Assembly (NCBI RefSeq): GCF_003344865.1
Contig: NZ_CP031165.1
Location: forward strand, 5,089,910-5,153,909
Length of the DNA stretch: 64,000 nucleotides
From: Euzebya pacifica
GTDB lineage: Bacteria; Actinomycetota; Nitriliruptoria; Euzebyales; Euzebyaceae
Direction of reading: 5' to 3'
Positions within the stretch are counted from its first letter, which is position 1, and every line of letters starts with the position of its first letter. The translations under genes and the position numbers were made by a program. The notes beneath the pieces are model-generated. The model saw only the letters and a list, made by a program, of their open reading frames with translations. It searched no databases and was not told the origin of the DNA. Below, in pieces: positions 1 to 64,000 of the stretch.

Positions 1-481
1 CGCGGTAGAACGGGATCAGGTCCTCGGTCTGGGCGCGGTACTCACGCATGCGGCGCTGGAAGACGGCCGCGTCGTCGTCGGCGCGTCCCTCCTCCGACTG
101 CCGCTTGGCGATGCGCGCCTCGAGCTCGTCGTCGGGCACGGAGAAGTGCAGCACGGTGTCGAGCGTCTCGTCGAGCATGGCCAGCATCCCGTTGAGCGTG
201 TGGGCCTGGGCGACGTTGCGGGGATAGCCGTCGAGCAGGAACCCGTTCTCGGCGTCGGGCTGGCGCAGGCGGTCGGCGACCATGCGGTTGGTCACGGAGT
301 CGGGCACGAGCTCGCCCTTGTCCATGTACCCCTTGGCCTCCTTGCCCAGCGGCGTCTCGCCCTTGACGTTGGCACGGAAGATGTCGCCCGTGGAGATGTG
401 CGGGATCGCGAAGGTCTCCGAGATCATCGCCGATTGGGTCCCCTTGCCCGCCCCAGGCGGTCCCAGCAGTACCAGTCTCAA
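1..481 (-). CDS. adk: Adenylate kinase, C-terminus cut by window edge
   Basis: Cytosolic enzyme that interconverts ATP + AMP and 2 ADP. The first 160 residues are visible; the remaining C-terminal part lies past the left edge. The P-loop GPPGAGKGT is at residues 7-15, followed by the AMP-site segment STGDIFRANV and the GYPRN motif. The lid region (EEGRADDD) is the short type without zinc cysteines. The start is TTG at 481-479: family homology begins exactly there and AGGAG lies at 490-494, 8 nt upstream. It follows secY, as in many bacterial spc operons, but after a gap of about 400 bp that holds repeats and a hairpin, so it may be transcribed separately. Confidence 0.95.
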   Translation of the reverse strand, partial: MRLVLLGPPGAGKGTQSAMISETFAIPHISTGDIFRANVKGETPLGKEAKGYMDKGELVPDSVTNRMVADRLRQPDAENGFLLDGYPRNVAQAHTLNGMLAMLDETLDTVLHFSVPDDELEARIAKRQSEEGRADDDAAVFQRRMREYRAQTEDLIPFYR

Positions 482-620
482 GCGTCCGTCTCCTCGTGTG
501 GCGTCGCGATAGTTCCGACGAGCCTACCGGCCGGTACGCCCAGCGGGCGAAACGGCGTGGCCCCGGAGGGGCGAAACGACCGAGGCCGCTCGCGACCGTG
601 CGCGTTGCACCGCACCATCG

Positions 621-776
621 GGCCGGCAACGCGCACACCCTCCGCCGTTGGGTGCGATGGGCAGCCCGTGGGGGCCGGCATCGCACACGCCGGGCCACCC
701 CGTGCGACTTGGCCTGCCTGTCGAGGCCGGTATCGCACACGCCGGCCGCGACGGCGGTGCCCCGGACGTATCCGGC
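621..776. repeat. Three degenerate 52-bp tandem repeats between secY and adk
   Basis: Units begin at 621, 673 and 725, each with GGCCGGYAWCGCRCAC, giving an exact 52-bp period. A weaker unit starts at 777 (GGCCACAGCGGCCC). Inside units 1 and 2, inverted CGCAC/GTGCG arms could form hairpins. No convincing gene occupies 482-878; the open frames here look like by-products of high GC. Function unknown. Confidence 0.6.
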
Positions 777-828
777 GGCCACAGCGGCCCCGACGACGGG
801 TGCCCACAGGCCAGGGGCCCGACAACGA

Positions 829-862
829 CGAACGCACACACCCCGTGGGGCGTGTGCGTTCG
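829..862 (-). terminator. Hairpin terminator after secY
   Basis: Perfect 11-bp arms (829-839 and 852-862, GTGTGCGTTCG in the right arm) enclose an inner CCCC/GGGG pair. It lies 17 nt downstream of the secY stop on the minus strand. The arm is followed by CGTCGTTGTC rather than a U-tract, matching other terminators in this window. Confidence 0.7.
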
Positions 863-878
863 GCAGGGTTCTCTCGGG

Positions 879-2171
879 CTAGCCGCGGATGAAGCCCTCG
901 TAGTGGCGCTGCATGAGCTGCGACTCGAGCTGCTTCATGGTCTCCAGGCCCACACCCACCACGATGAGGAGGGTGGCGCCGCCCAGCGGGAACAGCGCGT
1001 CGCCGAAGCTCAGCACGACCAGCGGGAGGATGGCCAGGGCACCCAGGTACAGCGAACCCGGCAGGGTGATGCGGGTCAGCACGCGGTCCAGGTACTCCGC
1101 GGTCGGCCGACCCGGGCGGATACCCGGGATGAAGCCGCCGTACTTCTTCATGTTGTCGGCCACGTCGATGGGGTTGAACGTGATGGCCGTGTAGAAGAAC
1201 GCGAAGAAGATGGTCAGCGCCAGGTACGTGATGATGTACACGGGGTGGGCGCCGGACGCGAAGTACTTGTCGGTGAAGTTCGTCACCGCGTCGTTGTTGA
1301 CGATCGAGGCCGCCAGCGTCGGCAGGTACAGCAGCGACGAGGCGAAGATGATTGGGATCACGCCGGACTGGTTGACCTTCAGCGGGATGTAGGTCTGCTG
1401 GCCGCCGTACTGGCGACGGCCGACCTGCCGCTTGGCGTACTGCACCGGGATCCGGCGCTGGCCCTGCTCGACGTAGACCACGCCGACGATGAGGATCAGG
1501 CCGACGATCACGAACGCGATGAACAGCGGGAGCGACTGCTGGTAGATGGCCGAGAACTGGCCGGGCAGCGCCGCGATGATCGCCGCGAAGATGATGATCG
1601 ACATGCCGTTGCCGATACCCCGCTGGGTGATCAGCTCGCCCAGCCACATGATGAAGGCCGTACCCGCGGTGAGGGTCAGGATCATCAGCGCGCGCTTGGG
1701 CACCGAGTCGTCGGGGATCAGGGCGCTGGTGTCGATGCCGGCGTTGCCGAACAGCTGGCCGGACTGGATCAGCACGATCAGGCCGGTGGACTGCAGGACG
1801 GCCAGGACGACGGTCACGTAGCGCGTGATCTGGGTGATCCGGGCCGTGCCGGTGGCGCCTTCCTTCTGCCACTCCTCCAGCTTGGGGATCACCACGGCAA
1901 GCAGCTGCATGATGATCGACGCCGTGATGTACGGCATGATCCCGAGCGCGAAGACGGCCAGCTGGGTCAGTGCCCCACCGCTGAACAGGTTCAGCAGCTG
2001 GGCGACGCCGCTGGCTTCGGCCTGGTCGAGGATGTTGTTGAGCACCGCGTAGTCGACACCCGGGATCGGGATGACCGAACCCAGGCGGTACACGGCGATG
2101 ATCCCCAGGGTGAAGAGGATCTTGCCCCGCAGATCGGGGATCTTGAAGGCGTTCGCGAATGCGCGGAACAT
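879..2171 (-). CDS. secY: Preprotein translocase subunit SecY
   Basis: Pore subunit of the SecYEG translocon in the cytoplasmic membrane, 430 aa with about ten hydrophobic segments. The N-terminus MFRAFANAFKIPDLRGKILF and the C-terminal METMKQLESQLMQRHYEGFI segment are typical of SecY. The ATG at 2171-2169 is chosen because GGAGA lies just upstream; the open frame extends further upstream but without homology. It is the last spc-operon gene before adk. The partner secE is at 56458-56682. Confidence 0.97.
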   Translation of the reverse strand: MFRAFANAFKIPDLRGKILFTLGIIAVYRLGSVIPIPGVDYAVLNNILDQAEASGVAQLLNLFSGGALTQLAVFALGIMPYITASIIMQLLAVVIPKLEEWQKEGATGTARITQITRYVTVVLAVLQSTGLIVLIQSGQLFGNAGIDTSALIPDDSVPKRALMILTLTAGTAFIMWLGELITQRGIGNGMSIIIFAAIIAALPGQFSAIYQQSLPLFIAFVIVGLILIVGVVYVEQGQRRIPVQYAKRQVGRRQYGGQQTYIPLKVNQSGVIPIIFASSLLYLPTLAASIVNNDAVTNFTDKYFASGAHPVYIITYLALTIFFAFFYTAITFNPIDVADNMKKYGGFIPGIRPGRPTAEYLDRVLTRITLPGSLYLGALAILPLVVLSFGDALFPLGGATLLIVVGVGLETMKQLESQLMQRHYEGFIRG

Positions 2172-2254
2172 GCGTTCTCCTGTGGCTGGCAGGGCGGTCC
2201 CCGGACATCGATGACCGATGTGGGCGAGGCGCGGCCCCCCATGCTGACACGAAA

Positions 2255-2280
2255 CGCTCCCCCGCGAGTGCGGAGGAGCG
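2255..2280 (-). terminator. Hairpin between rplO and secY
   Basis: Arms CGCTCC/GGAGCG plus inner CCGC/GCGG with one c/a mismatch and a GAGT loop. On the minus strand it is followed by TTTCGTGTCA. It is weak and inside an operon, so attenuation or mRNA protection is more likely than full termination. Confidence 0.4.
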
Positions 2281-2289
2281 GTCGTGAGG

Positions 2290-2787
2290 TTACTCGGTGG
2301 TGCTGGCCTCGTCGGCAGGCTCGTCGGCCTTGCCGGAGAGCACGCGAGCCAGGCGCTCGATCGAGCCACCCGCCTCGGTGATCTTGGCCTCCGCGGACTT
2401 GGAGAAGCCCTGGGCCTTGACGGTCAGCTTCGTGGACAGATCGCCGTCGCCGAGAATCTTGACCCGCTCGCTGGGCTTGCGGATCAGGCCCTTGTCGGCC
2501 AGCTCGACCGGGGTGACGACGTCACCATCGGCGAAGTGGGCGTCCAGCAGGGACACGTTGATGCCCTGGTAGGCGACCCGGTTGCGCGGGTTGAAGCCCG
2601 GCAGCTTCGGCAGGCGACGCTGCAGGGGCATCTGGCCACCCTCGAAGCCGAGGGGGACGTTCTTGCGCGCGCCGGTGCCCTTGGTACCGCGGCCGGCGGT
2701 CTTGCCCTTGCCGGCAGCTTCACCGCGACCCTTGCGGGTCTTGCGCTTGGTCGAGCCGGCAGGGGGCTTGAGGTCATGGATCTTCAC
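2290..2787 (-). CDS. rplO: 50S ribosomal protein L15
   Basis: Large-subunit assembly protein, 165 aa. The N-terminus VKIHDLKPPAGS followed by the basic Gly-rich stretch KTAGRGTKGTGAR and GFEGGQMPLQRRLPKLPGF is diagnostic. GTG start at 2787, 4 nt after the rpmD stop, with GAGGAGG upstream. An in-frame extension to 2865 overlaps rpmD and has no homology. The last ~10 residues are acidic and Ala-rich. Confidence 0.96.
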   Translation of the reverse strand: MKIHDLKPPAGSTKRKTRKGRGEAAGKGKTAGRGTKGTGARKNVPLGFEGGQMPLQRRLPKLPGFNPRNRVAYQGINVSLLDAHFADGDVVTPVELADKGLIRKPSERVKILGDGDLSTKLTVKAQGFSKSAEAKITEAGGSIERLARVLSGKADEPADEASTTE

Positions 2788-2791
2788 GATG

Positions 2792-3127
2792 TCACTCCTC
2801 CTCGTCGGCGGAGTCGGCGAGGGCGTCCTCGTCGACGGTGCCGTCGGGGTCGACCGCATCGGCATCGGACAGGGTCACCTTCTGGGAGGTGATGGGGCCC
2901 TGGCCGCGATCGCGGTACTTGGACTTGCCGCCGTTCGGCAGCAGGTCGTCGGAGACCTCTTCCACGGTGATCAGGTGGGTGACCTTGTGGGCCATCCCCC
3001 GGATCTCGGGACGGTCGGGAACGACGACGGTCTGACGGATGCGCTTGAGGCCAAGGGAGTGCAGGGTGCGAATCTGGTTCGCCTGCGCGCCGTTGGTGCT
3101 GCGCCTCTGGGTGATCTGCAGCGCCAT
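2792..3127 (-). CDS. rpmD: 50S ribosomal protein L30 with acidic C-terminal tail
   Basis: The L30 core (residues 1-60, SLGLKRIRQTVVVPDRPEIR) is followed by a ~50-residue tail ending in DEDALADSADEEE, about doubling the usual ~60-residue protein. The tail is predicted to be disordered. It sits between rpsE (4 nt gap) and rplO. The frame continues uninterrupted through the tail, so this is not a sequencing frameshift unless an indel lies near residue 60. Confidence 0.95.
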   Translation of the reverse strand: MALQITQRRSTNGAQANQIRTLHSLGLKRIRQTVVVPDRPEIRGMAHKVTHLITVEEVSDDLLPNGGKSKYRDRGQGPITSQKVTLSDADAVDPDGTVDEDALADSADEEE

Positions 3128-3131
3128 GGCC

Positions 3132-3764
3132 CTAGCCCTTCCCGGTCATGTTGGCGTACATCTTGGGCGGCATGAAGTCCTCCATCTCCAGGCCGCGCTG
3201 CTGCGCGACGTCCTGGGGACGCTTGAGGTTCTGCAGGCCGTTCACGGTGGCGTGCACGACGTTGATCGCGTTGGGGGTACCAAGCGACTTGGCCAGCACG
3301 TCGGTGATCCCGGCAGCCTCGAGCACCGCGCGGACCGGACCACCGGCGATGACACCGGTACCGGGGGCGGCGGGCTTGAGGACGACGCGACCGGCGCCGT
3401 GGATGCCGATGATGGGGTGCACGATCGTCTTCTGGATCATGGGGACCTGGAAGAAGTTCTTCTTCGCGATCTCCACGCCCTTCTGGATCGCGGCGGGGAC
3501 CTCCTTGGCCTTGCCGTAACCCACGCCGACGGTGCCGTTCATGTCACCGACGACGACGAGGGCGGTGAAGGAGAACCGACGGCCACCCTTGACGACCTTG
3601 GCGACGCGGTTGATCGCGACGACCTTCTCCTCGTAGGGGCTCTTCTCTTCCTGGCGGCCACCACGGCCGCCACGGCCGCCACGGCCACCGTCACGACCGC
3701 CAGCGCGGCCACCACGGCCACCGGGGCCGCCACCACGCGGGTTGTTCGGGGGTGCGTATGCCAT
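3132..3764 (-). CDS. rpsE: 30S ribosomal protein S5 with RG-rich N-terminus
   Basis: Small-subunit fidelity protein, 210 aa. The S5 double-stranded-RNA-binding core begins near residue 43 ([20 protein letters not shown], then [16 protein letters not shown]). Residues 8-41 are almost entirely Gly and Arg with some Ala/Asp ([20 protein letters not shown]), an RGG-like extension that may bind RNA non-specifically. ATG at 3764; rplR ends 10 nt upstream. Confidence 0.96.
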
Positions 3765-3774
3765 GTCAGTACTC

Positions 3775-4137
3775 CTAGAACTTCAGCCCGGCATCGCGGG
3801 CTGAGTCGGCCAGCGCCGCAACGCGGCCCTGGTAGCGGTTGCCGCCACGGTCGAAGACGACCTTCTCGACGCCAGCGTCCTTGGCCCGCTCGGCGACGAG
3901 CTTGCCGACGGCCTTGGCGGCGCCGATCTTGCCGTCGCCCTCGGGGGCGAAGGTTGCCTCGGCGGACGACGCGGCGGCCAGCGTGGCGCCGGCGCGGTCG
4001 TCGATGACCTGGACGTAGATGTGGGTGTTGGAGCGGTAGACGGCGAGCCGGGGGCGAGCGGCGTCACCACGCACCTTCTTGCGAAGGCGGAAGTGGCGAC
4101 GGTCGCGGCCGGCGCGTCGTGCGTCAGTCTTTGCCAT
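3775..4137 (-). CDS. rplR: 50S ribosomal protein L18
   Basis: 5S-rRNA-binding protein, 120 aa. [20 protein letters not shown] and the C-terminal [20 protein letters not shown] motif identify it. The ATG at 4137 gives [11 protein letters not shown]. An in-frame upstream extension overlaps rplF and is rejected. A 73-nt gap separates it from rplF. Confidence 0.96.
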
Positions 4138-4210
4138 TGCTAACCAGCAGCCTTTCCTGGCGTCGCACCGAAGGTGCGCAATGAAATCTGTGAGGTCGGG
4201 AAGGCCATAA

Positions 4211-4747
4211 TTAGCCCGCGGCCTTTCCGGCCTTGCGCAGGATGGTCTCGTCGGCGTACTTGACGCCCTTGCCCTTGTAGGGCTCCGGCGGGCGCAGCTT
4301 GCGGATGTTGGCGGCCACCTGGCCGACCTGCTGCTTGCTGATGCCCTTGACGACGATCTCGGTCTGCGAGGGAACCTCGAACTCGATGCCGTCGATGCCG
4401 TCGATGACGACGTCATGGGAGAAGCCGAGCTGCAGCTTCAGGCCCTTGCCCTGGGCAGCAGCGCGATAACCGACGCCGACGATCTCCAGCTTCTTGGTGA
4501 AGCCGTCGGTGACGCCGATCACCATGTTGGCGACCAGGGTGCGGTACAGGCCGTGGAGCTCACGGGCCTCGCGGGTCTCGTTGGGGCGACTGACGACGAC
4601 CTGCCCGTCCTCGACGTTGACGTCGATGCCGGGGTTGAGGGTCTGGGTCAGGGTGCCCTTGGGTCCCTTCACGGTGATCTGGTCAGCAGTCTTGCTGACG
4701 TCGACCCCGCTGGGGATCTCGACTGGGTTCTTGCCGATGCGACTCAT
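4211..4747 (-). CDS. rplF: 50S ribosomal protein L6
   Basis: 178 aa, begins [17 protein letters not shown] and ends with the conserved [18 protein letters not shown] region near the sarcin-ricin loop contact. The ATG at 4747 is used, not the longer in-frame start at 4792, which would overlap rpsH. rpsH ends 16 nt upstream. Confidence 0.97.
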
Positions 4748-4763
4748 GGTCGTGTTCCTTCCG

Positions 4764-5162
4764 CTACCAGACGTAGGCGAGGATCTCGCCACCGACGCCG
4801 GCCTTGCGGGCGTCTCGGTCGGTCAGCAGGCCCTTGGACGTGGACACGATCGCCACGCCGAGGCCGCCCAGCACGCGGGGCAGCTCCTCGGCCTTGGCGT
4901 ACACGCGCAGCCCCGGCTTGGAGATGCGGCGAATGCCCGTCAGGACGCGCTCGCGGTCCTTGGTGAACTTGAGGGCCACCTTGAGGGTGGCCTGGGGGGT
5001 GGTGGGCTCGACCAGGAAGTCGCGGATGTAACCCTCCTGCTTGAGGATCTCCGCGATGTTGGCCTTGAGGTTGCTGGACGGCATCTCGAGCAGCTCCGTG
5101 TACGCCATGTTGGCGTTTCGGATCCGCGTGAGCATGTCGGCCACCGGGTCGGTCATCGTCAT
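4764..5162 (-). CDS. rpsH: 30S ribosomal protein S8
   Basis: 132 aa. It has [18 protein letters not shown] at the N-terminus and [28 protein letters not shown] in the C-terminal RNA-binding half. Two ATGs occur 6 nt apart (5162, 5156); the first is better spaced from AAGGAG. In other bacteria S8 follows S14, but here it follows rplE directly. Confidence 0.97.
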
Positions 5163-5270
5163 TGTGGTGATGCGCTCCTTGGGGTTGCCGGGACCTGTCG
5201 CTGGTGGCGAAGGCCCGGTACTTCCCTTCGTGGGTGGTGGCCCGGGTTGTCGGGCCGGATGAGAGTGGTG
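5163..5270. other. rplE-rpsH spacer without rpsN
   Basis: Only 108 nt separate rplE and rpsH, too short for the ~61-codon rpsN/rpsZ usually found here, and no CxxC zinc-finger coding sequence is present in any frame. A perfect 6-bp hairpin (GGCCCG/CGGGCC, 5239-5256) lies in it. Confidence 0.8.
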
Positions 5271-5960
5271 CTAGACGGACTGCAGGCGCTGCAGCGGCTC
5301 GGGAGCCGCCTCGCCCTCGGCACGCTTGAACGGGAAGCCGAACGCGTCGAGCAGCGCACGGCCGCCCTTGTCGTCCTTGGCGCTCGTCACGAACGTGATG
5401 TCCATGCCGCGGATGGCGTCGATCTTGTCGTAGTCGATCTCCGGGAAGATCAGCTGCTCGGTGACGCCCAGCGTGTAGTTGCCGGCACCGTCGAACTTCG
5501 ACGGCAGGCCGCGGAAGTCACGGATGCGCGGCAGGGCCAGGGTCAGCAGGCGGTCCAGGAAGTCCCACATGCGCTCGCCACGAAGGGTGACGCGTGCACC
5601 GACGGCCATGCCCTCACGGAGCTTGAACGTCGCGATGGACTTGCGGGCCAGGCGGACCTGGGGCTTCTGACCGGTGATCTGGGTCAGGTCGCCCATCACC
5701 CGCTCGATGACCTTGGAGTCACCGACGGACTCGCCGACGCCGACGTTGACAACGATCTTCACCAGCTTGGGGATCTCCATGACGTTGGAGATGTCGAGCT
5801 GCTCGGTGAGCTCACCCTTGATGGTGTCGTTGTACAGGGCCTTCAGGCGCGGGACGTAGGTGTCCCCCTCGACCGGAGCCGCGGTGGACGCGTCCACCGT
5901 GGGGTCCTGCTCGGAGGGCAGGTCCGCGATCTGCTGCTCGGTGGTGTCTTCGGCGCTCAT
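5271..5960 (-). CDS. rplE: 50S ribosomal protein L5
   Basis: 5S-rRNA and P-site tRNA contact protein, 229 aa. The first ~38 residues ([20 protein letters not shown]...) are an acidic, Thr/Pro-rich extension. The L5 core starts at [11 protein letters not shown] and contains [17 protein letters not shown] and [18 protein letters not shown]. The ATG at 5960 shares its A with the rplX stop (TAATG), implying translational coupling. The reading frame is open further upstream but overlaps rplX. Confidence 0.96.
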
Positions 5961-6280
5961 TACTCGAACTCGCTTTCGCACTTGCGGCACAGCCGGTACT
6001 TGACGCCGTCCACCCAGGTCGAACCAACACGGGTCGGTTCGTTGCACTCGGGACAGATCGGCATGACGTTGGAGGCCTGGATGGGCATCTCGACGTGCTC
6101 GATGCCACCCTCGCGGGCGCCGCGGTTGCTCATGGAGACCTGGCGGTGACGGGTGGCGATGTTCACGCCCTCGACCATGACCTTGTCACGCTTGGGGTAG
6201 ACGTTGACGACGCGGCCGGTCTTGCCCTTGTCCTTGCCGGCGATCACGACGACCTCGTCGTTGCGCTTGATCCGCATCAT
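5960..6280 (-). CDS. rplX: 50S ribosomal protein L24, zinc-binding form
   Basis: Assembly-initiating L24, 106 aa. The KOW core is [20 protein letters not shown]. The C-terminal CPEC (76-79) and CRKC (98-101) pairs form a probable zinc site. Two tandem ATGs (6280, 6277) follow GGAGGTG, which overlaps the end of rplN. Confidence 0.96.
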
Positions 6281-6282
6281 GG

Positions 6283-6651
6283 CTACAGCACCTCCGGGGC
6301 GAGGGAGACGATCCGCATGAACTTGCGGTCACGCAGCTCACGGCCAACCGGGCCGAAGATGCGGGTGCCTCGCGGGTTGTTGTTGTTGTCGATGATCACG
6401 CAGGCGTTGTCGTCGAACCGGATGTAGGAGCCGTCCTTGCGACGACGCTCCTTGGCGGTGCGGACCACGACGGCCTTCACCACATCACCCTTCTTGACGT
6501 TGGCCTGCGGGATCGCGTGCTTGACGGTTGCGACGATGACGTCGCCCACGCCGGCGTAACGCCGACCGGATCCGCCCAGCACGCGGATGCACAGCACCTC
6601 ACGCGCGCCGGAGTTGTCGGCGACGCGGAGGCGGGACTCCTGCTGAATCAT
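6283..6651 (-). CDS. rplN: 50S ribosomal protein L14
   Basis: 122 aa, the standard length. [20 protein letters not shown] and [20 protein letters not shown] are signature segments of L14, which bridges to the 30S subunit. It is followed 2 nt later by rplX and preceded by a 112-nt spacer with a strong hairpin. Confidence 0.97.
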
Positions 6652-6726
6652 TGGTCTTCTCCTGAGGGAGTGCTCTGCCCGTCGAGGGGACTAGGTGGTG
6701 ACCCCATCGGGGCCGGGGGAACGGCG

Positions 6727-6749
6727 AGGTGCACGGGGATCGTGCACCT
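6727..6749 (-). terminator. Perfect hairpin between rpsQ and rplN
   Basis: 9-bp arms AGGTGCACG/CGTGCACCT around a GGGAT loop, in the longest spacer of this ribosomal cluster (6652-6763). No U-tract follows, so it may be an attenuator, an mRNA-processing or a stabilising element rather than a terminator. Confidence 0.5.
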
Positions 6750-6763
6750 GGCCCCCTTGCTGA

Positions 6764-7039
6764 CTACTTGGCGCGCTCGAGGATCGAGGCCACGCGGAAC
6801 CGCTTGTCCTTGGACAGCGGGCGGGTCTCGACGATGCGAACGCGGTCGCCGATGCCGGCGTCGTTGGTCTCGTCGTGCGCCTTGATGCGCTTCGACTTGG
6901 TGACCGTCTTGTGGTACTTCGGGTGCTTCACGCGGCGCTCGACCAGGACGACGACCGTCTTGTCCATCTTGTCGGACACGACGATCCCGTCACGGACCTT
7001 GCGGGCCGCGCGGCCCGACTCAGTGGTGGCTTCCGACAT
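6764..7039 (-). CDS. rpsQ: 30S ribosomal protein S17
   Basis: 91 aa, OB-fold 16S-binding protein. [20 protein letters not shown] and [20 protein letters not shown] are characteristic. Its start shares one base with the rpmC stop (TGATG). Confidence 0.97.
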
Positions 7040-7260
7040 CAGTTGGTCTCCTCAGCAGTGGATGCGGCGGCCTTGCTCAGGCGTTCGCGCTGCACGGTCA
7101 TCACGCGGGCGATGTCCCGACGCGTGACGCGCAGCTGCTTGTAGTTGTCCAGCTGCCCGGTGGCCAGCTCGAAACGCAGGTTGAACAGGTCGGACTTGAA
7201 CTCCTCGAGCTTCTCGTCCAGCTCGGAGTCCGACAGTTCACGCAGCTCTTCGGCCCTCAT
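7039..7260 (-). CDS. rpmC: 50S ribosomal protein L29
   Basis: 73 aa helical-hairpin protein at the peptide exit tunnel. [20 protein letters not shown] and [15 protein letters not shown] are typical. It overlaps rplP by ATGA (7257-7260) and rpsQ by one base. Confidence 0.96.
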
Positions 7261-7679
7261 GCGGACTCAACTCCTTCACGAACCACGAAGCGCCACTTCA
7301 CCGGCAGCTTGTTGCCGGCCAGGCGCATCGCTTCACGGGCGACCTCTTCGGACACACCGGAGATCTCGAACATGACACGACCCGGCTTCACGACCGCGAC
7401 CCAGCCCTCGGGCGAACCCTTGCCGGAACCCATGCGGGTCTCGGCCGGCTTCTTGGTGTAGGCCTTGTGCGGGAAGATGTTGATCCACACCTTTCCGCCA
7501 CGCTTCATGTAGCGGGTCATGGCGATACGGGCGGCCTCGATCTGGCGGCTGGTGACCCAGGACGCGGAGAGCGCCTGGATGCCGTAGTCGCCGTACGTGA
7601 TCTCGGATCCACCCTTGGTCAGGCCGCGCTTGCGCCCGCGGTGGGGCTTGCGGTACTTGACGCGCTTTGGTGCAAGCAT
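7257..7679 (-). CDS. rplP: 50S ribosomal protein L16
   Basis: 140 aa. It begins [19 protein letters not shown] and carries the conserved [20 protein letters not shown] segment near the A-site tRNA elbow. It starts 6 nt after the rpsC stop. Confidence 0.97.
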
Positions 7680-7685
7680 CGTTGA

Positions 7686-8705
7686 CTACCCTTCGTCCAG
7701 TGCCTCGGACCACTCGTCAGCCGCGTCGGGCTGCGGGGTCGTGGGCTGTGGTGCGGATGACGGGTCGGGGTCGACCGGCTGCGGGACGGCCTCCTGGGCG
7801 GGGACGGAAGCGTCCATCGCCTGGGCGTCGTTGCCGGTGATCTCCGACTGCTGCGCCGGCTCGGAAGCCGGAGCGGTGGTGGGGTCGGGGCCGGCCGGCG
7901 TGGTGCCGGTGGGGGCCTCTTCCTCGGCGGCGGCCATCTGGCGGGCCACCTGGGCGGTGACCTGCTCGGCAGCAGCCTGCTGCGCGGCGGCCTGGGCCGC
8001 ACGCGCCTCGGTTTCGAGGCGCTCGCGCTCGCGACGGGCGCGGGCACGGGCCAAGCGCTCCTCGCGGTCCTCGCCCTGGGGGAGGACGATGCCGGTGTAG
8101 ATCCAGACCTTGACGCCGATGCGGCCGTAGGTCGTGCGGGCCTCGTCGAAGCCGTAGTCGACGTTGGCACGGAGGGTGTGCAGGGGCACCTGGCCCTCGC
8201 GGTACCACTCGGTGCGGCTCATCTCTGCGCCGCCCAGACGACCGGAGCACTGGACACGGATGCCCTTGGCGCCGGCCTTCATGGCGTTCTGCGTCGCACG
8301 CTTCATCGCACGACGGAACGACACGCGACCCTTCAGCTGCTCGGCCACGTTGTGGGCCGTCACCTGGGCGTCGAGCTCGGCGTTCTTGACCTCGTTGATG
8401 TTCAGCTTGATCTGCTTGCCGGTCATCTTCTGCAGCGTCTCGCGGATGGCGTCTGCCTCCGCGCCACGACGGCCGATGACGATGCCGGGACGAGCCGCGC
8501 GCACGTCGACCGTGATGCGGTCGCGGGTGCGCTGGATGTCGATCCGGCTGATGCCAGCGTGACGAACACGCTCACGGATGTAGGTACGCAGCTCGTAGTC
8601 CTCCTGGACGTAGGCCGCGTACTCCTTCTTCCCGGCGAACCACTTGGACTTGTGGTCCTTGATGATGCCGAGGCGGAACCCGTACGGGTGAACCTTCTGA
8701 CCCAT
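7686..8705 (-). CDS. rpsC: 30S ribosomal protein S3 with long disordered tail
   Basis: 339 aa. Residues 1-210 are standard S3: [16 protein letters not shown] motif [10 protein letters not shown] at 76-85, and [20 protein letters not shown]. Residues 211-262 form a charged Ala/Arg/Glu helix. Residues 263-339 are Pro/Thr/Ala/Asp low complexity, so the protein is about 80-120 residues longer than usual. It follows rplV by 2 nt. Confidence 0.96.
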
Positions 8706-8707
8706 GT

Positions 8708-9112
8708 CTAGCTCTCCTCGGTCGCAGCGGAGTCGCTGGACGTCGTTTCGTTGGTCTTGGGAACAGGGATGCCGACGGTCACCGTGATGTGGCTGGTGCG
8801 CTTGCGGATCCTGTAGGCGCGACCCATGGCCCGGGGCTGGAACCGCTTGAGGGTCGGGCCCTCGTCAACGGTCACGGCCAGGACGAACAGGTCGTCGGCG
8901 TCCATGTCCTTGTTGTGCTCCGCGTTGGCGATCGCCGACTGGAGCGTCTTGAGGACCGGACGAGCAGCACCCTTGTTGGAGAAGGTCAGGTTGCGCTGGG
9001 CAGCCTCGACCTGCATGCCACGAAGACCCTGCACGACCTGACGGGCCTTGTAGGGGGACACGCGCACGTGGCGGCTGACCGCCCGTGCTTCGTTGGGGGA
9101 TGAAATACGCAT
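8708..9112 (-). CDS. rplV: 50S ribosomal protein L22
   Basis: 134 aa. [17 protein letters not shown] and the beta-hairpin region [20 protein letters not shown], which lines the exit tunnel (macrolide-relevant), are intact. The tail is Ser/Thr-rich ([11 protein letters not shown]). It starts 3 nt after rpsS. Confidence 0.97.
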
Positions 9113-9115
9113 GTC

Positions 9116-9403
9116 TTATCGCTTCCCCTTGGTGGCCTGCTTCTCGCCGGCACCGCGCCACTTGATGGCGCGGGTGGGCGCGAACTCGCCGAGCTTGTGC
9201 CCGACCATGGATTCGCTGATGAAGACCGGGACGTGCTTCTGGCCGTCGTGCACCGCGATGGTGTGACCGACCATGTCCGGGCTGATCTCGGAGCGACGGG
9301 ACCAGGTCTTGATCACGCGCTTCTGGTTGCTGGCGTTCAACGACTCCACCTTGCGTGCAAGGTGGTGGTCGGTGAAGGGGCCCTTCTTGAGGCTGCGAGG
9401 CAT
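9116..9403 (-). CDS. rpsS: 30S ribosomal protein S19
   Basis: 95 aa head protein. [19 protein letters not shown] and [20 protein letters not shown] are diagnostic. Standard length. Confidence 0.97.
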
Positions 9404-9421
9404 CGGTTACTCCCTCGGTGC

Positions 9422-10249
9422 TTAGCGGCGGCGCTTGCCGCGGCGGCGCAGGATGAGCTTGTCGGACGGCTGGGGCTTGCGGGTCTTGCCCTCGGGCTTG
9501 CCCTTGTGGTTCGTGGGGTGACGACCACCGGACGTGCGACCCTCACCGCCACCATGGGGGTGGTCGACGGGGTTCATGACCACACCACGGACGGTCGGGC
9601 GGACGCCCTTCCAGCGGGTGCGGCCGGCCTTGCCACCGGAGATCAGGGAGTGCTCGGCGTTGCCGACCGTCCCGATCGTGGCCCGGCAGCTGTTCTGCAC
9701 GAGGCGGATCTCACCGGAGGGCAGGCGCAGGGCGGCGGTGTCGCCTTCCTTGGCCAGGAGCTGGACGGACGTACCGGCCGAGCGACCCAGCTTGGCGCCG
9801 CCACCGGGACGCATCTCCACGGCGTGGACCTGCGTACCGACGGGGATGTTCACCAGCGGCAGGGCGTTGCCCGCCTTGATGTCGGCACCCTCACCGGAGA
9901 CGACCATGTCGCCGACGGAGAGTCCGTTCGGGGCCAGGATGTAGCGCTTCTCACCGTCGAGGTAGTGCAGCCGGGCGATGCGAGCGGACCGGTTGGGGTC
10001 GTACTCGATCTCGGCAACCTTGGCGGGGACTTCGTCCTTGTTCCGACGGAAGTCGATGATGCGGTACTTCTGCTTGTGCCCACCACCGCGGTGACGAGTG
10101 GTGATCTTGCCGGAGACGTTGCGGCCTGCCTGCTTCGGCTTGGACGACGTCAGCGACTTCAGCGGCTTGTCGGTGGTGACGGTGTCGAAGTCCGACACCG
10201 ACATCCCGCGACGGCCTGGAGTTGTTGGCTTGTAACGACGGACGCCCAT
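9422..10249 (-). CDS. rplB: 50S ribosomal protein L2
   Basis: 275 aa. The peptidyl-transferase-associated motif [20 protein letters not shown] contains the conserved histidine. The start [18 protein letters not shown] is normal. Only 3 nt separate it from rplW. Confidence 0.97.
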
Positions 10250-10252
10250 TGG

Positions 10253-10543
10253 TTAGGCACCTCCCGCAAAGATGTCGATCTCTTCACCGGCGGCCACGGT
10301 GACGATGGCGCGCTTGGTGGACTTGCGCTGGCCCATCTTCAGGCCGAAGCGCTTGGACTTCCCCTTGCGGATCAGCGTGTTCACCTTGGTGACCTTGACA
10401 CCGAAGATCGTCTCGACGGCCTTCTTGATCTCGGTCTTGTTGGCGCTCGGGTGCACGATGAAGGTGTAACGACCCTCGTCCATGAGCCCGTAGCTCTTCT
10501 CGCTGACCACCGGGGAGATGATCACGTCGTGTGCGTAACGCAT
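10253..10543 (-). CDS. rplW: 50S ribosomal protein L23
   Basis: 96 aa, docking site for trigger factor and SRP at the tunnel exit. [21 protein letters not shown] is the L23 signature. It overlaps the rplD stop by one base. Confidence 0.97.
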
Positions 10544-11193
10544 CAGGCGTTCTCCTTCAGGTCGGTACGGGTACCGGAGCCGATGAGCTCCAGGGCACCC
10601 TGCTCGAACACGACGACGTCGCTGACGAGCACGTCGTAGGTGTTGAGCTGGTCCACCGTCAGCGTGTGCACGCGGGGGAGGTTGCGGAAGCTCTTGACCA
10701 CGTTGGCGTCGAAGCCGGCCAGGACCAGCAGGACACGACGGTCACCGGTCTCCAGCGTCTCCAGCAGCGCACGCGCGGCCTTGGTCTTCGGGGCGTCCAT
10801 GTCGAAGCCCTCGATGACCCGGATGTCGCCGGATGCGGCGCGGTCCGACAGGGCGGAACGCAGCGCGAGGCGCTTCAGCTTCTTGTTGACGCGCTTGGTG
10901 AAGTTCTGCTCGCCGCTGGGGCCGTGGGCAACGCCACCGCCGGACCAGTGCGGAGCACGGATCGAGCCCTGACGGGCGCGGCCGGTGCCCTTCTGGCGCC
11001 ACGGCTTGCGGCCACCACCACGGACCTCGGCCCGGGTCTTGACCTTGGAGGTGCCGCTGCGGGCGGCAGCCTGCTGGGCGACGACGACCTGGTGCATGAC
11101 GCCGACGTTCGGCTCGATGCCGAACAGCTCGTCATCCAGCTCGACGCTGCCGGAGGCGGTACCGGCTGAGGTGTAGAGATCAACGTTTGCCAT
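10543..11193 (-). CDS. rplD: 50S ribosomal protein L4
   Basis: 216 aa. The extended tunnel loop [20 protein letters not shown] is clear. In E. coli L4 autoregulates the S10 operon; no matching leader structure was tested here. It overlaps the rplC stop by one base at 11193. Confidence 0.97.
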
Positions 11194-11840
11194 CAGGAGT
11201 CAGCTCCCTTCGCGGCGGGACGCTTCGTGGCGTTGCGCACCAGCACCATCGAGCCGTTGGATCCAGGGACAGCGCCCTTGATCAGCAGCAGGTTGCGTTC
11301 GGCGTCGACGCCGACGAGCTGCAGGCTCTGGGTGGTGACGCGCTCGTTGCCGTAGCGACCCGCCATGCGGGTACCGGGGAACACGCGGGCGGGGGTGGCG
11401 CAGGCGCCGATGGCGCCCGGCGAACGGTGCACCTTGTGGACGCCGTGACCGGCGCCCAGGCCGGCGAAGCCGTGACGCTTCATCACACCGCCGAAACCCT
11501 TGCCCTTGCTCTTTCCGGTGACATCGACGTACTCGCCGACGGTGAACAGGTCCACGGTGATCACGTCACCGGGCTCGTGCTCGCCGTCGAGCTGCACCTC
11601 CATGAGGCGCTTGGTCGGCTCGACGCCGGCGCGGGCGAAGTGTCCGGCGAGCGGCTTGTTGACCTTCTTGGTGGTCCCGAAGCCGATCTGCACGGACATG
11701 TGGCCGTCACGCTCTGCGCTGCGAACCTGCACGACGGGGCATGGACCGGCCTTGACGACCGTCACGGGCAGCACGCGCCCGTCGTCGTCGAAGACCTGGG
11801 TCATGCCCAGCTTCGTGCCAAGGATGGCTTTGTTGGTCAT
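11193..11840 (-). CDS. rplC: 50S ribosomal protein L3
   Basis: 215 aa. The N-terminus [20 protein letters not shown] fixes the start at 11840, with AGGGAG 9 nt upstream. The loop segment [20 protein letters not shown], which approaches the peptidyl-transferase centre, is present. The longer in-frame start at 11891 is rejected. Confidence 0.97.
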
Positions 11841-11913
11841 TGGTTTGAACTCCCTGCCTGACAGACCTCTGTTGGGTCCATGGGGGTCCACGAGGGCCGT
11901 GGCCCGCGTGCGA

Positions 11914-12222
11914 CTAGAGCTTGATCTCGATGTCGACGCCAGCCGGCAGGTCCAGCCGCATGAGGCTGTCCACCGTCTTCTGGGTCGGCTCGTGGATGTC
12001 GATCAACCGCTTGTGCGTGCGCATCTCGAAGTGCTCGCGGCTGTCCTTGTACTTGTGCGGGGAACGGATCACGCAGATCACGTTCTTCTCCGTGGGCAAC
12101 GGCACTGGGCCGGTGATCCGGGCGCCGGTCCGCTCGACCGTGTCGACGATCTTCCGCGCGGAGCGGTCGATGACGTCGTGGTCGTAGGCCTTCAGGCGGA
12201 TCCTGATCTTCTGTTCAGCCAT
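11914..12222 (-). CDS. rpsJ: 30S ribosomal protein S10
   Basis: 102 aa; [20 protein letters not shown] and [20 protein letters not shown] identify S10 (NusE), which also acts in antitermination with NusB. The start is ATG at 12222. A 174-nt spacer with a strong hairpin separates it from tuf copy 1. Confidence 0.97.
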
Positions 12223-12367
12223 CTCTGGGCTCCTGTACTCGGTCTCCCCGTAGGGGGGTTGGCGAAGGGGGTTCCCCCCTTCACGGACCGATCCGGGCGG
12301 TGGGCCCGGTCGGTCGGAACAGAGGGTGGGTGCGCCTGGGCGCACCGCTGTCTGGGGGAGGAACGCG

Positions 12368-12388
12368 CGGGGGGCTCGTGGCCCCCCG
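12368..12388 (-). terminator. GC hairpin just after tuf copy 1
   Basis: 8-bp arms CGGGGGGC/GCCCCCCG around a TCGTG loop, 8 nt past the tuf stop. A second small GGGGG/CCCCC hairpin lies near 12265-12280. No U-tract follows, so partial termination between the str and S10 operons is the likely role. Confidence 0.5.
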
Positions 12389-12396
12389 AGCGAGAA

Positions 12397-13584
12397 CTAC
12401 TCGATGATCTTGACGACGCGGCCGGCACCCACGGTCCGACCACCCTCACGAATGGCAAACCGCAGACCCTCGTCCATCGCGATGGGCTGGATCAGCTCCA
12501 CCGTCATCTCGGTGTTGTCACCCGGCATCACCATCTCGGTGCCACCCGGCAGCTCAACCGCACCAGTCACATCCGTGGTACGGAAGTAGAACTGCGGACG
12601 ATAGTTGTTGAAGAACGGCGTGTGACGCCCACCCTCGTCCTTGGACAGGATGTAGACCTGCGCCTCGAACTTGGTGTGCGGCGTGATCGCCTTCGGCGCC
12701 GACAGCACCTGACCACGCTCCACCTCGTCCTTCTTCGTCCCACGCAACAACACCCCGACGTTGTCGCCAGCCTCACCACGGTTCAACAGCTTGCGGAACA
12801 TCTCCACACCAGTGACCGTCGTCGACGTCGTGTCCTTCAACCCGACGATCTCGATGGTGTCACCAACCGTGACCACACCACCCTCGATACGACCAGTCAC
12901 CACCGTCCCACGACCCGTGATGGAGAACACGTCCTCGATCGGCATCAGGAACGGCTTGTCCAGGTCACGCTCGGGGTCGGGGAAGAAATCATCCACCGCC
13001 TGCATCAGGTCCAGGATGTTCTGCTCCCAGGCCTCATCACCCTCAAGCGCCTTCAACGCCGACACCGGAATCACCGGGCAGTCATCACCATCGAACTCAT
13101 ACGACGACAGCAGCTCACGAACCTCGAGCTCCACCAGCTCCAGCAGCTCCTCGTCATCGACCATGTCGACCTTGTTCAGCGCCACCACCAGGTTCGGCAC
13201 ACCCACCTGACGGGCAAGCAGCACGTGCTCACGCGTCTGCGGCATCGGACCATCAGCAGCCGAGACGACCAGGATCGCCCCATCCATCTGGGCCGCACCC
13301 GTGATCATGTTCTTGACGTAGTCCGCGTGACCCGGCGCATCCACATGCGCGTAGTGACGCTTCTCCGTCTCGTACTCCACGTGAGAAACATTGATCGTGA
13401 TACCACGCTCACGCTCCTCAGGCGCCTTGTCGATCATGTCGAACGCCGACGCGGTCACGTTCGGGTTGTTCTTGGCCAACACCGTCGTGATCGCCGCCGT
13501 CAACGTGGTCTTGCCATGGTCGACGTGACCGATCGTGCCGATGTTCATGTGCGGCTTGGTGCGCTCGAACGTTGCCTTAGCCAT
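12397..13584 (-). CDS. tuf: Elongation factor Tu, copy 1
   Basis: Delivers aminoacyl-tRNA to the ribosome; 395 aa GTPase. G1 GHVDHGKT, G3 DAPGH and G4 NKVD are intact. The usual Cys of DCPGH is Ala, as in some actinobacteria. The gene is almost identical to the copy at 57866-59053. I count six base differences over 1188 nt, all synonymous or in the stop (TAG here, TAA there), while the flanks diverge at once. It lies in the classic str-operon position after fusA. Confidence 0.98.
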
Positions 13585-13644
13585 GTCTGTCTCCTGTGGG
13601 TGACTGTGTTGAGTCTTCGGGGGTGGGTTGCAGGTGGTTGGCGG

Positions 13645-15798
13645 CTACTCGCCGCGAACCTTGGCGACGATCTCCTCAGCGAGCTGGCCCGGGACCTGCT
13701 CGTAGCCGGAGAACTGCATCGTGTAGGTGGCGCGACCCTGGGTCTTGGACCGCAGGTCGCCGACGTAGCCGAACATCTCGCTCAGGGGAACCCGGGCCGA
13801 GACGACCTGGGCGGCACCGCGGGCGGTCATGGAGCTGACCTGTCCACGGCGAGCGTTGAGGTCACCGATGACGTCACCCATGTAGTCCTCTGGGGTGACG
13901 ACCTCGACGTCCATGACCGGCTCGAGCAGGACGGCCTTGCCCTTCTTGGCGGCCTCCTTGAGCGCCATGGAACCGGCGATCTTGAACGCCATCTCCGAGG
14001 AGTCGACGTCGTGGTAGGAACCGTCGGTCAGGCTGGCACGCACGTCCACGAGGGGATAGCCGGCCATGATGCCGCCCTCCATCGCGTCGCGGATGCCCTT
14101 GTCGACGGAGCTGATGTACTCGCGGGGGATCGCTCCACCCTTGATCTGGTCGTCGAACTCGTAACCGCCGACCTCGCCGGTCTCCTTGCCGTCCTCGTCG
14201 ACCACCACGCGGCGCTCGTCCTCGGGGGCGAAGGCGCCAGTGGGGTACAGCGAGATGACGACCTCGGCGAACTGGCCCGAACCACCGGTCTGGCGCTTGA
14301 AGCGCAGCAGGTGGCCCTCGACCGGCTTGGTGATGGTCTCGCGGTAGGCGACCTGGGGCTTGCCGATGTTGGCCTCGACCTTGAACTCGCGACGCAGGCG
14401 GTCGACGATGATGTCGAGGTGGAGCTCGCCCATGCCACCGATGATGGTCTGGCCGGACTCCTCGTCGGTGTGGACGGTGAAGGTCGGGTCCTCTTCCGCC
14501 AGCTTCTGCAGGCCGGTGCCCATCTTCTGCTGGTCGGCCTTGGTCTTGGGCTCGATGGCGATGTGGATGACCGGCTTGTCGAAGGTCATCGACTCCAGGA
14601 TCACCGGGTTGTCCGGGTCGCAGAGGGTGTCACCGGTCGTGGTGTGCTTCATGCCCACCGCGGCGGCGATGTCGCCGGTGAATGCCGCTTCGCGGTCCTC
14701 ACGGGAGTTGGCGTGCATCTGCAGGATGCGGCCGAACCGCTCCTTCTTGTCCTTGGTGGAGTTGATGGCCGACGTGCCCTGCTCGACCTGGCCGGAGTAC
14801 ACCCGGAAGTAGGTCAGCTTTCCGACGAAGGGGTCGGTCATGATCTTGAAGGCCAGGGCGCTGAACGGCGCGTCCTCGGAGGCCTCGCGGGTGATCTTCT
14901 CACCGGTCTTGGGGTCGGTGCCCTGGACCGAGGCAACGTCCTTGGGGGACGGCAGGAAGGACACGACCGCGTCCAGCAGCATCTGGACGCCCTTGTTCTT
15001 GAACGCCGAGCCGCAGTAGACGGGGATGAACTCGCCCTTGATGGTGGCCGCACGGATGGCGGGCATCATCTGCTCGGTCGTCAGGTCGCCCTCTTCGAGG
15101 TAGGTCTCGAGCAGCGACTCGTCGGACTCGGCGACGGCCTCGACCAGCTTGGCGCGGTACTCCTCGCAGACGTCCTTGATGTCCTCGGGGATCTCGATGG
15201 TCTCGAACTTGGCGCCGTGGTCGTCACCGGAGCCCTCCCAGACGCGGGCCTCCATGTCGATCAGGTCGACGATGCCGACGAAGTTGGACTCCGCACCGAT
15301 CGGGATCTGCATCGGAACCGGCTTGGCACCGAGGCGCTCCTCGATGGTGCCGACCGCCATGAGGAAGTCCGCACCCATCTTGTCCATCTTGTTCATGAAG
15401 CAGATGCGCGGGACGTTGTACTTGTCGGCCTGGCGCCAGACGGTCTCCGACTGGGGCTCCACACCGGTGGCGGCGTCGAACACCGCGACGGCACCGTCCA
15501 GCACGCGCAGGCTGCGCTCGACCTCGACGGTGAAGTCGACGTGGCCGGGGGTGTCGATGATGTTGATGACGTGGTCGTTCCAGGAACAGGTCGTCGCAGC
15601 GGACGTGATCGTGATGCCACGCTCCTGCTCCTGCTCCATCCAGTCCATCGTGGCGCCGCCGTCGTGGACCTCACCGATCTTGTAGTTCTTGCCGGTGTAG
15701 AAGAGGATGCGCTCGGTCGTCGTGGTCTTGCCCGCGTCGATGTGCGCCATGATCCCGATGTTGCGGACCTTGCCGAGGGGGTGAGTTCGCTTCGCCAT
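13645..15798 (-). CDS. fusA: Elongation factor G
   Basis: Translocase GTPase, 717 aa. G1 [17 protein letters not shown] and NKMDKMGAD mark the G domain. Domain IV contains [20 protein letters not shown]. It is followed by tuf (60 nt) and preceded by rpsG (74 nt), the standard str order. Confidence 0.98.
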
Positions 15799-15872
15799 TG
15801 CGTTGCTGCCTTCGGTGTGTTGAGGGTGTCAGTCGAACCGGAGGTTCGTCGGTGTTCCGGGGGTTGCCCGGG

Positions 15873-16343
15873 CTACCAGCGGTAGTGGGCGAAGGCCTTG
15901 TTGGCCTCGGCCATCTTGTGGGTGTCCTCGCGACGCTTGACTGCGGCGCCGATGTTGTTGGAGGCGTCCAGCAGCTCGTTGGTGAGTCGCTCGGACATGC
16001 TCTTCTCACGACGGTTGCGGGCGAAGGTCACGAGCCAGCGAAGCGCCAGGGTGTTGGCACGGGCGGGCTTGACGTCGATCGGGACCTGGTAGGTGGCGCC
16101 ACCGACACGGCGGGACTTCACCTCGAGGGCCGGGGAGACGTTCTCCAGGGCCTTCTTGAAGACCTGGACGGGGTCGGCGCCGGTGCGCTCGCGGATGCCC
16201 TCGAACGCGTCGTAGACGATCTTCTCGGCGGTGGAGCGCTTGCCGTCGTTCATCACACGGTTGATGAGCTGGGTGACACCGACCGAGTGGTACTTCGGGT
16301 CGGCGACGGTCTTGCGCTTCGGGGCGGGACCCTTGCGAGGCAT
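15873..16343 (-). CDS. rpsG: 30S ribosomal protein S7
   Basis: 156 aa head-assembly protein: [20 protein letters not shown], and [20 protein letters not shown] near the exit-site contact. In other bacteria S7 represses the str operon. It starts 2 nt after the rpsL stop. Confidence 0.97.
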
Positions 16344-16345
16344 GT

Positions 16346-16717
16346 CTAGCCTTCCTTCTTCGCGCCGTACTTGGAACGGGCCTGCTTGCGGTCACGGACA
16401 CCACTGGCGTCCAGCGCCGCGCGGATGACCTTGTAACGGACACCGGGGAGGTCCTTCACACGACCACCACGGACCAGCACGATGGAGTGCTCCTGGAGGT
16501 TGTGACCCTCACCGGGGATGTAGGCCGTGACCTCGATACCGGAGGACAGGCGGACACGGCAGACCTTGCGAAGGGCCGAGTTCGGCTTCTTCGGGGTCGT
16601 GGTGTACACGCGGGTGCAGACACCACGGCGCTGGGGCGAACCCTTCAGCGCGGGAGTCTTGGCCTTGTCCGTCTTCGCTTGCCGGCCCTTGCGGACCAGC
16701 TGCTGAATGGTGGGCAT
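16346..16717 (-). CDS. rpsL: 30S ribosomal protein S12
   Basis: 123 aa decoding-centre protein. Both streptomycin-relevant lysines are wild type ([14 protein letters not shown] and [12 protein letters not shown]). It is the first gene of the str operon; the nearest good promoter is ~360 nt upstream. Confidence 0.97.
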
Positions 16718-17073
16718 GAGCTTCCTCGTTCGAGCGTGCGTCTCCGACCGAATGCGTTCTGGAGGTCGGACTTGTGGGGAAAGCCGGGCCCGAGGGCTCG
16801 GCAGGTCTTGTTCGTCCGACTCACGCAGTCGGGCGTTTCGTATGTGGTGCGCCGTGTCGTGGCGCAGCGATCACCGTGACCCGACGGGCGTGGGTGATCT
16901 TTGAGTGGGGAATGTGTTGGCTGCAGTGGGCCTGATAGCGGCTGCATCACTGCACCGTGGCTCTGGGCCAGCGGTTGCGCCGGTGTTGTGGGACTCGTAC
17001 TTGAGCTTGCGGCGGTCGTGCCGTGCTCGGCAGTCACACACAGACACGCCCGGAACCCGGGCGCGGATCCAAG

Positions 17074-17102
17074 AGAGTAGGCCCTGCCCCGCGTGGTGTC
17101 AA
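17074..17102 (-). promoter_or_regulatory. Probable sigma-A promoter for the str/S10/spc operon
   Basis: TTGACA (17102-17097), a 17-nt spacer and TACTCT (17079-17074) on the minus strand, an excellent vegetative match. Transcription would start near 17067, leaving a ~350-nt untranslated leader (16718-17067) before rpsL. I see no gene in 16718-17178. Confidence 0.75.
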
Positions 17103-17178
17103 CCAACAGGACGTCCGAATGGCCGTGTCGGCGCCGCCGATTTCCCCCGGAACGACGGCGGCGCCAGGCCGTTGCGGG

Positions 17179-18912
17179 TCAGATCACGTCGCGTCCCCGA
17201 CGCAGGCCGAACAGCGAGAGGCCCAACGCCGCGACCACGACCCAGGGCGTCAGGCTCGCTGCCGCGGTCTCGGGGAGCGGGACGTGGTCCGTCACCGACG
17301 CGGGGGTACAGCTGGCGCAGGCGATGCGTCCCATCTGGGTTCGCACCGATCCGTAGGTGCCGTACTCCAGCACGTACACCGACCCGTCGGGGGCCACCGC
17401 CGCGTCGATGGGCCCGCTGAACCCGGTCGCGATCACGTCCACGGCGTCGGTGGCCACGTCGAGCTGGCCGTCGGCCTCCACCGGGATGGTTGCCAGCCAG
17501 CCACGGCTCCAGTCGAACAGCAGCAGGTCCCCCTGCAGGTCGACCAGCGCATCCGGCGCGTCCGAACGGTAGACCTCCGCCGGCAGGATCGTGCTGCCGG
17601 ACCCGACCTGCAGCTGGGGCCACTGGTCGGACGGCTCGGTGACCAGCGGGTACCACAGGTCGGGTTCGTCGAACCCGTCACAGCTCAAGGGCACGCCGGT
17701 GCTGGCCCCCGTGGTGTAGTCGTAGTCGATGTAGGGCCGGTTGGGCCCGATACAACGCGGATACCCGCCGTTGAAGGGTTCGTAGGGACACGGGTCCGTA
17801 CCGTCAGCGCAGGCCGTGCGACCCACGACGTTGAGCTCCTCCACACCAGCCGGCCCGCGCTGGGGGTCCGCGACGCGGGCGTCCGGCCCGACCTGTCCGG
17901 AGTAGACGGTGCCCGTCACGGGGTCCGCGGCCAGGCGGTAGGGGTTCCGCATGCCCATGGCGAGGATGAAGGGGTCGTACTCGACCGTGCCCTCACCGAA
18001 GGCGTACTCCCCGACCTGCCCCACGAACGGGTTGTCGACCGGCACCGACCCGTCGGGCATGACCCGCAGCAGCTTGCCGCGTCGATCGGCCGGGTTCTGG
18101 GCGGTCCGCTCGGCGTTCTGCCACCAGAACTCCGGGCGGGAGTCGCGTGGGCCGTAGCCCCCGGAGGCCTCGGGGTCGGTGTGGTCGCCGACGGTGACGG
18201 CGATCGACCCGTCGGGCAGGACCTCGATACCGCCACCGTGGTGGGCCGAGGTACGGAAGGCGTGGCCGGTGTTGACGGTGCCCACGGGCTGGCCGTTGAC
18301 CACTCGGGGGAAGCGGGAGAACGGCCAGGTGAGGATGACGTCCTCGCTGCTGGTGTCGAGCACCTCGTTGCCGAGGACGTCGTTGCCAACGGTGAAGCGC
18401 GACAGGTGGTAGCAGCCAGCGTTTGACTCTCCTGCGGTGGTGAGGGAGCCGGCGATGTTGTCCGGCACATCACAGCTGGAGTTGGCGACGGCGTAGGAGA
18501 TGTAGAGGTGGCCGGTGTCGGCGAAGTCCGGGGCGAGCGCGAAGCCGTGGATGCCGCCCTCGCCGATGGCGGGTTCGGGGCAGCCCCGGCACTGATCGCC
18601 ATTGGTGAACAGCACGCCGAGCGTCGCGACGTCACCGCTGTCGGGGTCGAGGGCCCGGACCGCACCGTTGATCTCGGTGAAGAAGACCCGGCCGTCGGGC
18701 GCGACGTCCAGCGCGGTCGGTGCCGATCGCACCGCGGTGGCACCGGCGAAGTGGCCGTTCAGCTCCGCGGAGTACACGACGTCGTAGCGCAGGTCCGCGT
18801 CCTCGAACGCCACGCTGGAGGACTGGGCGGACGCCGGCACGGCGAGCAGGGCGACGCCGAGGACGGCGACGGCCAGGAGGTGGACGAGGTCGGAGGGGCG
18901 CGTTCGCGACAT
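17179..18912 (-). CDS. Secreted, sortase-anchored glucose/sorbosone-dehydrogenase-like protein
   Basis: 577 aa. Signal peptide at residues ~1-31 (LLAVAVLGVALLAVPASA). The central region resembles the glucose/sorbosone dehydrogenase beta-propeller: APDGRVFFTEINGAVRA, GGIHGFALAPDF, HHGGGIEVLPDGSIAVTVGD and GMRNPYRLAADP. The C-terminus has LPETA (546-550), a hydrophobic helix and RRGR, a classical sortase signal, so the enzyme should be covalently fixed to the wall. Substrate and PQQ use are not established. It starts 8 nt after the ThuA-like gene and is co-transcribed with it. The ATG at 18912 matches the signal peptide; an in-frame extension to 19359 runs through thuA and is rejected. Confidence 0.82.
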   Translation of the reverse strand: MSRTRPSDLVHLLAVAVLGVALLAVPASAQSSSVAFEDADLRYDVVYSAELNGHFAGATAVRSAPTALDVAPDGRVFFTEINGAVRALDPDSGDVATLGVLFTNGDQCRGCPEPAIGEGGIHGFALAPDFADTGHLYISYAVANSSCDVPDNIAGSLTTAGESNAGCYHLSRFTVGNDVLGNEVLDTSSEDVILTWPFSRFPRVVNGQPVGTVNTGHAFRTSAHHGGGIEVLPDGSIAVTVGDHTDPEASGGYGPRDSRPEFWWQNAERTAQNPADRRGKLLRVMPDGSVPVDNPFVGQVGEYAFGEGTVEYDPFILAMGMRNPYRLAADPVTGTVYSGQVGPDARVADPQRGPAGVEELNVVGRTACADGTDPCPYEPFNGGYPRCIGPNRPYIDYDYTTGASTGVPLSCDGFDEPDLWYPLVTEPSDQWPQLQVGSGSTILPAEVYRSDAPDALVDLQGDLLLFDWSRGWLATIPVEADGQLDVATDAVDVIATGFSGPIDAAVAPDGSVYVLEYGTYGSVRTQMGRIACASCTPASVTDHVPLPETAAASLTPWVVVAALGLSLFGLRRGRDVI

Positions 18913-18920
18913 CACGGACC

Positions 18921-19844
18921 TCAGCTGTTCCCGAGGGCGGTGACGCAGGCCGGGTCCGGGCGCACCTCGGCGACATGGGCGATGCCGGCCAGCAGGTGCT
19001 CCTGGTACTCGGGCATGTCCCAGGTCTCGGTGTGGTGGCCGAGGTTGGTCATGAACGTCCGGTTCTGGCCACGGAACGTCGACGTCCAGGCGAGGGCACC
19101 GCGGTCCCCGTAGAAGGCGCCCTGGCGCAGCTCGGTGCCCGGGTCGGTGAACTCGCCGATGCCGAGCACGACCTCGACGTCGGAGGAGAGGTCCTCGGGA
19201 CCCTCGCCGTCGAGGAAGGTGTAGTGCTCGTCGTAGAGGAGGAAGGAGTCGCCCTGGCCGCCGAACGCCGTGACGGTCGGGTGGTCCGCGGTGACGAAGA
19301 CCTCCGCCTCGGCTGCCTGGAAGTGGCTGAAGAAGACCATGCCGACGAGCTCGTCCCACTCCGGCCAGTCGTGCCAGGCGTCCATGGCCTGGTGGATGCC
19401 GACGACGCCGCCACCACAGCCCACCCAGTTGATGAACGCCGTGCGCTGCGCATCGTCGAGGGGAGCGCGGTCACACAGCACACCGGTGGCCGTGCAGACG
19501 TGCGCCGGCCAGTCGAGGAACCCGGTTCGCTGTCCGCTCGGGCTGTTGAACAGCACCAGGTCGTAGCCGGAAAGGGTGTCGACGGAGAGGTCGGCGGGGT
19601 CCTCGGTGAACTGGACGGTGAACGCCTCGGTGCGGGTCGCCAGATCCGCCAGGATGGCGTTGCCGTGCTCGATCGACCCGTGACGGTACGCCTGGGTGCC
19701 GCTGTAGACCAGCACCCGCGTGGGGTCGACGTCGTCGTCGGCGAGTGATGCCGTCGAGGGCACCACCCCCATGGCGAGGGCGAGGACGGCGGTCAACGCC
19801 CACAGGGGCAAGCGTGACCGGTTGGCGGGGGACGTGCGTGACAT
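18921..19844 (-). CDS. Secreted ThuA-like domain protein
   Basis: 307 aa. Signal peptide at ~1-36 (LPLWALTAVLALAMGVVPST). The rest fits the ThuA (trehalose-utilisation-like, glutamine-amidotransferase-fold) family: RVLVYSGTQAYRHGSI, YDLVLFNSPSG, GGGVVGIHQAMDAWHDWPEW and LAWTSTFRGQNRTFMTNLGH. The start ATG has AAGGAG 5 nt upstream. It pairs with the dehydrogenase-like gene, a combination consistent with extracellular sugar handling; the exact reaction is unknown. Confidence 0.8.
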   Translation of the reverse strand: MSRTSPANRSRLPLWALTAVLALAMGVVPSTASLADDDVDPTRVLVYSGTQAYRHGSIEHGNAILADLATRTEAFTVQFTEDPADLSVDTLSGYDLVLFNSPSGQRTGFLDWPAHVCTATGVLCDRAPLDDAQRTAFINWVGCGGGVVGIHQAMDAWHDWPEWDELVGMVFFSHFQAAEAEVFVTADHPTVTAFGGQGDSFLLYDEHYTFLDGEGPEDLSSDVEVVLGIGEFTDPGTELRQGAFYGDRGALAWTSTFRGQNRTFMTNLGHHTETWDMPEYQEHLLAGIAHVAEVRPDPACVTALGNS

Positions 19845-19952
19845 GTCGGCTCCTTCTCTGGCGCGGGATGCGCGGAAGTTGGCTTCGACAGCGCGTGCTC
19901 CGGTTCCTGCCGAGTTTGGCCAACAATCCAACAAACCTCGGGAGACGAAAGT

Positions 19953-19990
19953 GGCCCGGCCGTGACAGCGGGTGCTGTCACGGCCGGGCC
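19953..19990 (-). terminator. 17-bp perfect hairpin terminator after the M28 peptidase gene
   Basis: Arms 19953-19969 and 19974-19990 (GCTGTCACGGCCGGGCC on the plus strand) pair perfectly around a GGGT loop, 21 nt after the peptidase stop. The minus-strand tail is ACTTTCGTCTCC. The rest of 19845-20011 holds the thuA upstream region; I see no clear promoter hexamers there. Confidence 0.8.
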
Positions 19991-20011
19991 GTGTACTCGG
20001 TCGGTCAGCGG

Positions 20012-22666
20012 CTAGCTGGCGAACCGGTTGTTGTAGTCGCCGTGGCCGTGGGCGTGGTCGGCGTCGAAGCCGACGTGCACGGAGGCGTCGTGCGCCGCGG
20101 CAGCCGCCGCGAAGGACTCGCCGGTGTCACGGGCGGGGATGCCGTCCAGGGAGTTGGCGTACTGCATCGTCACCGAGGCGATCGCCCCGATGTTGTCACC
20201 GAAGACACCCAGGTCCAGGTTGTCGATGTCGTCGCAGGCCGCGTGGTAGCAGGGGTCGTAGGCAACGCCTGCGGCACCGCCGAACAGCTCGGCCTCTTCC
20301 TCGGTCTTCACACCCTCCGCACCGGTGAACAGGCCACCGGCCGGGATGCCGACGCTGATGAACGCCTGGTAGTCCGAGCGACCGCTGAACTCCGTCGGGA
20401 CCGACGGCACACCGATGGACTCGAAGAAGTCCTCGAAGGCGGTCTCGATGTCATCCGAGCCCGGGGGACCCTCGAGCTCGAAGGCATCGCCGTCACCGTC
20501 GTAGACGCCGCGCATGAAGTTGGGCGAGGCCACCATGTCGAAGTTGAGGTAGAGCTTGATCCGCTCGTACTCCTCGTCGCTGATGCCCTCCAGCATGTCG
20601 CCGTCACCGAAGACGTAGGAGTCCGACCCGACCAGGCCGCTCTCCTCCGCGCCCCACCATGCGAAGCGCACGGTGTTCTCGGTCACGATGTCGTTGGCCG
20701 CGATCTCACGGGCGACCTCGAGGATCGCCGCGCTGCCGGAGCCGTTGTCGTTGATGCCCGGACCCTCCGGGACGCTGTCGAGGTGCGCCCCGACCATGAC
20801 GACGTTGTCGGGGTCGGTCCCCGGCCAGTCGGCGATGACGTTGGAGCTGGTCTGCGGGGTGACCGCGGTGGTCGCCTCGATGGTGACCTCCGCGTCGGGG
20901 TCCCCGGCCAGCGCCAGGCCGGTGGCGAAGTCCATACCGATGGAGACGAAGTCGGGGTCGACCTCGCCGCCGAGGGTGCCGAGGACGACGTCCTGAGTGC
21001 CCTCGTCGGAGCCCTGGTTGAACACGATCGCGGCAGCAGCGCCGGCCTCGAGGGCGTTGGCGGCCTTCACGGCGAAGGCGCAGCCACCACGCTGGATCAG
21101 CGCGATGTTGCCTTCGGTGAAGCCGTCGAAGTCCTCGATCTCGCAACCCGAGTCGGAGTCGCCGTCGTTGGCCTCGCCGGTACCGGGGTTGCCGGCGCCG
21201 AGGTCGGCGTCGACCAGCTCGGTGACACCGGTGACGTCACCGGAGCCGGAGTAGCTCATGATCGATGCCTGCTCCTCGGTCAGCTCCTCACCGTCGATGG
21301 CGACGACGGTGGGCTCGAGCTCCTCGAACAGCGAGAAGGCGAACTCCTGGGTGGTCACCTCGAAGCCGGTGTCCTCCAGCTCGCCGAGGACGTAGTCCAC
21401 CGACAGGTCGTAGCCCTCGGTGCCCGAAGCGCGGTTGCCGATGAGCTCCTCGCCCTCCTGGCGGGTGCCGGTGGCGACGGAGTCGGCGATCGCCTGGAAG
21501 GCCTCGAGGACCTCCATGCCGCCGTTGACGTCGGCGCGGGCAACGACGATCTCGCTGTCGGTGCACGCCTCGGCGCGGGTGGCGGCGGCGCGTGCGGCCT
21601 CGACGACCTCGTCGGACACCGCTGCGGTGCCGCCGGCGATGTGGATGTTGCGGACCGCACAGGTCGCGCGCTCGGTCAGGTAGGCGGTCGCGTGCTCGCC
21701 CAGCTCGTCACCCTCGGTCAGCAGGACCGGGGAGGGACCGTCGTGGTCCAGGGCAGCGTGGGCGCCGATGGCCAGGGCGTCGGCGAAGTCCTCGCCGGTC
21801 GCGATGTTGGCGTGGCCGGAGGTGAAGCCTAGCTCGGACTCCGCGAAGCGGGCCATCTGGGCCGACAGCAGGCCCGGCGAGGCGCCGAGGATGCGCGAGA
21901 CCGAGACGCCGTCGAGGGCGGTCAGGGCACCCGCGACGTCGTTGGAGACGTAGGCGGGACCACCGGCGACGATGACGTCGGTGATGCCCAGCTCGGTGAT
22001 TGCCGTGCTGGCGGCGGGCGACAGCTCGTCGGGGTTGGTCAGGATCAGGGGCCAGCCGGCAGCAGCGCTGACCGGACCGGCGACGACGGCACCGACGAAG
22101 TCGCCGGAGCTGGCGACGATGGCGGTGGTGGCGCCGTTGTCCAGCGTGCCGTCGGCGTCGGCGTCACCCAGGCGGGCGACCTCCAGCGCGGTCTCGTCGC
22201 GGTTGGTACCGGCAACGCGGGTGACCTCGCCGTGGGTGGCCAGCTCGGCCTCGACGTCGGCGTTCACCGCAGCGGTGCCACCGATGAGGAGGATCCGCTC
22301 GGGGGCGAGCTCCTCGAGCGCGGAGGTGGTGGCGGCCGGCAGGTCGGTGGTCTGTGCCAGCAGGATCGGTGCCTCCTCGAGGCCCGCGGCGTAGGTGGCC
22401 GCCAGGGCGTCGGGGAAGTTGTCGCCGAGGGCGACGATCACGGTGCCGGTCTCGAACTCGGCGGCCTGGGCGCTGTCGTCGGTCGCGATGTCGGCGGCCG
22501 TCTCGAAGCGGCTGTCGCCCAGCAGGCGGATCGCCGGCACGGTGTCGCCGGAGTCGATGACCTCGATCGCGCTGGCCGGCAGGACTGCCAGGCCGAGCGC
22601 GAGGACGAGGAACACCGCAGTTGCAGCGCTGGAGAACACTCCCCAGCGAGAATGACGTGCAGTCAT
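20012..22666 (-). CDS. Secreted CWB2-PA-M28 metallopeptidase
   Basis: 884 aa. Signal peptide at 1-33. Three CWB2 cell-wall-binding repeats at ~43-365, each opening like VPAIRLLGDSRFETA and containing an IGGTAAV/VAGGPAYV core. A protease-associated (PA) domain at ~470-600 (IQRGGCAFAVKAANALEAGA). An M28 zinc-aminopeptidase domain at ~605-845 with probable ligands and catalytic residues H628, D640 (GINDNGSGS), E674/E675, D710 and H808. The C-terminus is His-rich. It probably digests peptides at the cell wall. The ATG at 22666 has AAAGGGA upstream; the in-frame extension to 22741 lacks a signal. It is monocistronic, with its own promoter and terminator. Confidence 0.88.
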   Translation of the reverse strand: MTARHSRWGVFSSAATAVFLVLALGLAVLPASAIEVIDSGDTVPAIRLLGDSRFETAADIATDDSAQAAEFETGTVIVALGDNFPDALAATYAAGLEEAPILLAQTTDLPAATTSALEELAPERILLIGGTAAVNADVEAELATHGEVTRVAGTNRDETALEVARLGDADADGTLDNGATTAIVASSGDFVGAVVAGPVSAAAGWPLILTNPDELSPAASTAITELGITDVIVAGGPAYVSNDVAGALTALDGVSVSRILGASPGLLSAQMARFAESELGFTSGHANIATGEDFADALAIGAHAALDHDGPSPVLLTEGDELGEHATAYLTERATCAVRNIHIAGGTAAVSDEVVEAARAAATRAEACTDSEIVVARADVNGGMEVLEAFQAIADSVATGTRQEGEELIGNRASGTEGYDLSVDYVLGELEDTGFEVTTQEFAFSLFEELEPTVVAIDGEELTEEQASIMSYSGSGDVTGVTELVDADLGAGNPGTGEANDGDSDSGCEIEDFDGFTEGNIALIQRGGCAFAVKAANALEAGAAAAIVFNQGSDEGTQDVVLGTLGGEVDPDFVSIGMDFATGLALAGDPDAEVTIEATTAVTPQTSSNVIADWPGTDPDNVVMVGAHLDSVPEGPGINDNGSGSAAILEVAREIAANDIVTENTVRFAWWGAEESGLVGSDSYVFGDGDMLEGISDEEYERIKLYLNFDMVASPNFMRGVYDGDGDAFELEGPPGSDDIETAFEDFFESIGVPSVPTEFSGRSDYQAFISVGIPAGGLFTGAEGVKTEEEAELFGGAAGVAYDPCYHAACDDIDNLDLGVFGDNIGAIASVTMQYANSLDGIPARDTGESFAAAAAAHDASVHVGFDADHAHGHGDYNNRFAS

Positions 22667-22750
22667 TACATCCCTTTCACGGGGGTGCGGGCGCACACCA
22701 CAGCTGGCGCCGCCCCTGTCCACCCCGTCGGTTGATTCCAATGCGCGGGG

Positions 22751-22780
22751 ACACTAGCCCTACGACCGTTGTCGGACAAC
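22751..22780 (-). promoter_or_regulatory. Promoter with overlapping palindrome, M28 peptidase gene
   Basis: TTGTCC (22779-22774), a 17-nt spacer and TAGTGT (22756-22751) on the minus strand, 85 nt before the ATG. A perfect palindrome GTTGTC-G-GACAAC (22768-22780) covers the -35, a likely repressor operator. Confidence 0.6.
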
Positions 22781-22815
22781 CGTCATCGACCGTTCGCGGC
22801 ATCGGAACCGGACGT

Positions 22816-23364
22816 TCACCATTCGATACCGGGCTGCGCCTTGATGCCGGCGTCGAAGGGGTGCTTGACCTTGGTGACCTCGCTGACCAGGTCGGCCAGC
22901 TCGACGAGCTCCGCGGGCGCGTCACGCCCAGTGATGAAGACGTGCTGGTGGCCGGGGCGGGTTCGCAGCACCTCGATGACCTCGGCGGTGTCGACCCATC
23001 CGAACGTCATGGGGTAGGTGAACTCGTCGAGGAGCAGGAAGTCGTAGGTCTCGTCGGCGATGCGTCGCTTGACCTCCTCCCAGCCCTCCCGGGCGAGGTC
23101 GGCGGACTCCTCGAGGTCACGGCTGGTCCAGGTCCAGCCGTCTCCGACGGAGAACCAGTCGATGGTGCCGCCGACCTCCGATGCCGACAGCGTCTCGGCC
23201 GCGACGCGCTCCCCGATCTTCCACTTGCCGGACTTGACGAACTGGTACACGCCGCACCGCCAGCCCTGGTGCCAAGCGCGGTTGAGCACCCCGAAGGACG
23301 AGGAGGACTTGCCCTTGCCGTGTCCGGTGTTGACGAGGAGGAGGGGGGTTGATCGGCGACTCAT
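22816..23364 (-). CDS. cobO: Corrinoid adenosyltransferase
   Basis: Transfers adenosyl from ATP to the cobalt of corrinoids, 182 aa. The P-loop-like NTGHGKGKSSSSFGVLNRAW and the C-terminal segment DLVSEVTKVKHPFDAGIKAQ are CobO/BtuR hallmarks. The ATG at 23364 has AGGAG upstream and overlaps the cobB stop by ATGA, so it is translationally coupled. It is the last gene of the riboswitch-controlled operon. Confidence 0.95.
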   Translation of the reverse strand: MSRRSTPLLLVNTGHGKGKSSSSFGVLNRAWHQGWRCGVYQFVKSGKWKIGERVAAETLSASEVGGTIDWFSVGDGWTWTSRDLEESADLAREGWEEVKRRIADETYDFLLLDEFTYPMTFGWVDTAEVIEVLRTRPGHQHVFITGRDAPAELVELADLVSEVTKVKHPFDAGIKAQPGIEW

Positions 23365-24776
23365 GCTGGCTCCTGTGCGATGGGGGTTGGGGTCGGACGG
23401 CTCGTACGGGCGGCGGCGACGAGGCGGGCGGCCGCCTGCGGGTACGCCGCCCAGTGGGTGTGCAGGTAGGAGGCATGGACCGACCCGTCGACGAACCCCT
23501 CGACACAGTCGTCCACACGCCATGCCGCGTGCGGCCCCTCCTCACCCTCCGTGTCATCCAGGGGCGTACCGGCGGGCGGGTCGGTGACCGTGCGGTGGAA
23601 CTCGTGGGCGGTGACGACCTCGCCGTGGCGCCACAGGATCGAGTCCGTTGCGGCGGTCGCCTGCCGGTAGCCCAGCGTCAGCGGTGCATCCATGGTTGCC
23701 GAGACGGGCAGCACATCTGCCTGGCGCGTGCCGTCGAGGTCGTGGCAGAGGTAGAGGAGGCCACCGCACTCGCCCACGACGGGCCGACCGGCATCGGCAT
23801 GGGCACGGATCTCCGCGAGCAGCGCCGTGTTGGCGGCCAGCGCCTCGGCGTGGACCTCGGGGAAGCCGCCGCCCAGGTAGACCGCATCGGTGCCCGCGGG
23901 CAGGGCCGTGTCGTGCAGCGGGTCGAACCGGAGGAGGGTCGCGCCGGCCGCCTCCAACAGCTCGAGGTTCTCGGTGTAGCGGAAGGAGAAGGCCTGGCCG
24001 CCGGCGATGGCGATCCCGACCGGGGGCTCGTGGCTGGGTTCGACTGGATTCGGGGACCATGCCGGTACGTCGGGCACCTCGGCGGTCCGGGCCAGCCGCA
24101 TCACGGCGTCGAGGTCGAGGTGGGCCCCGACCCACTCCCCCAGCGCTGCAACGGTGCGCTCGGCCTCCTCGAGCCGTTCGTCCACCGGCACCAACCCGAG
24201 GTGCCGCGACGGGGTGGCCAGGTCGTCCATGCGCGGGAGGACCCCCACGACCTCGACCCCGGTCGGTTCGATCGCGCGACGCAGCAGGTCGCCGTGGCCG
24301 GGCGAGCCGACGCGGTTGAGGACCACACCGGCAAGGCGGGTGCCGGGGTCGAACGTGGCGAACCCGTGCACGATGGCCGCGGCCGAACGTGCCATGGCGC
24401 CGGCGTCGACCACCAGCAGGACCGGCGCACCGAGGAGGCCGGCGACGTGGGCGGTGGAGGCGGTCAGCTCGGTCGGGGACTTGCCGTCGAACAGACCCAT
24501 CACCCCCTCCACCACGGTGATGTCTGCCCCGGCCGCGCCGTGGCGGGCGAGCGGGGCGATCAGGTCCTCGCCGCTGAGCCACACGTCGAGGTTGCGGGCG
24601 GGCCGACCGGTGGCCAGCGCGTGGTAGCTGGGGTCGATGTAGTCGGGGCCGACCTTGCTGCCCTGCACGACGTGGCCGGCCGCCCGGAGTGCCGCCATCA
24701 GGCCGGTGGCGACGGAGGTCTTGCCGACACCGGAGGCGGTCCCCGCGACGACGACGGTCGGGATCGAGGCGCTCAT
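23361..24776 (-). CDS. cobB: Cobyrinic acid a,c-diamide synthase
   Basis: ATP- and glutamine-dependent amidation of the corrin ring, 471 aa. N-terminal ATPase with P-loop GTASGVGKTS and SKVGPDYIDPSYH. C-terminal glutaminase domain with YLGGGFPEVHAEAL and the nucleophile in VVGECGGLLYL. The N-terminal MSASIPTVVVAGTASG fixes the start at 24776. It overlaps both neighbours by 4 nt. Whether it acts on cobyrinate or hydrogenobyrinate cannot be told from sequence alone. Confidence 0.93.
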   Translation of the reverse strand: MSASIPTVVVAGTASGVGKTSVATGLMAALRAAGHVVQGSKVGPDYIDPSYHALATGRPARNLDVWLSGEDLIAPLARHGAAGADITVVEGVMGLFDGKSPTELTASTAHVAGLLGAPVLLVVDAGAMARSAAAIVHGFATFDPGTRLAGVVLNRVGSPGHGDLLRRAIEPTGVEVVGVLPRMDDLATPSRHLGLVPVDERLEEAERTVAALGEWVGAHLDLDAVMRLARTAEVPDVPAWSPNPVEPSHEPPVGIAIAGGQAFSFRYTENLELLEAAGATLLRFDPLHDTALPAGTDAVYLGGGFPEVHAEALAANTALLAEIRAHADAGRPVVGECGGLLYLCHDLDGTRQADVLPVSATMDAPLTLGYRQATAATDSILWRHGEVVTAHEFHRTVTDPPAGTPLDDTEGEEGPHAAWRVDDCVEGFVDGSVHASYLHTHWAAYPQAAARLVAAARTSRPTPTPIAQEPA

Positions 24777-25549
24777 GCGTGGGATCCGGCGCGTTGGGTG
24801 ACCGAGGCGATGGACTTCGCGCGCCACTCCTCCGTCGGGGTCAGCGGGCAGCCGGTGCACAGCTCGTAGCGTTCGCAGCGGTAGGCCAGGCAGCACGAGC
24901 TACGACGCCACGCCAGCCCGACCGCACCGCCGGCCTCGATCCGCTCGAACACCGGGTTGCCCCACAGCGGCGGTTCGGCCGACTGCAGGAGCCGCGCGCT
25001 GCCCTCGATGGCGGCCTCGGCGTCACCGCTGGCGTCGTGGGCGTGGCCGGCGGTGGTGGCCAGGGCATCGGCGAGCTGTCCCCACATCGCGCGGTTTCCG
25101 AGCTTGCCGACGCGACGGAGGCGTTCGACGACGGGTCGGTAGTGCGCGACCGCGCGGGGGGCAGCGGTGTCCGTGCTGTCCAGCACCGCGTCGGTCAGGG
25201 CGATGCCGTTGAACCAGCCGCGGGGGCTGCGTCGCAGCCACAGGTCGTCGATGTCATAGGCGACCGCGACGCCGTGCTGGTGCACGGGGGCGCCGGCGAG
25301 GAGGGCCAGCGGCGAGGCGAACCGGCTGGCGAGGAACGCCGTGGCGACGTCGGCCAGGCCGTCGTAGTCGGGGGTCATCTCCTGGACCCGTCGGGCCAGC
25401 CGTTGCTCCTCGACCAGGGTGGTGAAGGGGAACCAGGTGCCGTTGGCGTCCGGGTCGGTCGGCGGGTGGCCGAGCAGGACGGGCATCCACGTGGTGGCGC
25501 AGTCGGCCAGCACGGTGGCCACGGCAGGGTGGGCGGGGGTGTGGGTCAT
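24773..25549 (-). CDS. FhuF-like [2Fe-2S] protein, first gene of the B12 operon
   Basis: 258 aa. The C-terminus SCCLAYRCERYELCTGCPL fits the CC-x10-C-x2-C cluster motif of FhuF ferric-siderophore reductases. The N-terminal two thirds are helical and poorly conserved. The start at 25549 lies 67 nt after a cobalamin riboswitch and the gene overlaps cobB by ATGA. That context suggests a reductase serving cobalamin metabolism (corrinoid or cobalt reduction) rather than siderophore iron. This is inference; iron release remains possible. Confidence 0.7.
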   Translation of the reverse strand: MTHTPAHPAVATVLADCATTWMPVLLGHPPTDPDANGTWFPFTTLVEEQRLARRVQEMTPDYDGLADVATAFLASRFASPLALLAGAPVHQHGVAVAYDIDDLWLRRSPRGWFNGIALTDAVLDSTDTAAPRAVAHYRPVVERLRRVGKLGNRAMWGQLADALATTAGHAHDASGDAEAAIEGSARLLQSAEPPLWGNPVFERIEAGGAVGLAWRRSSCCLAYRCERYELCTGCPLTPTEEWRAKSIASVTQRAGSHA

Positions 25550-25611
25550 CGGGCGGTCGAGCGGCAGCGGCCGCGCGGCCCTCCTCTCCGTCGGTCGCGG
25601 ATGATCGGGCT

Positions 25612-25766
25612 CTGCGCTGCAGCCGGTCTCCTGGCTGCCAGATCGACACGTCGTCGCCGGCCTTCCCGGACACGAGGTCCAGTGGTCTGGTTGGCGGGAC
25701 GCTCCCTGGTCACAGTTGCGACGACAGCGCCGGATTCTCACCGGCTTCCCGTGCACTGCAGCATTC
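25612..25766 (-). promoter_or_regulatory. Cobalamin (AdoCbl) riboswitch
   Basis: The minus strand reads GGGAAGCCGGTGAGAATCC (25750-25732), then GTCGCAACTGTGA, a GGGAAGGC segment and the B12 box GCCAGGAGACC (25635-25625). The closing helix P1 pairs CTGCAGC (25756-25762) with GCTGCAG (25616-25622). This matches the class-I cobalamin aptamer order. It would switch off the FhuF-like/cobB/cobO operon when adenosylcobalamin is plentiful. The mechanism is probably translational, as the aptamer ends 62 nt before the start and no strong terminator is evident. Confidence 0.93.
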
Positions 25767-25886
25767 GAGCGACGCGGACCGTAGCACGGTTCGGGTCGAG
25801 CCTAACGACCGGGCCGGGACGCATCGGTCGACCCGGGAGGCGTAGCGTCCAGACCAGCCGACCCCGCCGCTTCCTGGAGGCAAGTC

Positions 25887-26153
25887 ATGACCAGCACGTC
25901 CCGCCGAACGACCCTGCGCCTGGCCCTCGTGGTCGCCCTCCCGTTGCTGCTGGCCGCCTCGTGCGAGGCCACCCGCGACCTGGAGGGTGTGCGCGCCGTC
26001 GATCCCGACAGCGCGATGATCATCCGCAACGCCGATGCCTACCCCAACATCTCCATCCTGTGCGTGGACGGGACGGGCATCTTCACCACCACCCGCGAGG
26101 CCGCCCCCGTCGTCGTGCCCGACTCCGACGTCTGCGTCACCGAGCCCGAGTGA
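25887..26153 (+). CDS. Small putative lipoprotein
   Basis: 88 aa. Twin Arg, a hydrophobic stretch (LRLALVVALPLLLAAS) and Cys26 make a plausible lipobox (LAASC). The mature part (~62 aa) has two further cysteines and no family I recognise. GGAGG lies 7 nt before the ATG. It overlaps tail-to-tail with the following minus-strand glycosyltransferase by 17 bp. Function unknown. Confidence 0.75.
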   Translation: MTSTSRRTTLRLALVVALPLLLAASCEATRDLEGVRAVDPDSAMIIRNADAYPNISILCVDGTGIFTTTREAAPVVVPDSDVCVTEPE

Positions 26154-27600
26154 GCGAGGGGTGCTCGTGTCGTCCCTTGTCGACTGGCGCCCAGCGCACC
26201 GCCACCACGGTCAACGCGATCATCGTGGCGAACAGGGCCCACGACAGCGGGAGCCAGTAGTCCACGAAGTTGGGCCAGATCCCCCAACCGATGGTGGCGG
26301 CAGCGCCGGCAGCCCCTACCACGGCCAGTCGTTGCCGGGTGGTTGCCGCCCGGTGGTGACCGATCCCGAAGGCCCACAGCGCCGCGAAGGTCAGGACGAA
26401 CTGCGGCGAGTAGATGCGGTTGCCCAGCATGAACGCCAACGGTGCGAGCAGTGCCCAGCCGATCACTCGGTCCGGTGCCCACCACGCCGCTCCGATCGGA
26501 CCGAGGAGGGCCAGCACCAGCAAGGCGGTCGGCACCCACGACACCGCGGGGTCGAGTCCTTCGACGCCGACCCACGGACGGTCGGGTTGTGGTGCGAACC
26601 CCAACAGGTGAAGGGGCAGGAACGGGAAGGATTCAGCAGTCAGCTCCCGGACCGCATGGAATCGATAGGCGTCGAGCACCGCGCCTCGTTGCTCCGCGGT
26701 CAGGAGGAAGGGCATATGCGGTAGCAGGAACCCGGCGGCAGTTGCGGCCGCGAACCACGCGGCTGTCCTCCGCCGGCCGGCCCGCCACCACCCGACGGCC
26801 AGGACCACGGCGGCCAGGCCCGGGGTCCACTTGGCGGCCGCGCCGAGGCCGAGCAGCAGGCCCGCACCGATGCTGTCCCGTCGCGTGTCCTCCCCGGTGG
26901 ATGCCGTCACCCCGGCAGCGACTGCCAGCCCGGCGACGAGGAACGCTGTGGGCATGGCGTCGTAGCGGATCAGCACGAACAACGTGATGGTCGGCCACAG
27001 CACCATCACGGCGACCGCCCACGGTTCGACCCGCCTGACCAGCACGGCGATCGTGCCGATCCACAGGGCACCCAGCAGCAGGCCGACTGCCACACCGAAG
27101 CCGATGGGCAACGCGCGCTCGAGCAACGTTGCGAAGCCGAAGACGACGACGCCGAGCGGTGGATACTCCGCCGGTTGCTCGACGGGCAGCCCACCCGTGT
27201 CGATCAACGCCGCGCCCTGTCGCTGGTAGACCTGAAGGTCGGTGTCGTCGGGACCACCCACGACGACCTGGACGACCATCAGCCCCAGCAGCAGCACCGT
27301 CGATGCAGCCACCACGGTCCGTGAGCGAAGGCCCGCCCCACGCAGGCGGCCCACGCGAAGATCGGCGACGGCCATGGCCGCCAGCGGGACGGTGATGGCC
27401 AGCGCTGCCACAACAACGGTCCAGTAGGGCCCTGCGCTCTGCCCCTCCCTGAACGGCCCGGCCCAGAGCACCGCGTGACCGACGACCGCCACGACGACCG
27501 CCGCCCACAGCAAACCCGTGGGTTGCAGCAGACGTGGCCGGACGAGGTCGGCCCCTGGAGGTGGCGGGACCTGGGGGTGGCGTTGGAGGGAGACGCTCAT
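26137..27600 (-). CDS. Polytopic membrane glycosyltransferase, GT87-like (DUF2029)
   Basis: 487 aa with about 10-12 membrane segments. The motifs DTDLQVYQRQG and EYPPLGVVVFGF in the first periplasmic loop, and KWTPGLAAVVLAVGWWRAGR, resemble polyprenyl-phosphate-mannose-dependent transferases of the GT87/DUF2029 type. Likely extends a cell-envelope glycan outside the membrane; donor and acceptor are unknown. It overlaps the preceding related gene by ATGA. Confidence 0.7.
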   Translation of the reverse strand: MSVSLQRHPQVPPPPGADLVRPRLLQPTGLLWAAVVVAVVGHAVLWAGPFREGQSAGPYWTVVVAALAITVPLAAMAVADLRVGRLRGAGLRSRTVVAASTVLLLGLMVVQVVVGGPDDTDLQVYQRQGAALIDTGGLPVEQPAEYPPLGVVVFGFATLLERALPIGFGVAVGLLLGALWIGTIAVLVRRVEPWAVAVMVLWPTITLFVLIRYDAMPTAFLVAGLAVAAGVTASTGEDTRRDSIGAGLLLGLGAAAKWTPGLAAVVLAVGWWRAGRRRTAAWFAAATAAGFLLPHMPFLLTAEQRGAVLDAYRFHAVRELTAESFPFLPLHLLGFAPQPDRPWVGVEGLDPAVSWVPTALLVLALLGPIGAAWWAPDRVIGWALLAPLAFMLGNRIYSPQFVLTFAALWAFGIGHHRAATTRQRLAVVGAAGAAATIGWGIWPNFVDYWLPLSWALFATMIALTVVAVRWAPVDKGRHEHPSLTRAR

Positions 27601-29042
27601 CGGGTCCTCTGCATCTTCTCGGTGGGCATGCCGTCGAACCGGGTCCTCACGGGACGCTGCGGCGGGGGCCGCGGAACCTGTCCAGCGACGCGGTCGCCTC
27701 CGCTGGAGGGTTGGACGTTCCCGTCACGGTGGATCCCCCCGATGGCCACGACGATGGCGGCGGGGACCCCCCAGCTCTGGAAGTTCACCCGCCACTGCGG
27801 AGCCAGCAGGAACATGGCGACGAGGGACAGTCCGGCAACCGCGAGGAGCCGCTCGCCGAGCTCTGGCCCGGAGCGGAGTCGTCGAACCGACCAGGCTCCC
27901 CACGCGGTGATGCCCAGGCCGACCAGCACGACCCCCCGGCCGAGGGTGCTGACCAGCCACGGTTCGACACCCCGCACGGCGTAGACAGGCCACCACACGC
28001 TGTTCTGCATCACGACGTAGGGGTCGGGTCGGGCCGCCGGCTCGGCCAGGGCGGCCAACCCGTGCAGCCCGAGGTGCGGGAAGACGAAGAAGGGAACCTG
28101 CAGCGCAAGAGCCGCGCCGCCGGCAAGCACGACCGGTCGCCACCCGGCGCGCCCGAGGAACAACGGCGCGAGGACCAGCGCGGGCAACTTGACGGCCACC
28201 GCAAGCCCCCAGAGCAGCGCAGCCATCGACGGGCGGCGACCGTCGGCGAGCAACCACACCGACGTCGCCACGAGCACGGCCATCAGCACGTCATTGGCAC
28301 CGGTCAGGCCCACCTCGCGTACAAGCGTGGCGTTGAGCCCGTACACCACCGCGGGCAGCAGCGAGAGGACCGGAACGGTGCTGGTCCGGCCAGAGGCTGC
28401 CCATCCGGCGACGCAGAGCAGGGCGACGGCGAGGGCATCCATCGCCCATGCCGCCAGCCGGGCGGCGATGAAGGACTCACCCAGGACGACACCGTCGGGG
28501 ACCAGCGCGACGAACGGCAGGTGCCACAGGATGGTGCCCGCTGGGTACTGGTAGACCGGCGCGTAGGTGTAGAGGTTGGGTTCGAGGTAGGGGTTGAGGC
28601 CGTCGAGGACCTGTCGGGCGGCGTACTCGCTGGCCTGCGGGATGTCGGCGATGCCCGGATCCACCCACGCCCACACCGCGCGGATCGCGATGGTGCCCAG
28701 CACGATGGCGAGGGTCACCGGTACGGCCGGGACACGGCGGTGCGTCCACTCCCCTGCGGCCGCCGGTGGGCGCAGCCCTCCGCGAGCGACATCGGTCAGC
28801 AGGACCAACAGCGCCAGGAGGGTCAGCAAGGTCACCGACCATCGAACGACGAACGAGGTCATCCCGGGAACGGCGGCGGAGTGCAGTCCGAACGTCGGCA
28901 GGGTCGTGGCGACGAGCAACGCCAGCCGTCGCCCGCGGAGGCCGGCGGCACGCGCCAGCCAGATCATCGCCGGGGTGACCAGCAGCCAGATGAACACGAA
29001 GCGGGGCACCCCGGCGCCGTAGAAGAGGAGGTCACGGATCAT
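27597..29042 (-). CDS. Polytopic membrane glycosyltransferase, GT87-like
   Basis: 481 aa, strongly hydrophobic throughout. The loop DIPQASEYAARQVLDGLNPY followed by YAPVYQYPAGTILWHLPF is typical of dolichol/polyprenyl-phosphate-sugar transferases. The C-terminal ~40 residues are hydrophilic and Pro/Arg-rich. It is the first gene of a two-gene operon with its paralogue. Its start lies only 32 bp from the divergent xthA start, so its promoter must sit in that gap or inside xthA. Confidence 0.68.
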   Translation of the reverse strand: MIRDLLFYGAGVPRFVFIWLLVTPAMIWLARAAGLRGRRLALLVATTLPTFGLHSAAVPGMTSFVVRWSVTLLTLLALLVLLTDVARGGLRPPAAAGEWTHRRVPAVPVTLAIVLGTIAIRAVWAWVDPGIADIPQASEYAARQVLDGLNPYLEPNLYTYAPVYQYPAGTILWHLPFVALVPDGVVLGESFIAARLAAWAMDALAVALLCVAGWAASGRTSTVPVLSLLPAVVYGLNATLVREVGLTGANDVLMAVLVATSVWLLADGRRPSMAALLWGLAVAVKLPALVLAPLFLGRAGWRPVVLAGGAALALQVPFFVFPHLGLHGLAALAEPAARPDPYVVMQNSVWWPVYAVRGVEPWLVSTLGRGVVLVGLGITAWGAWSVRRLRSGPELGERLLAVAGLSLVAMFLLAPQWRVNFQSWGVPAAIVVAIGGIHRDGNVQPSSGGDRVAGQVPRPPPQRPVRTRFDGMPTEKMQRTR

Positions 29043-29074
29043 GTTCTGCTCGCCTGCCGATAGCCTGAGGCGCG

Positions 29075-29959
29075 ATGCGCCTGGTCACCTACAACGTCAA
29101 CTCGCTCGGCGCCCGGTTGCCCCGGGTGCTCGCGCTGCTGGAGGAGCACCGCCCCGACGTCGTGCTGTTGCAGGAGACCAAGTCCTCTCCCCACGCGTTT
29201 CCCCACGCCGAGCTGGCCGAGGCCGGCTACCTGGCCGCTGACCAGTCCGGCGGCCGCTGGGCGGGTGTGGCGGTGCTCGGCCGGGCCGACCTCGGCGTCG
29301 ACGACGTCACCGTGGGCCTCCACGGGGAACCCGACCCCGATCAGGCGCGTTGGGTCGAGGCGACCGTCGGCGGCATCACCGTGGTCAGCGTCTACGTCCC
29401 CAACGGCCAGCGGGTCGACTCGCCCCAGTACGCCAGCAAGCTCGTGTTCCTCGAGGCCATGAGCGATCGCATGGCCGCCCTCGCCGCCGCCGGTCCGGTT
29501 GTTGTGGGCGGGGACATGAACGTCTGCCCGACCGACCTCGACGTGTGGGATCCCGCCGCGCTGCACGGCGGTACGCATGCCACCGACCCCGAGCGCCGGC
29601 GGTTCCGCGGCCTCCTCGAGGCCGGCTACTCCGACGTGTTCCGCGCCCTGTATCCCGACGACACCGGCTACAGCTGGTGGGACTACCGCGGCGGGGCCTT
29701 CCACAAGGGGTACGGGCTGCGGATCGACTTCCTGCTGGCCAGCCGCGAGATCGCCGACACCGCGACGGCGGCGTGGATCGACCGGGAGTTCCGCAAGCCC
29801 ACGCGGGTGCCGGAGAGCAAGCCCTCCGACCACGCACCGCTGCTGGCCGAGCTCGACCTCGAGCTGCAGCCGGGTCCCTCCGCCACCGACGATCCCGCCG
29901 GGGTGGTGGCGCAGCGAACCACGGGCGACGCCCAGCCCGAGCAGCTCGGGCTGATGTGA
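29075..29959 (+). CDS. xthA: Exodeoxyribonuclease III
   Basis: AP endonuclease/3'-5' exonuclease of base-excision repair, 294 aa. MRLVTYNVNSLGARLPRVL, LLQETKS, YVPNGQRVDSPQY, VGGDMNVCPTDLDVW, GYSWWDYRGGAFHKGYGLRI and the terminal KPSDHAPLLAEL are the exonuclease III motifs, including the catalytic Glu, Asp/Asn and Asp-His. The ~30-residue tail is non-conserved. GAGG lies just before the ATG. Confidence 0.95.
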   Translation: MRLVTYNVNSLGARLPRVLALLEEHRPDVVLLQETKSSPHAFPHAELAEAGYLAADQSGGRWAGVAVLGRADLGVDDVTVGLHGEPDPDQARWVEATVGGITVVSVYVPNGQRVDSPQYASKLVFLEAMSDRMAALAAAGPVVVGGDMNVCPTDLDVWDPAALHGGTHATDPERRRFRGLLEAGYSDVFRALYPDDTGYSWWDYRGGAFHKGYGLRIDFLLASREIADTATAAWIDREFRKPTRVPESKPSDHAPLLAELDLELQPGPSATDDPAGVVAQRTTGDAQPEQLGLM

Positions 29960-29972
29960 TGGGCGGGTCAGG

Positions 29973-31592
29973 TCACGCATCGGGGTCGACCTCCGCACCA
30001 CGTGGCTCGGTCAGGTCCAGCACGGTCATGCCCGGCCCGAGCGCCGGCACCGGTCCCCGCAGCGGCACCCCGCCGATCCCCCAGCTCGGCAACAGGTCCC
30101 AGCGGTAGGTGAGGGGGATGCCCGGCTGGTGGTCCAGCAGCAACCGACCACGGGCCCGCATCGCGGTGTAGACCGGCGCGGTGACCGGATCCACGGTGTA
30201 CCGCTGCTCCATGTAGGTGGAGATGACCGCAACGCACCTGCACTCGAGGATCTCCGGCGTCGTGCCGAACCCGAACACCAGCCGGCCGCCGGTGGCCTCG
30301 GCAGCAGCGGCGCTGATGCCGGTGTAGGACTCCGTCCAGATCGGCGCGTCCACCAGCCCCTCGACCGCGAGCGCCTCGTGCAACATCTCGGGGAAGGCAT
30401 CTCGGGTGTCGGGGGCATGCCCGGCCCGGAGCAGTCGCAGCCCGTCGGCGGCGGACGGCACGACTGCCGCAACCAGCACCAGGGCCAGCACCGCAGCGGC
30501 CGTGTCGAGACGACGTTCCCGTCCCTGCCATCGACGCCACGTCCAGTCGGCGACGTCGGCGGCCATCCCGCCCGTCAGCGCGGCGAGGACCGGCACGACG
30601 ACGATGACGTAGTGGGGGAAGACGATGCGGGACAGCCCGATGACCGCGAACAGCCCGACGGCGTACGCGGTGACGAGCTTCGTCGCCCGGTTGCCGCGCC
30701 AGGCCCCCCACCCGACGCCGGTGACGAGCAGCCCGGTGACCAGCCAGCCGTTGCTGCCCGGCAGGGTGACGGTCAGGTGGTGCCACCACGTGGGGCCGCC
30801 GTGGTCGTAGCCCAGGTGCCCGCTGGCCTGGTGGTCGACCTGCCACAGGAACCCGTCGACGAAGTCCCGACTGATCACCGACCCCCCGGTGGACACCACG
30901 AACGCGACGAGCGACAGCAGCAGCAGGCCCTCTGCGGCCAGGAGTCGACGGGGCCAGTCCAGGCCCTCCTCCAGCATGACGGCCAGCATCGGCACGACCA
31001 CGACGGTGATGCCGAGGTACTTCATGCCGCCAGCGGCACCGGCGGACAGGGCGGCGGCCGACCACAGGAGCAACCGGTCGCGGAGGCGGTCACGCTGCCC
31101 CGCCGCCACCACGGCGAGCAGGGCGAGCAGGACGAACAGCACCTGCAGCTGGTCCGGCACGATCATGCGCGCGGACCGGACCATCACGAAGCCAGTCGCC
31201 ACGACCGCCCCCGCCACCCAAGCGGCCACCGGTGCTGCCCGACGCCCAACGGCTGCGCCCAGCAGGCCCGTGACTGCGACGACGCCCAGGGCGACGATCA
31301 CGAAGAGGATGCGAGTCCAGCCGTAGACATCAGCCACCGAACCAGCCCGGTCGACGACGCCGAGGGCCTCACCCAGCCGAATGCCGGCCGCCGCCACGAT
31401 CGACGAGCCGAGCGGCCAGTCGAACGCCGGCGGGACGAACGTCCCCTCAAGGACGAGCTGGGCCCTGGACATGACCGTTGGTTCGTCGGGCTGGGTCAGT
31501 GGAAGCGACGCCAGCAGCCCCGGCAACCGAAGCGCCGCAGCTAGCACCACGGTGAACCCCGTGGCGAGACGGACCCCCGTTCGACTGCGCAT
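29973..31592 (-). CDS. Membrane glycosyltransferase, GT39/ArnT-like
   Basis: 539 aa with ~9-11 membrane segments. The early acidic motif LTQPDEPTVMSRAQL in loop 1 and FPHYVIVVVPVLAALTGG fit lipid-linked-sugar transferases of the PMT/ArnT clan. A soluble C-terminal domain (~150 aa) follows. The start is uncertain. The ATG at 31592 lacks an RBS but has TAACGT 7 nt upstream (leaderless); an in-frame GTG at 31637 is the alternative. Substrate unknown. Confidence 0.65.
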   Translation of the reverse strand: MRSRTGVRLATGFTVVLAAALRLPGLLASLPLTQPDEPTVMSRAQLVLEGTFVPPAFDWPLGSSIVAAAGIRLGEALGVVDRAGSVADVYGWTRILFVIVALGVVAVTGLLGAAVGRRAAPVAAWVAGAVVATGFVMVRSARMIVPDQLQVLFVLLALLAVVAAGQRDRLRDRLLLWSAAALSAGAAGGMKYLGITVVVVPMLAVMLEEGLDWPRRLLAAEGLLLLSLVAFVVSTGGSVISRDFVDGFLWQVDHQASGHLGYDHGGPTWWHHLTVTLPGSNGWLVTGLLVTGVGWGAWRGNRATKLVTAYAVGLFAVIGLSRIVFPHYVIVVVPVLAALTGGMAADVADWTWRRWQGRERRLDTAAAVLALVLVAAVVPSAADGLRLLRAGHAPDTRDAFPEMLHEALAVEGLVDAPIWTESYTGISAAAAEATGGRLVFGFGTTPEILECRCVAVISTYMEQRYTVDPVTAPVYTAMRARGRLLLDHQPGIPLTYRWDLLPSWGIGGVPLRGPVPALGPGMTVLDLTEPRGAEVDPDA

Positions 31593-31716
31593 CGGTGAAA
31601 CGTTAAAGAGCCGAGCGCAAAGACTCTTTTGTGACACTTGTCCATCGGTTCAGTAACCGTCCACGATCCGTAGCCGACAGCCACCCCGTCACTCGAGCCG
31701 CACACGTCCCACCGCC

Positions 31717-31848
31717 GGACGGAATCGCCTCACCGATGGGATGGAATCGCCTCGACCCAGCTCACGAACCCGCGTGTTCATGGGGCCGAACGGACGGAAT
31801 CGCCTCCAAGCTGCACCGCAGTGCGCAGACCTGGAGGCGATTCCGTCC
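31717..31848. repeat. Repeated GGAATCGCCTC boxes with a 17-bp inverted pair
   Basis: GGACGGAATCGCCTC occurs at 31717, as a one-base variant near 31739 (GGATGGAATCGCCTC) and at 31792. An inverted copy (TGGAGGCGATTCCGTCC) at 31832-31848 pairs perfectly with 31792-31808 around a 23-nt loop that itself contains CTGC/GCAG. The spacer 31593-31853 has no gene. Terminator of the downstream-read DUF6777-like gene, a binding array, or a repeat family. Confidence 0.7.
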
Positions 31849-31853
31849 AGGGG

Positions 31854-33413
31854 TCAGGCGCTGGTGCTGTTGCCCCGGTCGTCGCTGACGGTGAAGCCCG
31901 GATTGCGTGTGAAGCAGAAGAAGTTGTTCTCGCCGTTGGCGTCCATCGTCAGGGTGTCGCTGTAGAAGACGCCGTCGACCGAGTCGCTGCACGAGACCGT
32001 GACCTGGCTGTTGGGCGGGTACCCCGTCAGGAAGATGTCCCACGTGACGGTGCCGTCGGGGTCACGCTGCGTTTCCTGCAGCCTGATCATCGAGCTCGAG
32101 GAAGCGGGTGGCGGCGGTGCTGGTGCCGGTGCAGCAGGCGCCGGTGCTGGCGCAGGCGGTGGGGGCGGCGGCGGAGCAGGTGCCGGAGCAGGCGCGGGTG
32201 CCGGGGCAGGCGCAGGCGCAGGAGCCGGGGCAGGCGCAGGAGGAGGAGCAGGTGCCGGAGCAGGCGCCGGTGCCGGTGCGCTCGAGGCCGTGGGGGCCGG
32301 GGGGGTTGTCGGCGCTGGGGTCGCCGTCGGCGCGGCCGAGGCCACCACGGGGGGCGGCGTCGGCAGGCCGGGGATGGGCGGGATCGTCGTCCCGGGTGGT
32401 GCGTCGGTGTCGTTCTGGTGGCCGTCAGGGCCAGCGGGACGTTGGAACGGGACCCCGGTGTTGATGTCGACCAGGATGAAGTTGTTGATCACCACGGGCG
32501 CCGGCTGGACCACGATGATCACGGCCGGGTCGAAGTCGGGCCACACACGTCCCCTGTAGCGCGGCTCCGCTGCCTGCGGGGGGATCAGCGGGTTGCCGCA
32601 CGCACACTTCACCCGGGGGACACCCTTGTCGTCCACCAGCACGGCGGTTCCGCGCTGGAGCACCGACTGGATGCGGTTCGCCGTCCCGTTGCGGAAGCCA
32701 TGGTTGGTCACGCGTGTGTCACGGGCCAGGAGGATCGGCGTCAACGTCTCGACGTACGCACCGATGTCGCCCACGGCCAGCGAGCCGGCCGGCCAGCTGA
32801 GCTCCGGGTCGGCGTTCAGCGCCCCGACCCAGGCCGCGGCCTTCTCCGGGTTGGCCTGGAGGAAGGCCACGAGCTGTGCCGCGTCGCACGACGCGCTGTC
32901 CCGGGTCCCGCCGTACAGCCCCGGCTCGCCGCCACGGTTGCTCGAGACCGCCTGTGCAGGGGGATCGACGACCGAGATGGTCGGTGCGGGGGGCTTGGCG
33001 AACGCGGGATCGGGGGGCGGCGACAGCGGTGCGTCGCTGAAGGGGTCCTCCCCCATGTCCTCGGCCGGCTCCAGGAACACCTCCAACCCCTCCCCGGCGA
33101 GCGCGACGTCGGCGTCGTCGTCCGACAGCAGCCGGGGGACGAACACGCCGGCCGCCACCAGGCCTAGCGCCACGACCACCCCCAGCACGATCTTCCCGGC
33201 CTTGCCGCCCTTCTCCGGTGGCGGCGCGCCGTACGGGGCCTGCCCGCCGTACCCCGGCTGCGGCGGCTGCCCACCGTACGGCGACTGGTTGCCGTACCCC
33301 GGCGGCGGCTGGTTCCCGTACGACGACTGGTCGCCGTACCCCGGCGGCGGCTGCTGCCCACCGTTCGGCGGCTGATTCCCGTACCCCGGCTGTGGAGGCT
33401 GATTCGGATCCAT
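31854..33413 (-). CDS. Single-pass membrane protein with DUF6777-like domain and Pro/Ala stalk
   Basis: 519 aa. Residues 4-66 are tandem Pro/Gly/Tyr/Gln repeats (PPPGYGNQSPYGGQ), cytosolic. TM helix at ~75-95. The extracellular domain at ~175-340 (CDAAQLVAFLQANPEKAAAW, RVTNHGFRNGTANRIQSVLQ, LVDDKGVPRVKCACGNPL) resembles actinobacterial DUF6777. Residues ~365-450 are nearly pure Pro/Ala (encoded by 32105-32340, itself repetitive). A short beta-rich C-terminal domain with two Cys ends the protein. Start MDPNQPPQPGYG at 33413; the longer frame to 33464 is unlikely. Function unknown; the layout suggests a wall-spanning protein. Confidence 0.7.
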   Translation of the reverse strand: MDPNQPPQPGYGNQPPNGGQQPPPGYGDQSSYGNQPPPGYGNQSPYGGQPPQPGYGGQAPYGAPPPEKGGKAGKIVLGVVVALGLVAAGVFVPRLLSDDDADVALAGEGLEVFLEPAEDMGEDPFSDAPLSPPPDPAFAKPPAPTISVVDPPAQAVSSNRGGEPGLYGGTRDSASCDAAQLVAFLQANPEKAAAWVGALNADPELSWPAGSLAVGDIGAYVETLTPILLARDTRVTNHGFRNGTANRIQSVLQRGTAVLVDDKGVPRVKCACGNPLIPPQAAEPRYRGRVWPDFDPAVIIVVQPAPVVINNFILVDINTGVPFQRPAGPDGHQNDTDAPPGTTIPPIPGLPTPPPVVASAAPTATPAPTTPPAPTASSAPAPAPAPAPAPPPAPAPAPAPAPAPAPAPAPAPAPPPPPPPAPAPAPAAPAPAPPPPASSSSMIRLQETQRDPDGTVTWDIFLTGYPPNSQVTVSCSDSVDGVFYSDTLTMDANGENNFFCFTRNPGFTVSDDRGNSTSA

Positions 33414-33637
33414 CGAGCTGTCCCTGCCTTCCAGCGTCCGGTCGATGCGGACGCACGCAACCACCGACCGGCCCGAGCGGCCAGCCGCAACCGACTCGAA
33501 TCCTCATCCCGCCTGGCTCGAGGGGAGTCGAGTCATGGACGCTACCCAACGCCGTCGCTGCGTGTGATTGCCAGAAGTGATTTCATCCTTCCTGACTACA
33601 AGTGACTAGCCCGCCACGAGAGGGACTCGAACGCGGA

Positions 33638-33664
33638 ACGGCCGGCCCCATTGGGGCCGGCCGT
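33638..33664 (-). terminator. Terminator after rpoC
   Basis: Perfect 12-bp arms ACGGCCGGCCCC/GGGGCCGGCCGT with an ATT loop, 26 nt beyond the rpoC stop. The rest of the spacer (33414-33637) holds no gene I can support. Confidence 0.8.
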
Positions 33665-33690
33665 CCGGTGTTCTTCTGGCTGGGTTTGGG

Positions 33691-37797
<4,107 letters not shown>

Positions 37798-37874
37798 GAA
37801 TGTTCTCCTAAACCCTTGGTGGCGCAGCGCGCCGCAGTCTTGTTGTTCCGGTCGATCCAGCGACTAGGTCGCGA

Positions 37875-41492
<3,618 letters not shown>

Positions 41493-41836
41493 GGCTTTGC
41501 TCCTGGAGTTGTCGGGTGTGCACGACGACCAGTCCCCAATGGGTTCGGGTCGCGGGAAGTGACTTCGCGGCCGGCGCGTGTGGGCGCTAGCCGGTCACCG
41601 AGCAGGGCGGTGCGGTGACGTGTCCTGGGCTGCTGGTGGACACCGGACTCGCATGACCTCGGAGCATCGTCATGGACCGGTACGGCCCACTGCAGCAACG
41701 ACCACCCGCACACGCAACAACGCAGCCCAAGACAAACCTGTGCTGCGTGGATACAGACCCGACCTTGCGGTCAAGCGTGCTGGTGCTCGTGACGACTCCC
41801 TCGCCGGGTGCGAACCCGAAAGATTGGCAAACGTGA

Positions 41837-41864
41837 AGAATACACGGCAGAGCACGCCGCGCAA
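41837..41864 (-). promoter_or_regulatory. Candidate rpoBC promoter
   Basis: TTGCGC (41864-41859), a 16-nt spacer and TATTCT (41842-41837). The leader would be ~340 nt. The context GGGTTGCG resembles the predicted rplJ -35. A second TTGACC at ~41767-41772 lacks a good -10. I see no gene in 41493-41927. Confidence 0.5.
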
Positions 41865-41927
41865 CCCACCTGTCCGGGACGTCGGTGGACGTCCGGAGGG
41901 CGTTTGCCGCGGAGAACGATAACACGA

Positions 41928-41964
41928 CGAACGCCGGGCGGTCGCGATGACCACCCGGCGTTCG
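41928..41964 (-). terminator. Terminator after rplL
   Basis: 16-bp arms (41928-41943 with 41949-41964, one G-U) around GCGAT, 30 nt past rplL. The minus-strand tail TCGTGTTATCG follows GCGTTCG. It separates rplJL from rpoBC transcription. Confidence 0.8.
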
Positions 41965-41993
41965 GTGCTGGGCTGTGGGCCCGGCGGGTACTG

Positions 41994-42371
41994 CTACTTG
42001 AGGGCGACGGAGGCGCCGACGGCCTCGAGGGCCTCCTTGGCCTTCTCCGCGTCTTCCTTGGACGCACCCTCGAGGACGGGCTTCGGGGCGCCGTCCACCA
42101 GCTCCTTGGCCTCCTTCAGGCCCAGGCTGGTGATACCGCGCACCTCCTTGATGACCTTGATCTTCTGGTCGCCAGCGGACTCGAGGATGACGTCGAACTC
42201 GGTCTTCTCCTCCTCGGCGGCAGCCTCGCCACCGCCACCGGCGGCAGCGACGGCGACCGGCGCGGCGGCGACGACGTCGAAGTGCTCCTTGAACTTGTCG
42301 CGGAACTCCTTGAGCTCGAGGAGGGTCATTTCCTCGAAGGCGGAGATCAGTTCGTCGACGGTAATGGCCAT
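41994..42371 (-). CDS. rplL: 50S ribosomal protein L7/L12
   Basis: 125 aa stalk protein. N-terminal dimerisation helix [20 protein letters not shown], Ala/Gly hinge, and C-terminal factor-binding domain [20 protein letters not shown] with [13 protein letters not shown]. It recruits EF-Tu, EF-G and IF factors encoded nearby. Confidence 0.98.
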
Positions 42372-42446
42372 GTCAGTTACTCCTTGATGTGTGGGGTGAT
42401 CGGGGTGATCGGGTCTGGCAGTGCGAAATGGAAGAGCCGAACGGCC

Positions 42447-42968
42447 CTAGCCGTCCTTCTTGGCCTCGAGGGCCTCCATGAGTCCGGCCGTCTCGCCGAG
42501 CATGTCGTCGACCATCCGCGGCATGTAGGCCAGCATGGTCTCGAACATCCCGACGAAGCTGGCCAGCAGCTCCTCCTGGGACTCCAGGTCCGCCAGGGCG
42601 GCCGCGTCGTCGGCGTCGAGGTAGTTGCCCTCGAGGATGGCGCCCTTGATGACGAGCTGCGGGTTGTCCTTGGCGAAGTTCTTGAGGGCCTTGGCGGCGG
42701 ACGCGATGTCCTCACCGGTGTAGGCCAGCGCCGTCGGACCGCTCAGGGTCGCGTCGGGCACGTCGTACCCGAGCTCCTTGGCGGCCAGCCGGATCAGCGT
42801 GTTCTTGGCGACCTTGTAGGTCGCGCCGCTCTCGCGAAGCTTCTCGCGAAGCTCGGCCATCTGCGGGACCGACAGGCCACGGTAGTCGGTCAGGACGGTC
42901 GCGGTGGTGGCGGACAGGTCATCCCGGACCCGCTCTACCACGGCGGTCTTCTGGGGGCGCGCTCCCAT
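42447..42968 (-). CDS. rplJ: 50S ribosomal protein L10
   Basis: 173 aa stalk base. TVLTDYRGLSVPQMAELREK and YKVAKNTLIRLAAKE are typical; the C-terminal helix binds L7/L12 dimers. The ATG at 42968 has TTAGGAG upstream; an in-frame extension to 43094 lies inside a probable regulatory leader. It is separated from rplA by an 11-kb accessory block. Confidence 0.97.
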   Translation of the reverse strand: MGARPQKTAVVERVRDDLSATTATVLTDYRGLSVPQMAELREKLRESGATYKVAKNTLIRLAAKELGYDVPDATLSGPTALAYTGEDIASAAKALKNFAKDNPQLVIKGAILEGNYLDADDAAALADLESQEELLASFVGMFETMLAYMPRMVDDMLGETAGLMEALEAKKDG

Positions 42969-43034
42969 TGGGGCTCCTAAGGGCTGGAGGGTGAGTGAGA
43001 TCTGTGTGTTCGGGGCTCGGCGCCGAAACGACGA

Positions 43035-43063
43035 ACGCCCCGGCCGAGGACGGCGCAGGGCGT
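43035..43063 (-). terminator. Terminator or attenuator in the rplJ leader
   Basis: Arms ACGCCCTG/CGGGGCGT (one G-U) plus inner GCCG/CGGC with loop TCCT. The minus-strand tail is TCGTCGTTTC, as in other terminators here. It lies downstream of the predicted rplJ promoter and 66 nt before the rplJ start. Confidence 0.6.
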
Positions 43064-43155
43064 GATGGGCGCACACGATGTGCTGCTCACTCACCTGCGC
43101 TGGTTCGCTTCAGTTCGCGTACACGCGAACGCCAACGGTCTCGGGCGGACCCGGG

Positions 43156-43184
43156 ATGGTACGTGGGGCGCCGCGGCAACGCAA
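43156..43184 (-). promoter_or_regulatory. Candidate rplJL promoter
   Basis: TTGCGT (43184-43179), a 17-nt spacer and TACCAT (43161-43156), right after the aldehyde dehydrogenase stop. A 7-bp inverted repeat GTTCGCG/CGCGAAC (43113-43130) sits just inside the predicted leader. Confidence 0.55.
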
Positions 43185-43207
43185 CCCGCCCGGCGGGGGT
43201 GTCGACC

Positions 43208-44995
43208 TCAGAGGAGGTGGAGGATGGGCTCCAGGTGCGGCGGGGTGACCCGGGCGATGCGCTTGACGTTGCGCAGGTTGGCCCACGTGACGTTGTCGGT
43301 GGTCGAGTTGCCGCCGAAGGTCCCGCAGCCGAGCGTCAACGTGGGCGCCAGGTCGGTGGTCAGGCCGCACACACCCTGCGAGCCGGGCGAGTTGACCAGG
43401 ATTCGCGAGGCGGGGACGGCATCGGCGAACGAGGCGATCCGGACCTCGGAGGCGGTGTGCACGATGGCGGTGTGGCCGGTGCCCATCTTGTCCAGCAGCG
43501 CCAGGCACAGCCCGAGCGCCGCGTCGTCGCCGTCGACGGTGAAGACGGGCAGGAACGGCGACAGCTTCTCGCTGGTGACGGGCGAGGACAGGTCGGGATC
43601 GGCGCGGAATACGAGGACCTGGATCTCGTGCGGCCGGCTGATCCCGAGGAACCCCGCGAGCGTCTGGGCAGACTGCCCCAGCACCTCGGGCCGGAATCCC
43701 GTGCCGTCCTCGGTGGTGACCGCGTCCAGGAAACGCGCCGCCTCGTCCTCGTCGAGCACGGCGGCCCCCATCGCGGCCAGCCGGTCGAGCAACCCGTCGA
43801 CCACGGCTGCGTCGACGACGAGGTTGTGCTCGGCGCCACAGATCAACCCGTTGTCGAAGCTCTTGGAGGCGATGATCGACCCGGCCGCCTGGTCCAGGTC
43901 GGCGTCGGCGGCAACCCAGCAGGGCGTGTTGCCGGGGCCGACCCCGATGGCGGGGGTGCCCGAGGAGTAGGCGGCCCGGACCATGCCGGGCCCGCCGGTC
44001 GCCAGGATGAGCGCCACGTCGGGGTGCGCCATGAACCGCGCGGTCCGCTGGCGGCTGGCCCGTTCGCGCACCCACTGCACCGCGTCGACGGGCAGGCCGT
44101 GCCGCGCCAGGACCGTGTGGACCAGCTCGCCGACCTCGTCGGCCAGGGGCAGGCAGATGCGGTGGAAGGACAGGATGATGGCGTTGCCGGACCGCAACGC
44201 GGACAACACCTTGAACATGGCCGTCGCGACCGGGTTGGTCACGGGGATGATCCCGAAGACGAGCCCCACCGGCGCCGCCACGTCGGTCACGGTGTCGGTG
44301 CCGCCGAGGGGTCCACGGCCAACCGCCCCGGCCATAGACCGGTGCACCCCGAGCGCGGCCCAGGCGTTCTTCATCGTCTTGTGGTCGACGCGTCCGATGT
44401 GGGTGACCTCGACGGTCCGTGCGGCGAGCGTCGCGGCGGCCGCGCCGAACGCCTCGGCCAGGTCAGCGATGACGGCGTCCATGACGTCCTCGGGGACGGC
44501 GTCGAGGGCCCGCTGCGCCGCGACGCCACGGGCGACGGTCTCCTCCACGACCAGGTCGGGAGCCGAGGCCTCCAGCACGCTGGCGAGGCGGCCGCTGGTG
44601 GCACGCAGCTTGGTGGCGAGGTCCGTGGCGATCAACCGGACCACGGACACGGCCAGGTCGGGCGCCTCGCCGGTCATTCGCAGCAGGGCGTCGCGGGTCA
44701 GCCAGCGACCACGAACGGGTCCCTCGGCGATGGCGGTGGCCGAACGGGGCTGCCCGTCGAGCAAGCCGATCTCCCCCAGGATCTCGCCGGCGTCCAGGTA
44801 GCCGAGGACGACATCGGTGTCGAGGTGCTCGCCCGGCACCTCCAGCCGGACCACCCCGTCGTCGAGGAACAGGCAGCTGTCCCCCGGGTCGCCCGCGGTG
44901 ACGATCTGCTCGCCGTCGCCCCACTCGGCATCCATGACCCAGCGCGACAGCTCGGCGGGCAGTTCGGAACGGGACGGCTCGACGACGCTGCTCAT
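43208..44995 (-). CDS. Cyclic-nucleotide-binding domain fused to acylating aldehyde dehydrogenase
   Basis: 595 aa. Residues ~16-125 form a CNB (CRP-like) domain whose phosphate-binding cassette AGEILGEIGLLDGQPRSAT has the expected Glu and Arg. Residues ~145-595 match the AdhE/EutE-type CoA-acylating acetaldehyde dehydrogenase: GIIPVTNPVATAMFKVLSAL, GPGMVRAAYSSGTPAIGVGP and nucleophile Cys386 in SFDNGLICGAEHNLV. Expected reaction: aldehyde + CoA + NAD+ to acyl-CoA + NADH, or the reverse, gated by a nucleotide. There is no alcohol dehydrogenase half. It overlaps the NDH-2 gene by ATGA. Confidence 0.85.
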   Translation of the reverse strand: MSSVVEPSRSELPAELSRWVMDAEWGDGEQIVTAGDPGDSCLFLDDGVVRLEVPGEHLDTDVVLGYLDAGEILGEIGLLDGQPRSATAIAEGPVRGRWLTRDALLRMTGEAPDLAVSVVRLIATDLATKLRATSGRLASVLEASAPDLVVEETVARGVAAQRALDAVPEDVMDAVIADLAEAFGAAAATLAARTVEVTHIGRVDHKTMKNAWAALGVHRSMAGAVGRGPLGGTDTVTDVAAPVGLVFGIIPVTNPVATAMFKVLSALRSGNAIILSFHRICLPLADEVGELVHTVLARHGLPVDAVQWVRERASRQRTARFMAHPDVALILATGGPGMVRAAYSSGTPAIGVGPGNTPCWVAADADLDQAAGSIIASKSFDNGLICGAEHNLVVDAAVVDGLLDRLAAMGAAVLDEDEAARFLDAVTTEDGTGFRPEVLGQSAQTLAGFLGISRPHEIQVLVFRADPDLSSPVTSEKLSPFLPVFTVDGDDAALGLCLALLDKMGTGHTAIVHTASEVRIASFADAVPASRILVNSPGSQGVCGLTTDLAPTLTLGCGTFGGNSTTDNVTWANLRNVKRIARVTPPHLEPILHLL

Positions 44996-46656
44996 GCTTC
45001 CTGCTCCTCCACGACGACCGGGGCTGGGGTGAGATCGATGTCGGCGGGATCCGAGGGCAGGCCGGTCGGGCGCATCCGCACCGCCTCGCCGAAGGACTCC
45101 AGGGTCTCCGACAGGGTGCGGGCCCCGGACCGGCCCATCGTGACGACCTCCACGGTGGTGAGGGCCCGGATGCTGGCCGTCCGTCGGACCTCCTCGAACA
45201 CCGCGGTCTCGCCGAAGTGCTGGCCGGGGCCGAGCGTCGCCAGGACCTGGCCGTCACGGACGACCTCGACGCGCCCCTCCCAGATCAGGTACAGCTTGCG
45301 GCCGATCTCGCCCTGCTCGAAGACGACCTGTCCGGCCTCGAACCGCTCGCGATCGAGCCCCACCGCGTCATCGAGGGGCAGCTGGGTGATCTCCCGGCCG
45401 GTGAACGGCGTCAGCGTCCAGTCCAGCAGCAGCCGCAGCCGTCGGTCCCAGACCGGCACGAACGCCAGCAGGAACACCTTCCACAGCACCCACCCCGCGA
45501 AGCCGGTGATCGGCACTCCGCGCAGGTGGGCCACGGCGTTGCGTCGGCCCAGGGCGCAGGCATCACCGAGCTCGGTGAACCCGAACGGCTTCGGTGGCCT
45601 GCCGGCCCTGACCCGCAGGATGTTCCGGCCGATCCGCCAGCCATGCATCATCGCGAACAACGCCAGCTGGGGACACGTCCCGCCCTTGGGATGCGGCACC
45701 GCCGCGCAGTCCCCTCCAGCCCACAGGCCGGTCGTCCCGGGCACGGCAACGGTGTCGTCCACGATCACGCGTCCACGGTCGTCGCGTTCGACCTGGAGCT
45801 GGTCGAGGAGGGGGCTCGACGCGGTCCCGGTGGAGGAGATGACGGTCCGTGTCGGGATGGAGGTGCCGTCGTCGAGCCGCACGTCCGTCGCCGTCGCACC
45901 GATCACCCGCGTACCCGTGCGGACGTCCAGGCGGGTGCGGCGAGCGATGAACCGTTCGGCCCGGTCGACGAGCCGGTCGTGCCGGCCCTGCAGCTCGGGC
46001 AGGATCCGTTCGCCGCTGTGGACCAGCACCACGTTGACCTCGTCCCGGTCGACGTCGGCGAACTCGTCACGGCACAACCGGCTGGCCCACTCGTCGAGCT
46101 CGGTGGCGACCTCGACCCCGCCGAACCCACCGCCGGCCACGACCACGGTCAGCAGCCGCCGGCGTTCGACCGGGTCGGGTTCGATGGCGGCCATCTCCAT
46201 CATCTGCAGCAGGTGGTTCCGGGTGTGCCAGGCGTCGCGATAGTCGCGCAGCAGCAGCCCGTGCTCGCGCAGGCCCGGATAGCCATCGACGTCATCGGCG
46301 ACCCCGACGGACACGACGAGGTGGTCGTAGCCCAGGACCTGCTCGCGTCCGTCGAGCAACCGCGAGATGGTCAGCTGCTGCTCGTCGAGGTCGATGGCCG
46401 TGACCTCGGCGTTCATGAAGCGGGCCGGCCGGAAGACGCGACGGGCGGGCGACAGGATCGCCTGCGGCTGGATCCGTCCCGACAGCATCTCGCCGACGAA
46501 GCCGTGGAAGGCATGGAAGTTGGTGCGGCTGACGATGACCAGCTCGACGTCGCCCCTGCGCACGGCGCGGCGCAGCGCCTTGACCAGGAACAGCGCGCAG
46601 TAGCCACCGCCGATGCAGACGATCCGCGTAACCGCAGGTTCTGTCGTGCCCAACAC
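44992..46656 (-). CDS. Type II NADH dehydrogenase with C-terminal cyclic-nucleotide-binding domain
   Basis: 554 aa. FAD motif IVCIGGGYCALFLVKALR near the N-terminus, NAD motif VVVAGGGFGGVEVATEL, and GLWAGGDCAAVPHPKGG before a membrane-associating stretch (GWVLWKVFLLAFVPVWD). A CNB domain occupies ~434-520 with cassette GQHFGETAVFEEVRRTAS. Predicted to pass electrons from NADH to quinone under ligand control. GTG start at 46656 preceded by GAGGGGAG; a TTG 3 nt later is also possible. Confidence 0.87.
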   Translation of the reverse strand: MLGTTEPAVTRIVCIGGGYCALFLVKALRRAVRRGDVELVIVSRTNFHAFHGFVGEMLSGRIQPQAILSPARRVFRPARFMNAEVTAIDLDEQQLTISRLLDGREQVLGYDHLVVSVGVADDVDGYPGLREHGLLLRDYRDAWHTRNHLLQMMEMAAIEPDPVERRRLLTVVVAGGGFGGVEVATELDEWASRLCRDEFADVDRDEVNVVLVHSGERILPELQGRHDRLVDRAERFIARRTRLDVRTGTRVIGATATDVRLDDGTSIPTRTVISSTGTASSPLLDQLQVERDDRGRVIVDDTVAVPGTTGLWAGGDCAAVPHPKGGTCPQLALFAMMHGWRIGRNILRVRAGRPPKPFGFTELGDACALGRRNAVAHLRGVPITGFAGWVLWKVFLLAFVPVWDRRLRLLLDWTLTPFTGREITQLPLDDAVGLDRERFEAGQVVFEQGEIGRKLYLIWEGRVEVVRDGQVLATLGPGQHFGETAVFEEVRRTASIRALTTVEVVTMGRSGARTLSETLESFGEAVRMRPTGLPSDPADIDLTPAPVVVEEQEA

Positions 46657-46696
46657 GAACTCCCCTCAGGAGTACGACGCCCTCTGCGGATCGATG

Positions 46697-48424
46697 CTAC
46701 TCCCGCTCCGGGGCGGGCAACAGGGCCTCGGCGCCGACCGGACGGCGCAGGTCCCCTGCGGCCTCGAGCGCCCGTTCCGCCGCGACTCGGCCAGCCCGGA
46801 TCGCCCGGTCGACCTGGCCGAAGTCCAGCAGGTCGAGGTCGTCGACCACCGGATCGATGACCAGGCGTGCCGCGCGTCGGCCGCGATCGACCGCGGTGTG
46901 GCTGGCCAGCGCCATCGTGGTGGTCAACGTCTCGACGATGGTCGGCAACCCCGCCGGTCGCCCGGCGTCGCCACGCAGGCGACGCATGGTGACGTCGGAG
47001 GCGATCACCTGGCCTTCGTCCTGACCGCACATGGTGAGGACGGGCAGGTTGTCCAGCACACCCCCGTCGACGACGACCTGGCCGTTCCAGCGCCGGGGCG
47101 GGGCCAGCCCCGGCAGCGACATCGAGCAGGCCGCCGCTTCCCACGTGGGGCCCCGCCGGTGCACGACGGTCGTGGCCCGGTCCAGCGAGGCGCTGACGGC
47201 GAACCACGACCGGGGCAGCTGCCGGACGTCGGTGTCGCCGAACACCCGCTGGAGCATCCGTTCGGCGTCCTCACCGCGGATGAGGGCCAGCCGCGGGACG
47301 GTCCAGTCACGAAAGGGGCGGTTGTCCACCAGCTCGCGAACGACGACCTCCCGAACGTCTGCGGCGCTGCGCCCCGTGGCCGCCAGCCCGCTGAGGAACG
47401 CCCCCATCGAGGTGCCACCGAACCGGTCGACCACCACCCCGGCGTCCTCCAGCGCCTCGAGGACGCCCACGTGGGCCAGCGCCCGTGCGCCCCCGCCCGA
47501 CAGCACCAGGCCCAGCGAACGGCCGCTGAGGCGCCGGGCGAGCCGCCCCAGGTCAGATCGGCGGTGCCCGTCGCGCAGCCGGTGGTGGGCCCGCGGACTG
47601 GTGGCGTCCTCCCATGCGTCCAGGGCAGCCGCCGGGCAGTCGCGGTCCCCCATCACCACCAGCTGGCAGCCGATCAGGTCGTCGCGATCGTGCAGCGGTG
47701 GGGTCGTCGGGCCGATCAGCAGGATCACTCGGTCGGCTTGGCGTGCGCACACCCGGCCCCACTCGCTGTCGGGCGTGCCCGCGTCGAGCAGCACGACGTC
47801 GTGCGTGCGCTCGAGCTGGTCCAAGCGGCGGCCGGTCCGCTGGGGCAGGACGTGCGGTGGGTGCCCCAACCTCGCGGACGGGGCGGTCAGCGTCGCGCAG
47901 CGAACCCCCTCCGTGGAGAAGGCCTCGGCAAGGGCGCCGGTGATCTCGGTGCAGCGGGCCGCGTCCTCGCACAGGACGGCCACGACGGTGCGCCGGCTGG
48001 CTGCATCGTGATCGGGGGGGTCTGCCCGCAGCATGCGCGTCACCGAGCCCAGCATGGCCGCAGCGAAGTCCGGATCCCCGAGCAACGGCGCGACGTCACG
48101 CTGGTGCAGCGCCAGCAGCTCGCAGTCGCGGACCGCTCGGGCCCCAGCCGAGCGGGTGCCCCCCGAGAGGAGGGCGAGCTCGCCGAGGGAGTCGCCGGCC
48201 TGCATCAACGCCACGACGCGCGAGGTCTCGCCGGTCGTCCGGACGATCTCCATCCGGCCGCTGCGCACGAGGAACAACGTGCTGCCGGGGTCGCCCTGCC
48301 GGAACAGCCATGCACCCCCCGACAGGTGCTGGGGCACGAGGCGCTCGGCGATGCGTTCCCGCAGGGGCAGCGGGAACCCAGCGGTCAACCTGAGCCCGGC
48401 CAGGACCGAGACGTCGGTGGTCAC
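46697..48424 (-). CDS. CNB-patatin phospholipase/esterase (NTE type)
   Basis: 575 aa. The CNB domain at ~15-125 has cassette AGDSLGELALLSGGTRSAG. A middle segment (145-280) resembles the linker of NTE-family bacterial proteins. The patatin domain at ~300-500 has oxyanion motif SGGGARALAHVG (309-320), nucleophile Ser339 in GGTSMG and Asp453 in VVDGG. Lipid acyl hydrolase by family. The GTG at 48424 has GAGGGG 7-8 nt upstream; the frame is open further but non-conserved. It is first of a three-gene minus-strand set; NDH-2 follows 40 nt later. Confidence 0.87.
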   Translation of the reverse strand: MTTDVSVLAGLRLTAGFPLPLRERIAERLVPQHLSGGAWLFRQGDPGSTLFLVRSGRMEIVRTTGETSRVVALMQAGDSLGELALLSGGTRSAGARAVRDCELLALHQRDVAPLLGDPDFAAAMLGSVTRMLRADPPDHDAASRRTVVAVLCEDAARCTEITGALAEAFSTEGVRCATLTAPSARLGHPPHVLPQRTGRRLDQLERTHDVVLLDAGTPDSEWGRVCARQADRVILLIGPTTPPLHDRDDLIGCQLVVMGDRDCPAAALDAWEDATSPRAHHRLRDGHRRSDLGRLARRLSGRSLGLVLSGGGARALAHVGVLEALEDAGVVVDRFGGTSMGAFLSGLAATGRSAADVREVVVRELVDNRPFRDWTVPRLALIRGEDAERMLQRVFGDTDVRQLPRSWFAVSASLDRATTVVHRRGPTWEAAACSMSLPGLAPPRRWNGQVVVDGGVLDNLPVLTMCGQDEGQVIASDVTMRRLRGDAGRPAGLPTIVETLTTTMALASHTAVDRGRRAARLVIDPVVDDLDLLDFGQVDRAIRAGRVAAERALEAAGDLRRPVGAEALLPAPERE

Positions 48425-48570
48425 ACGGCAACCCCTCGTGTCGGGCGCCGTGCATGCCAGCCGGCGGCCGTCAGCCGGCGCCAGCCGACGATACCGAGAA
48501 GCCGAGGAGGAGATCGGCCACCGACGAAGAATCCGTAGGGGACCCATACCGCCCATCCGAAAGGCATCCC

Positions 48571-48720
48571 GTGTCCCGCATGCTCGCCCTCGCCCTGTCA
48601 GCCGTCTTCGTCGCCGTGCTGGCCGGTCCGGCCGCGGCCGGCCCCGTCCCCACCACCGTGTGCGAGATCCAGCGCTTCATCGGCGTGGAGAACGTCAAGG
48701 AGTGCGAGACCGGCAGCTGA
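48571..48720 (+). CDS. Tiny secreted peptide
   Basis: 49 aa from a GTG at 48571 (AAAGG upstream) or 46 aa from the ATG at 48580. A clear signal peptide (MLALALSAVFVAVLAGPAAA) leaves a ~26-residue mature peptide with two cysteines spaced 15 apart (VCEIQRFIGVENVKEC), which could form one disulfide. No family recognised. It lies divergent from the CNB-patatin gene and upstream of the Cys-rich gene, with a CGGGACG/CGTCCCG hairpin (48731-48752) between. Confidence 0.6.
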   Translation: MSRMLALALSAVFVAVLAGPAAAGPVPTTVCEIQRFIGVENVKECETGS

Positions 48721-48773
48721 TCCGGCGTCGCGGGACGGTTGGGGTCGTCCCGGTACGGGGTAGGAGAAGTGCC

Positions 48774-49166
48774 ATGAGCACCGCTGACATCCTCCGGACC
48801 CATCCGTCCCGCGACACCTTCGACCTCGACGAGCTGGCCGCGGCCATCGACGCGGCCCTTCGGTGCGCCCAGACCTGCGCGACCTGCGCCGACGCCTGCC
48901 TGCACGGCGACGACCCGGCGTCGATGGTCACGTGCATCGACCTGTGCACGCAGTGTGCGGCGATCTGCCGGACCACGGCGGAGGTCCTGTCCCGCCCCGG
49001 TCCCAACGGCGACAGCTGGCGCGAGATCGTCAAGGCCTGCATCGCCACCTGCCGCGAGTGTGCGGCGGAATGCGGCAGCCACGACCACGACCACTGCCGC
49101 ATGTGCGCCGAGGCCTGCACCGCCTGCGCGGACGCCTGCGAGGCGCTCCTGGCCGTCGCCAGCTGA
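48774..49166 (+). CDS. Cys-rich four-helix protein, copper-storage (Csp/DUF326)-like
   Basis: 130 aa with 17 cysteines, mostly in CxxxC and CxxC spacing along predicted helices (RCAQTCATCADAC, CIDLCTQCAAIC, CIATCRECAAEC, HCRMCAEACTACADAC) and one His-rich loop (SHDHDH). This matches cytosolic Csp3-type copper-storage bundles; no signal peptide is seen. AGGAGA precedes the ATG. The copper nitrite reductase ~1 kb downstream supports a copper role. Confidence 0.85.
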   Translation: MSTADILRTHPSRDTFDLDELAAAIDAALRCAQTCATCADACLHGDDPASMVTCIDLCTQCAAICRTTAEVLSRPGPNGDSWREIVKACIATCRECAAECGSHDHDHCRMCAEACTACADACEALLAVAS

Positions 49167-49182
49167 CCCCCGGACACCACGT

Positions 49183-49211
49183 GCCGCCCCTCCCCACGGT
49201 GAGTGGGCGGC
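49183..49211. terminator. Hairpin between converging genes
   Basis: GCCGCCC (49183-49189) pairs with GGGCGGC (49205-49211); an internal CCAC/GTGG pairing is an alternative. It lies between the Csp-like gene (plus) and the DUF2993-like gene (minus) and may serve both. Confidence 0.5.
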
Positions 49212-49214
49212 CGT

Positions 49215-49922
49215 TCAGCGCGACAGCACGACCGGGTCCAGCGTGCCGCTGAAGACCAACCCGTCGGGTTCGACGACCACGCCGGTGACGACGACGCCGT
49301 CGGGGCTGTGCAGCGGGATCGGGTCGACCAGGCCGTCGAGGTCCCCGAGCAGCGCGATCGCCGCCTCGCCCACGACCCCGTCGGGCCGCACGATCAGCGC
49401 ATCGTCGGCGACGGACAGCGCCAGGGGGATGCGCAGCAGGCCGGCATCGACGACCAGCGCCTCGTCGGTCACCTCGAGCAGTCCGGCCAACAGGACCGGG
49501 ACGGCCGCCCGCACCTGATCCTCTGCCAGCACCGCCCGGAACGTCGCGGCGCCATCGGTCACGACATCACCGTCGAAGGCGATTCCGGTTGCCTCGACCT
49601 CGAGCCGCTCGATCACCACGGGCTGACGCTCCAACGGCACCGCGGCGGCGGTCAGTCTGAGCGTGTCGATCTGGCCGCCCAGCACCCCGAACGCTGCTGG
49701 CCGCGAGGTGATGTCCACCTCGACGGGCGCACCCAGCTGCGCCCCCACCTCCGTCGCGATGCGGGACTCGGCTCGGCCCACGATCACCGTCTCCCCGAGT
49801 GCCAGCAGCAGCCCGAGGACGGCGACGAGGACGAGCGCCAGCACTCCGCGGCGCTGCGCCCCCGTTCCGACAGGGGCGGACGGGGCATCGGCGGGGGCAT
49901 CGAGGGTGGCCACACCCCCCAT
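49215..49922 (-). CDS. DUF2993/LmeA-like membrane-anchored lipid-binding protein
   Basis: 235 aa. One N-terminal membrane anchor (RGVLALVLVAVLGLLLALGE), then a beta-rich domain: ESRIATEVGAQLGAPVEVDI, FGVLGGQIDTLRLTA and paired VEATGIAFDGDVV strands. This is the pattern of DUF2993 proteins such as mycobacterial LmeA, which bind phospholipid. The start is ambiguous: ATG at 49922 or GTG at 49913. Function inferred only at family level. Confidence 0.65.
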   Translation of the reverse strand: MGGVATLDAPADAPSAPVGTGAQRRGVLALVLVAVLGLLLALGETVIVGRAESRIATEVGAQLGAPVEVDITSRPAAFGVLGGQIDTLRLTAAAVPLERQPVVIERLEVEATGIAFDGDVVTDGAATFRAVLAEDQVRAAVPVLLAGLLEVTDEALVVDAGLLRIPLALSVADDALIVRPDGVVGEAAIALLGDLDGLVDPIPLHSPDGVVVTGVVVEPDGLVFSGTLDPVVLSR

Positions 49923-50111
49923 CCTCGGTCACGGGGCACGCCGCGAAACGTGCCGATCGGCCACGGCCCGTCTTCGCCAGTCACGGCACTCGAACCGGAC
50001 CGGGACCTACGACCCGCGCCCGAGGGGCCGGTTGCCTCTCATCGGCGACGTGAACCGGCGGTCCACTGGACCCATGGCCGCGACGCGGCCGAGCCGACGG
50101 AGGTGGTTGCT

Positions 50112-51683
50112 GTGTCCGAACGAACCGGTCCCGTGTTGCGTCGTCGTGAGCTGATGGGGGCGCTGGTCATCGGCGCAGGGGCTGCGGCTTGTTCTGCGAT
50201 GTCCGCTGACGAACGGCGTGTGGCCGACGCCGCGGCCAGCGAAGAGGCCGCCAGCACCCATCTGGCCGCGCTGACGTGGACACCGGGCCACGAGCTGCCG
50301 TCGATCCACCCCGAGATCGTGCCGGTGGCGTCGTTGCCGCAGGCGGACCCGGCGGAGCGACACACCTCCTACGTCCCCGAGATGCCACCAGCCGCGGCGC
50401 GGACCGAACCGGCGGTGTTCGACGTCGACCTGGAGGTGCTCGAGGGTGTCTGCCCGCTCGATCCGGCCGGCGAGGTGACCACGCTGATGTGGGGATACCG
50501 CGTCGCCGGTGACACCGACACGACCTGCGGCACGCCCGGACCGGTCCTGCGGGGCCGGGTCGGTGACGTCGCCCGCATCCGGCTGACCAATCTCCCCGGC
50601 AACACCATGGCGCACAACATCGACTTCCACGCCGTCACGGGTCAGGGCGGCGGTGCCGAAGCGCTGACGGTGCTGCCCGGTGAGGTTGCCAGCATCGAGG
50701 TGCGCCTGCTGTACCCCGGGGCGTTCATGTACCACTGCGCGTTCGGTGACGTGCCCGAGCACATCGTCCGGGGCATGTACGGCATGTTCGTGGTGGACCC
50801 CGAGACTCCGATGCCCCACACCGACCTCGAGTGGGCGCTCGTGCAGTCGGAGTGGTACGTGCAGGAGCCCGACGCCGACGGCCTTGCCGAGCTCGACCGC
50901 GATGCGCTGGTGGCCGAGACACCCCGGTACGTGACCTTCAACGGCAGGACCGATGCGCTGGCAGGCGACAACGCGCTGCGCATGGAGGTGGGACAGCGCG
51001 CACGGATCTTCATGGTCAACGAGGGCCTGAACCTGGCGTCGAACTTCCACCCGATCGGCAGCCACTGGGATGCGGTGTGGCCGGAGGCCGCGATCCACGA
51101 GGTCAACCAGCCGATCCGCGGGTCACAGTCCACGCTGGTGGTTGCTGGCGGGGGCACCGTGGTCGACCTCGTCGGCCTCGTGCCGAGCACCATCATCCTG
51201 GTCGACCATGCGCTCGTCCGAACGTTCTACAAGGGCGCGATCGGGCAGGTGGTCGTCGAGGGACGCAACAACGCCGAGCTGTTCTCGAGCACCGCGGCGG
51301 CAGCCAGCGGGGCTGCGGCGGCAGCCACGAACGAGGACGCGCCGCCGGTGGCCGAGGGACCGGCCGACGTCGTCAGCACCGACACGGTCAGCATCCCCGA
51401 CGGCGCCTTCGACCCCGCGAACAGCGACCGTGCCTACGACCCACCCGCGATCCTGGTGTCCGTGGGCACCACCGTCACGTGGGCCAACGACGACGTCCTT
51501 CCCCACACCGTGACAGCCGGGACGACCGACGGACGCACCCCTGGCCCCGACGGCCGGTTCGATTCGGGCGACATGGCCCCCGGCGACACCTTCGCGTTCA
51601 CCTTCGACGAGTCGGGCGAGTACCCCTACTTCTGCGCGCCACACCCGTGGATGCAGGGCCTCGTGATCGTGGAGGAGGGCTGA
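50112..51683 (+). CDS. nirK: Copper nitrite reductase with extra C-terminal cupredoxin domain
   Basis: Reduces nitrite to NO; 523 aa. Probable Tat-lipoprotein signal: RRRELMG at 10-16, then Cys27. The NirK core (~100-390) has type-1 copper ligands H168, C209, H217, M222, type-2 ligands H173, H208, H366, catalytic D171 and H313, and the signature VDHALVRTFYKGAIGQ. An Ala-rich linker (390-420) leads to a plastocyanin-like domain with its own type-1 site (H465, C508, H511, M514), presumably a built-in electron donor. GTG start with GGAGGTGG 6 nt upstream. It ends 7 nt from the converging hydrolase gene. Confidence 0.9.
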   Translation: MSERTGPVLRRRELMGALVIGAGAAACSAMSADERRVADAAASEEAASTHLAALTWTPGHELPSIHPEIVPVASLPQADPAERHTSYVPEMPPAAARTEPAVFDVDLEVLEGVCPLDPAGEVTTLMWGYRVAGDTDTTCGTPGPVLRGRVGDVARIRLTNLPGNTMAHNIDFHAVTGQGGGAEALTVLPGEVASIEVRLLYPGAFMYHCAFGDVPEHIVRGMYGMFVVDPETPMPHTDLEWALVQSEWYVQEPDADGLAELDRDALVAETPRYVTFNGRTDALAGDNALRMEVGQRARIFMVNEGLNLASNFHPIGSHWDAVWPEAAIHEVNQPIRGSQSTLVVAGGGTVVDLVGLVPSTIILVDHALVRTFYKGAIGQVVVEGRNNAELFSSTAAAASGAAAAATNEDAPPVAEGPADVVSTDTVSIPDGAFDPANSDRAYDPPAILVSVGTTVTWANDDVLPHTVTAGTTDGRTPGPDGRFDSGDMAPGDTFAFTFDESGEYPYFCAPHPWMQGLVIVEEG

Positions 51684-51690
51684 CCAGCGG

Positions 51691-52989
51691 TCACGGTTGG
51701 CGGACGGCATCCAGGGCGATCGCGGCCAGCTTCGGCAGCCGGAAGTCGGCCACCGGGGTGGACCCGCGACCGAGCTTGTTGGTGACGAATGCCATCGACA
51801 GGCCGGTCTCGGGGTCGGCGAAGGCTCCCGAGCCGCCCAGACCGTAGTGGCCGAAGGCCATCCGCGGCTGGTTGTTGCGGTCGGCCGTGAAGGCCTGGTG
51901 GTAGCCCAGCCGCCAGCGCATGCGGAATCCGAGGACCCGATCGCGTTCCTTGGTCCGGACACGGCCGGCCTCCTGCAGCACCGCCGACGGCAGGAACTGC
52001 TCGTCGTCCATGACGCCGTCGTTGGCGAGCGCCCCGTACATCTTGGCGAGCGACCGGGCGGTGAACGTGCCGTTGGCCGCGGGGATGGTGGCCTGCCACA
52101 GCGCTGGGGAGTTCATCATCTCGTCGAAGCCGTGCGGCAGGAGGGCGTCCACGAAGGGCCGGAAGCGGTCGATCTTCTTCACCCAGTGCCCGACGGCGGA
52201 GAGGCTCATCCCGAACGGCGCGATCGTCTCGAAGAACGGGGCGATGCGCTCGTGCTGGTCGACCGGGGCGGAGATGAACAGGCCGTCCAACCCCAGGGGA
52301 CGCCGGATCTCGTCGGTCAGCACCTCCTCGAAGGGACGCCCTGTCGCACCCTCGACGATCGCCGCGATCAGGTAGCCGTAGGTCATGGCGTGGTAGGCGG
52401 GGACGCCGCGGGTGTCCTCGGTCCGCCTCCCGGCGAGGGTGGCCGCCATGCGACGGTGGTCCAGCAGGTCCCCGCTGGCCTCGGCGATGCCCCTGACCCG
52501 GTGCAGGCCCGAGCGGTGCGTCATGACGTCGGCGAGCAGCAGGTCGTGCTTGTCCCCGGCGGCGAAGGCCGGCCAGTAGGTGGCCACGGGTGCGTCGACG
52601 TCCAGGACCCCCTTGGCGATCAGCCGGTGGACCACGGTGCTGGTGACGCCCTTGGTCGTCGAGAACGACATCGCCATGGTGTCGGATCGCCACGGACGTC
52701 CGGTGTCGACGTCGGCGAAGCCGGCCCAGACGTCCAGGACGGGCTGGCCGTGGAGGTACACGGCCAGGGCCCCTCCCCCATCGCGAGGCTTGCGGTAGAG
52801 CGCCTGGAATGCAGCAGCGACCGCCGTGAAGCGTGGATCGACCAGATGCGCAGAGGGGCTGGTCCATGCCGGCACGGGAACGCTCGGGCCTTGGTCGGAG
52901 GGCTGTGGATGGAACGGCTCTGGATCGAACGGGGAAGAAGTGGAGGGGTCCAGCACTCCTCCGATACTACGGCTGGTGACCACGGTCAC
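51691..52989 (-). CDS. Serine beta-lactamase-fold hydrolase (EstB/class C-like)
   Basis: 432 aa. SxxK motif FSTTKGVTS marks the nucleophile. YHAMTYGYLIAAIVE is in the position of the YxN/YxxG motif and FGHYGLGGSG replaces the KTG-type motif. These are features of EstB-like esterases and non-resistance class C relatives. No signal peptide, so probably cytosolic. The start is uncertain: GTG at 52989 lacks an RBS and the first ~40 residues are Pro/Ser-rich and unconserved. Confidence 0.8.
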   Translation of the reverse strand: MTVVTSRSIGGVLDPSTSSPFDPEPFHPQPSDQGPSVPVPAWTSPSAHLVDPRFTAVAAAFQALYRKPRDGGGALAVYLHGQPVLDVWAGFADVDTGRPWRSDTMAMSFSTTKGVTSTVVHRLIAKGVLDVDAPVATYWPAFAAGDKHDLLLADVMTHRSGLHRVRGIAEASGDLLDHRRMAATLAGRRTEDTRGVPAYHAMTYGYLIAAIVEGATGRPFEEVLTDEIRRPLGLDGLFISAPVDQHERIAPFFETIAPFGMSLSAVGHWVKKIDRFRPFVDALLPHGFDEMMNSPALWQATIPAANGTFTARSLAKMYGALANDGVMDDEQFLPSAVLQEAGRVRTKERDRVLGFRMRWRLGYHQAFTADRNNQPRMAFGHYGLGGSGAFADPETGLSMAFVTNKLGRGSTPVADFRLPKLAAIALDAVRQP

Positions 52990-53016
52990 CCAACAGCCCG
53001 GTGTCCGGAGGAGCCG

Positions 53017-54171
53017 CTACCGCTGCTTCCCGGGCACGATCCGTGACACCGCACCGGCGGCGGTGCGCGCCACCCTGAAGCTGCGGGACCGGCGAACCGC
53101 GTCGAGCTCTGCCTCGGCGGCATCGGCACGGGCAACGGCGGACTCGTGCGCCTCGCGCTGGGCCTTCGCGTCTCCCTTGACGCGGTCCAGCTGCTCCCTG
53201 AGGGCGGCGATCTCGGCGTCGCGGTCGGCCTGGACGGCCTCGAGCGCGGTGGTCCTGACCTGCTCGAGCCGGGCGAGCGCCTCCGCCCGGTCGCGGCGGG
53301 CCTCTGCGGTCGAGGCGACCAGCGCCTCCTGCAGGACGACCCTGAGCAGGCCAAGGTCGGCCTCGCCGTGCGGATGCTCGGTCGCACGCTGGACCAGCGG
53401 GCCGATGATGTCCTCGGGCGTTGCGTCGTCGTCACCGGTGCGCAGCAGCAGGGCGTGGCGATACGCCGGCTCGGCCAGGTCGGCTTCGTAGAACGCACGG
53501 TTGACGAACCGCTGGGTGACCTCGACGGGTTCGTCGTCCCCGATGGCCAGGAGGTGAAAGAAGGTGATCATCCCGGCGAACCATCGGTCGATGCGCCCGC
53601 TCGGCATGACCGCGACGGGACCGAACGGCTCGAGACGGGCCCGGCTGCCGTCCAGGTCGGGATGGCCGTAGCCGAGGTGCTCGTCCAGGATCCGGATGGT
53701 CGGCATGTCCGGGGCGAAACGGTTGACGACGTACTCCCGGAGTGCGGTGTCGGCGTCCACGACACCGGGGGTGCCGAACGGGCACAGCACGAAGGCCCAG
53801 CGGCCAGCCACCCGTGCGGTCTCCTCCAGGAAGGCGTCGCGCGACTCGGGCCGGACGTGTTCGAGGGTGTCCATGGACACGACGACGTCGAAGGCGTCGT
53901 CGGCGAAGGGCATGGCCGCCCCGTCGGCGAGCACCAACCGGGGGGCCTGCTCGTGCCACTTTCCCGGCAGGAACATGTCGGTGGACGTCACCGTCGCGTC
54001 CGGCATGAACGCCTGCAGGGATCCGGGACCGCCGCCGAGGTCCAGGACGTGGGCGTCCGGACCGACGGTGGCCGAGATGATCTCTGCCGCCAGCCGGTAC
54101 CGGGCAAAATGGTCGAACGGCCGCCGCAGCAGGGCATCCTGCTGGGCGGCCGTCAGACTGGTCCAGCTCAT
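53017..54171 (-). CDS. SAM-dependent methyltransferase with coiled-coil C-terminus
   Basis: 384 aa. Class I methyltransferase motif I HVLDLGGGPGSLQAF, acidic motif II region TSTDMF, and VVSMDTLEHV. Residues ~275-365 form a long Glu/Ala/Arg coiled coil (QADRDAEIAALREQLDRVKG). This combination is common in enzymes modifying surface glycans. The substrate is unknown. It starts 21 nt after rplA and may be co-transcribed with the rplKA operon. Confidence 0.8.
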   Translation of the reverse strand: MSWTSLTAAQQDALLRRPFDHFARYRLAAEIISATVGPDAHVLDLGGGPGSLQAFMPDATVTSTDMFLPGKWHEQAPRLVLADGAAMPFADDAFDVVVSMDTLEHVRPESRDAFLEETARVAGRWAFVLCPFGTPGVVDADTALREYVVNRFAPDMPTIRILDEHLGYGHPDLDGSRARLEPFGPVAVMPSGRIDRWFAGMITFFHLLAIGDDEPVEVTQRFVNRAFYEADLAEPAYRHALLLRTGDDDATPEDIIGPLVQRATEHPHGEADLGLLRVVLQEALVASTAEARRDRAEALARLEQVRTTALEAVQADRDAEIAALREQLDRVKGDAKAQREAHESAVARADAAEAELDAVRRSRSFRVARTAAGAVSRIVPGKQR

Positions 54172-54192
54172 CGGCTGGGCGTTCCTCTCGGG

Positions 54193-54933
54193 CTAGGCGG
54201 TGGCTGCGGCCTCGGAGGCCACGGCCCCGTCGGCTTCCCACTCGTCACGGCTGCGGGGCTCGACGCGAATCGACGGGCCCTGCGAGGTGGACGCCGCGAT
54301 GCTGCGGATGTAGCGACCCTTGGCCGAAGCCGGACGCAGGCGCTGCAGTTCCTCGACGAGGGCGTTGTAGTTGGCCCACAGGTCCTTGGCGGAGAACGAC
54401 GCCTTGCCGATCACGGCGTGCACGTTGCCCTGGCGGTCGACACGGAAGTCGATCTTGCCGCCCTTGGCGTCGTTGACGGCCTTGGCGACGTCCATGGTGA
54501 CGGTGCCCGTCTTGGGGTTCGGCATCAGGCCACGCGGGCCCAGCACCTTGCCGAAACGACCGACCTTGCCCATCTGGTCCGGCGTCGCGATGACGACGTC
54601 GAAGTCCAGGTTGCCGGCCTCGATCATCTCCACGAGGGTGTCGGAACCGACGATGTCGGCCCCGGCCTCGCTGGCCTCGGTGGCCTTGGGCCCCTCGGCG
54701 AACACCGCAACGCGGTTGGTCTTTCCGGTGCCGGAGGGCAGGATGACCGAGCCGCGGACCATCTGGTCGGCCTTCCGCGGGTCGACGCCCAGGCGAAGGG
54801 CGACCTCGACGGTCGGGTCGAAGGAGACAGTGGTGGTCTCCTTGATGAGGGTCATCGCCTCGGTCGGGCTGTAGACCTTGTCGCTGTCGATCTTGGCCGC
54901 AGCGGCCTCGTAACGCTTTCCACGCTTTGCCAT
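54193..54933 (-). CDS. rplA: 50S ribosomal protein L1
   Basis: 246 aa. L1 stalk protein and, in other bacteria, repressor of rpl[42 protein letters not shown] and [20 protein letters not shown] are signatures. The C-terminus has a short Ala/Glu extension. Confidence 0.97.
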
Positions 54934-55007
54934 TGGTGTGTCTCCTGAGTGGTGCAGGCGGACGGCACACGGGCCGCCCTCCCACGTCGGAATGGGGTCT
55001 TCGCTGC

Positions 55008-55436
55008 CTACTTGTCGACGACGACGAGGCCCATCGAACGGGCGGTGCCCTCGATGATCTTCGTGGCGGCGTCGATGTCGTTGGCGTTGAGGTCCGGCAT
55101 CTTCATCTCGGCGATCTCGCGAACCTTGTCACGCGCGATCTGGCCGACCTTGTTGCGGTTGGGCTCGCCCGACCCCTTCTCGAGGTTGGCGGCCTTCAGC
55201 AGCAGCTTGGCAGCCGGCGGCGTCTTGGTGATGAAGGTGAAGGAGCGGTCCTCGAAGACCGTGATCTCCACCGGGATGACGTTCCCGGCCTGGGCCTGGG
55301 TCCTGTCGTTGTAGGCCTTGCAGAACTCCATGATGTTGACGCCGTGCTGACCGAGCGCCGGGCCCACGGGGGGCGCCGGGGTGGCCTGGCCAGCCGGGAT
55401 CTGGAGCTTGATGAGGCCCATGACCTTCTTTGCCAT
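55008..55436 (-). CDS. rplK: 50S ribosomal protein L11
   Basis: 142 aa GTPase-centre protein and thiostrepton/stringent-response contact. [20 protein letters not shown] and [20 protein letters not shown] are diagnostic. The start [11 protein letters not shown] at 55436 is chosen; the in-frame extension to 55502 is unconserved. Confidence 0.97.
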
Positions 55437-55561
55437 GATGTGTCTCCTTCGTGGTACGAGTGGGCGCTTCCGCACGTGGCGGAGGGATTCGCGCCCTCCC
55501 ACGGATCGGGGGGTCGGGGCGGATGCCCCGGGCTTGGGGAACTGGAGTGGCTAGCGCTGGG

Positions 55562-56461
55562 TCACAGCTTGGCGACCTGGTCGAACGTCAGCTCGACCGG
55601 GGTCTCGCGGCCGAAGATCGACACGAGGACCTTCAGCTTCTCCTGGTCGGCGTTGATCTCCGAGATCGTTCCGGTGAAGTCGGCGAAGGGGCCGGAGGTC
55701 ACGCGGATGTTCTCGTTGACGTCGTAGTCGACCGTGGTCTTCTTGGTCTTGGTGGTCTCTTCCTCTTCCTCCGGCTGCACGAGGATCTTCTCGACCTCGG
55801 CGCGGGAGAGGGGGACCGGACGGGCGCCGGGAGGTCCGACGAACCCGGTGACGGCCGGGGTGTTGCGCACCACGTACCAGGACTCGTCGTCGAGGTCCAT
55901 GCGCACCAGCACGTAGCCGGGGAAGACCTTCTTCTTGACCTGCTGCTTCTTGCCGCCCTTGATCTCGACTGCATCCTCCGTCGGGATGATGATGTCGTAG
56001 ATCCGGTCGTCCATGTTCATGGACTGGATGCGGCTGTTGAGGTTCTCCTGGACCTTCTTCTCGTAGCCCGCGTAGGTGTGGACCACGTAGTAGTCGCCCG
56101 GCAGCCGCATCGGGTCGAAGCGCTTGGGCTTCACCTCGACGGGCGCGTCCTCTTCGGTCTCTGCGGACCCGTCTGCGGTCGACTCGGCCTCATCGGACTC
56201 GGCCTCTACGGCGTCCTCGTCCTCGGCGTCCTCATCCACACCCGCAGCACTCAGCAGGTCGTCGAGGTCGTCGCCGTCCTCGTCGGAATCGGAGTCAGCC
56301 TCGACGACGTCATCGTCGGTGTCGTCGGCCTCGACCGCGTCGTCGGTGTCGACCGCGTCGTCGGTCTCGACGGCGTCGTCGGTCTCGACGGCGTCGGACT
56401 CGACGGGGGCGTCCTCGTCGGCCGTCGTCGGCAGGTCTGCGTCGGTGTGCTCGTCCGTCAT
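55562..56461 (-). CDS. nusG: Transcription factor NusG with acidic repeat N-terminus
   Basis: 299 aa. The NGN domain starts near residue 122 ([20 protein letters not shown]) and the KOW domain is C-terminal ([20 protein letters not shown]). Residues 1-110 are almost entirely acidic with tandem [17 protein letters not shown] units (25-47), far longer than the typical ~180-aa NusG. ATG at 56461 overlaps the secE stop (ATGA). It links transcription elongation to Rho and to ribosomes via S10. Confidence 0.96.
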
Positions 56462-56682
56462 CCGAAGATCCAGAAGACGAGCTGGCCGAACAGCTGGTCG
56501 AGGCCGAAGATGATGGCGCCGAGCACGAGGGTGACGGCCAGGACGATCAGGGAGTACTGGGCGACCTCCTGACGCGAGGGCCACGCCACGCGGCGGAGCT
56601 CCACGCGGACTTCCTTCATGAACTGCCCGGGACCGGTGCGCTTGGCGCGCTCGGGTCCGCCGGTGTTGGTTGTGTCGCTCAT
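56458..56682 (-). CDS. secE: Preprotein translocase subunit SecE
   Basis: 74 aa with one membrane helix ([20 protein letters not shown]) after the conserved [20 protein letters not shown] amphipathic segment. ATG at 56682; the start at 56718 is rejected for lack of homology. It precedes nusG as usual; rpmG (L33), often next to it, is absent. Confidence 0.96.
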
Positions 56683-56715
56683 CGTGCGCCTGAGGGTCGC
56701 GGTCTGGCTCGGGAA

Positions 56716-56736
56716 CACCGCCGGAGGACGGCGGTG
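56716..56736 (-). promoter_or_regulatory. Hairpin in the tRNA-Trp to secE spacer
   Basis: CACCGCCG/CGGCGGTG around GAGGA. A second stem GGTGGTC/GACCACC spans 56760-56787 just after the tRNA. Possible tRNA-processing or leader structures for secE-nusG. Confidence 0.4.
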
Positions 56737-56796
56737 GGGGACCGGGGTGGTCCGACAGGGGTGGTCACCCGTCTGGAGGGGACCACCGTCCTGGTG

Positions 56797-56872
56797 TGGC
56801 AGGGGCGGAGGGAATCGAACCCACGACCTTCGGTTTTGGAGACCGACGCTCTGCCAATTGAGCTACGCCCCT
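56797..56872 (-). tRNA. trnW: tRNA-Trp (CCA)
   Basis: Complete cloverleaf: acceptor AGGGGCG/CGCCCCT, D-arm TAGCTCAATTGGCAGAGC, anticodon loop with CCA (GTCTCCAAAACC), T-loop GGTTCGATTCC, discriminator G and encoded CCA (56799-56797). It lies just upstream of secE, as in other bacteria. Confidence 0.96.
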
Positions 56873-57032
56873 GTGCAAACGGGCCGTTCGTAGAGCGACC
56901 TGCCCGCATAGGAAAACCACCGCCAACGCGATGGAACGACGAGTATAGGCAGTCAGTGCCCTCGTCGGCAACCGTGTCGCACGTCCGTGCGGACCGGTCG
57001 CCGGCGACGACCCGACAACCCCCCGTCCTTGC

Positions 57033-57551
57033 TTACGATGCGCCTGCCTTGGGCGCCATCACCATGGTCGCGAAACGACCCTGCAGACCGGAGCGGTTCT
57101 CCACGGTCCCCACGTCAGCGAGGTCCTCGATGACCTTGTCGAGCAGCGCCAGCCCCATCTCGGGACGGCGAAGCTCACGCATCCGGAACATGACCTGGAA
57201 ACGAACGCTGTAGCCCTGGGTCAGGAACTTGCGGGCCTGACGGACCTTCGTGTCGAAGTCGTGGTCGTCGGTCTTGGGCCTAAGGCGGATCGCCTTCTGA
57301 CCACTCGCCTTCTGCTTCTTGCGGGCGTCGCGGGCAGCGCGTTCCTGCTCGTAGACGTACTTGCCGTAGTCCATGACCTTGGCGACGGGCGGCTGCGCGT
57401 TGGGCGCAACCTCGACCAGGTCGAGGTCTGCCTCGCGGGCCGCATCGATGGCGATCTTGAGCGGCACGATGCCGATCTGCTCACCGGTGGGTCCGATCAG
57501 TCGGACTTCCTTTGCGCGAATCTCTTGGTTCGTCGCGAGTCGTTCGCTCAC
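57033..57551 (-). CDS. infC: Translation initiation factor IF-3
   Basis: 172 aa. LATNQEIRAKEVRLIGPTGE, KVMDYGKYVYEQERAARDAR and HDFDTKVRQARKFLTQGYSV are IF-3 signatures in the N and C domains. GTG start at 57551 with AGGAGAG 4 nt upstream, not the AUU start seen in enterobacteria. Its usual partners rpmI and rplT are not downstream. Instead it lies between tuf copy 2 and tRNA-Trp, an unusual site. Confidence 0.95.
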   Translation of the reverse strand: MSERLATNQEIRAKEVRLIGPTGEQIGIVPLKIAIDAAREADLDLVEVAPNAQPPVAKVMDYGKYVYEQERAARDARKKQKASGQKAIRLRPKTDDHDFDTKVRQARKFLTQGYSVRFQVMFRMRELRRPEMGLALLDKVIEDLADVGTVENRSGLQGRFATMVMAPKAGAS

Positions 57552-57606
57552 ATCTCTCCTAGCTCGGGGTCAAGAAACAAGGGCCCTGGACATCCGTTCG
57601 GGCCAC

Positions 57607-57630
57607 ACGGGGAGGACACTCCCCGCAGGG
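57607..57630 (-). promoter_or_regulatory. Competing hairpins in the infC leader
   Basis: CGGGGA/TCCCCG (57607-57612, 57619-57624) and CCCC/GGGG (57620-57623, 57627-57630) share the same bases and cannot form together, ~60-75 nt before infC. The rest of 57552-57802 has no gene I can support. Confidence 0.35.
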
Positions 57631-57802
57631 GATGGTGTACCCACCTCCGCACAAGGTAAAGGCTTGACCCGTCGCGAGCACCGCCCACTACAGAGCGTAG
57701 ACCTTGCTGGGCCGAACTCGCCCAGTGAGGACACGCACCGTCATGGGCCCACGCGGGCCGGTGACTCGTCGTGGGGGATACCCAGAGCGGCTGGGCGCAC
57801 CC

Positions 57803-57845
57803 AAAAAACGGAAGCGGGCGGGCGTCCGATGAGGACGCCCGCCCG
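57803..57845 (-). terminator. Rho-independent terminator of tuf copy 2
   Basis: Perfect 13-bp arms CGGGCGGGCGTCC/GGACGCCCGCCCG (57815-57827, 57833-57845), 20 nt after the stop, followed on the minus strand by CTTCCGTTTTTT. The only classic U-tract terminator noticed in this window. Confidence 0.92.
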
Positions 57846-57865
57846 GTTCCTGGAGATCCTGCTGG

Positions 57866-59053
57866 TTACTCGATGATCTTGACGACGCGTCCGGCACCCA
57901 CGGTCCGACCACCCTCACGAATGGCAAACCGCAGACCCTCGTCCATCGCGATGGGCTGGATCAGCTCCACCGTCATCTCGGTGTTGTCACCCGGCATCAC
58001 CATCTCGGTGCCACCCGGCAGCTCAACCGCACCAGTCACATCCGTGGTACGGAAGTAGAACTGCGGACGATAGTTGTTGAAGAACGGCGTGTGACGCCCA
58101 CCCTCGTCCTTGGACAGGATGTAGACCTGCGCCTCGAACTTGGTGTGCGGCGTGATCGCCTTCGGCGCCGACAGCACCTGACCACGCTCCACCTCGTCCT
58201 TCTTCGTCCCACGCAACAACACCCCGACGTTGTCGCCAGCCTCACCACGGTTCAACAGCTTGCGGAACATCTCCACACCAGTGACCGTCGTCGACGTCGT
58301 GTCCTTCAACCCGACGATCTCGATGGTGTCACCAACCGTGACCACACCACCCTCGATACGACCAGTCACCACCGTCCCACGACCCGTGATGGAGAACACG
58401 TCCTCGATCGGCATCAGGAACGGCTTGTCCAGGTCACGCTCGGGGTCGGGGAAGAAATCATCCACCGCCTGCATCAGGTCCAGGATGTTCTGCTCCCAGG
58501 CCTCATCACCCTCAAGCGCCTTCAACGCCGACACCGGAATCACCGGGCAGTCATCACCATCGAACTCATACGACGACAGCAGCTCACGAACCTCGAGCTC
58601 CACCAGCTCCAGCAGCTCCTCGTCATCGACCATGTCGACCTTGTTCAACGCCACCACCAGGTTCGGCACACCCACCTGACGAGCAAGCAGCACGTGCTCA
58701 CGCGTCTGCGGCATCGGACCATCAGCAGCCGACACCACCAGGATCGCCCCATCCATCTGGGCCGCACCCGTGATCATGTTCTTGACGTAGTCCGCGTGAC
58801 CCGGCGCATCCACATGCGCGTAGTGACGCTTCTCCGTCTCGTACTCCACGTGAGAAACATTGATCGTGATACCACGCTCACGCTCCTCAGGCGCCTTGTC
58901 GATCATGTCGAACGCCGACGCGGTCACGTTCGGGTTGTTCTTGGCCAACACCGTCGTGATCGCCGCCGTCAACGTGGTCTTGCCATGGTCGACGTGACCG
59001 ATCGTGCCGATGTTCATGTGCGGCTTGGTGCGCTCGAACGTTGCCTTAGCCAT
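57866..59053 (-). CDS. tuf: Elongation factor Tu, copy 2
   Basis: 395 aa, same protein as the copy at 12397-13584. All GTPase motifs are intact. The start [14 protein letters not shown] at 59053 matches copy 1; the in-frame extension to 59158 lies in the spacer. Here tuf is in the tRNA-tufB-secE type context, with its own terminator, and can be expressed independently of the str operon. Confidence 0.97.
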
Positions 59054-59159
59054 GTCTCCAGGCTCCTGTGTGCGGGAGGACGCGGCCCCTGAGCTGGCCG
59101 CTCGGATTCGCCCCGCTTGGCGGGGACTCGGATGGATGCCACGACTGGTCGTGGGCACA

Positions 59160-59184
59160 CCCTCCGGCGGGAGCCGCCGGAGGG
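59160..59184 (-). promoter_or_regulatory. Hairpin between tRNA-Met and tuf copy 2
   Basis: 11-bp arms CCCTCCGGCGG/CCGCCGGAGGG around GAG, 5 nt after the tRNA. A second stem CCCCGC/GCGGGG lies at 59111-59125. Likely a processing signal or partial terminator between tRNA and tuf. Confidence 0.5.
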
Positions 59185-59189
59185 AGTCG

Positions 59190-59262
59190 TAGCGGCGGGT
59201 GGACTTGAACCACCGACACCTCGATTATGAGCCGAGTGCTCTAACCCCTGAGCTACGCCGCC
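59190..59262 (-). tRNA. trnM: tRNA-Met, elongator (CAT)
   Basis: Acceptor GGCGGCG/CGCCGCT with a G-U first pair typical of elongator Met. D-arm TAGCTCAGGGGTTAGAGC, anticodon loop CTCATAA, T-loop GGTTCAAGTCC. CCA not encoded. A lysidine-type Ile (CAT) tRNA cannot be fully excluded by eye. Confidence 0.88.
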
Positions 59263-59353
59263 GTGTCGGCCCCGGGAGGGGCACGATGGTCTGTATGTCG
59301 ACGCTGGGGAAGCGTCGTTGTCCGAGCCTGTGATGGCTCTGGGTCGTGATGTG

Positions 59354-59426
59354 AGCCCCCCAACGGAATCGAACCGTTGACCTCTTCCTTACCATGGAAG
59401 CGCTCTGCCGACTGAGCTAGGGGGGC
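59354..59426 (-). tRNA. trnT: tRNA-Thr (GGT)
   Basis: Acceptor GCCCCCC/GGGGGGC, D-arm TAGCTCAGTCGGCAGAGC, anticodon stem CTTCC/GGAAG with loop ATGGTAA (GGT), T-loop CGGTTCGATTCCG. CCA not encoded. Confidence 0.95.
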
Positions 59427-59594
59427 GTGGAGGGACGTGGATTCGTTCCTCGCGAGAGGTGGAGAGTATCGGCCCTCGGGCGCCCTCGTGCAACTACGCC
59501 ACCTGTCCCACCGTCACAGCCGCGCCGAACCGAGGATCGAGTAGTCGCGGGAACGGGGTGCGGCCGACCGAGCGGACCCCCAGGGGAACGACGA

Positions 59595-59620
59595 ACGCCC
59601 CCTCGGCGAGGAGGGGGCGT
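59595..59620 (-). terminator. Hairpin directly after tRNA-Tyr
   Basis: 10-bp arms ACGCCCCCTC/GAGGGGGCGT around GGCGAG, 9 nt after the tRNA. The minus-strand tail is TCGTCGTTCC, the same motif as several other terminators. It may partly separate tRNA-Tyr from tRNA-Thr. Confidence 0.65.
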
Positions 59621-59628
59621 CCGGTCCG

Positions 59629-59710
59629 TGGTGGGTGCAGGATTTGAACCTGCGTAGGCTAAGCCGACGGAATTACAGTCCGCTCCCTTTGGCCACTCGG
59701 GCAACCCACC
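59629..59710 (-). tRNA. trnY: tRNA-Tyr (GTA)
   Basis: 82 nt with a long class II variable arm. Acceptor GGTGGGT/ACCCACC, anticodon loop CTGTAAT (GTA), T-loop CAGGTTCAAATCCTG. CCA not encoded. First gene of the tRNA-tuf-secE cluster. Confidence 0.95.
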
Positions 59711-59830
59711 GGGAGCCGAGAAGGGTAGCACCCTCCCCCTGACCTTCGCACACCCGACCTCCGCACCCCGGCCGTCGCAGACCCGCCGTCCATCGTCCAC
59801 GCGGTCCGCGCGACCACTACGCTGTGGGGC

Positions 59831-60319
59831 ATGGCAGATTCCAGCTTTGACGTAGTGGCCGAGGTCGACCGACAGGAGGTCGACAACGCGCTGAACCAGA
59901 CCAGCAAGGAGCTGGCCCAGCGCTTCGACTTCAAGGGGACCGGCGCCAGCATCCGCTGGTCCGGCGAGGACATCCTGATCGAGGCGAACAGCGAGGAGCG
60001 CGTCGAGGCCGCCCTCGACGTGCTGAAGACCCGCATGGTGAAGCGCAAGCTCAGCCAGAAGGCCCTCGACGTGGGCGAGGTCAAGCCCGGCTCGAGCGGC
60101 ATCTACCGGCTGGAGATCTCCTTGGTGAACGGGATCCCCAAGGACAAGGCCAAGGAGATGGTCAAGCTCATCAAGGCGTCCAAGCTGAAGGTGACCCCGT
60201 CCATGCAGGACGAGCAGATCCGGGTCAGCGCCAAGTCCCGCGACGCCCTGCAGGAGGTGCAGGCCCTGCTGCGGAACAACGACCAGGACCTTCCCCTTCG
60301 GTTCACGAACTACAAGTAG
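59831..60319 (+). CDS. yajQ: YajQ-family nucleotide-binding protein
   Basis: 162 aa. SSFDVVAEVDRQEVDNALNQ, QRFDFKGTGASI and the C-terminal DLPLRFTNYK are hallmarks. Family members bind RNA/nucleotides and, in some species, cyclic di-GMP. No RBS: TACGCT at 59818-59823 lies 7 nt before the ATG, the usual spacing of a leaderless actinobacterial promoter. Confidence 0.95.
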   Translation: MADSSFDVVAEVDRQEVDNALNQTSKELAQRFDFKGTGASIRWSGEDILIEANSEERVEAALDVLKTRMVKRKLSQKALDVGEVKPGSSGIYRLEISLVNGIPKDKAKEMVKLIKASKLKVTPSMQDEQIRVSAKSRDALQEVQALLRNNDQDLPLRFTNYK

Positions 60320-60392
60320 GGTTCACCTTCGATTGGCCCGTTGGGACCAGTCCCGATGGCCATGATCAACAGGCCATGTTCTTCATCACTTG

Positions 60393-60418
60393 GGAATGAA
60401 CGGCTGAGTACGCTCGTT
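60393..60418 (+). promoter_or_regulatory. SigR/SigH-like ECF promoter candidate
   Basis: GGAAT (60393-60397), 18 nt, then GTT (60416-60418) matches the oxidative-stress sigma-R/sigma-H consensus GGAAT-N18-GTT. TACGCT at 60409-60414 could instead be a vegetative -10 with a poor -35. It drives the small gene at 60472. Confidence 0.45.
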
Positions 60419-60471
60419 CACATACAGACGAGAAGCCGAAACCCCCAACCCTCACCGGGAGGTGAGCTGTG

Positions 60472-60630
60472 ATGACCAACCCCATGTTCGACGCCGCGTT
60501 TTCCAACCTCTTGAACAAGTTCCGGACCCACGAGGACCTTCGGGCCTCCAAGGCCGACCTTGCGACGTTGTCACGGTCGTCCCACGAGCTGTTCCAGGCG
60601 CGCATGGCCATGCGCAACGCCGCCCGCTGA
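60472..60630 (+). CDS. 52-aa hypothetical protein
   Basis: Begins MTNPMFDAAFSNLLNKFRTH and ends QARMAMRNAAR. Charged and helical, with no Cys, signal peptide or membrane segment. Real-gene evidence is contextual: a near-perfect RBS (GGGAGGTGAG, 7 nt spacing), a candidate ECF promoter upstream and a strong terminator 62 nt downstream. No family recognised. Confidence 0.65.
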   Translation: MTNPMFDAAFSNLLNKFRTHEDLRASKADLATLSRSSHELFQARMAMRNAAR

Positions 60631-60691
60631 GTCCGCCTGCCGCAGCCAACGCCGGGCCGTGACGGCTCCGCAACCACAGTAGAACGCAGAC

Positions 60692-60719
60692 GCCCCGCTC
60701 CACGAGGAGCGGGGCGTTG
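60692..60719. terminator. Bidirectional terminator between small ORF and htpX
   Basis: 12-bp perfect arms ACGCCCCGCTCC/GGAGCGGGGCGT with ACGA loop. On the plus strand it is followed by TGTCGTGTTCG. It ends the 52-aa gene and, on the minus strand, htpX, whose stop is 14 nt away. Confidence 0.85.
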
Positions 60720-60732
60720 TCGTGTTCGGGGG

Positions 60733-61605
60733 TCAGCCCAGCTGGCCCATCCGGCGGGCGATGTCGCGCAGGTTGGCGACCCGGTCCTCGGTCTTCGGGT
60801 GGGTGCGGAACAGCCCACCCATGCTGCCCAAGCCGCCGAAGGGGGCGGAGATGTAGAGCGACTGGAACGCAGAGGAGGCCTCGGCGGGGGTGCCGCCGAG
60901 CCGGGCACGGGCCTTGCCACCGGCCTCGAGCTTCTGCAGGGCGCTGGCGAGCGCCATCGGCTTTCCGGTCAGCTCGGCCCCGGAGGTGTCTGCCTGCGTC
61001 TCGCGGCTGCGGGTGACGGCGAACTGGATCAGCATCGCCGCGATCGGGGCGAGGAAGATGGTGAGGATGCCACCGCCGAGGCCGCCGCCCTCACGGTCGC
61101 GGCCGCCGCCCCCGAAGAACAGCCCGAAGCGGGCCATGAAGGTGATGGCGGTCGCAAGGGTGGCTGCCACCGAACCGATCAGGATGTCGCGGTTGTAGAC
61201 GTGGGACAGCTCGTGGGCGAGCACGCCCTCCATCTCCTCGCGGTCGAGGATGTCGATCAGGCCCTGGTTGACGCACACCGCGGCATGCGTGGGGTTGCGG
61301 CCGGTCGCGAAGGCGTTGGGCTGCGGGGACGGTGAGACGAACAGCCTGGGCAGCGGCTGGCCGGCCCGGGCCGCGAGGTCGCCGACCATCTGGTGGTACC
61401 ACGGGTAGGACGTGGGGTCGGCCGGTTCGGCGCGCGCCATGCGGATGGCCAGCTTGTCGCTGAACCAGTACGAGCCGACGTTCATCGCCAGCGCGAGGAC
61501 CAGCGCGATCGTCAGGCCACTCTGACCGCCGAAGTACGACCCGACCGCCAGCATCAGGCCGGACAGGCCGGCCAGCAGGACGAAGGTCTTGACGGACTTG
61601 AACAC
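60733..61605 (-). CDS. htpX: Membrane zinc protease HtpX
   Basis: 290 aa. Two N-terminal membrane helices, NAFATGRNPTHAAVCVNQGL, the catalytic HELSH (with the preceding EGVLA), two more hydrophobic segments around a Gly-rich loop (FFGGGGRDREGGGLGGG), and the distal ETQAD glutamate ligand. M48 protease that degrades misfolded membrane proteins. GTG at 61605 is preferred because the conserved VFKSVKTFVLLAGL begins there; AGGAG is a little distant. Confidence 0.93.
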   Translation of the reverse strand: MFKSVKTFVLLAGLSGLMLAVGSYFGGQSGLTIALVLALAMNVGSYWFSDKLAIRMARAEPADPTSYPWYHQMVGDLAARAGQPLPRLFVSPSPQPNAFATGRNPTHAAVCVNQGLIDILDREEMEGVLAHELSHVYNRDILIGSVAATLATAITFMARFGLFFGGGGRDREGGGLGGGILTIFLAPIAAMLIQFAVTRSRETQADTSGAELTGKPMALASALQKLEAGGKARARLGGTPAEASSAFQSLYISAPFGGLGSMGGLFRTHPKTEDRVANLRDIARRMGQLG

Positions 61606-61731
61606 CGTGTGCTCACACTCCTGTGGGGAACCCCTTCCCGCGCCGTGCGGGAGGGTGCCCACAAGCGTATGCAGCCCCGGCGCGGCGCAACCCCCGGGGT
61701 GGTAAAGCTCGGGTCAATCCGCGGCCGCGGG

Positions 61732-63792
61732 TCAACCCCCGTCGGCGTAGTACGGCGGGTAGGCGTAGGTGAACGACACCGGCGCGATCCGCGTGGTCGC
61801 GTTCGTCTCGAGGTCGAGGACCTCGATCCCCTCGGGTCCGATGAGGGCCAGGTGGGTGCCGTCGGCCGACACCTCCGGACGTCCGTATCCGGGCAGGACC
61901 TGCTCGACGCCCGGGTTGGTGCCCTTCAGGTCGGACACGGCCACGACCGGTTCGCCGAGCGCGTTGTCGAAGTACCCGTACGCCAGCCGATCCCCCGACG
62001 GGAACCAGTCGTGGTCGTGGACAGACTCGGGCGTGACCGTGAAGGCGCCACCGTTAGCACCGGGCAGGGTCACGTCCAGTCCGTTGGTGCTGCGGTAGGC
62101 GATGTCGCCGTCGGCACTCCACTCGGGGTAGGCGAAGTCGCCCGGTGCGAGGTCCACGAGCTCGAGGGTCACCTCGTCCTCGTACCGGACGATCCCGCCG
62201 TCGGACAGGGTCAGCAGTCCGCGATGGTCGTAGGGGTCGGAGGACAGCTGGGCGGATCCGCTCTCGGTCAGGCTGATGGTCCCGCCCTTGGCGCTGTGGA
62301 CGAGGACCTCGACGAGGGGGTCCCCCTCACCTCGATCGAAGGTGATCTGCTCGAAGGCGATCTCGACGGACTTCGTCACCCGTGGGTTGACGGCGACGTT
62401 GCCGATGGTGGTCTGCCCGCCCCCGACGGGTTGTGCCACCGAGTGGAGGATCTCGCGGCGGCCGTCGAGCCACACCTGGGCGATGGACTCGGCCAGGCCG
62501 TCACCGTCGGTGTCCTCCGGTGCCACGACCCACGAGGCGGTCGGGTCCCACGACGGCAGGCCGTAGAAGTCACCGGCCCGCAGCAGTCGGGGGTTCGCAC
62601 CCGAGGTCTCGGCCACGTACAGGCCCGGCGTGGACCCGGCCTCGGGGTCCAGCACGTCGTCCACCACGAAGACGAGGGTCTCGGCACTCCCCGCGACGGG
62701 CTCGCCGTCACACGAGCCCGTGGCCATGGCGGCCGCCGCAGCGTCGAGGACCTGGGGGAGCATCAGGAGCTCCGGGCCGATCCCGGTCGCGTGCTGGGCC
62801 CGTTCGTCCACGAGGTGGGCGCAGGCCGAGTCGATGAGCACGTCGCCGAAGGTGTAGACCTGCGGCGTCCGGTCGACGGCGGCCGTGGGGGCGGCGGCGA
62901 AGGCGTAGGCCCAGCCGAGCTCGGCATAGCCGTTGACCAGCTGCCGGCCGGTCCCGGCGTCGTTGCCCCACAGCTGGGTCTCGATGGCCAGCGCGGTCAG
63001 GTCGCGGGCGGTCCCCGCGACGCGGTTGGTGTCGGCATACGCGGCGATCTCGTCCTCGACCCCCGCGCTGATGGCGGCCGTGCCGCCGAGGACGTGGGCC
63101 CGGCTGGTCGCCGGAAGGCCGGAGAACCCGGGCTCGGCAAGGAAGGCCTCTGCGGCGGGATGCAGCGAACCGGTGTCGGTCACGAGGATCGGCACATCGG
63201 CGAACGCCGCGTAGGCCCCACCGGTGGCGGCGTCGGCCCAGTCGTCGGCCCGGGCGATCAGGACCTCCTCGGATCCGAACCGTCGACGGACCTCGCTGGC
63301 GATCGCGGCCGCGGTCTCGTAGCGGCTGTCCCCAGCCAGGCGGAAGACGCAGTAGTTCGCGTCGACGAGCTGCTGCTCGGCCGTCGCGGACACCGCGTTG
63401 GTGCCCCCGACGAGGTAGACGTGGAATCCCTCCTCGGCGTCGGCCGTCGTGCAGGTGGAGTCCAACGGCGCGACGACCCGTTGCAGCTCGACCAGCGTCT
63501 CCGACCGAAGGTACGCGGTCGCACCGCCCGTGGTGTACAGCAGCGGGCCGCGCGTCCCTGCCAGGGAGGTTGCCGCCAGGTTGTCGGGGAAGCTGTCGTC
63601 ACGGCCGATGACGGCGTACTCCGCCGCACCGTGGGAGAAGGTTGCCCGCGACACGTCGACGGCGGCCAGGACCACGTCCGTGCTGTCGCCGAGCCGTGCG
63701 GTCGTCGGCGGCTGACCCACCACCGGCTGGACGGAGAGGGCCAGCAGCAATGCTGCGGCAAGGACGGTCGCGAGCGTTCGACGGGTAGCCAT
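61732..63792 (-). CDS. Secreted CWB2-repeat protein with TolB/WD40-like beta-propeller
   Basis: 686 aa. Signal peptide at ~1-27 (TVLAAALLLALSVQPVVG). Three CWB2-type repeats in the first ~290 residues (HVYLVGGTNAVSATAEQQLV, FRLAGDSRYETAAAIASEV, HVLGGTAAISAGVEDEI) for wall attachment. The rest is a repeated beta pattern with DxxP/W blades (YPEWSADGDIAYRS, HDWFPSGDRLAYGYF, GRPEVSADGTHLALIGPEGI), a propeller-like domain. No catalytic motif seen. TAGGGT 8 nt before the ATG suggests a leaderless promoter; TCTCG-AAA-CGAGA (63819-63831) just upstream is a possible operator. Confidence 0.83.
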   Translation of the reverse strand: MATRRTLATVLAAALLLALSVQPVVGQPPTTARLGDSTDVVLAAVDVSRATFSHGAAEYAVIGRDDSFPDNLAATSLAGTRGPLLYTTGGATAYLRSETLVELQRVVAPLDSTCTTADAEEGFHVYLVGGTNAVSATAEQQLVDANYCVFRLAGDSRYETAAAIASEVRRRFGSEEVLIARADDWADAATGGAYAAFADVPILVTDTGSLHPAAEAFLAEPGFSGLPATSRAHVLGGTAAISAGVEDEIAAYADTNRVAGTARDLTALAIETQLWGNDAGTGRQLVNGYAELGWAYAFAAAPTAAVDRTPQVYTFGDVLIDSACAHLVDERAQHATGIGPELLMLPQVLDAAAAAMATGSCDGEPVAGSAETLVFVVDDVLDPEAGSTPGLYVAETSGANPRLLRAGDFYGLPSWDPTASWVVAPEDTDGDGLAESIAQVWLDGRREILHSVAQPVGGGQTTIGNVAVNPRVTKSVEIAFEQITFDRGEGDPLVEVLVHSAKGGTISLTESGSAQLSSDPYDHRGLLTLSDGGIVRYEDEVTLELVDLAPGDFAYPEWSADGDIAYRSTNGLDVTLPGANGGAFTVTPESVHDHDWFPSGDRLAYGYFDNALGEPVVAVSDLKGTNPGVEQVLPGYGRPEVSADGTHLALIGPEGIEVLDLETNATTRIAPVSFTYAYPPYYADGG

Positions 63793-63876
63793 GGCGCCCG
63801 ACCCTAGGAGATCGTCGCTCTCGAAACGAGATCGGGTCAGGAAGTCGTAAGGGACGAGTGTCGCCCCGAACGACAA

Positions 63877-63908
63877 GGGACCCCGTGCGCCGGAGCGGAC
63901 GGGGTCCC
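63877..63908 (-). terminator. Terminator of the gene at the right edge
   Basis: 10-bp arms GGGACCCCGT/ACGGGGTCCC with a 12-nt loop, 18 nt past the stop at 63927. The minus-strand tail is TTGTCGTTCGG. Confidence 0.75.
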
Positions 63909-63926
63909 TCGACGAGCTGTGCCTGC

Positions 63927-64000
63927 TAGCTGCCAGCAGCGACCAGGGTCGACATCTCCGCGAAGCCGGCGAACGCCTGGGGCAGCAGGCCGAGGACGAC
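63927..64000 (-). CDS. C-terminal end of an unidentified protein
   Basis: The final 24 residues (…VLGLLPQAFAGFAEMSTLVA…) up to a TAG at 63929-63927. Too little to assign. The following terminator supports a real gene end. Confidence 0.5.

What the first reader, a model, noticed from the sequence alone, without database searches (positions are those of the whole stretch)
43208..48424. Three adjacent enzymes, each fused to a cyclic-nucleotide-binding domain
Seen: consecutive minus-strand genes encode CNB-patatin, NDH-2-CNB and CNB-acylating aldehyde dehydrogenase, the last two overlapping by ATGA. All three CNB domains keep a plausible phosphate-binding cassette (GE...RSA/RTA). Known: CNB-patatin (NTE type) occurs in actinobacteria, and NDH-2 and EutE/AdhE-type dehydrogenases are families of their own. 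Inference: one nucleotide signal (cAMP or another) could set, at the protein level, NADH oxidation by the respiratory chain against aldehyde/CoA redox and lipid turnover. I know of no described locus with all three fusions, and a CNB-acylating-ALDH fusion looks new. This is the strongest candidate here for an undescribed system.
Basis: partly seen in the sequence, partly recalled or inferred. Interest (0 to 1): 0.72.

Follow-up and report, generated by a model that had tools for sequence, protein, structure and literature searches.

The report
Three enzymes sharing one nucleotide-sensing domain
An actinobacterium carries a small gene cluster, kept together across two bacterial phyla, in which a lipase-like protein, an NADH-dehydrogenase-like flavoprotein and an acyl-CoA-forming aldehyde dehydrogenase each carry an intact cAMP-type sensor domain, so one small signal molecule could switch fat, aldehyde and NADH metabolism together directly at the enzymes.

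Summary
In detail: three minus-strand genes encode CNB-patatin, NDH-2-like-CNB and CNB-acylating aldehyde dehydrogenase (ALDH), with intact CNB pockets. The trio is conserved: three Euzebya-type genomes, two other genomes of the class, four Nocardioidaceae and one Gemmatimonadota, with gene order varying; CNB-ALDH and NDH-2-like orthologues are about 50-60% identical between lineages. CNB-ALDH forms one clade. In 36 CNB domains the cAMP-contacting Glu and Arg never vary; the next residue is Ser in 13/13 ALDHs and Thr in 11/11 NDH-2-like proteins. Class III cyclase genes lie beside such genes in three lineages; in one same-genus genome the cyclase overlaps CNB-patatin by GTGA. One relative adds a CNB-acyl-CoA oxidase. 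I infer protein-level control of acyl-CoA/aldehyde, NADH and lipid steps by one cyclic nucleotide; ligand and sign are unshown. Corrections: the 'NDH-2' lacks the quinone motif AQxAxQ and the WxxG Trp; bacterial pyridine-nucleotide-oxidoreductase/CNB fusions were catalogued in 2007 (PMC2246266); cAMP-gated Mt-Pat is a precedent. The CNB-acylating-ALDH fusion and the multi-enzyme cluster appear undescribed in the papers I could search.

The parts
46697..48424 (-). CNB-patatin gene (NTE type); first gene of the cluster; GTG start at 48424 is favoured because it matches the start of the orthologue in the same-genus genome G001
   Evidence: patatin motifs GGGAR, GTSMG and DGG are present
48083..48331 (-). 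CNB domain of the patatin; cassette GELALLSGGTRSA
   Evidence: Pfam E 8.4e-19; PDB alignment to PKA-R/CRP type
47036..47509 (-). patatin catalytic domain
   Evidence: Pfam PF01734 E 2.4e-29
44992..46656 (-). NDH-2-like flavoprotein with C-terminal CNB domain
   Evidence: best PDB relative is a non-electrogenic NADH:ubiquinone reductase, E 9.8e-40
45391..46626 (-). two-dinucleotide-binding flavoprotein domain (GGGYCA, YD, GGGFGGVE, GD kept; quinone motif AQxAxQ replaced by ALFAMM, WxxG replaced by SSTG)
45115..45348 (-). CNB domain of the flavoprotein; cassette GETAVFEEVRRTA
   Evidence: Pfam E 6.3e-20; best PDB matches are PKG CNB domains
43208..44995 (-). CNB-acylating aldehyde dehydrogenase; overlaps the upstream gene by ATGA (44992-44995)
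44675..44917 (-). CNB domain of the ALDH; cassette GEIGLLDGQPRSA
   Evidence: Pfam E 2.6e-12; PKA-R alignment
43250..44593 (-). EutE/AdhE-type acylating aldehyde dehydrogenase domain; catalytic Cys386 codon at 43838-43840

Best explanation
The three genes form a post-translational cyclic-nucleotide switch on metabolism. A class III cyclase makes a cyclic nucleotide, most likely cAMP. The nucleotide binds the CNB domain built into each enzyme and changes its activity, so that lipid/acyl release (patatin), aldehyde-to-acyl-CoA conversion with NADH formation (acylating ALDH) and NADH oxidation (NDH-2-like flavoprotein) respond together without new transcription. Shown by sequence: the fusions, intact catalytic residues of ALDH and patatin, intact FAD/NADH motifs of the flavoprotein, invariant ligand residues, conserved clustering across two phyla, one clade for CNB-ALDH, and cyclase neighbours in three lineages. 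Inferred: that the ligand binds, that it is cAMP, that it changes activity and in which direction, and that the flavoprotein reduces quinone.
For: Domains and catalytic residues. Cassette Glu and Arg invariant in 36/36 CNB domains, the structural Gly in 34/36, RSA in 13/13 ALDHs and RTA in 11/11 NDH-2-like proteins; in the same genome CNB domains of some other proteins have lost them. All three fusions together in three same-genus genomes, G010, G043, four Nocardioidaceae and Gemmatimonadota G806, in several gene orders. Co-occurrence in a 396-genome Actinomycetota sample: CNB-ALDH in 6, NDH-2-like-CNB in 6, both in 5 (hypergeometric p 5e-10, not corrected for relatedness). CNB-ALDH is one clade (SH-aLRT 100) and CNB domains group by enzyme. 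Cyclase overlapping CNB-patatin by GTGA in G001, convergent cyclase-FHA gene in all four Nocardioidaceae, divergent cyclase-kinase fusion beside an NDH-2-like-CNB in G089. A fourth enzyme, CNB-acyl-CoA oxidase, lies in the G043 cluster. Six class III cyclases are in the window's own genome. Precedent: cAMP-activated Mt-Pat controls acyl-CoA enzymes in M. tuberculosis (PMC9995111).
Against: No ligand or activity data. In the window itself no cyclase is adjacent. The four Nocardioidaceae cyclases lack the usual Lys and Asn of the catalytic site, and the G001 cyclase has Ala for Lys, so some may be inactive or make something else. The flavoprotein lacks two NDH-2 hallmarks. Patatin is less conserved (30-43% between lineages) and was not seen in the G901 and G091 loci. 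The trio is rare: CNB-ALDH in 6 of 396, 4 of 295 and 3 of 298 genomes sampled.
Confidence: 0.58

Rival explanations
1. The CNB domains are structural or recruitment modules (dimerisation, membrane or partner binding) and the cluster is kept because the enzymes share a pathway; no small-molecule switch operates.
For: Some bacterial CNB-fold families have lost the canonical cassette or bind other ligands (PMC2246266). The AlphaFold model places a long helix (112-143) between CNB and ALDH that could serve assembly (modest overall confidence).
Against: The residues that contact the cyclic phosphate and ribose, plus the Gly coupled to Arg209, are nearly invariant across three enzyme families and two phyla; a purely structural module would not need them. 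Cyclases are neighbours in three lineages.
Confidence: 0.18
2. The three enzymes answer to different ligands (for example cAMP for the RSA-type ALDH, cGMP for the RTA-type NDH-2-like protein), so the cluster is a set of separately gated enzymes and not one switch.
For: The residue after the cassette Arg is family-specific: Ser 13/13 in ALDH, Thr 11/11 in NDH-2-like, mixed in patatin. RTA is the cassette of PKG and HCN, and the best PDB matches of the NDH-2-like CNB are PKG domains.
Against: The RTA/RSA difference alone does not fix selectivity in bacterial CNB domains (own knowledge). No guanylate-specific cyclase was identified.
Confidence: 0.16
3. An ordinary neighbourhood of unrelated CNB fusions: CNB fusions are common and adjacency is accidental.
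For: CNB-patatin is common; the own genome has a second one.
Against: Recurrence of the same fused trio with different gene order in Nitriliruptoria-type genomes, Nocardioidaceae and Gemmatimonadota.
Confidence: 0.03

Closest known systems
Mt-Pat (mycobacterial cAMP-activated lysine acetyltransferase, CNB-GNAT)
   Same: an enzyme gated at protein level by a CNB domain, acting on acyl-CoA metabolism (PMC9995111)
   Different: one enzyme that modifies others; here several catalytic enzymes each carry their own CNB domain and lie in one cluster
Bact_Pyrredox, family 13 of Kannan et al. 2007 (PMC2246266)
   Same: N-terminal pyridine-nucleotide oxidoreductase fused to CNB with canonical cassette
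   Different: described with tandem CNB domains and cassette GEMGLISGRRRGATVRA; here one CNB domain, RTA cassette, NDH-2-like sequence, clustered with two more fusions
Neuropathy target esterase (NTE)-type CNB-patatin
   Same: CNB, P-loop-like region and patatin in that order; catalytic Ser/Asp motifs
   Different: in the window the P-loop-like domain is below Pfam's cut-off (25.1 against 27 bits), and the gene is clustered with two further CNB enzymes
EutE/AdhE-type acylating aldehyde dehydrogenases (e.g. PDB 5j78)
   Same: about a third identical, catalytic Cys and fold kept
   Different: N-terminal CNB domain; a separate clade from the non-CNB homologues; no alcohol dehydrogenase half
[quoted passage not shown]
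   Same: best PDB match, FAD and NADH motifs, E182 as equivalent of E172, C-terminal region weakly matched
   Different: quinone motif AQxAxQ and WxxG Trp replaced; C-terminal CNB domain

Membership tests
Canonical cAMP-type CNB domain (PF00027) | profile match over curated cut-off in all three window proteins | tested here: met
   47, 71.4 and 67.8 bits against cut-off 27.5
Canonical cAMP-type CNB domain (PF00027) | cassette Glu, Arg209 and coupled Gly169 (PMC2246266) | tested here: met
   Glu and Arg 36/36, Gly 34/36 in the family; all present in the window
Canonical cAMP-type CNB domain (PF00027) | binds a cyclic nucleotide | not testable with these tools
   needs a binding assay
Acylating aldehyde dehydrogenase (EutE/AdhE type) | sequence and fold relationship to acylating rather than ordinary ALDHs | tested here: met
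   best NCBIfam models are AdhE and acetylating ALDH, though below their equivalog cut-offs; PDB 5j78 E 7.7e-81; Foldseek E 1.4e-32 to 5j7i
Acylating aldehyde dehydrogenase (EutE/AdhE type) | catalytic Cys | tested here: met
   F-D-[NH]-G-x-[IV]-C in all CNB-ALDH family members
Acylating aldehyde dehydrogenase (EutE/AdhE type) | CoA-dependent activity | not testable with these tools
   needs an enzyme assay
NDH-2 | GxGxxG (last Gly may be Ala), YD, GD and GxGxxGxE motifs (PMC5299459) | tested here: met
   GGGYCA, Y110 D111, G315 D316, GGGFGGVE with E182
NDH-2 | quinone-site motif AQxAxQ or its named variants | tested here: not met
   ALFAMM at the aligned place; orthologues also differ there
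NDH-2 | WxxG near the NADH adenine (99% conserved) | tested here: not met
   SSTG; S-S-x-G or S-C-x-G in the orthologues whose motif was read
NDH-2 | membrane-binding C-terminal domain (PF22366) | tested here: inconclusive
   22.3 bits, below cut-off 27.7; 27.3 in an orthologue
NTE-type CNB-patatin | CNB plus patatin with GGGxR, GxSxG and DGG | tested here: met
NTE-type CNB-patatin | NTE P-loop-like domain (PF24179) | tested here: inconclusive
   below cut-off in the window, above it in two relatives
Bact_Pyrredox CNB family (PMC2246266) | tandem CNB domains after an N-terminal pyridine-nucleotide oxidoreductase | tested here: not met
   one CNB domain only
Mt-Pat type | GNAT domain after the CNB domain | tested here: not met
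   no GNAT match in any of the three

The most novel reading that the evidence does not exclude
An anciently shared cyclic-nucleotide 'enzyme regulon': a cyclase plus a set of metabolic enzymes (lipase, acylating ALDH, NADH-oxidising flavoprotein, in places acyl-CoA oxidase) each carrying its own CNB domain, giving protein-level second-messenger control of carbon and redox flow in bacteria without a transcription factor.
Probability: 0.45. Interest if true: 0.8.

Novelty: new variant of a known kind. Interest (0 to 1): 0.64.

Why it matters
Bacterial cAMP is usually treated as a transcription signal acting through CRP; direct allosteric control of metabolic enzymes by CNB domains has few worked examples (Mt-Pat). 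A conserved cluster with the sensor on every enzyme, and with a cyclase in the same apparent operon in one species, makes it directly testable whether bacteria set acyl-CoA, aldehyde and NADH flow with one second messenger at the protein level.

Tried and rejected
Chance adjacency was rejected by conserved synteny. Plasmid or phage cargo: no plasmid carries a full-length CNB-ALDH, and viral contigs gave none. RNA elements: nothing at the locus. Promoter/terminator scan of the region: none. The AlphaFold model of the NDH-2-like protein was too poor to use (mean pLDDT 56); that of the ALDH protein is usable for the fold of the CNB and ALDH parts only (mean pLDDT 69), and the fold searches listed only ALDH matches, so the CNB part was barely tested by structure. 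Encapsulin 2B and acetyltransferase Pat hits in NCBIfam reflect the CNB domain only. Literature searches for NDH-2/CNB or ALDH/CNB fusions gave no description; most subscription papers are not held. The single genome-contig scan uses exact peptides and is not exhaustive. Two early scripts read gapped alignment rows in place of proteins; they were repeated cleanly, which is the one used.

Full report
Host. The window lies at 5,089,910-5,153,909 of the larger of two contigs (5.80 and about 0.57 Mb). The loci called 'Euzebya' below are those the tool marks as same genus.

Observation. All three fusions are real and correctly placed. The order on the minus strand is CNB-patatin, NDH-2-like-CNB, CNB-ALDH. 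The gaps are 40 bp and minus 4 bp (ATGA), so one transcript is likely. rplJ-rplL-rpoB-rpoC appear to follow 113 bp downstream on the same strand (rplJ by Pfam; the others by position and length, inference).

What the proteins are. The ALDH is of the acylating EutE/AdhE type: about a third identical to the Geobacillus acetylating ALDH 5j78/5j7i, catalytic Cys386 present, same fold in the model. The patatin keeps its oxyanion, Ser and Asp motifs. The flavoprotein is nearest to NDH-2 in the PDB and keeps the FAD and NADH signatures including the catalytic Glu, but at the aligned positions the quinone motif AQxAxQ reads ALFAMM and WxxG reads SSTG. Orthologues deviate likewise. It should be called NDH-2-like until a quinone assay is done.

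Ligand pocket. PDB alignments place the cassette Glu and Arg on those of PKA-R, PKG and CRP-type proteins. Over 36 CNB domains from 13 loci the Glu and Arg never vary, and the Gly coupled to Arg209 (PMC2246266) is kept in 34. The residue after Arg is Ser in all 13 ALDHs and Thr in all 11 NDH-2-like proteins. In the same genome a CRP-like protein and a C-terminal CNB on another protein have lost these residues.

Conservation. Full-length CNB-ALDH occurs in Euzebya x3, G010, G043 and G091, in 4 of 295 Nocardioidaceae including Nocardioides immobilis, and in 3 of 298 Gemmatimonadota. Reading the loci shows all three fusions adjacent or near in ten of these thirteen. Orders are patatin-NDH2-ALDH (Euzebya), NDH2-ALDH-patatin (G010), ALDH-patatin-NDH2 (Nocardioidaceae, G806), and NDH2-ALDH plus CNB-acyl-CoA oxidase plus CNB-patatin (G043). 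G901 has NDH2-ALDH, G424 ALDH-patatin, G091 ALDH alone. In 396 Actinomycetota genomes CNB-ALDH and NDH-2-like-CNB are each found in six, and together in five. CNB-ALDH forms one clade against non-CNB homologues (SH-aLRT 100). CNB domains cluster by enzyme, so each fusion seems old and inherited with its enzyme. NDH-2-like CNB fusions reach further, to a Rhodobacter and a Gemmatirosa plasmid.

Source of the signal. In Euzebya G001 a GAF-class III cyclase gene precedes CNB-patatin with a GTGA overlap, so cyclase and all three CNB enzymes sit in one apparent operon. In four Nocardioidaceae a cyclase-FHA gene is the convergent neighbour. In G089 a cyclase-Ser/Thr-kinase-PASTA fusion is divergent to a membrane protein-CNB gene and an NDH2-CNB-FHA-FHA gene. 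The catalytic residues differ: complete in G089, Ala for the substrate Lys in G001, Lys and Asn missing in Nocardioidaceae (the reading of residues rests on general knowledge of class III cyclases). The window's genome has six class III cyclases elsewhere. Neighbours in two of the Nocardioidaceae loci read are an acyl-CoA synthetase (L032) and a CoA transferase (L063), again acyl-CoA chemistry.

Mechanism. I propose that a cyclic nucleotide binds each CNB domain and adjusts the attached enzyme, tying acyl release, acyl-CoA/aldehyde conversion and NADH oxidation to one signal. The sign of regulation cannot be read from sequence. The invariant Ser/Thr difference leaves open that ALDH and the NDH-2-like protein prefer different nucleotides.

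Novelty. CNB-gated enzymes are known (Mt-Pat, PMC9995111), and a bacterial pyridine-nucleotide-oxidoreductase/CNB family was listed in 2007 with the remark that NADH production may involve CNB functions (PMC2246266). Neither an aldehyde dehydrogenase fusion nor such a cluster appears there, and my literature searches found none. I rate it a new variant of a known kind.

Noticed in passing
window 33691-43094 (-): The cluster lies directly upstream (113 bp) of what look like rplJ-rplL-rpoB-rpoC on the same strand in two same-genus genomes, an odd place for a metabolic operon.
   Followed up: partly
window 48033-51683 (+): Divergent neighbours are a Csp1-like Cys-rich copper-storage protein (C-terminal part about 48816-49166) and a large cupredoxin/copper-nitrite-reductase-like multicopper protein (49203-51683).
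   Followed up: no
window 48570-48720 (+): A possible small secreted peptide of about 46 aa with a signal-like N terminus and two Cys lies between the patatin gene and the copper-storage gene.
   Followed up: no
L045 13545-16991 (+): A 1148-aa fusion in the G043 cluster: N-terminal CNB, an unassigned middle part of about 340 residues, and an acyl-CoA oxidase; a fourth CNB enzyme.
   Followed up: partly
L107 5456-11846: G089 locus: cyclase-Ser/Thr kinase-PASTA fusion, divergent to a membrane protein with C-terminal CNB and an NDH2-CNB-FHA-FHA protein; suggests crosstalk of cyclic nucleotide and phospho-signals.
   Followed up: partly
L112 4920-8163: Sinorhizobium fredii plasmid: an NDH-2-like gene without CNB overlaps a class III cyclase gene with a complete catalytic site.
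   Followed up: no
L095 1405-2901: An NDH-2-like protein without CNB (G035, long branch) falls next to the trio's NDH2-CNB clade; possible loss of the domain.
   Followed up: no
window 25604-25798 (-): Cobalamin riboswitch, Rfam RF00174, 93 bits.
   Followed up: no
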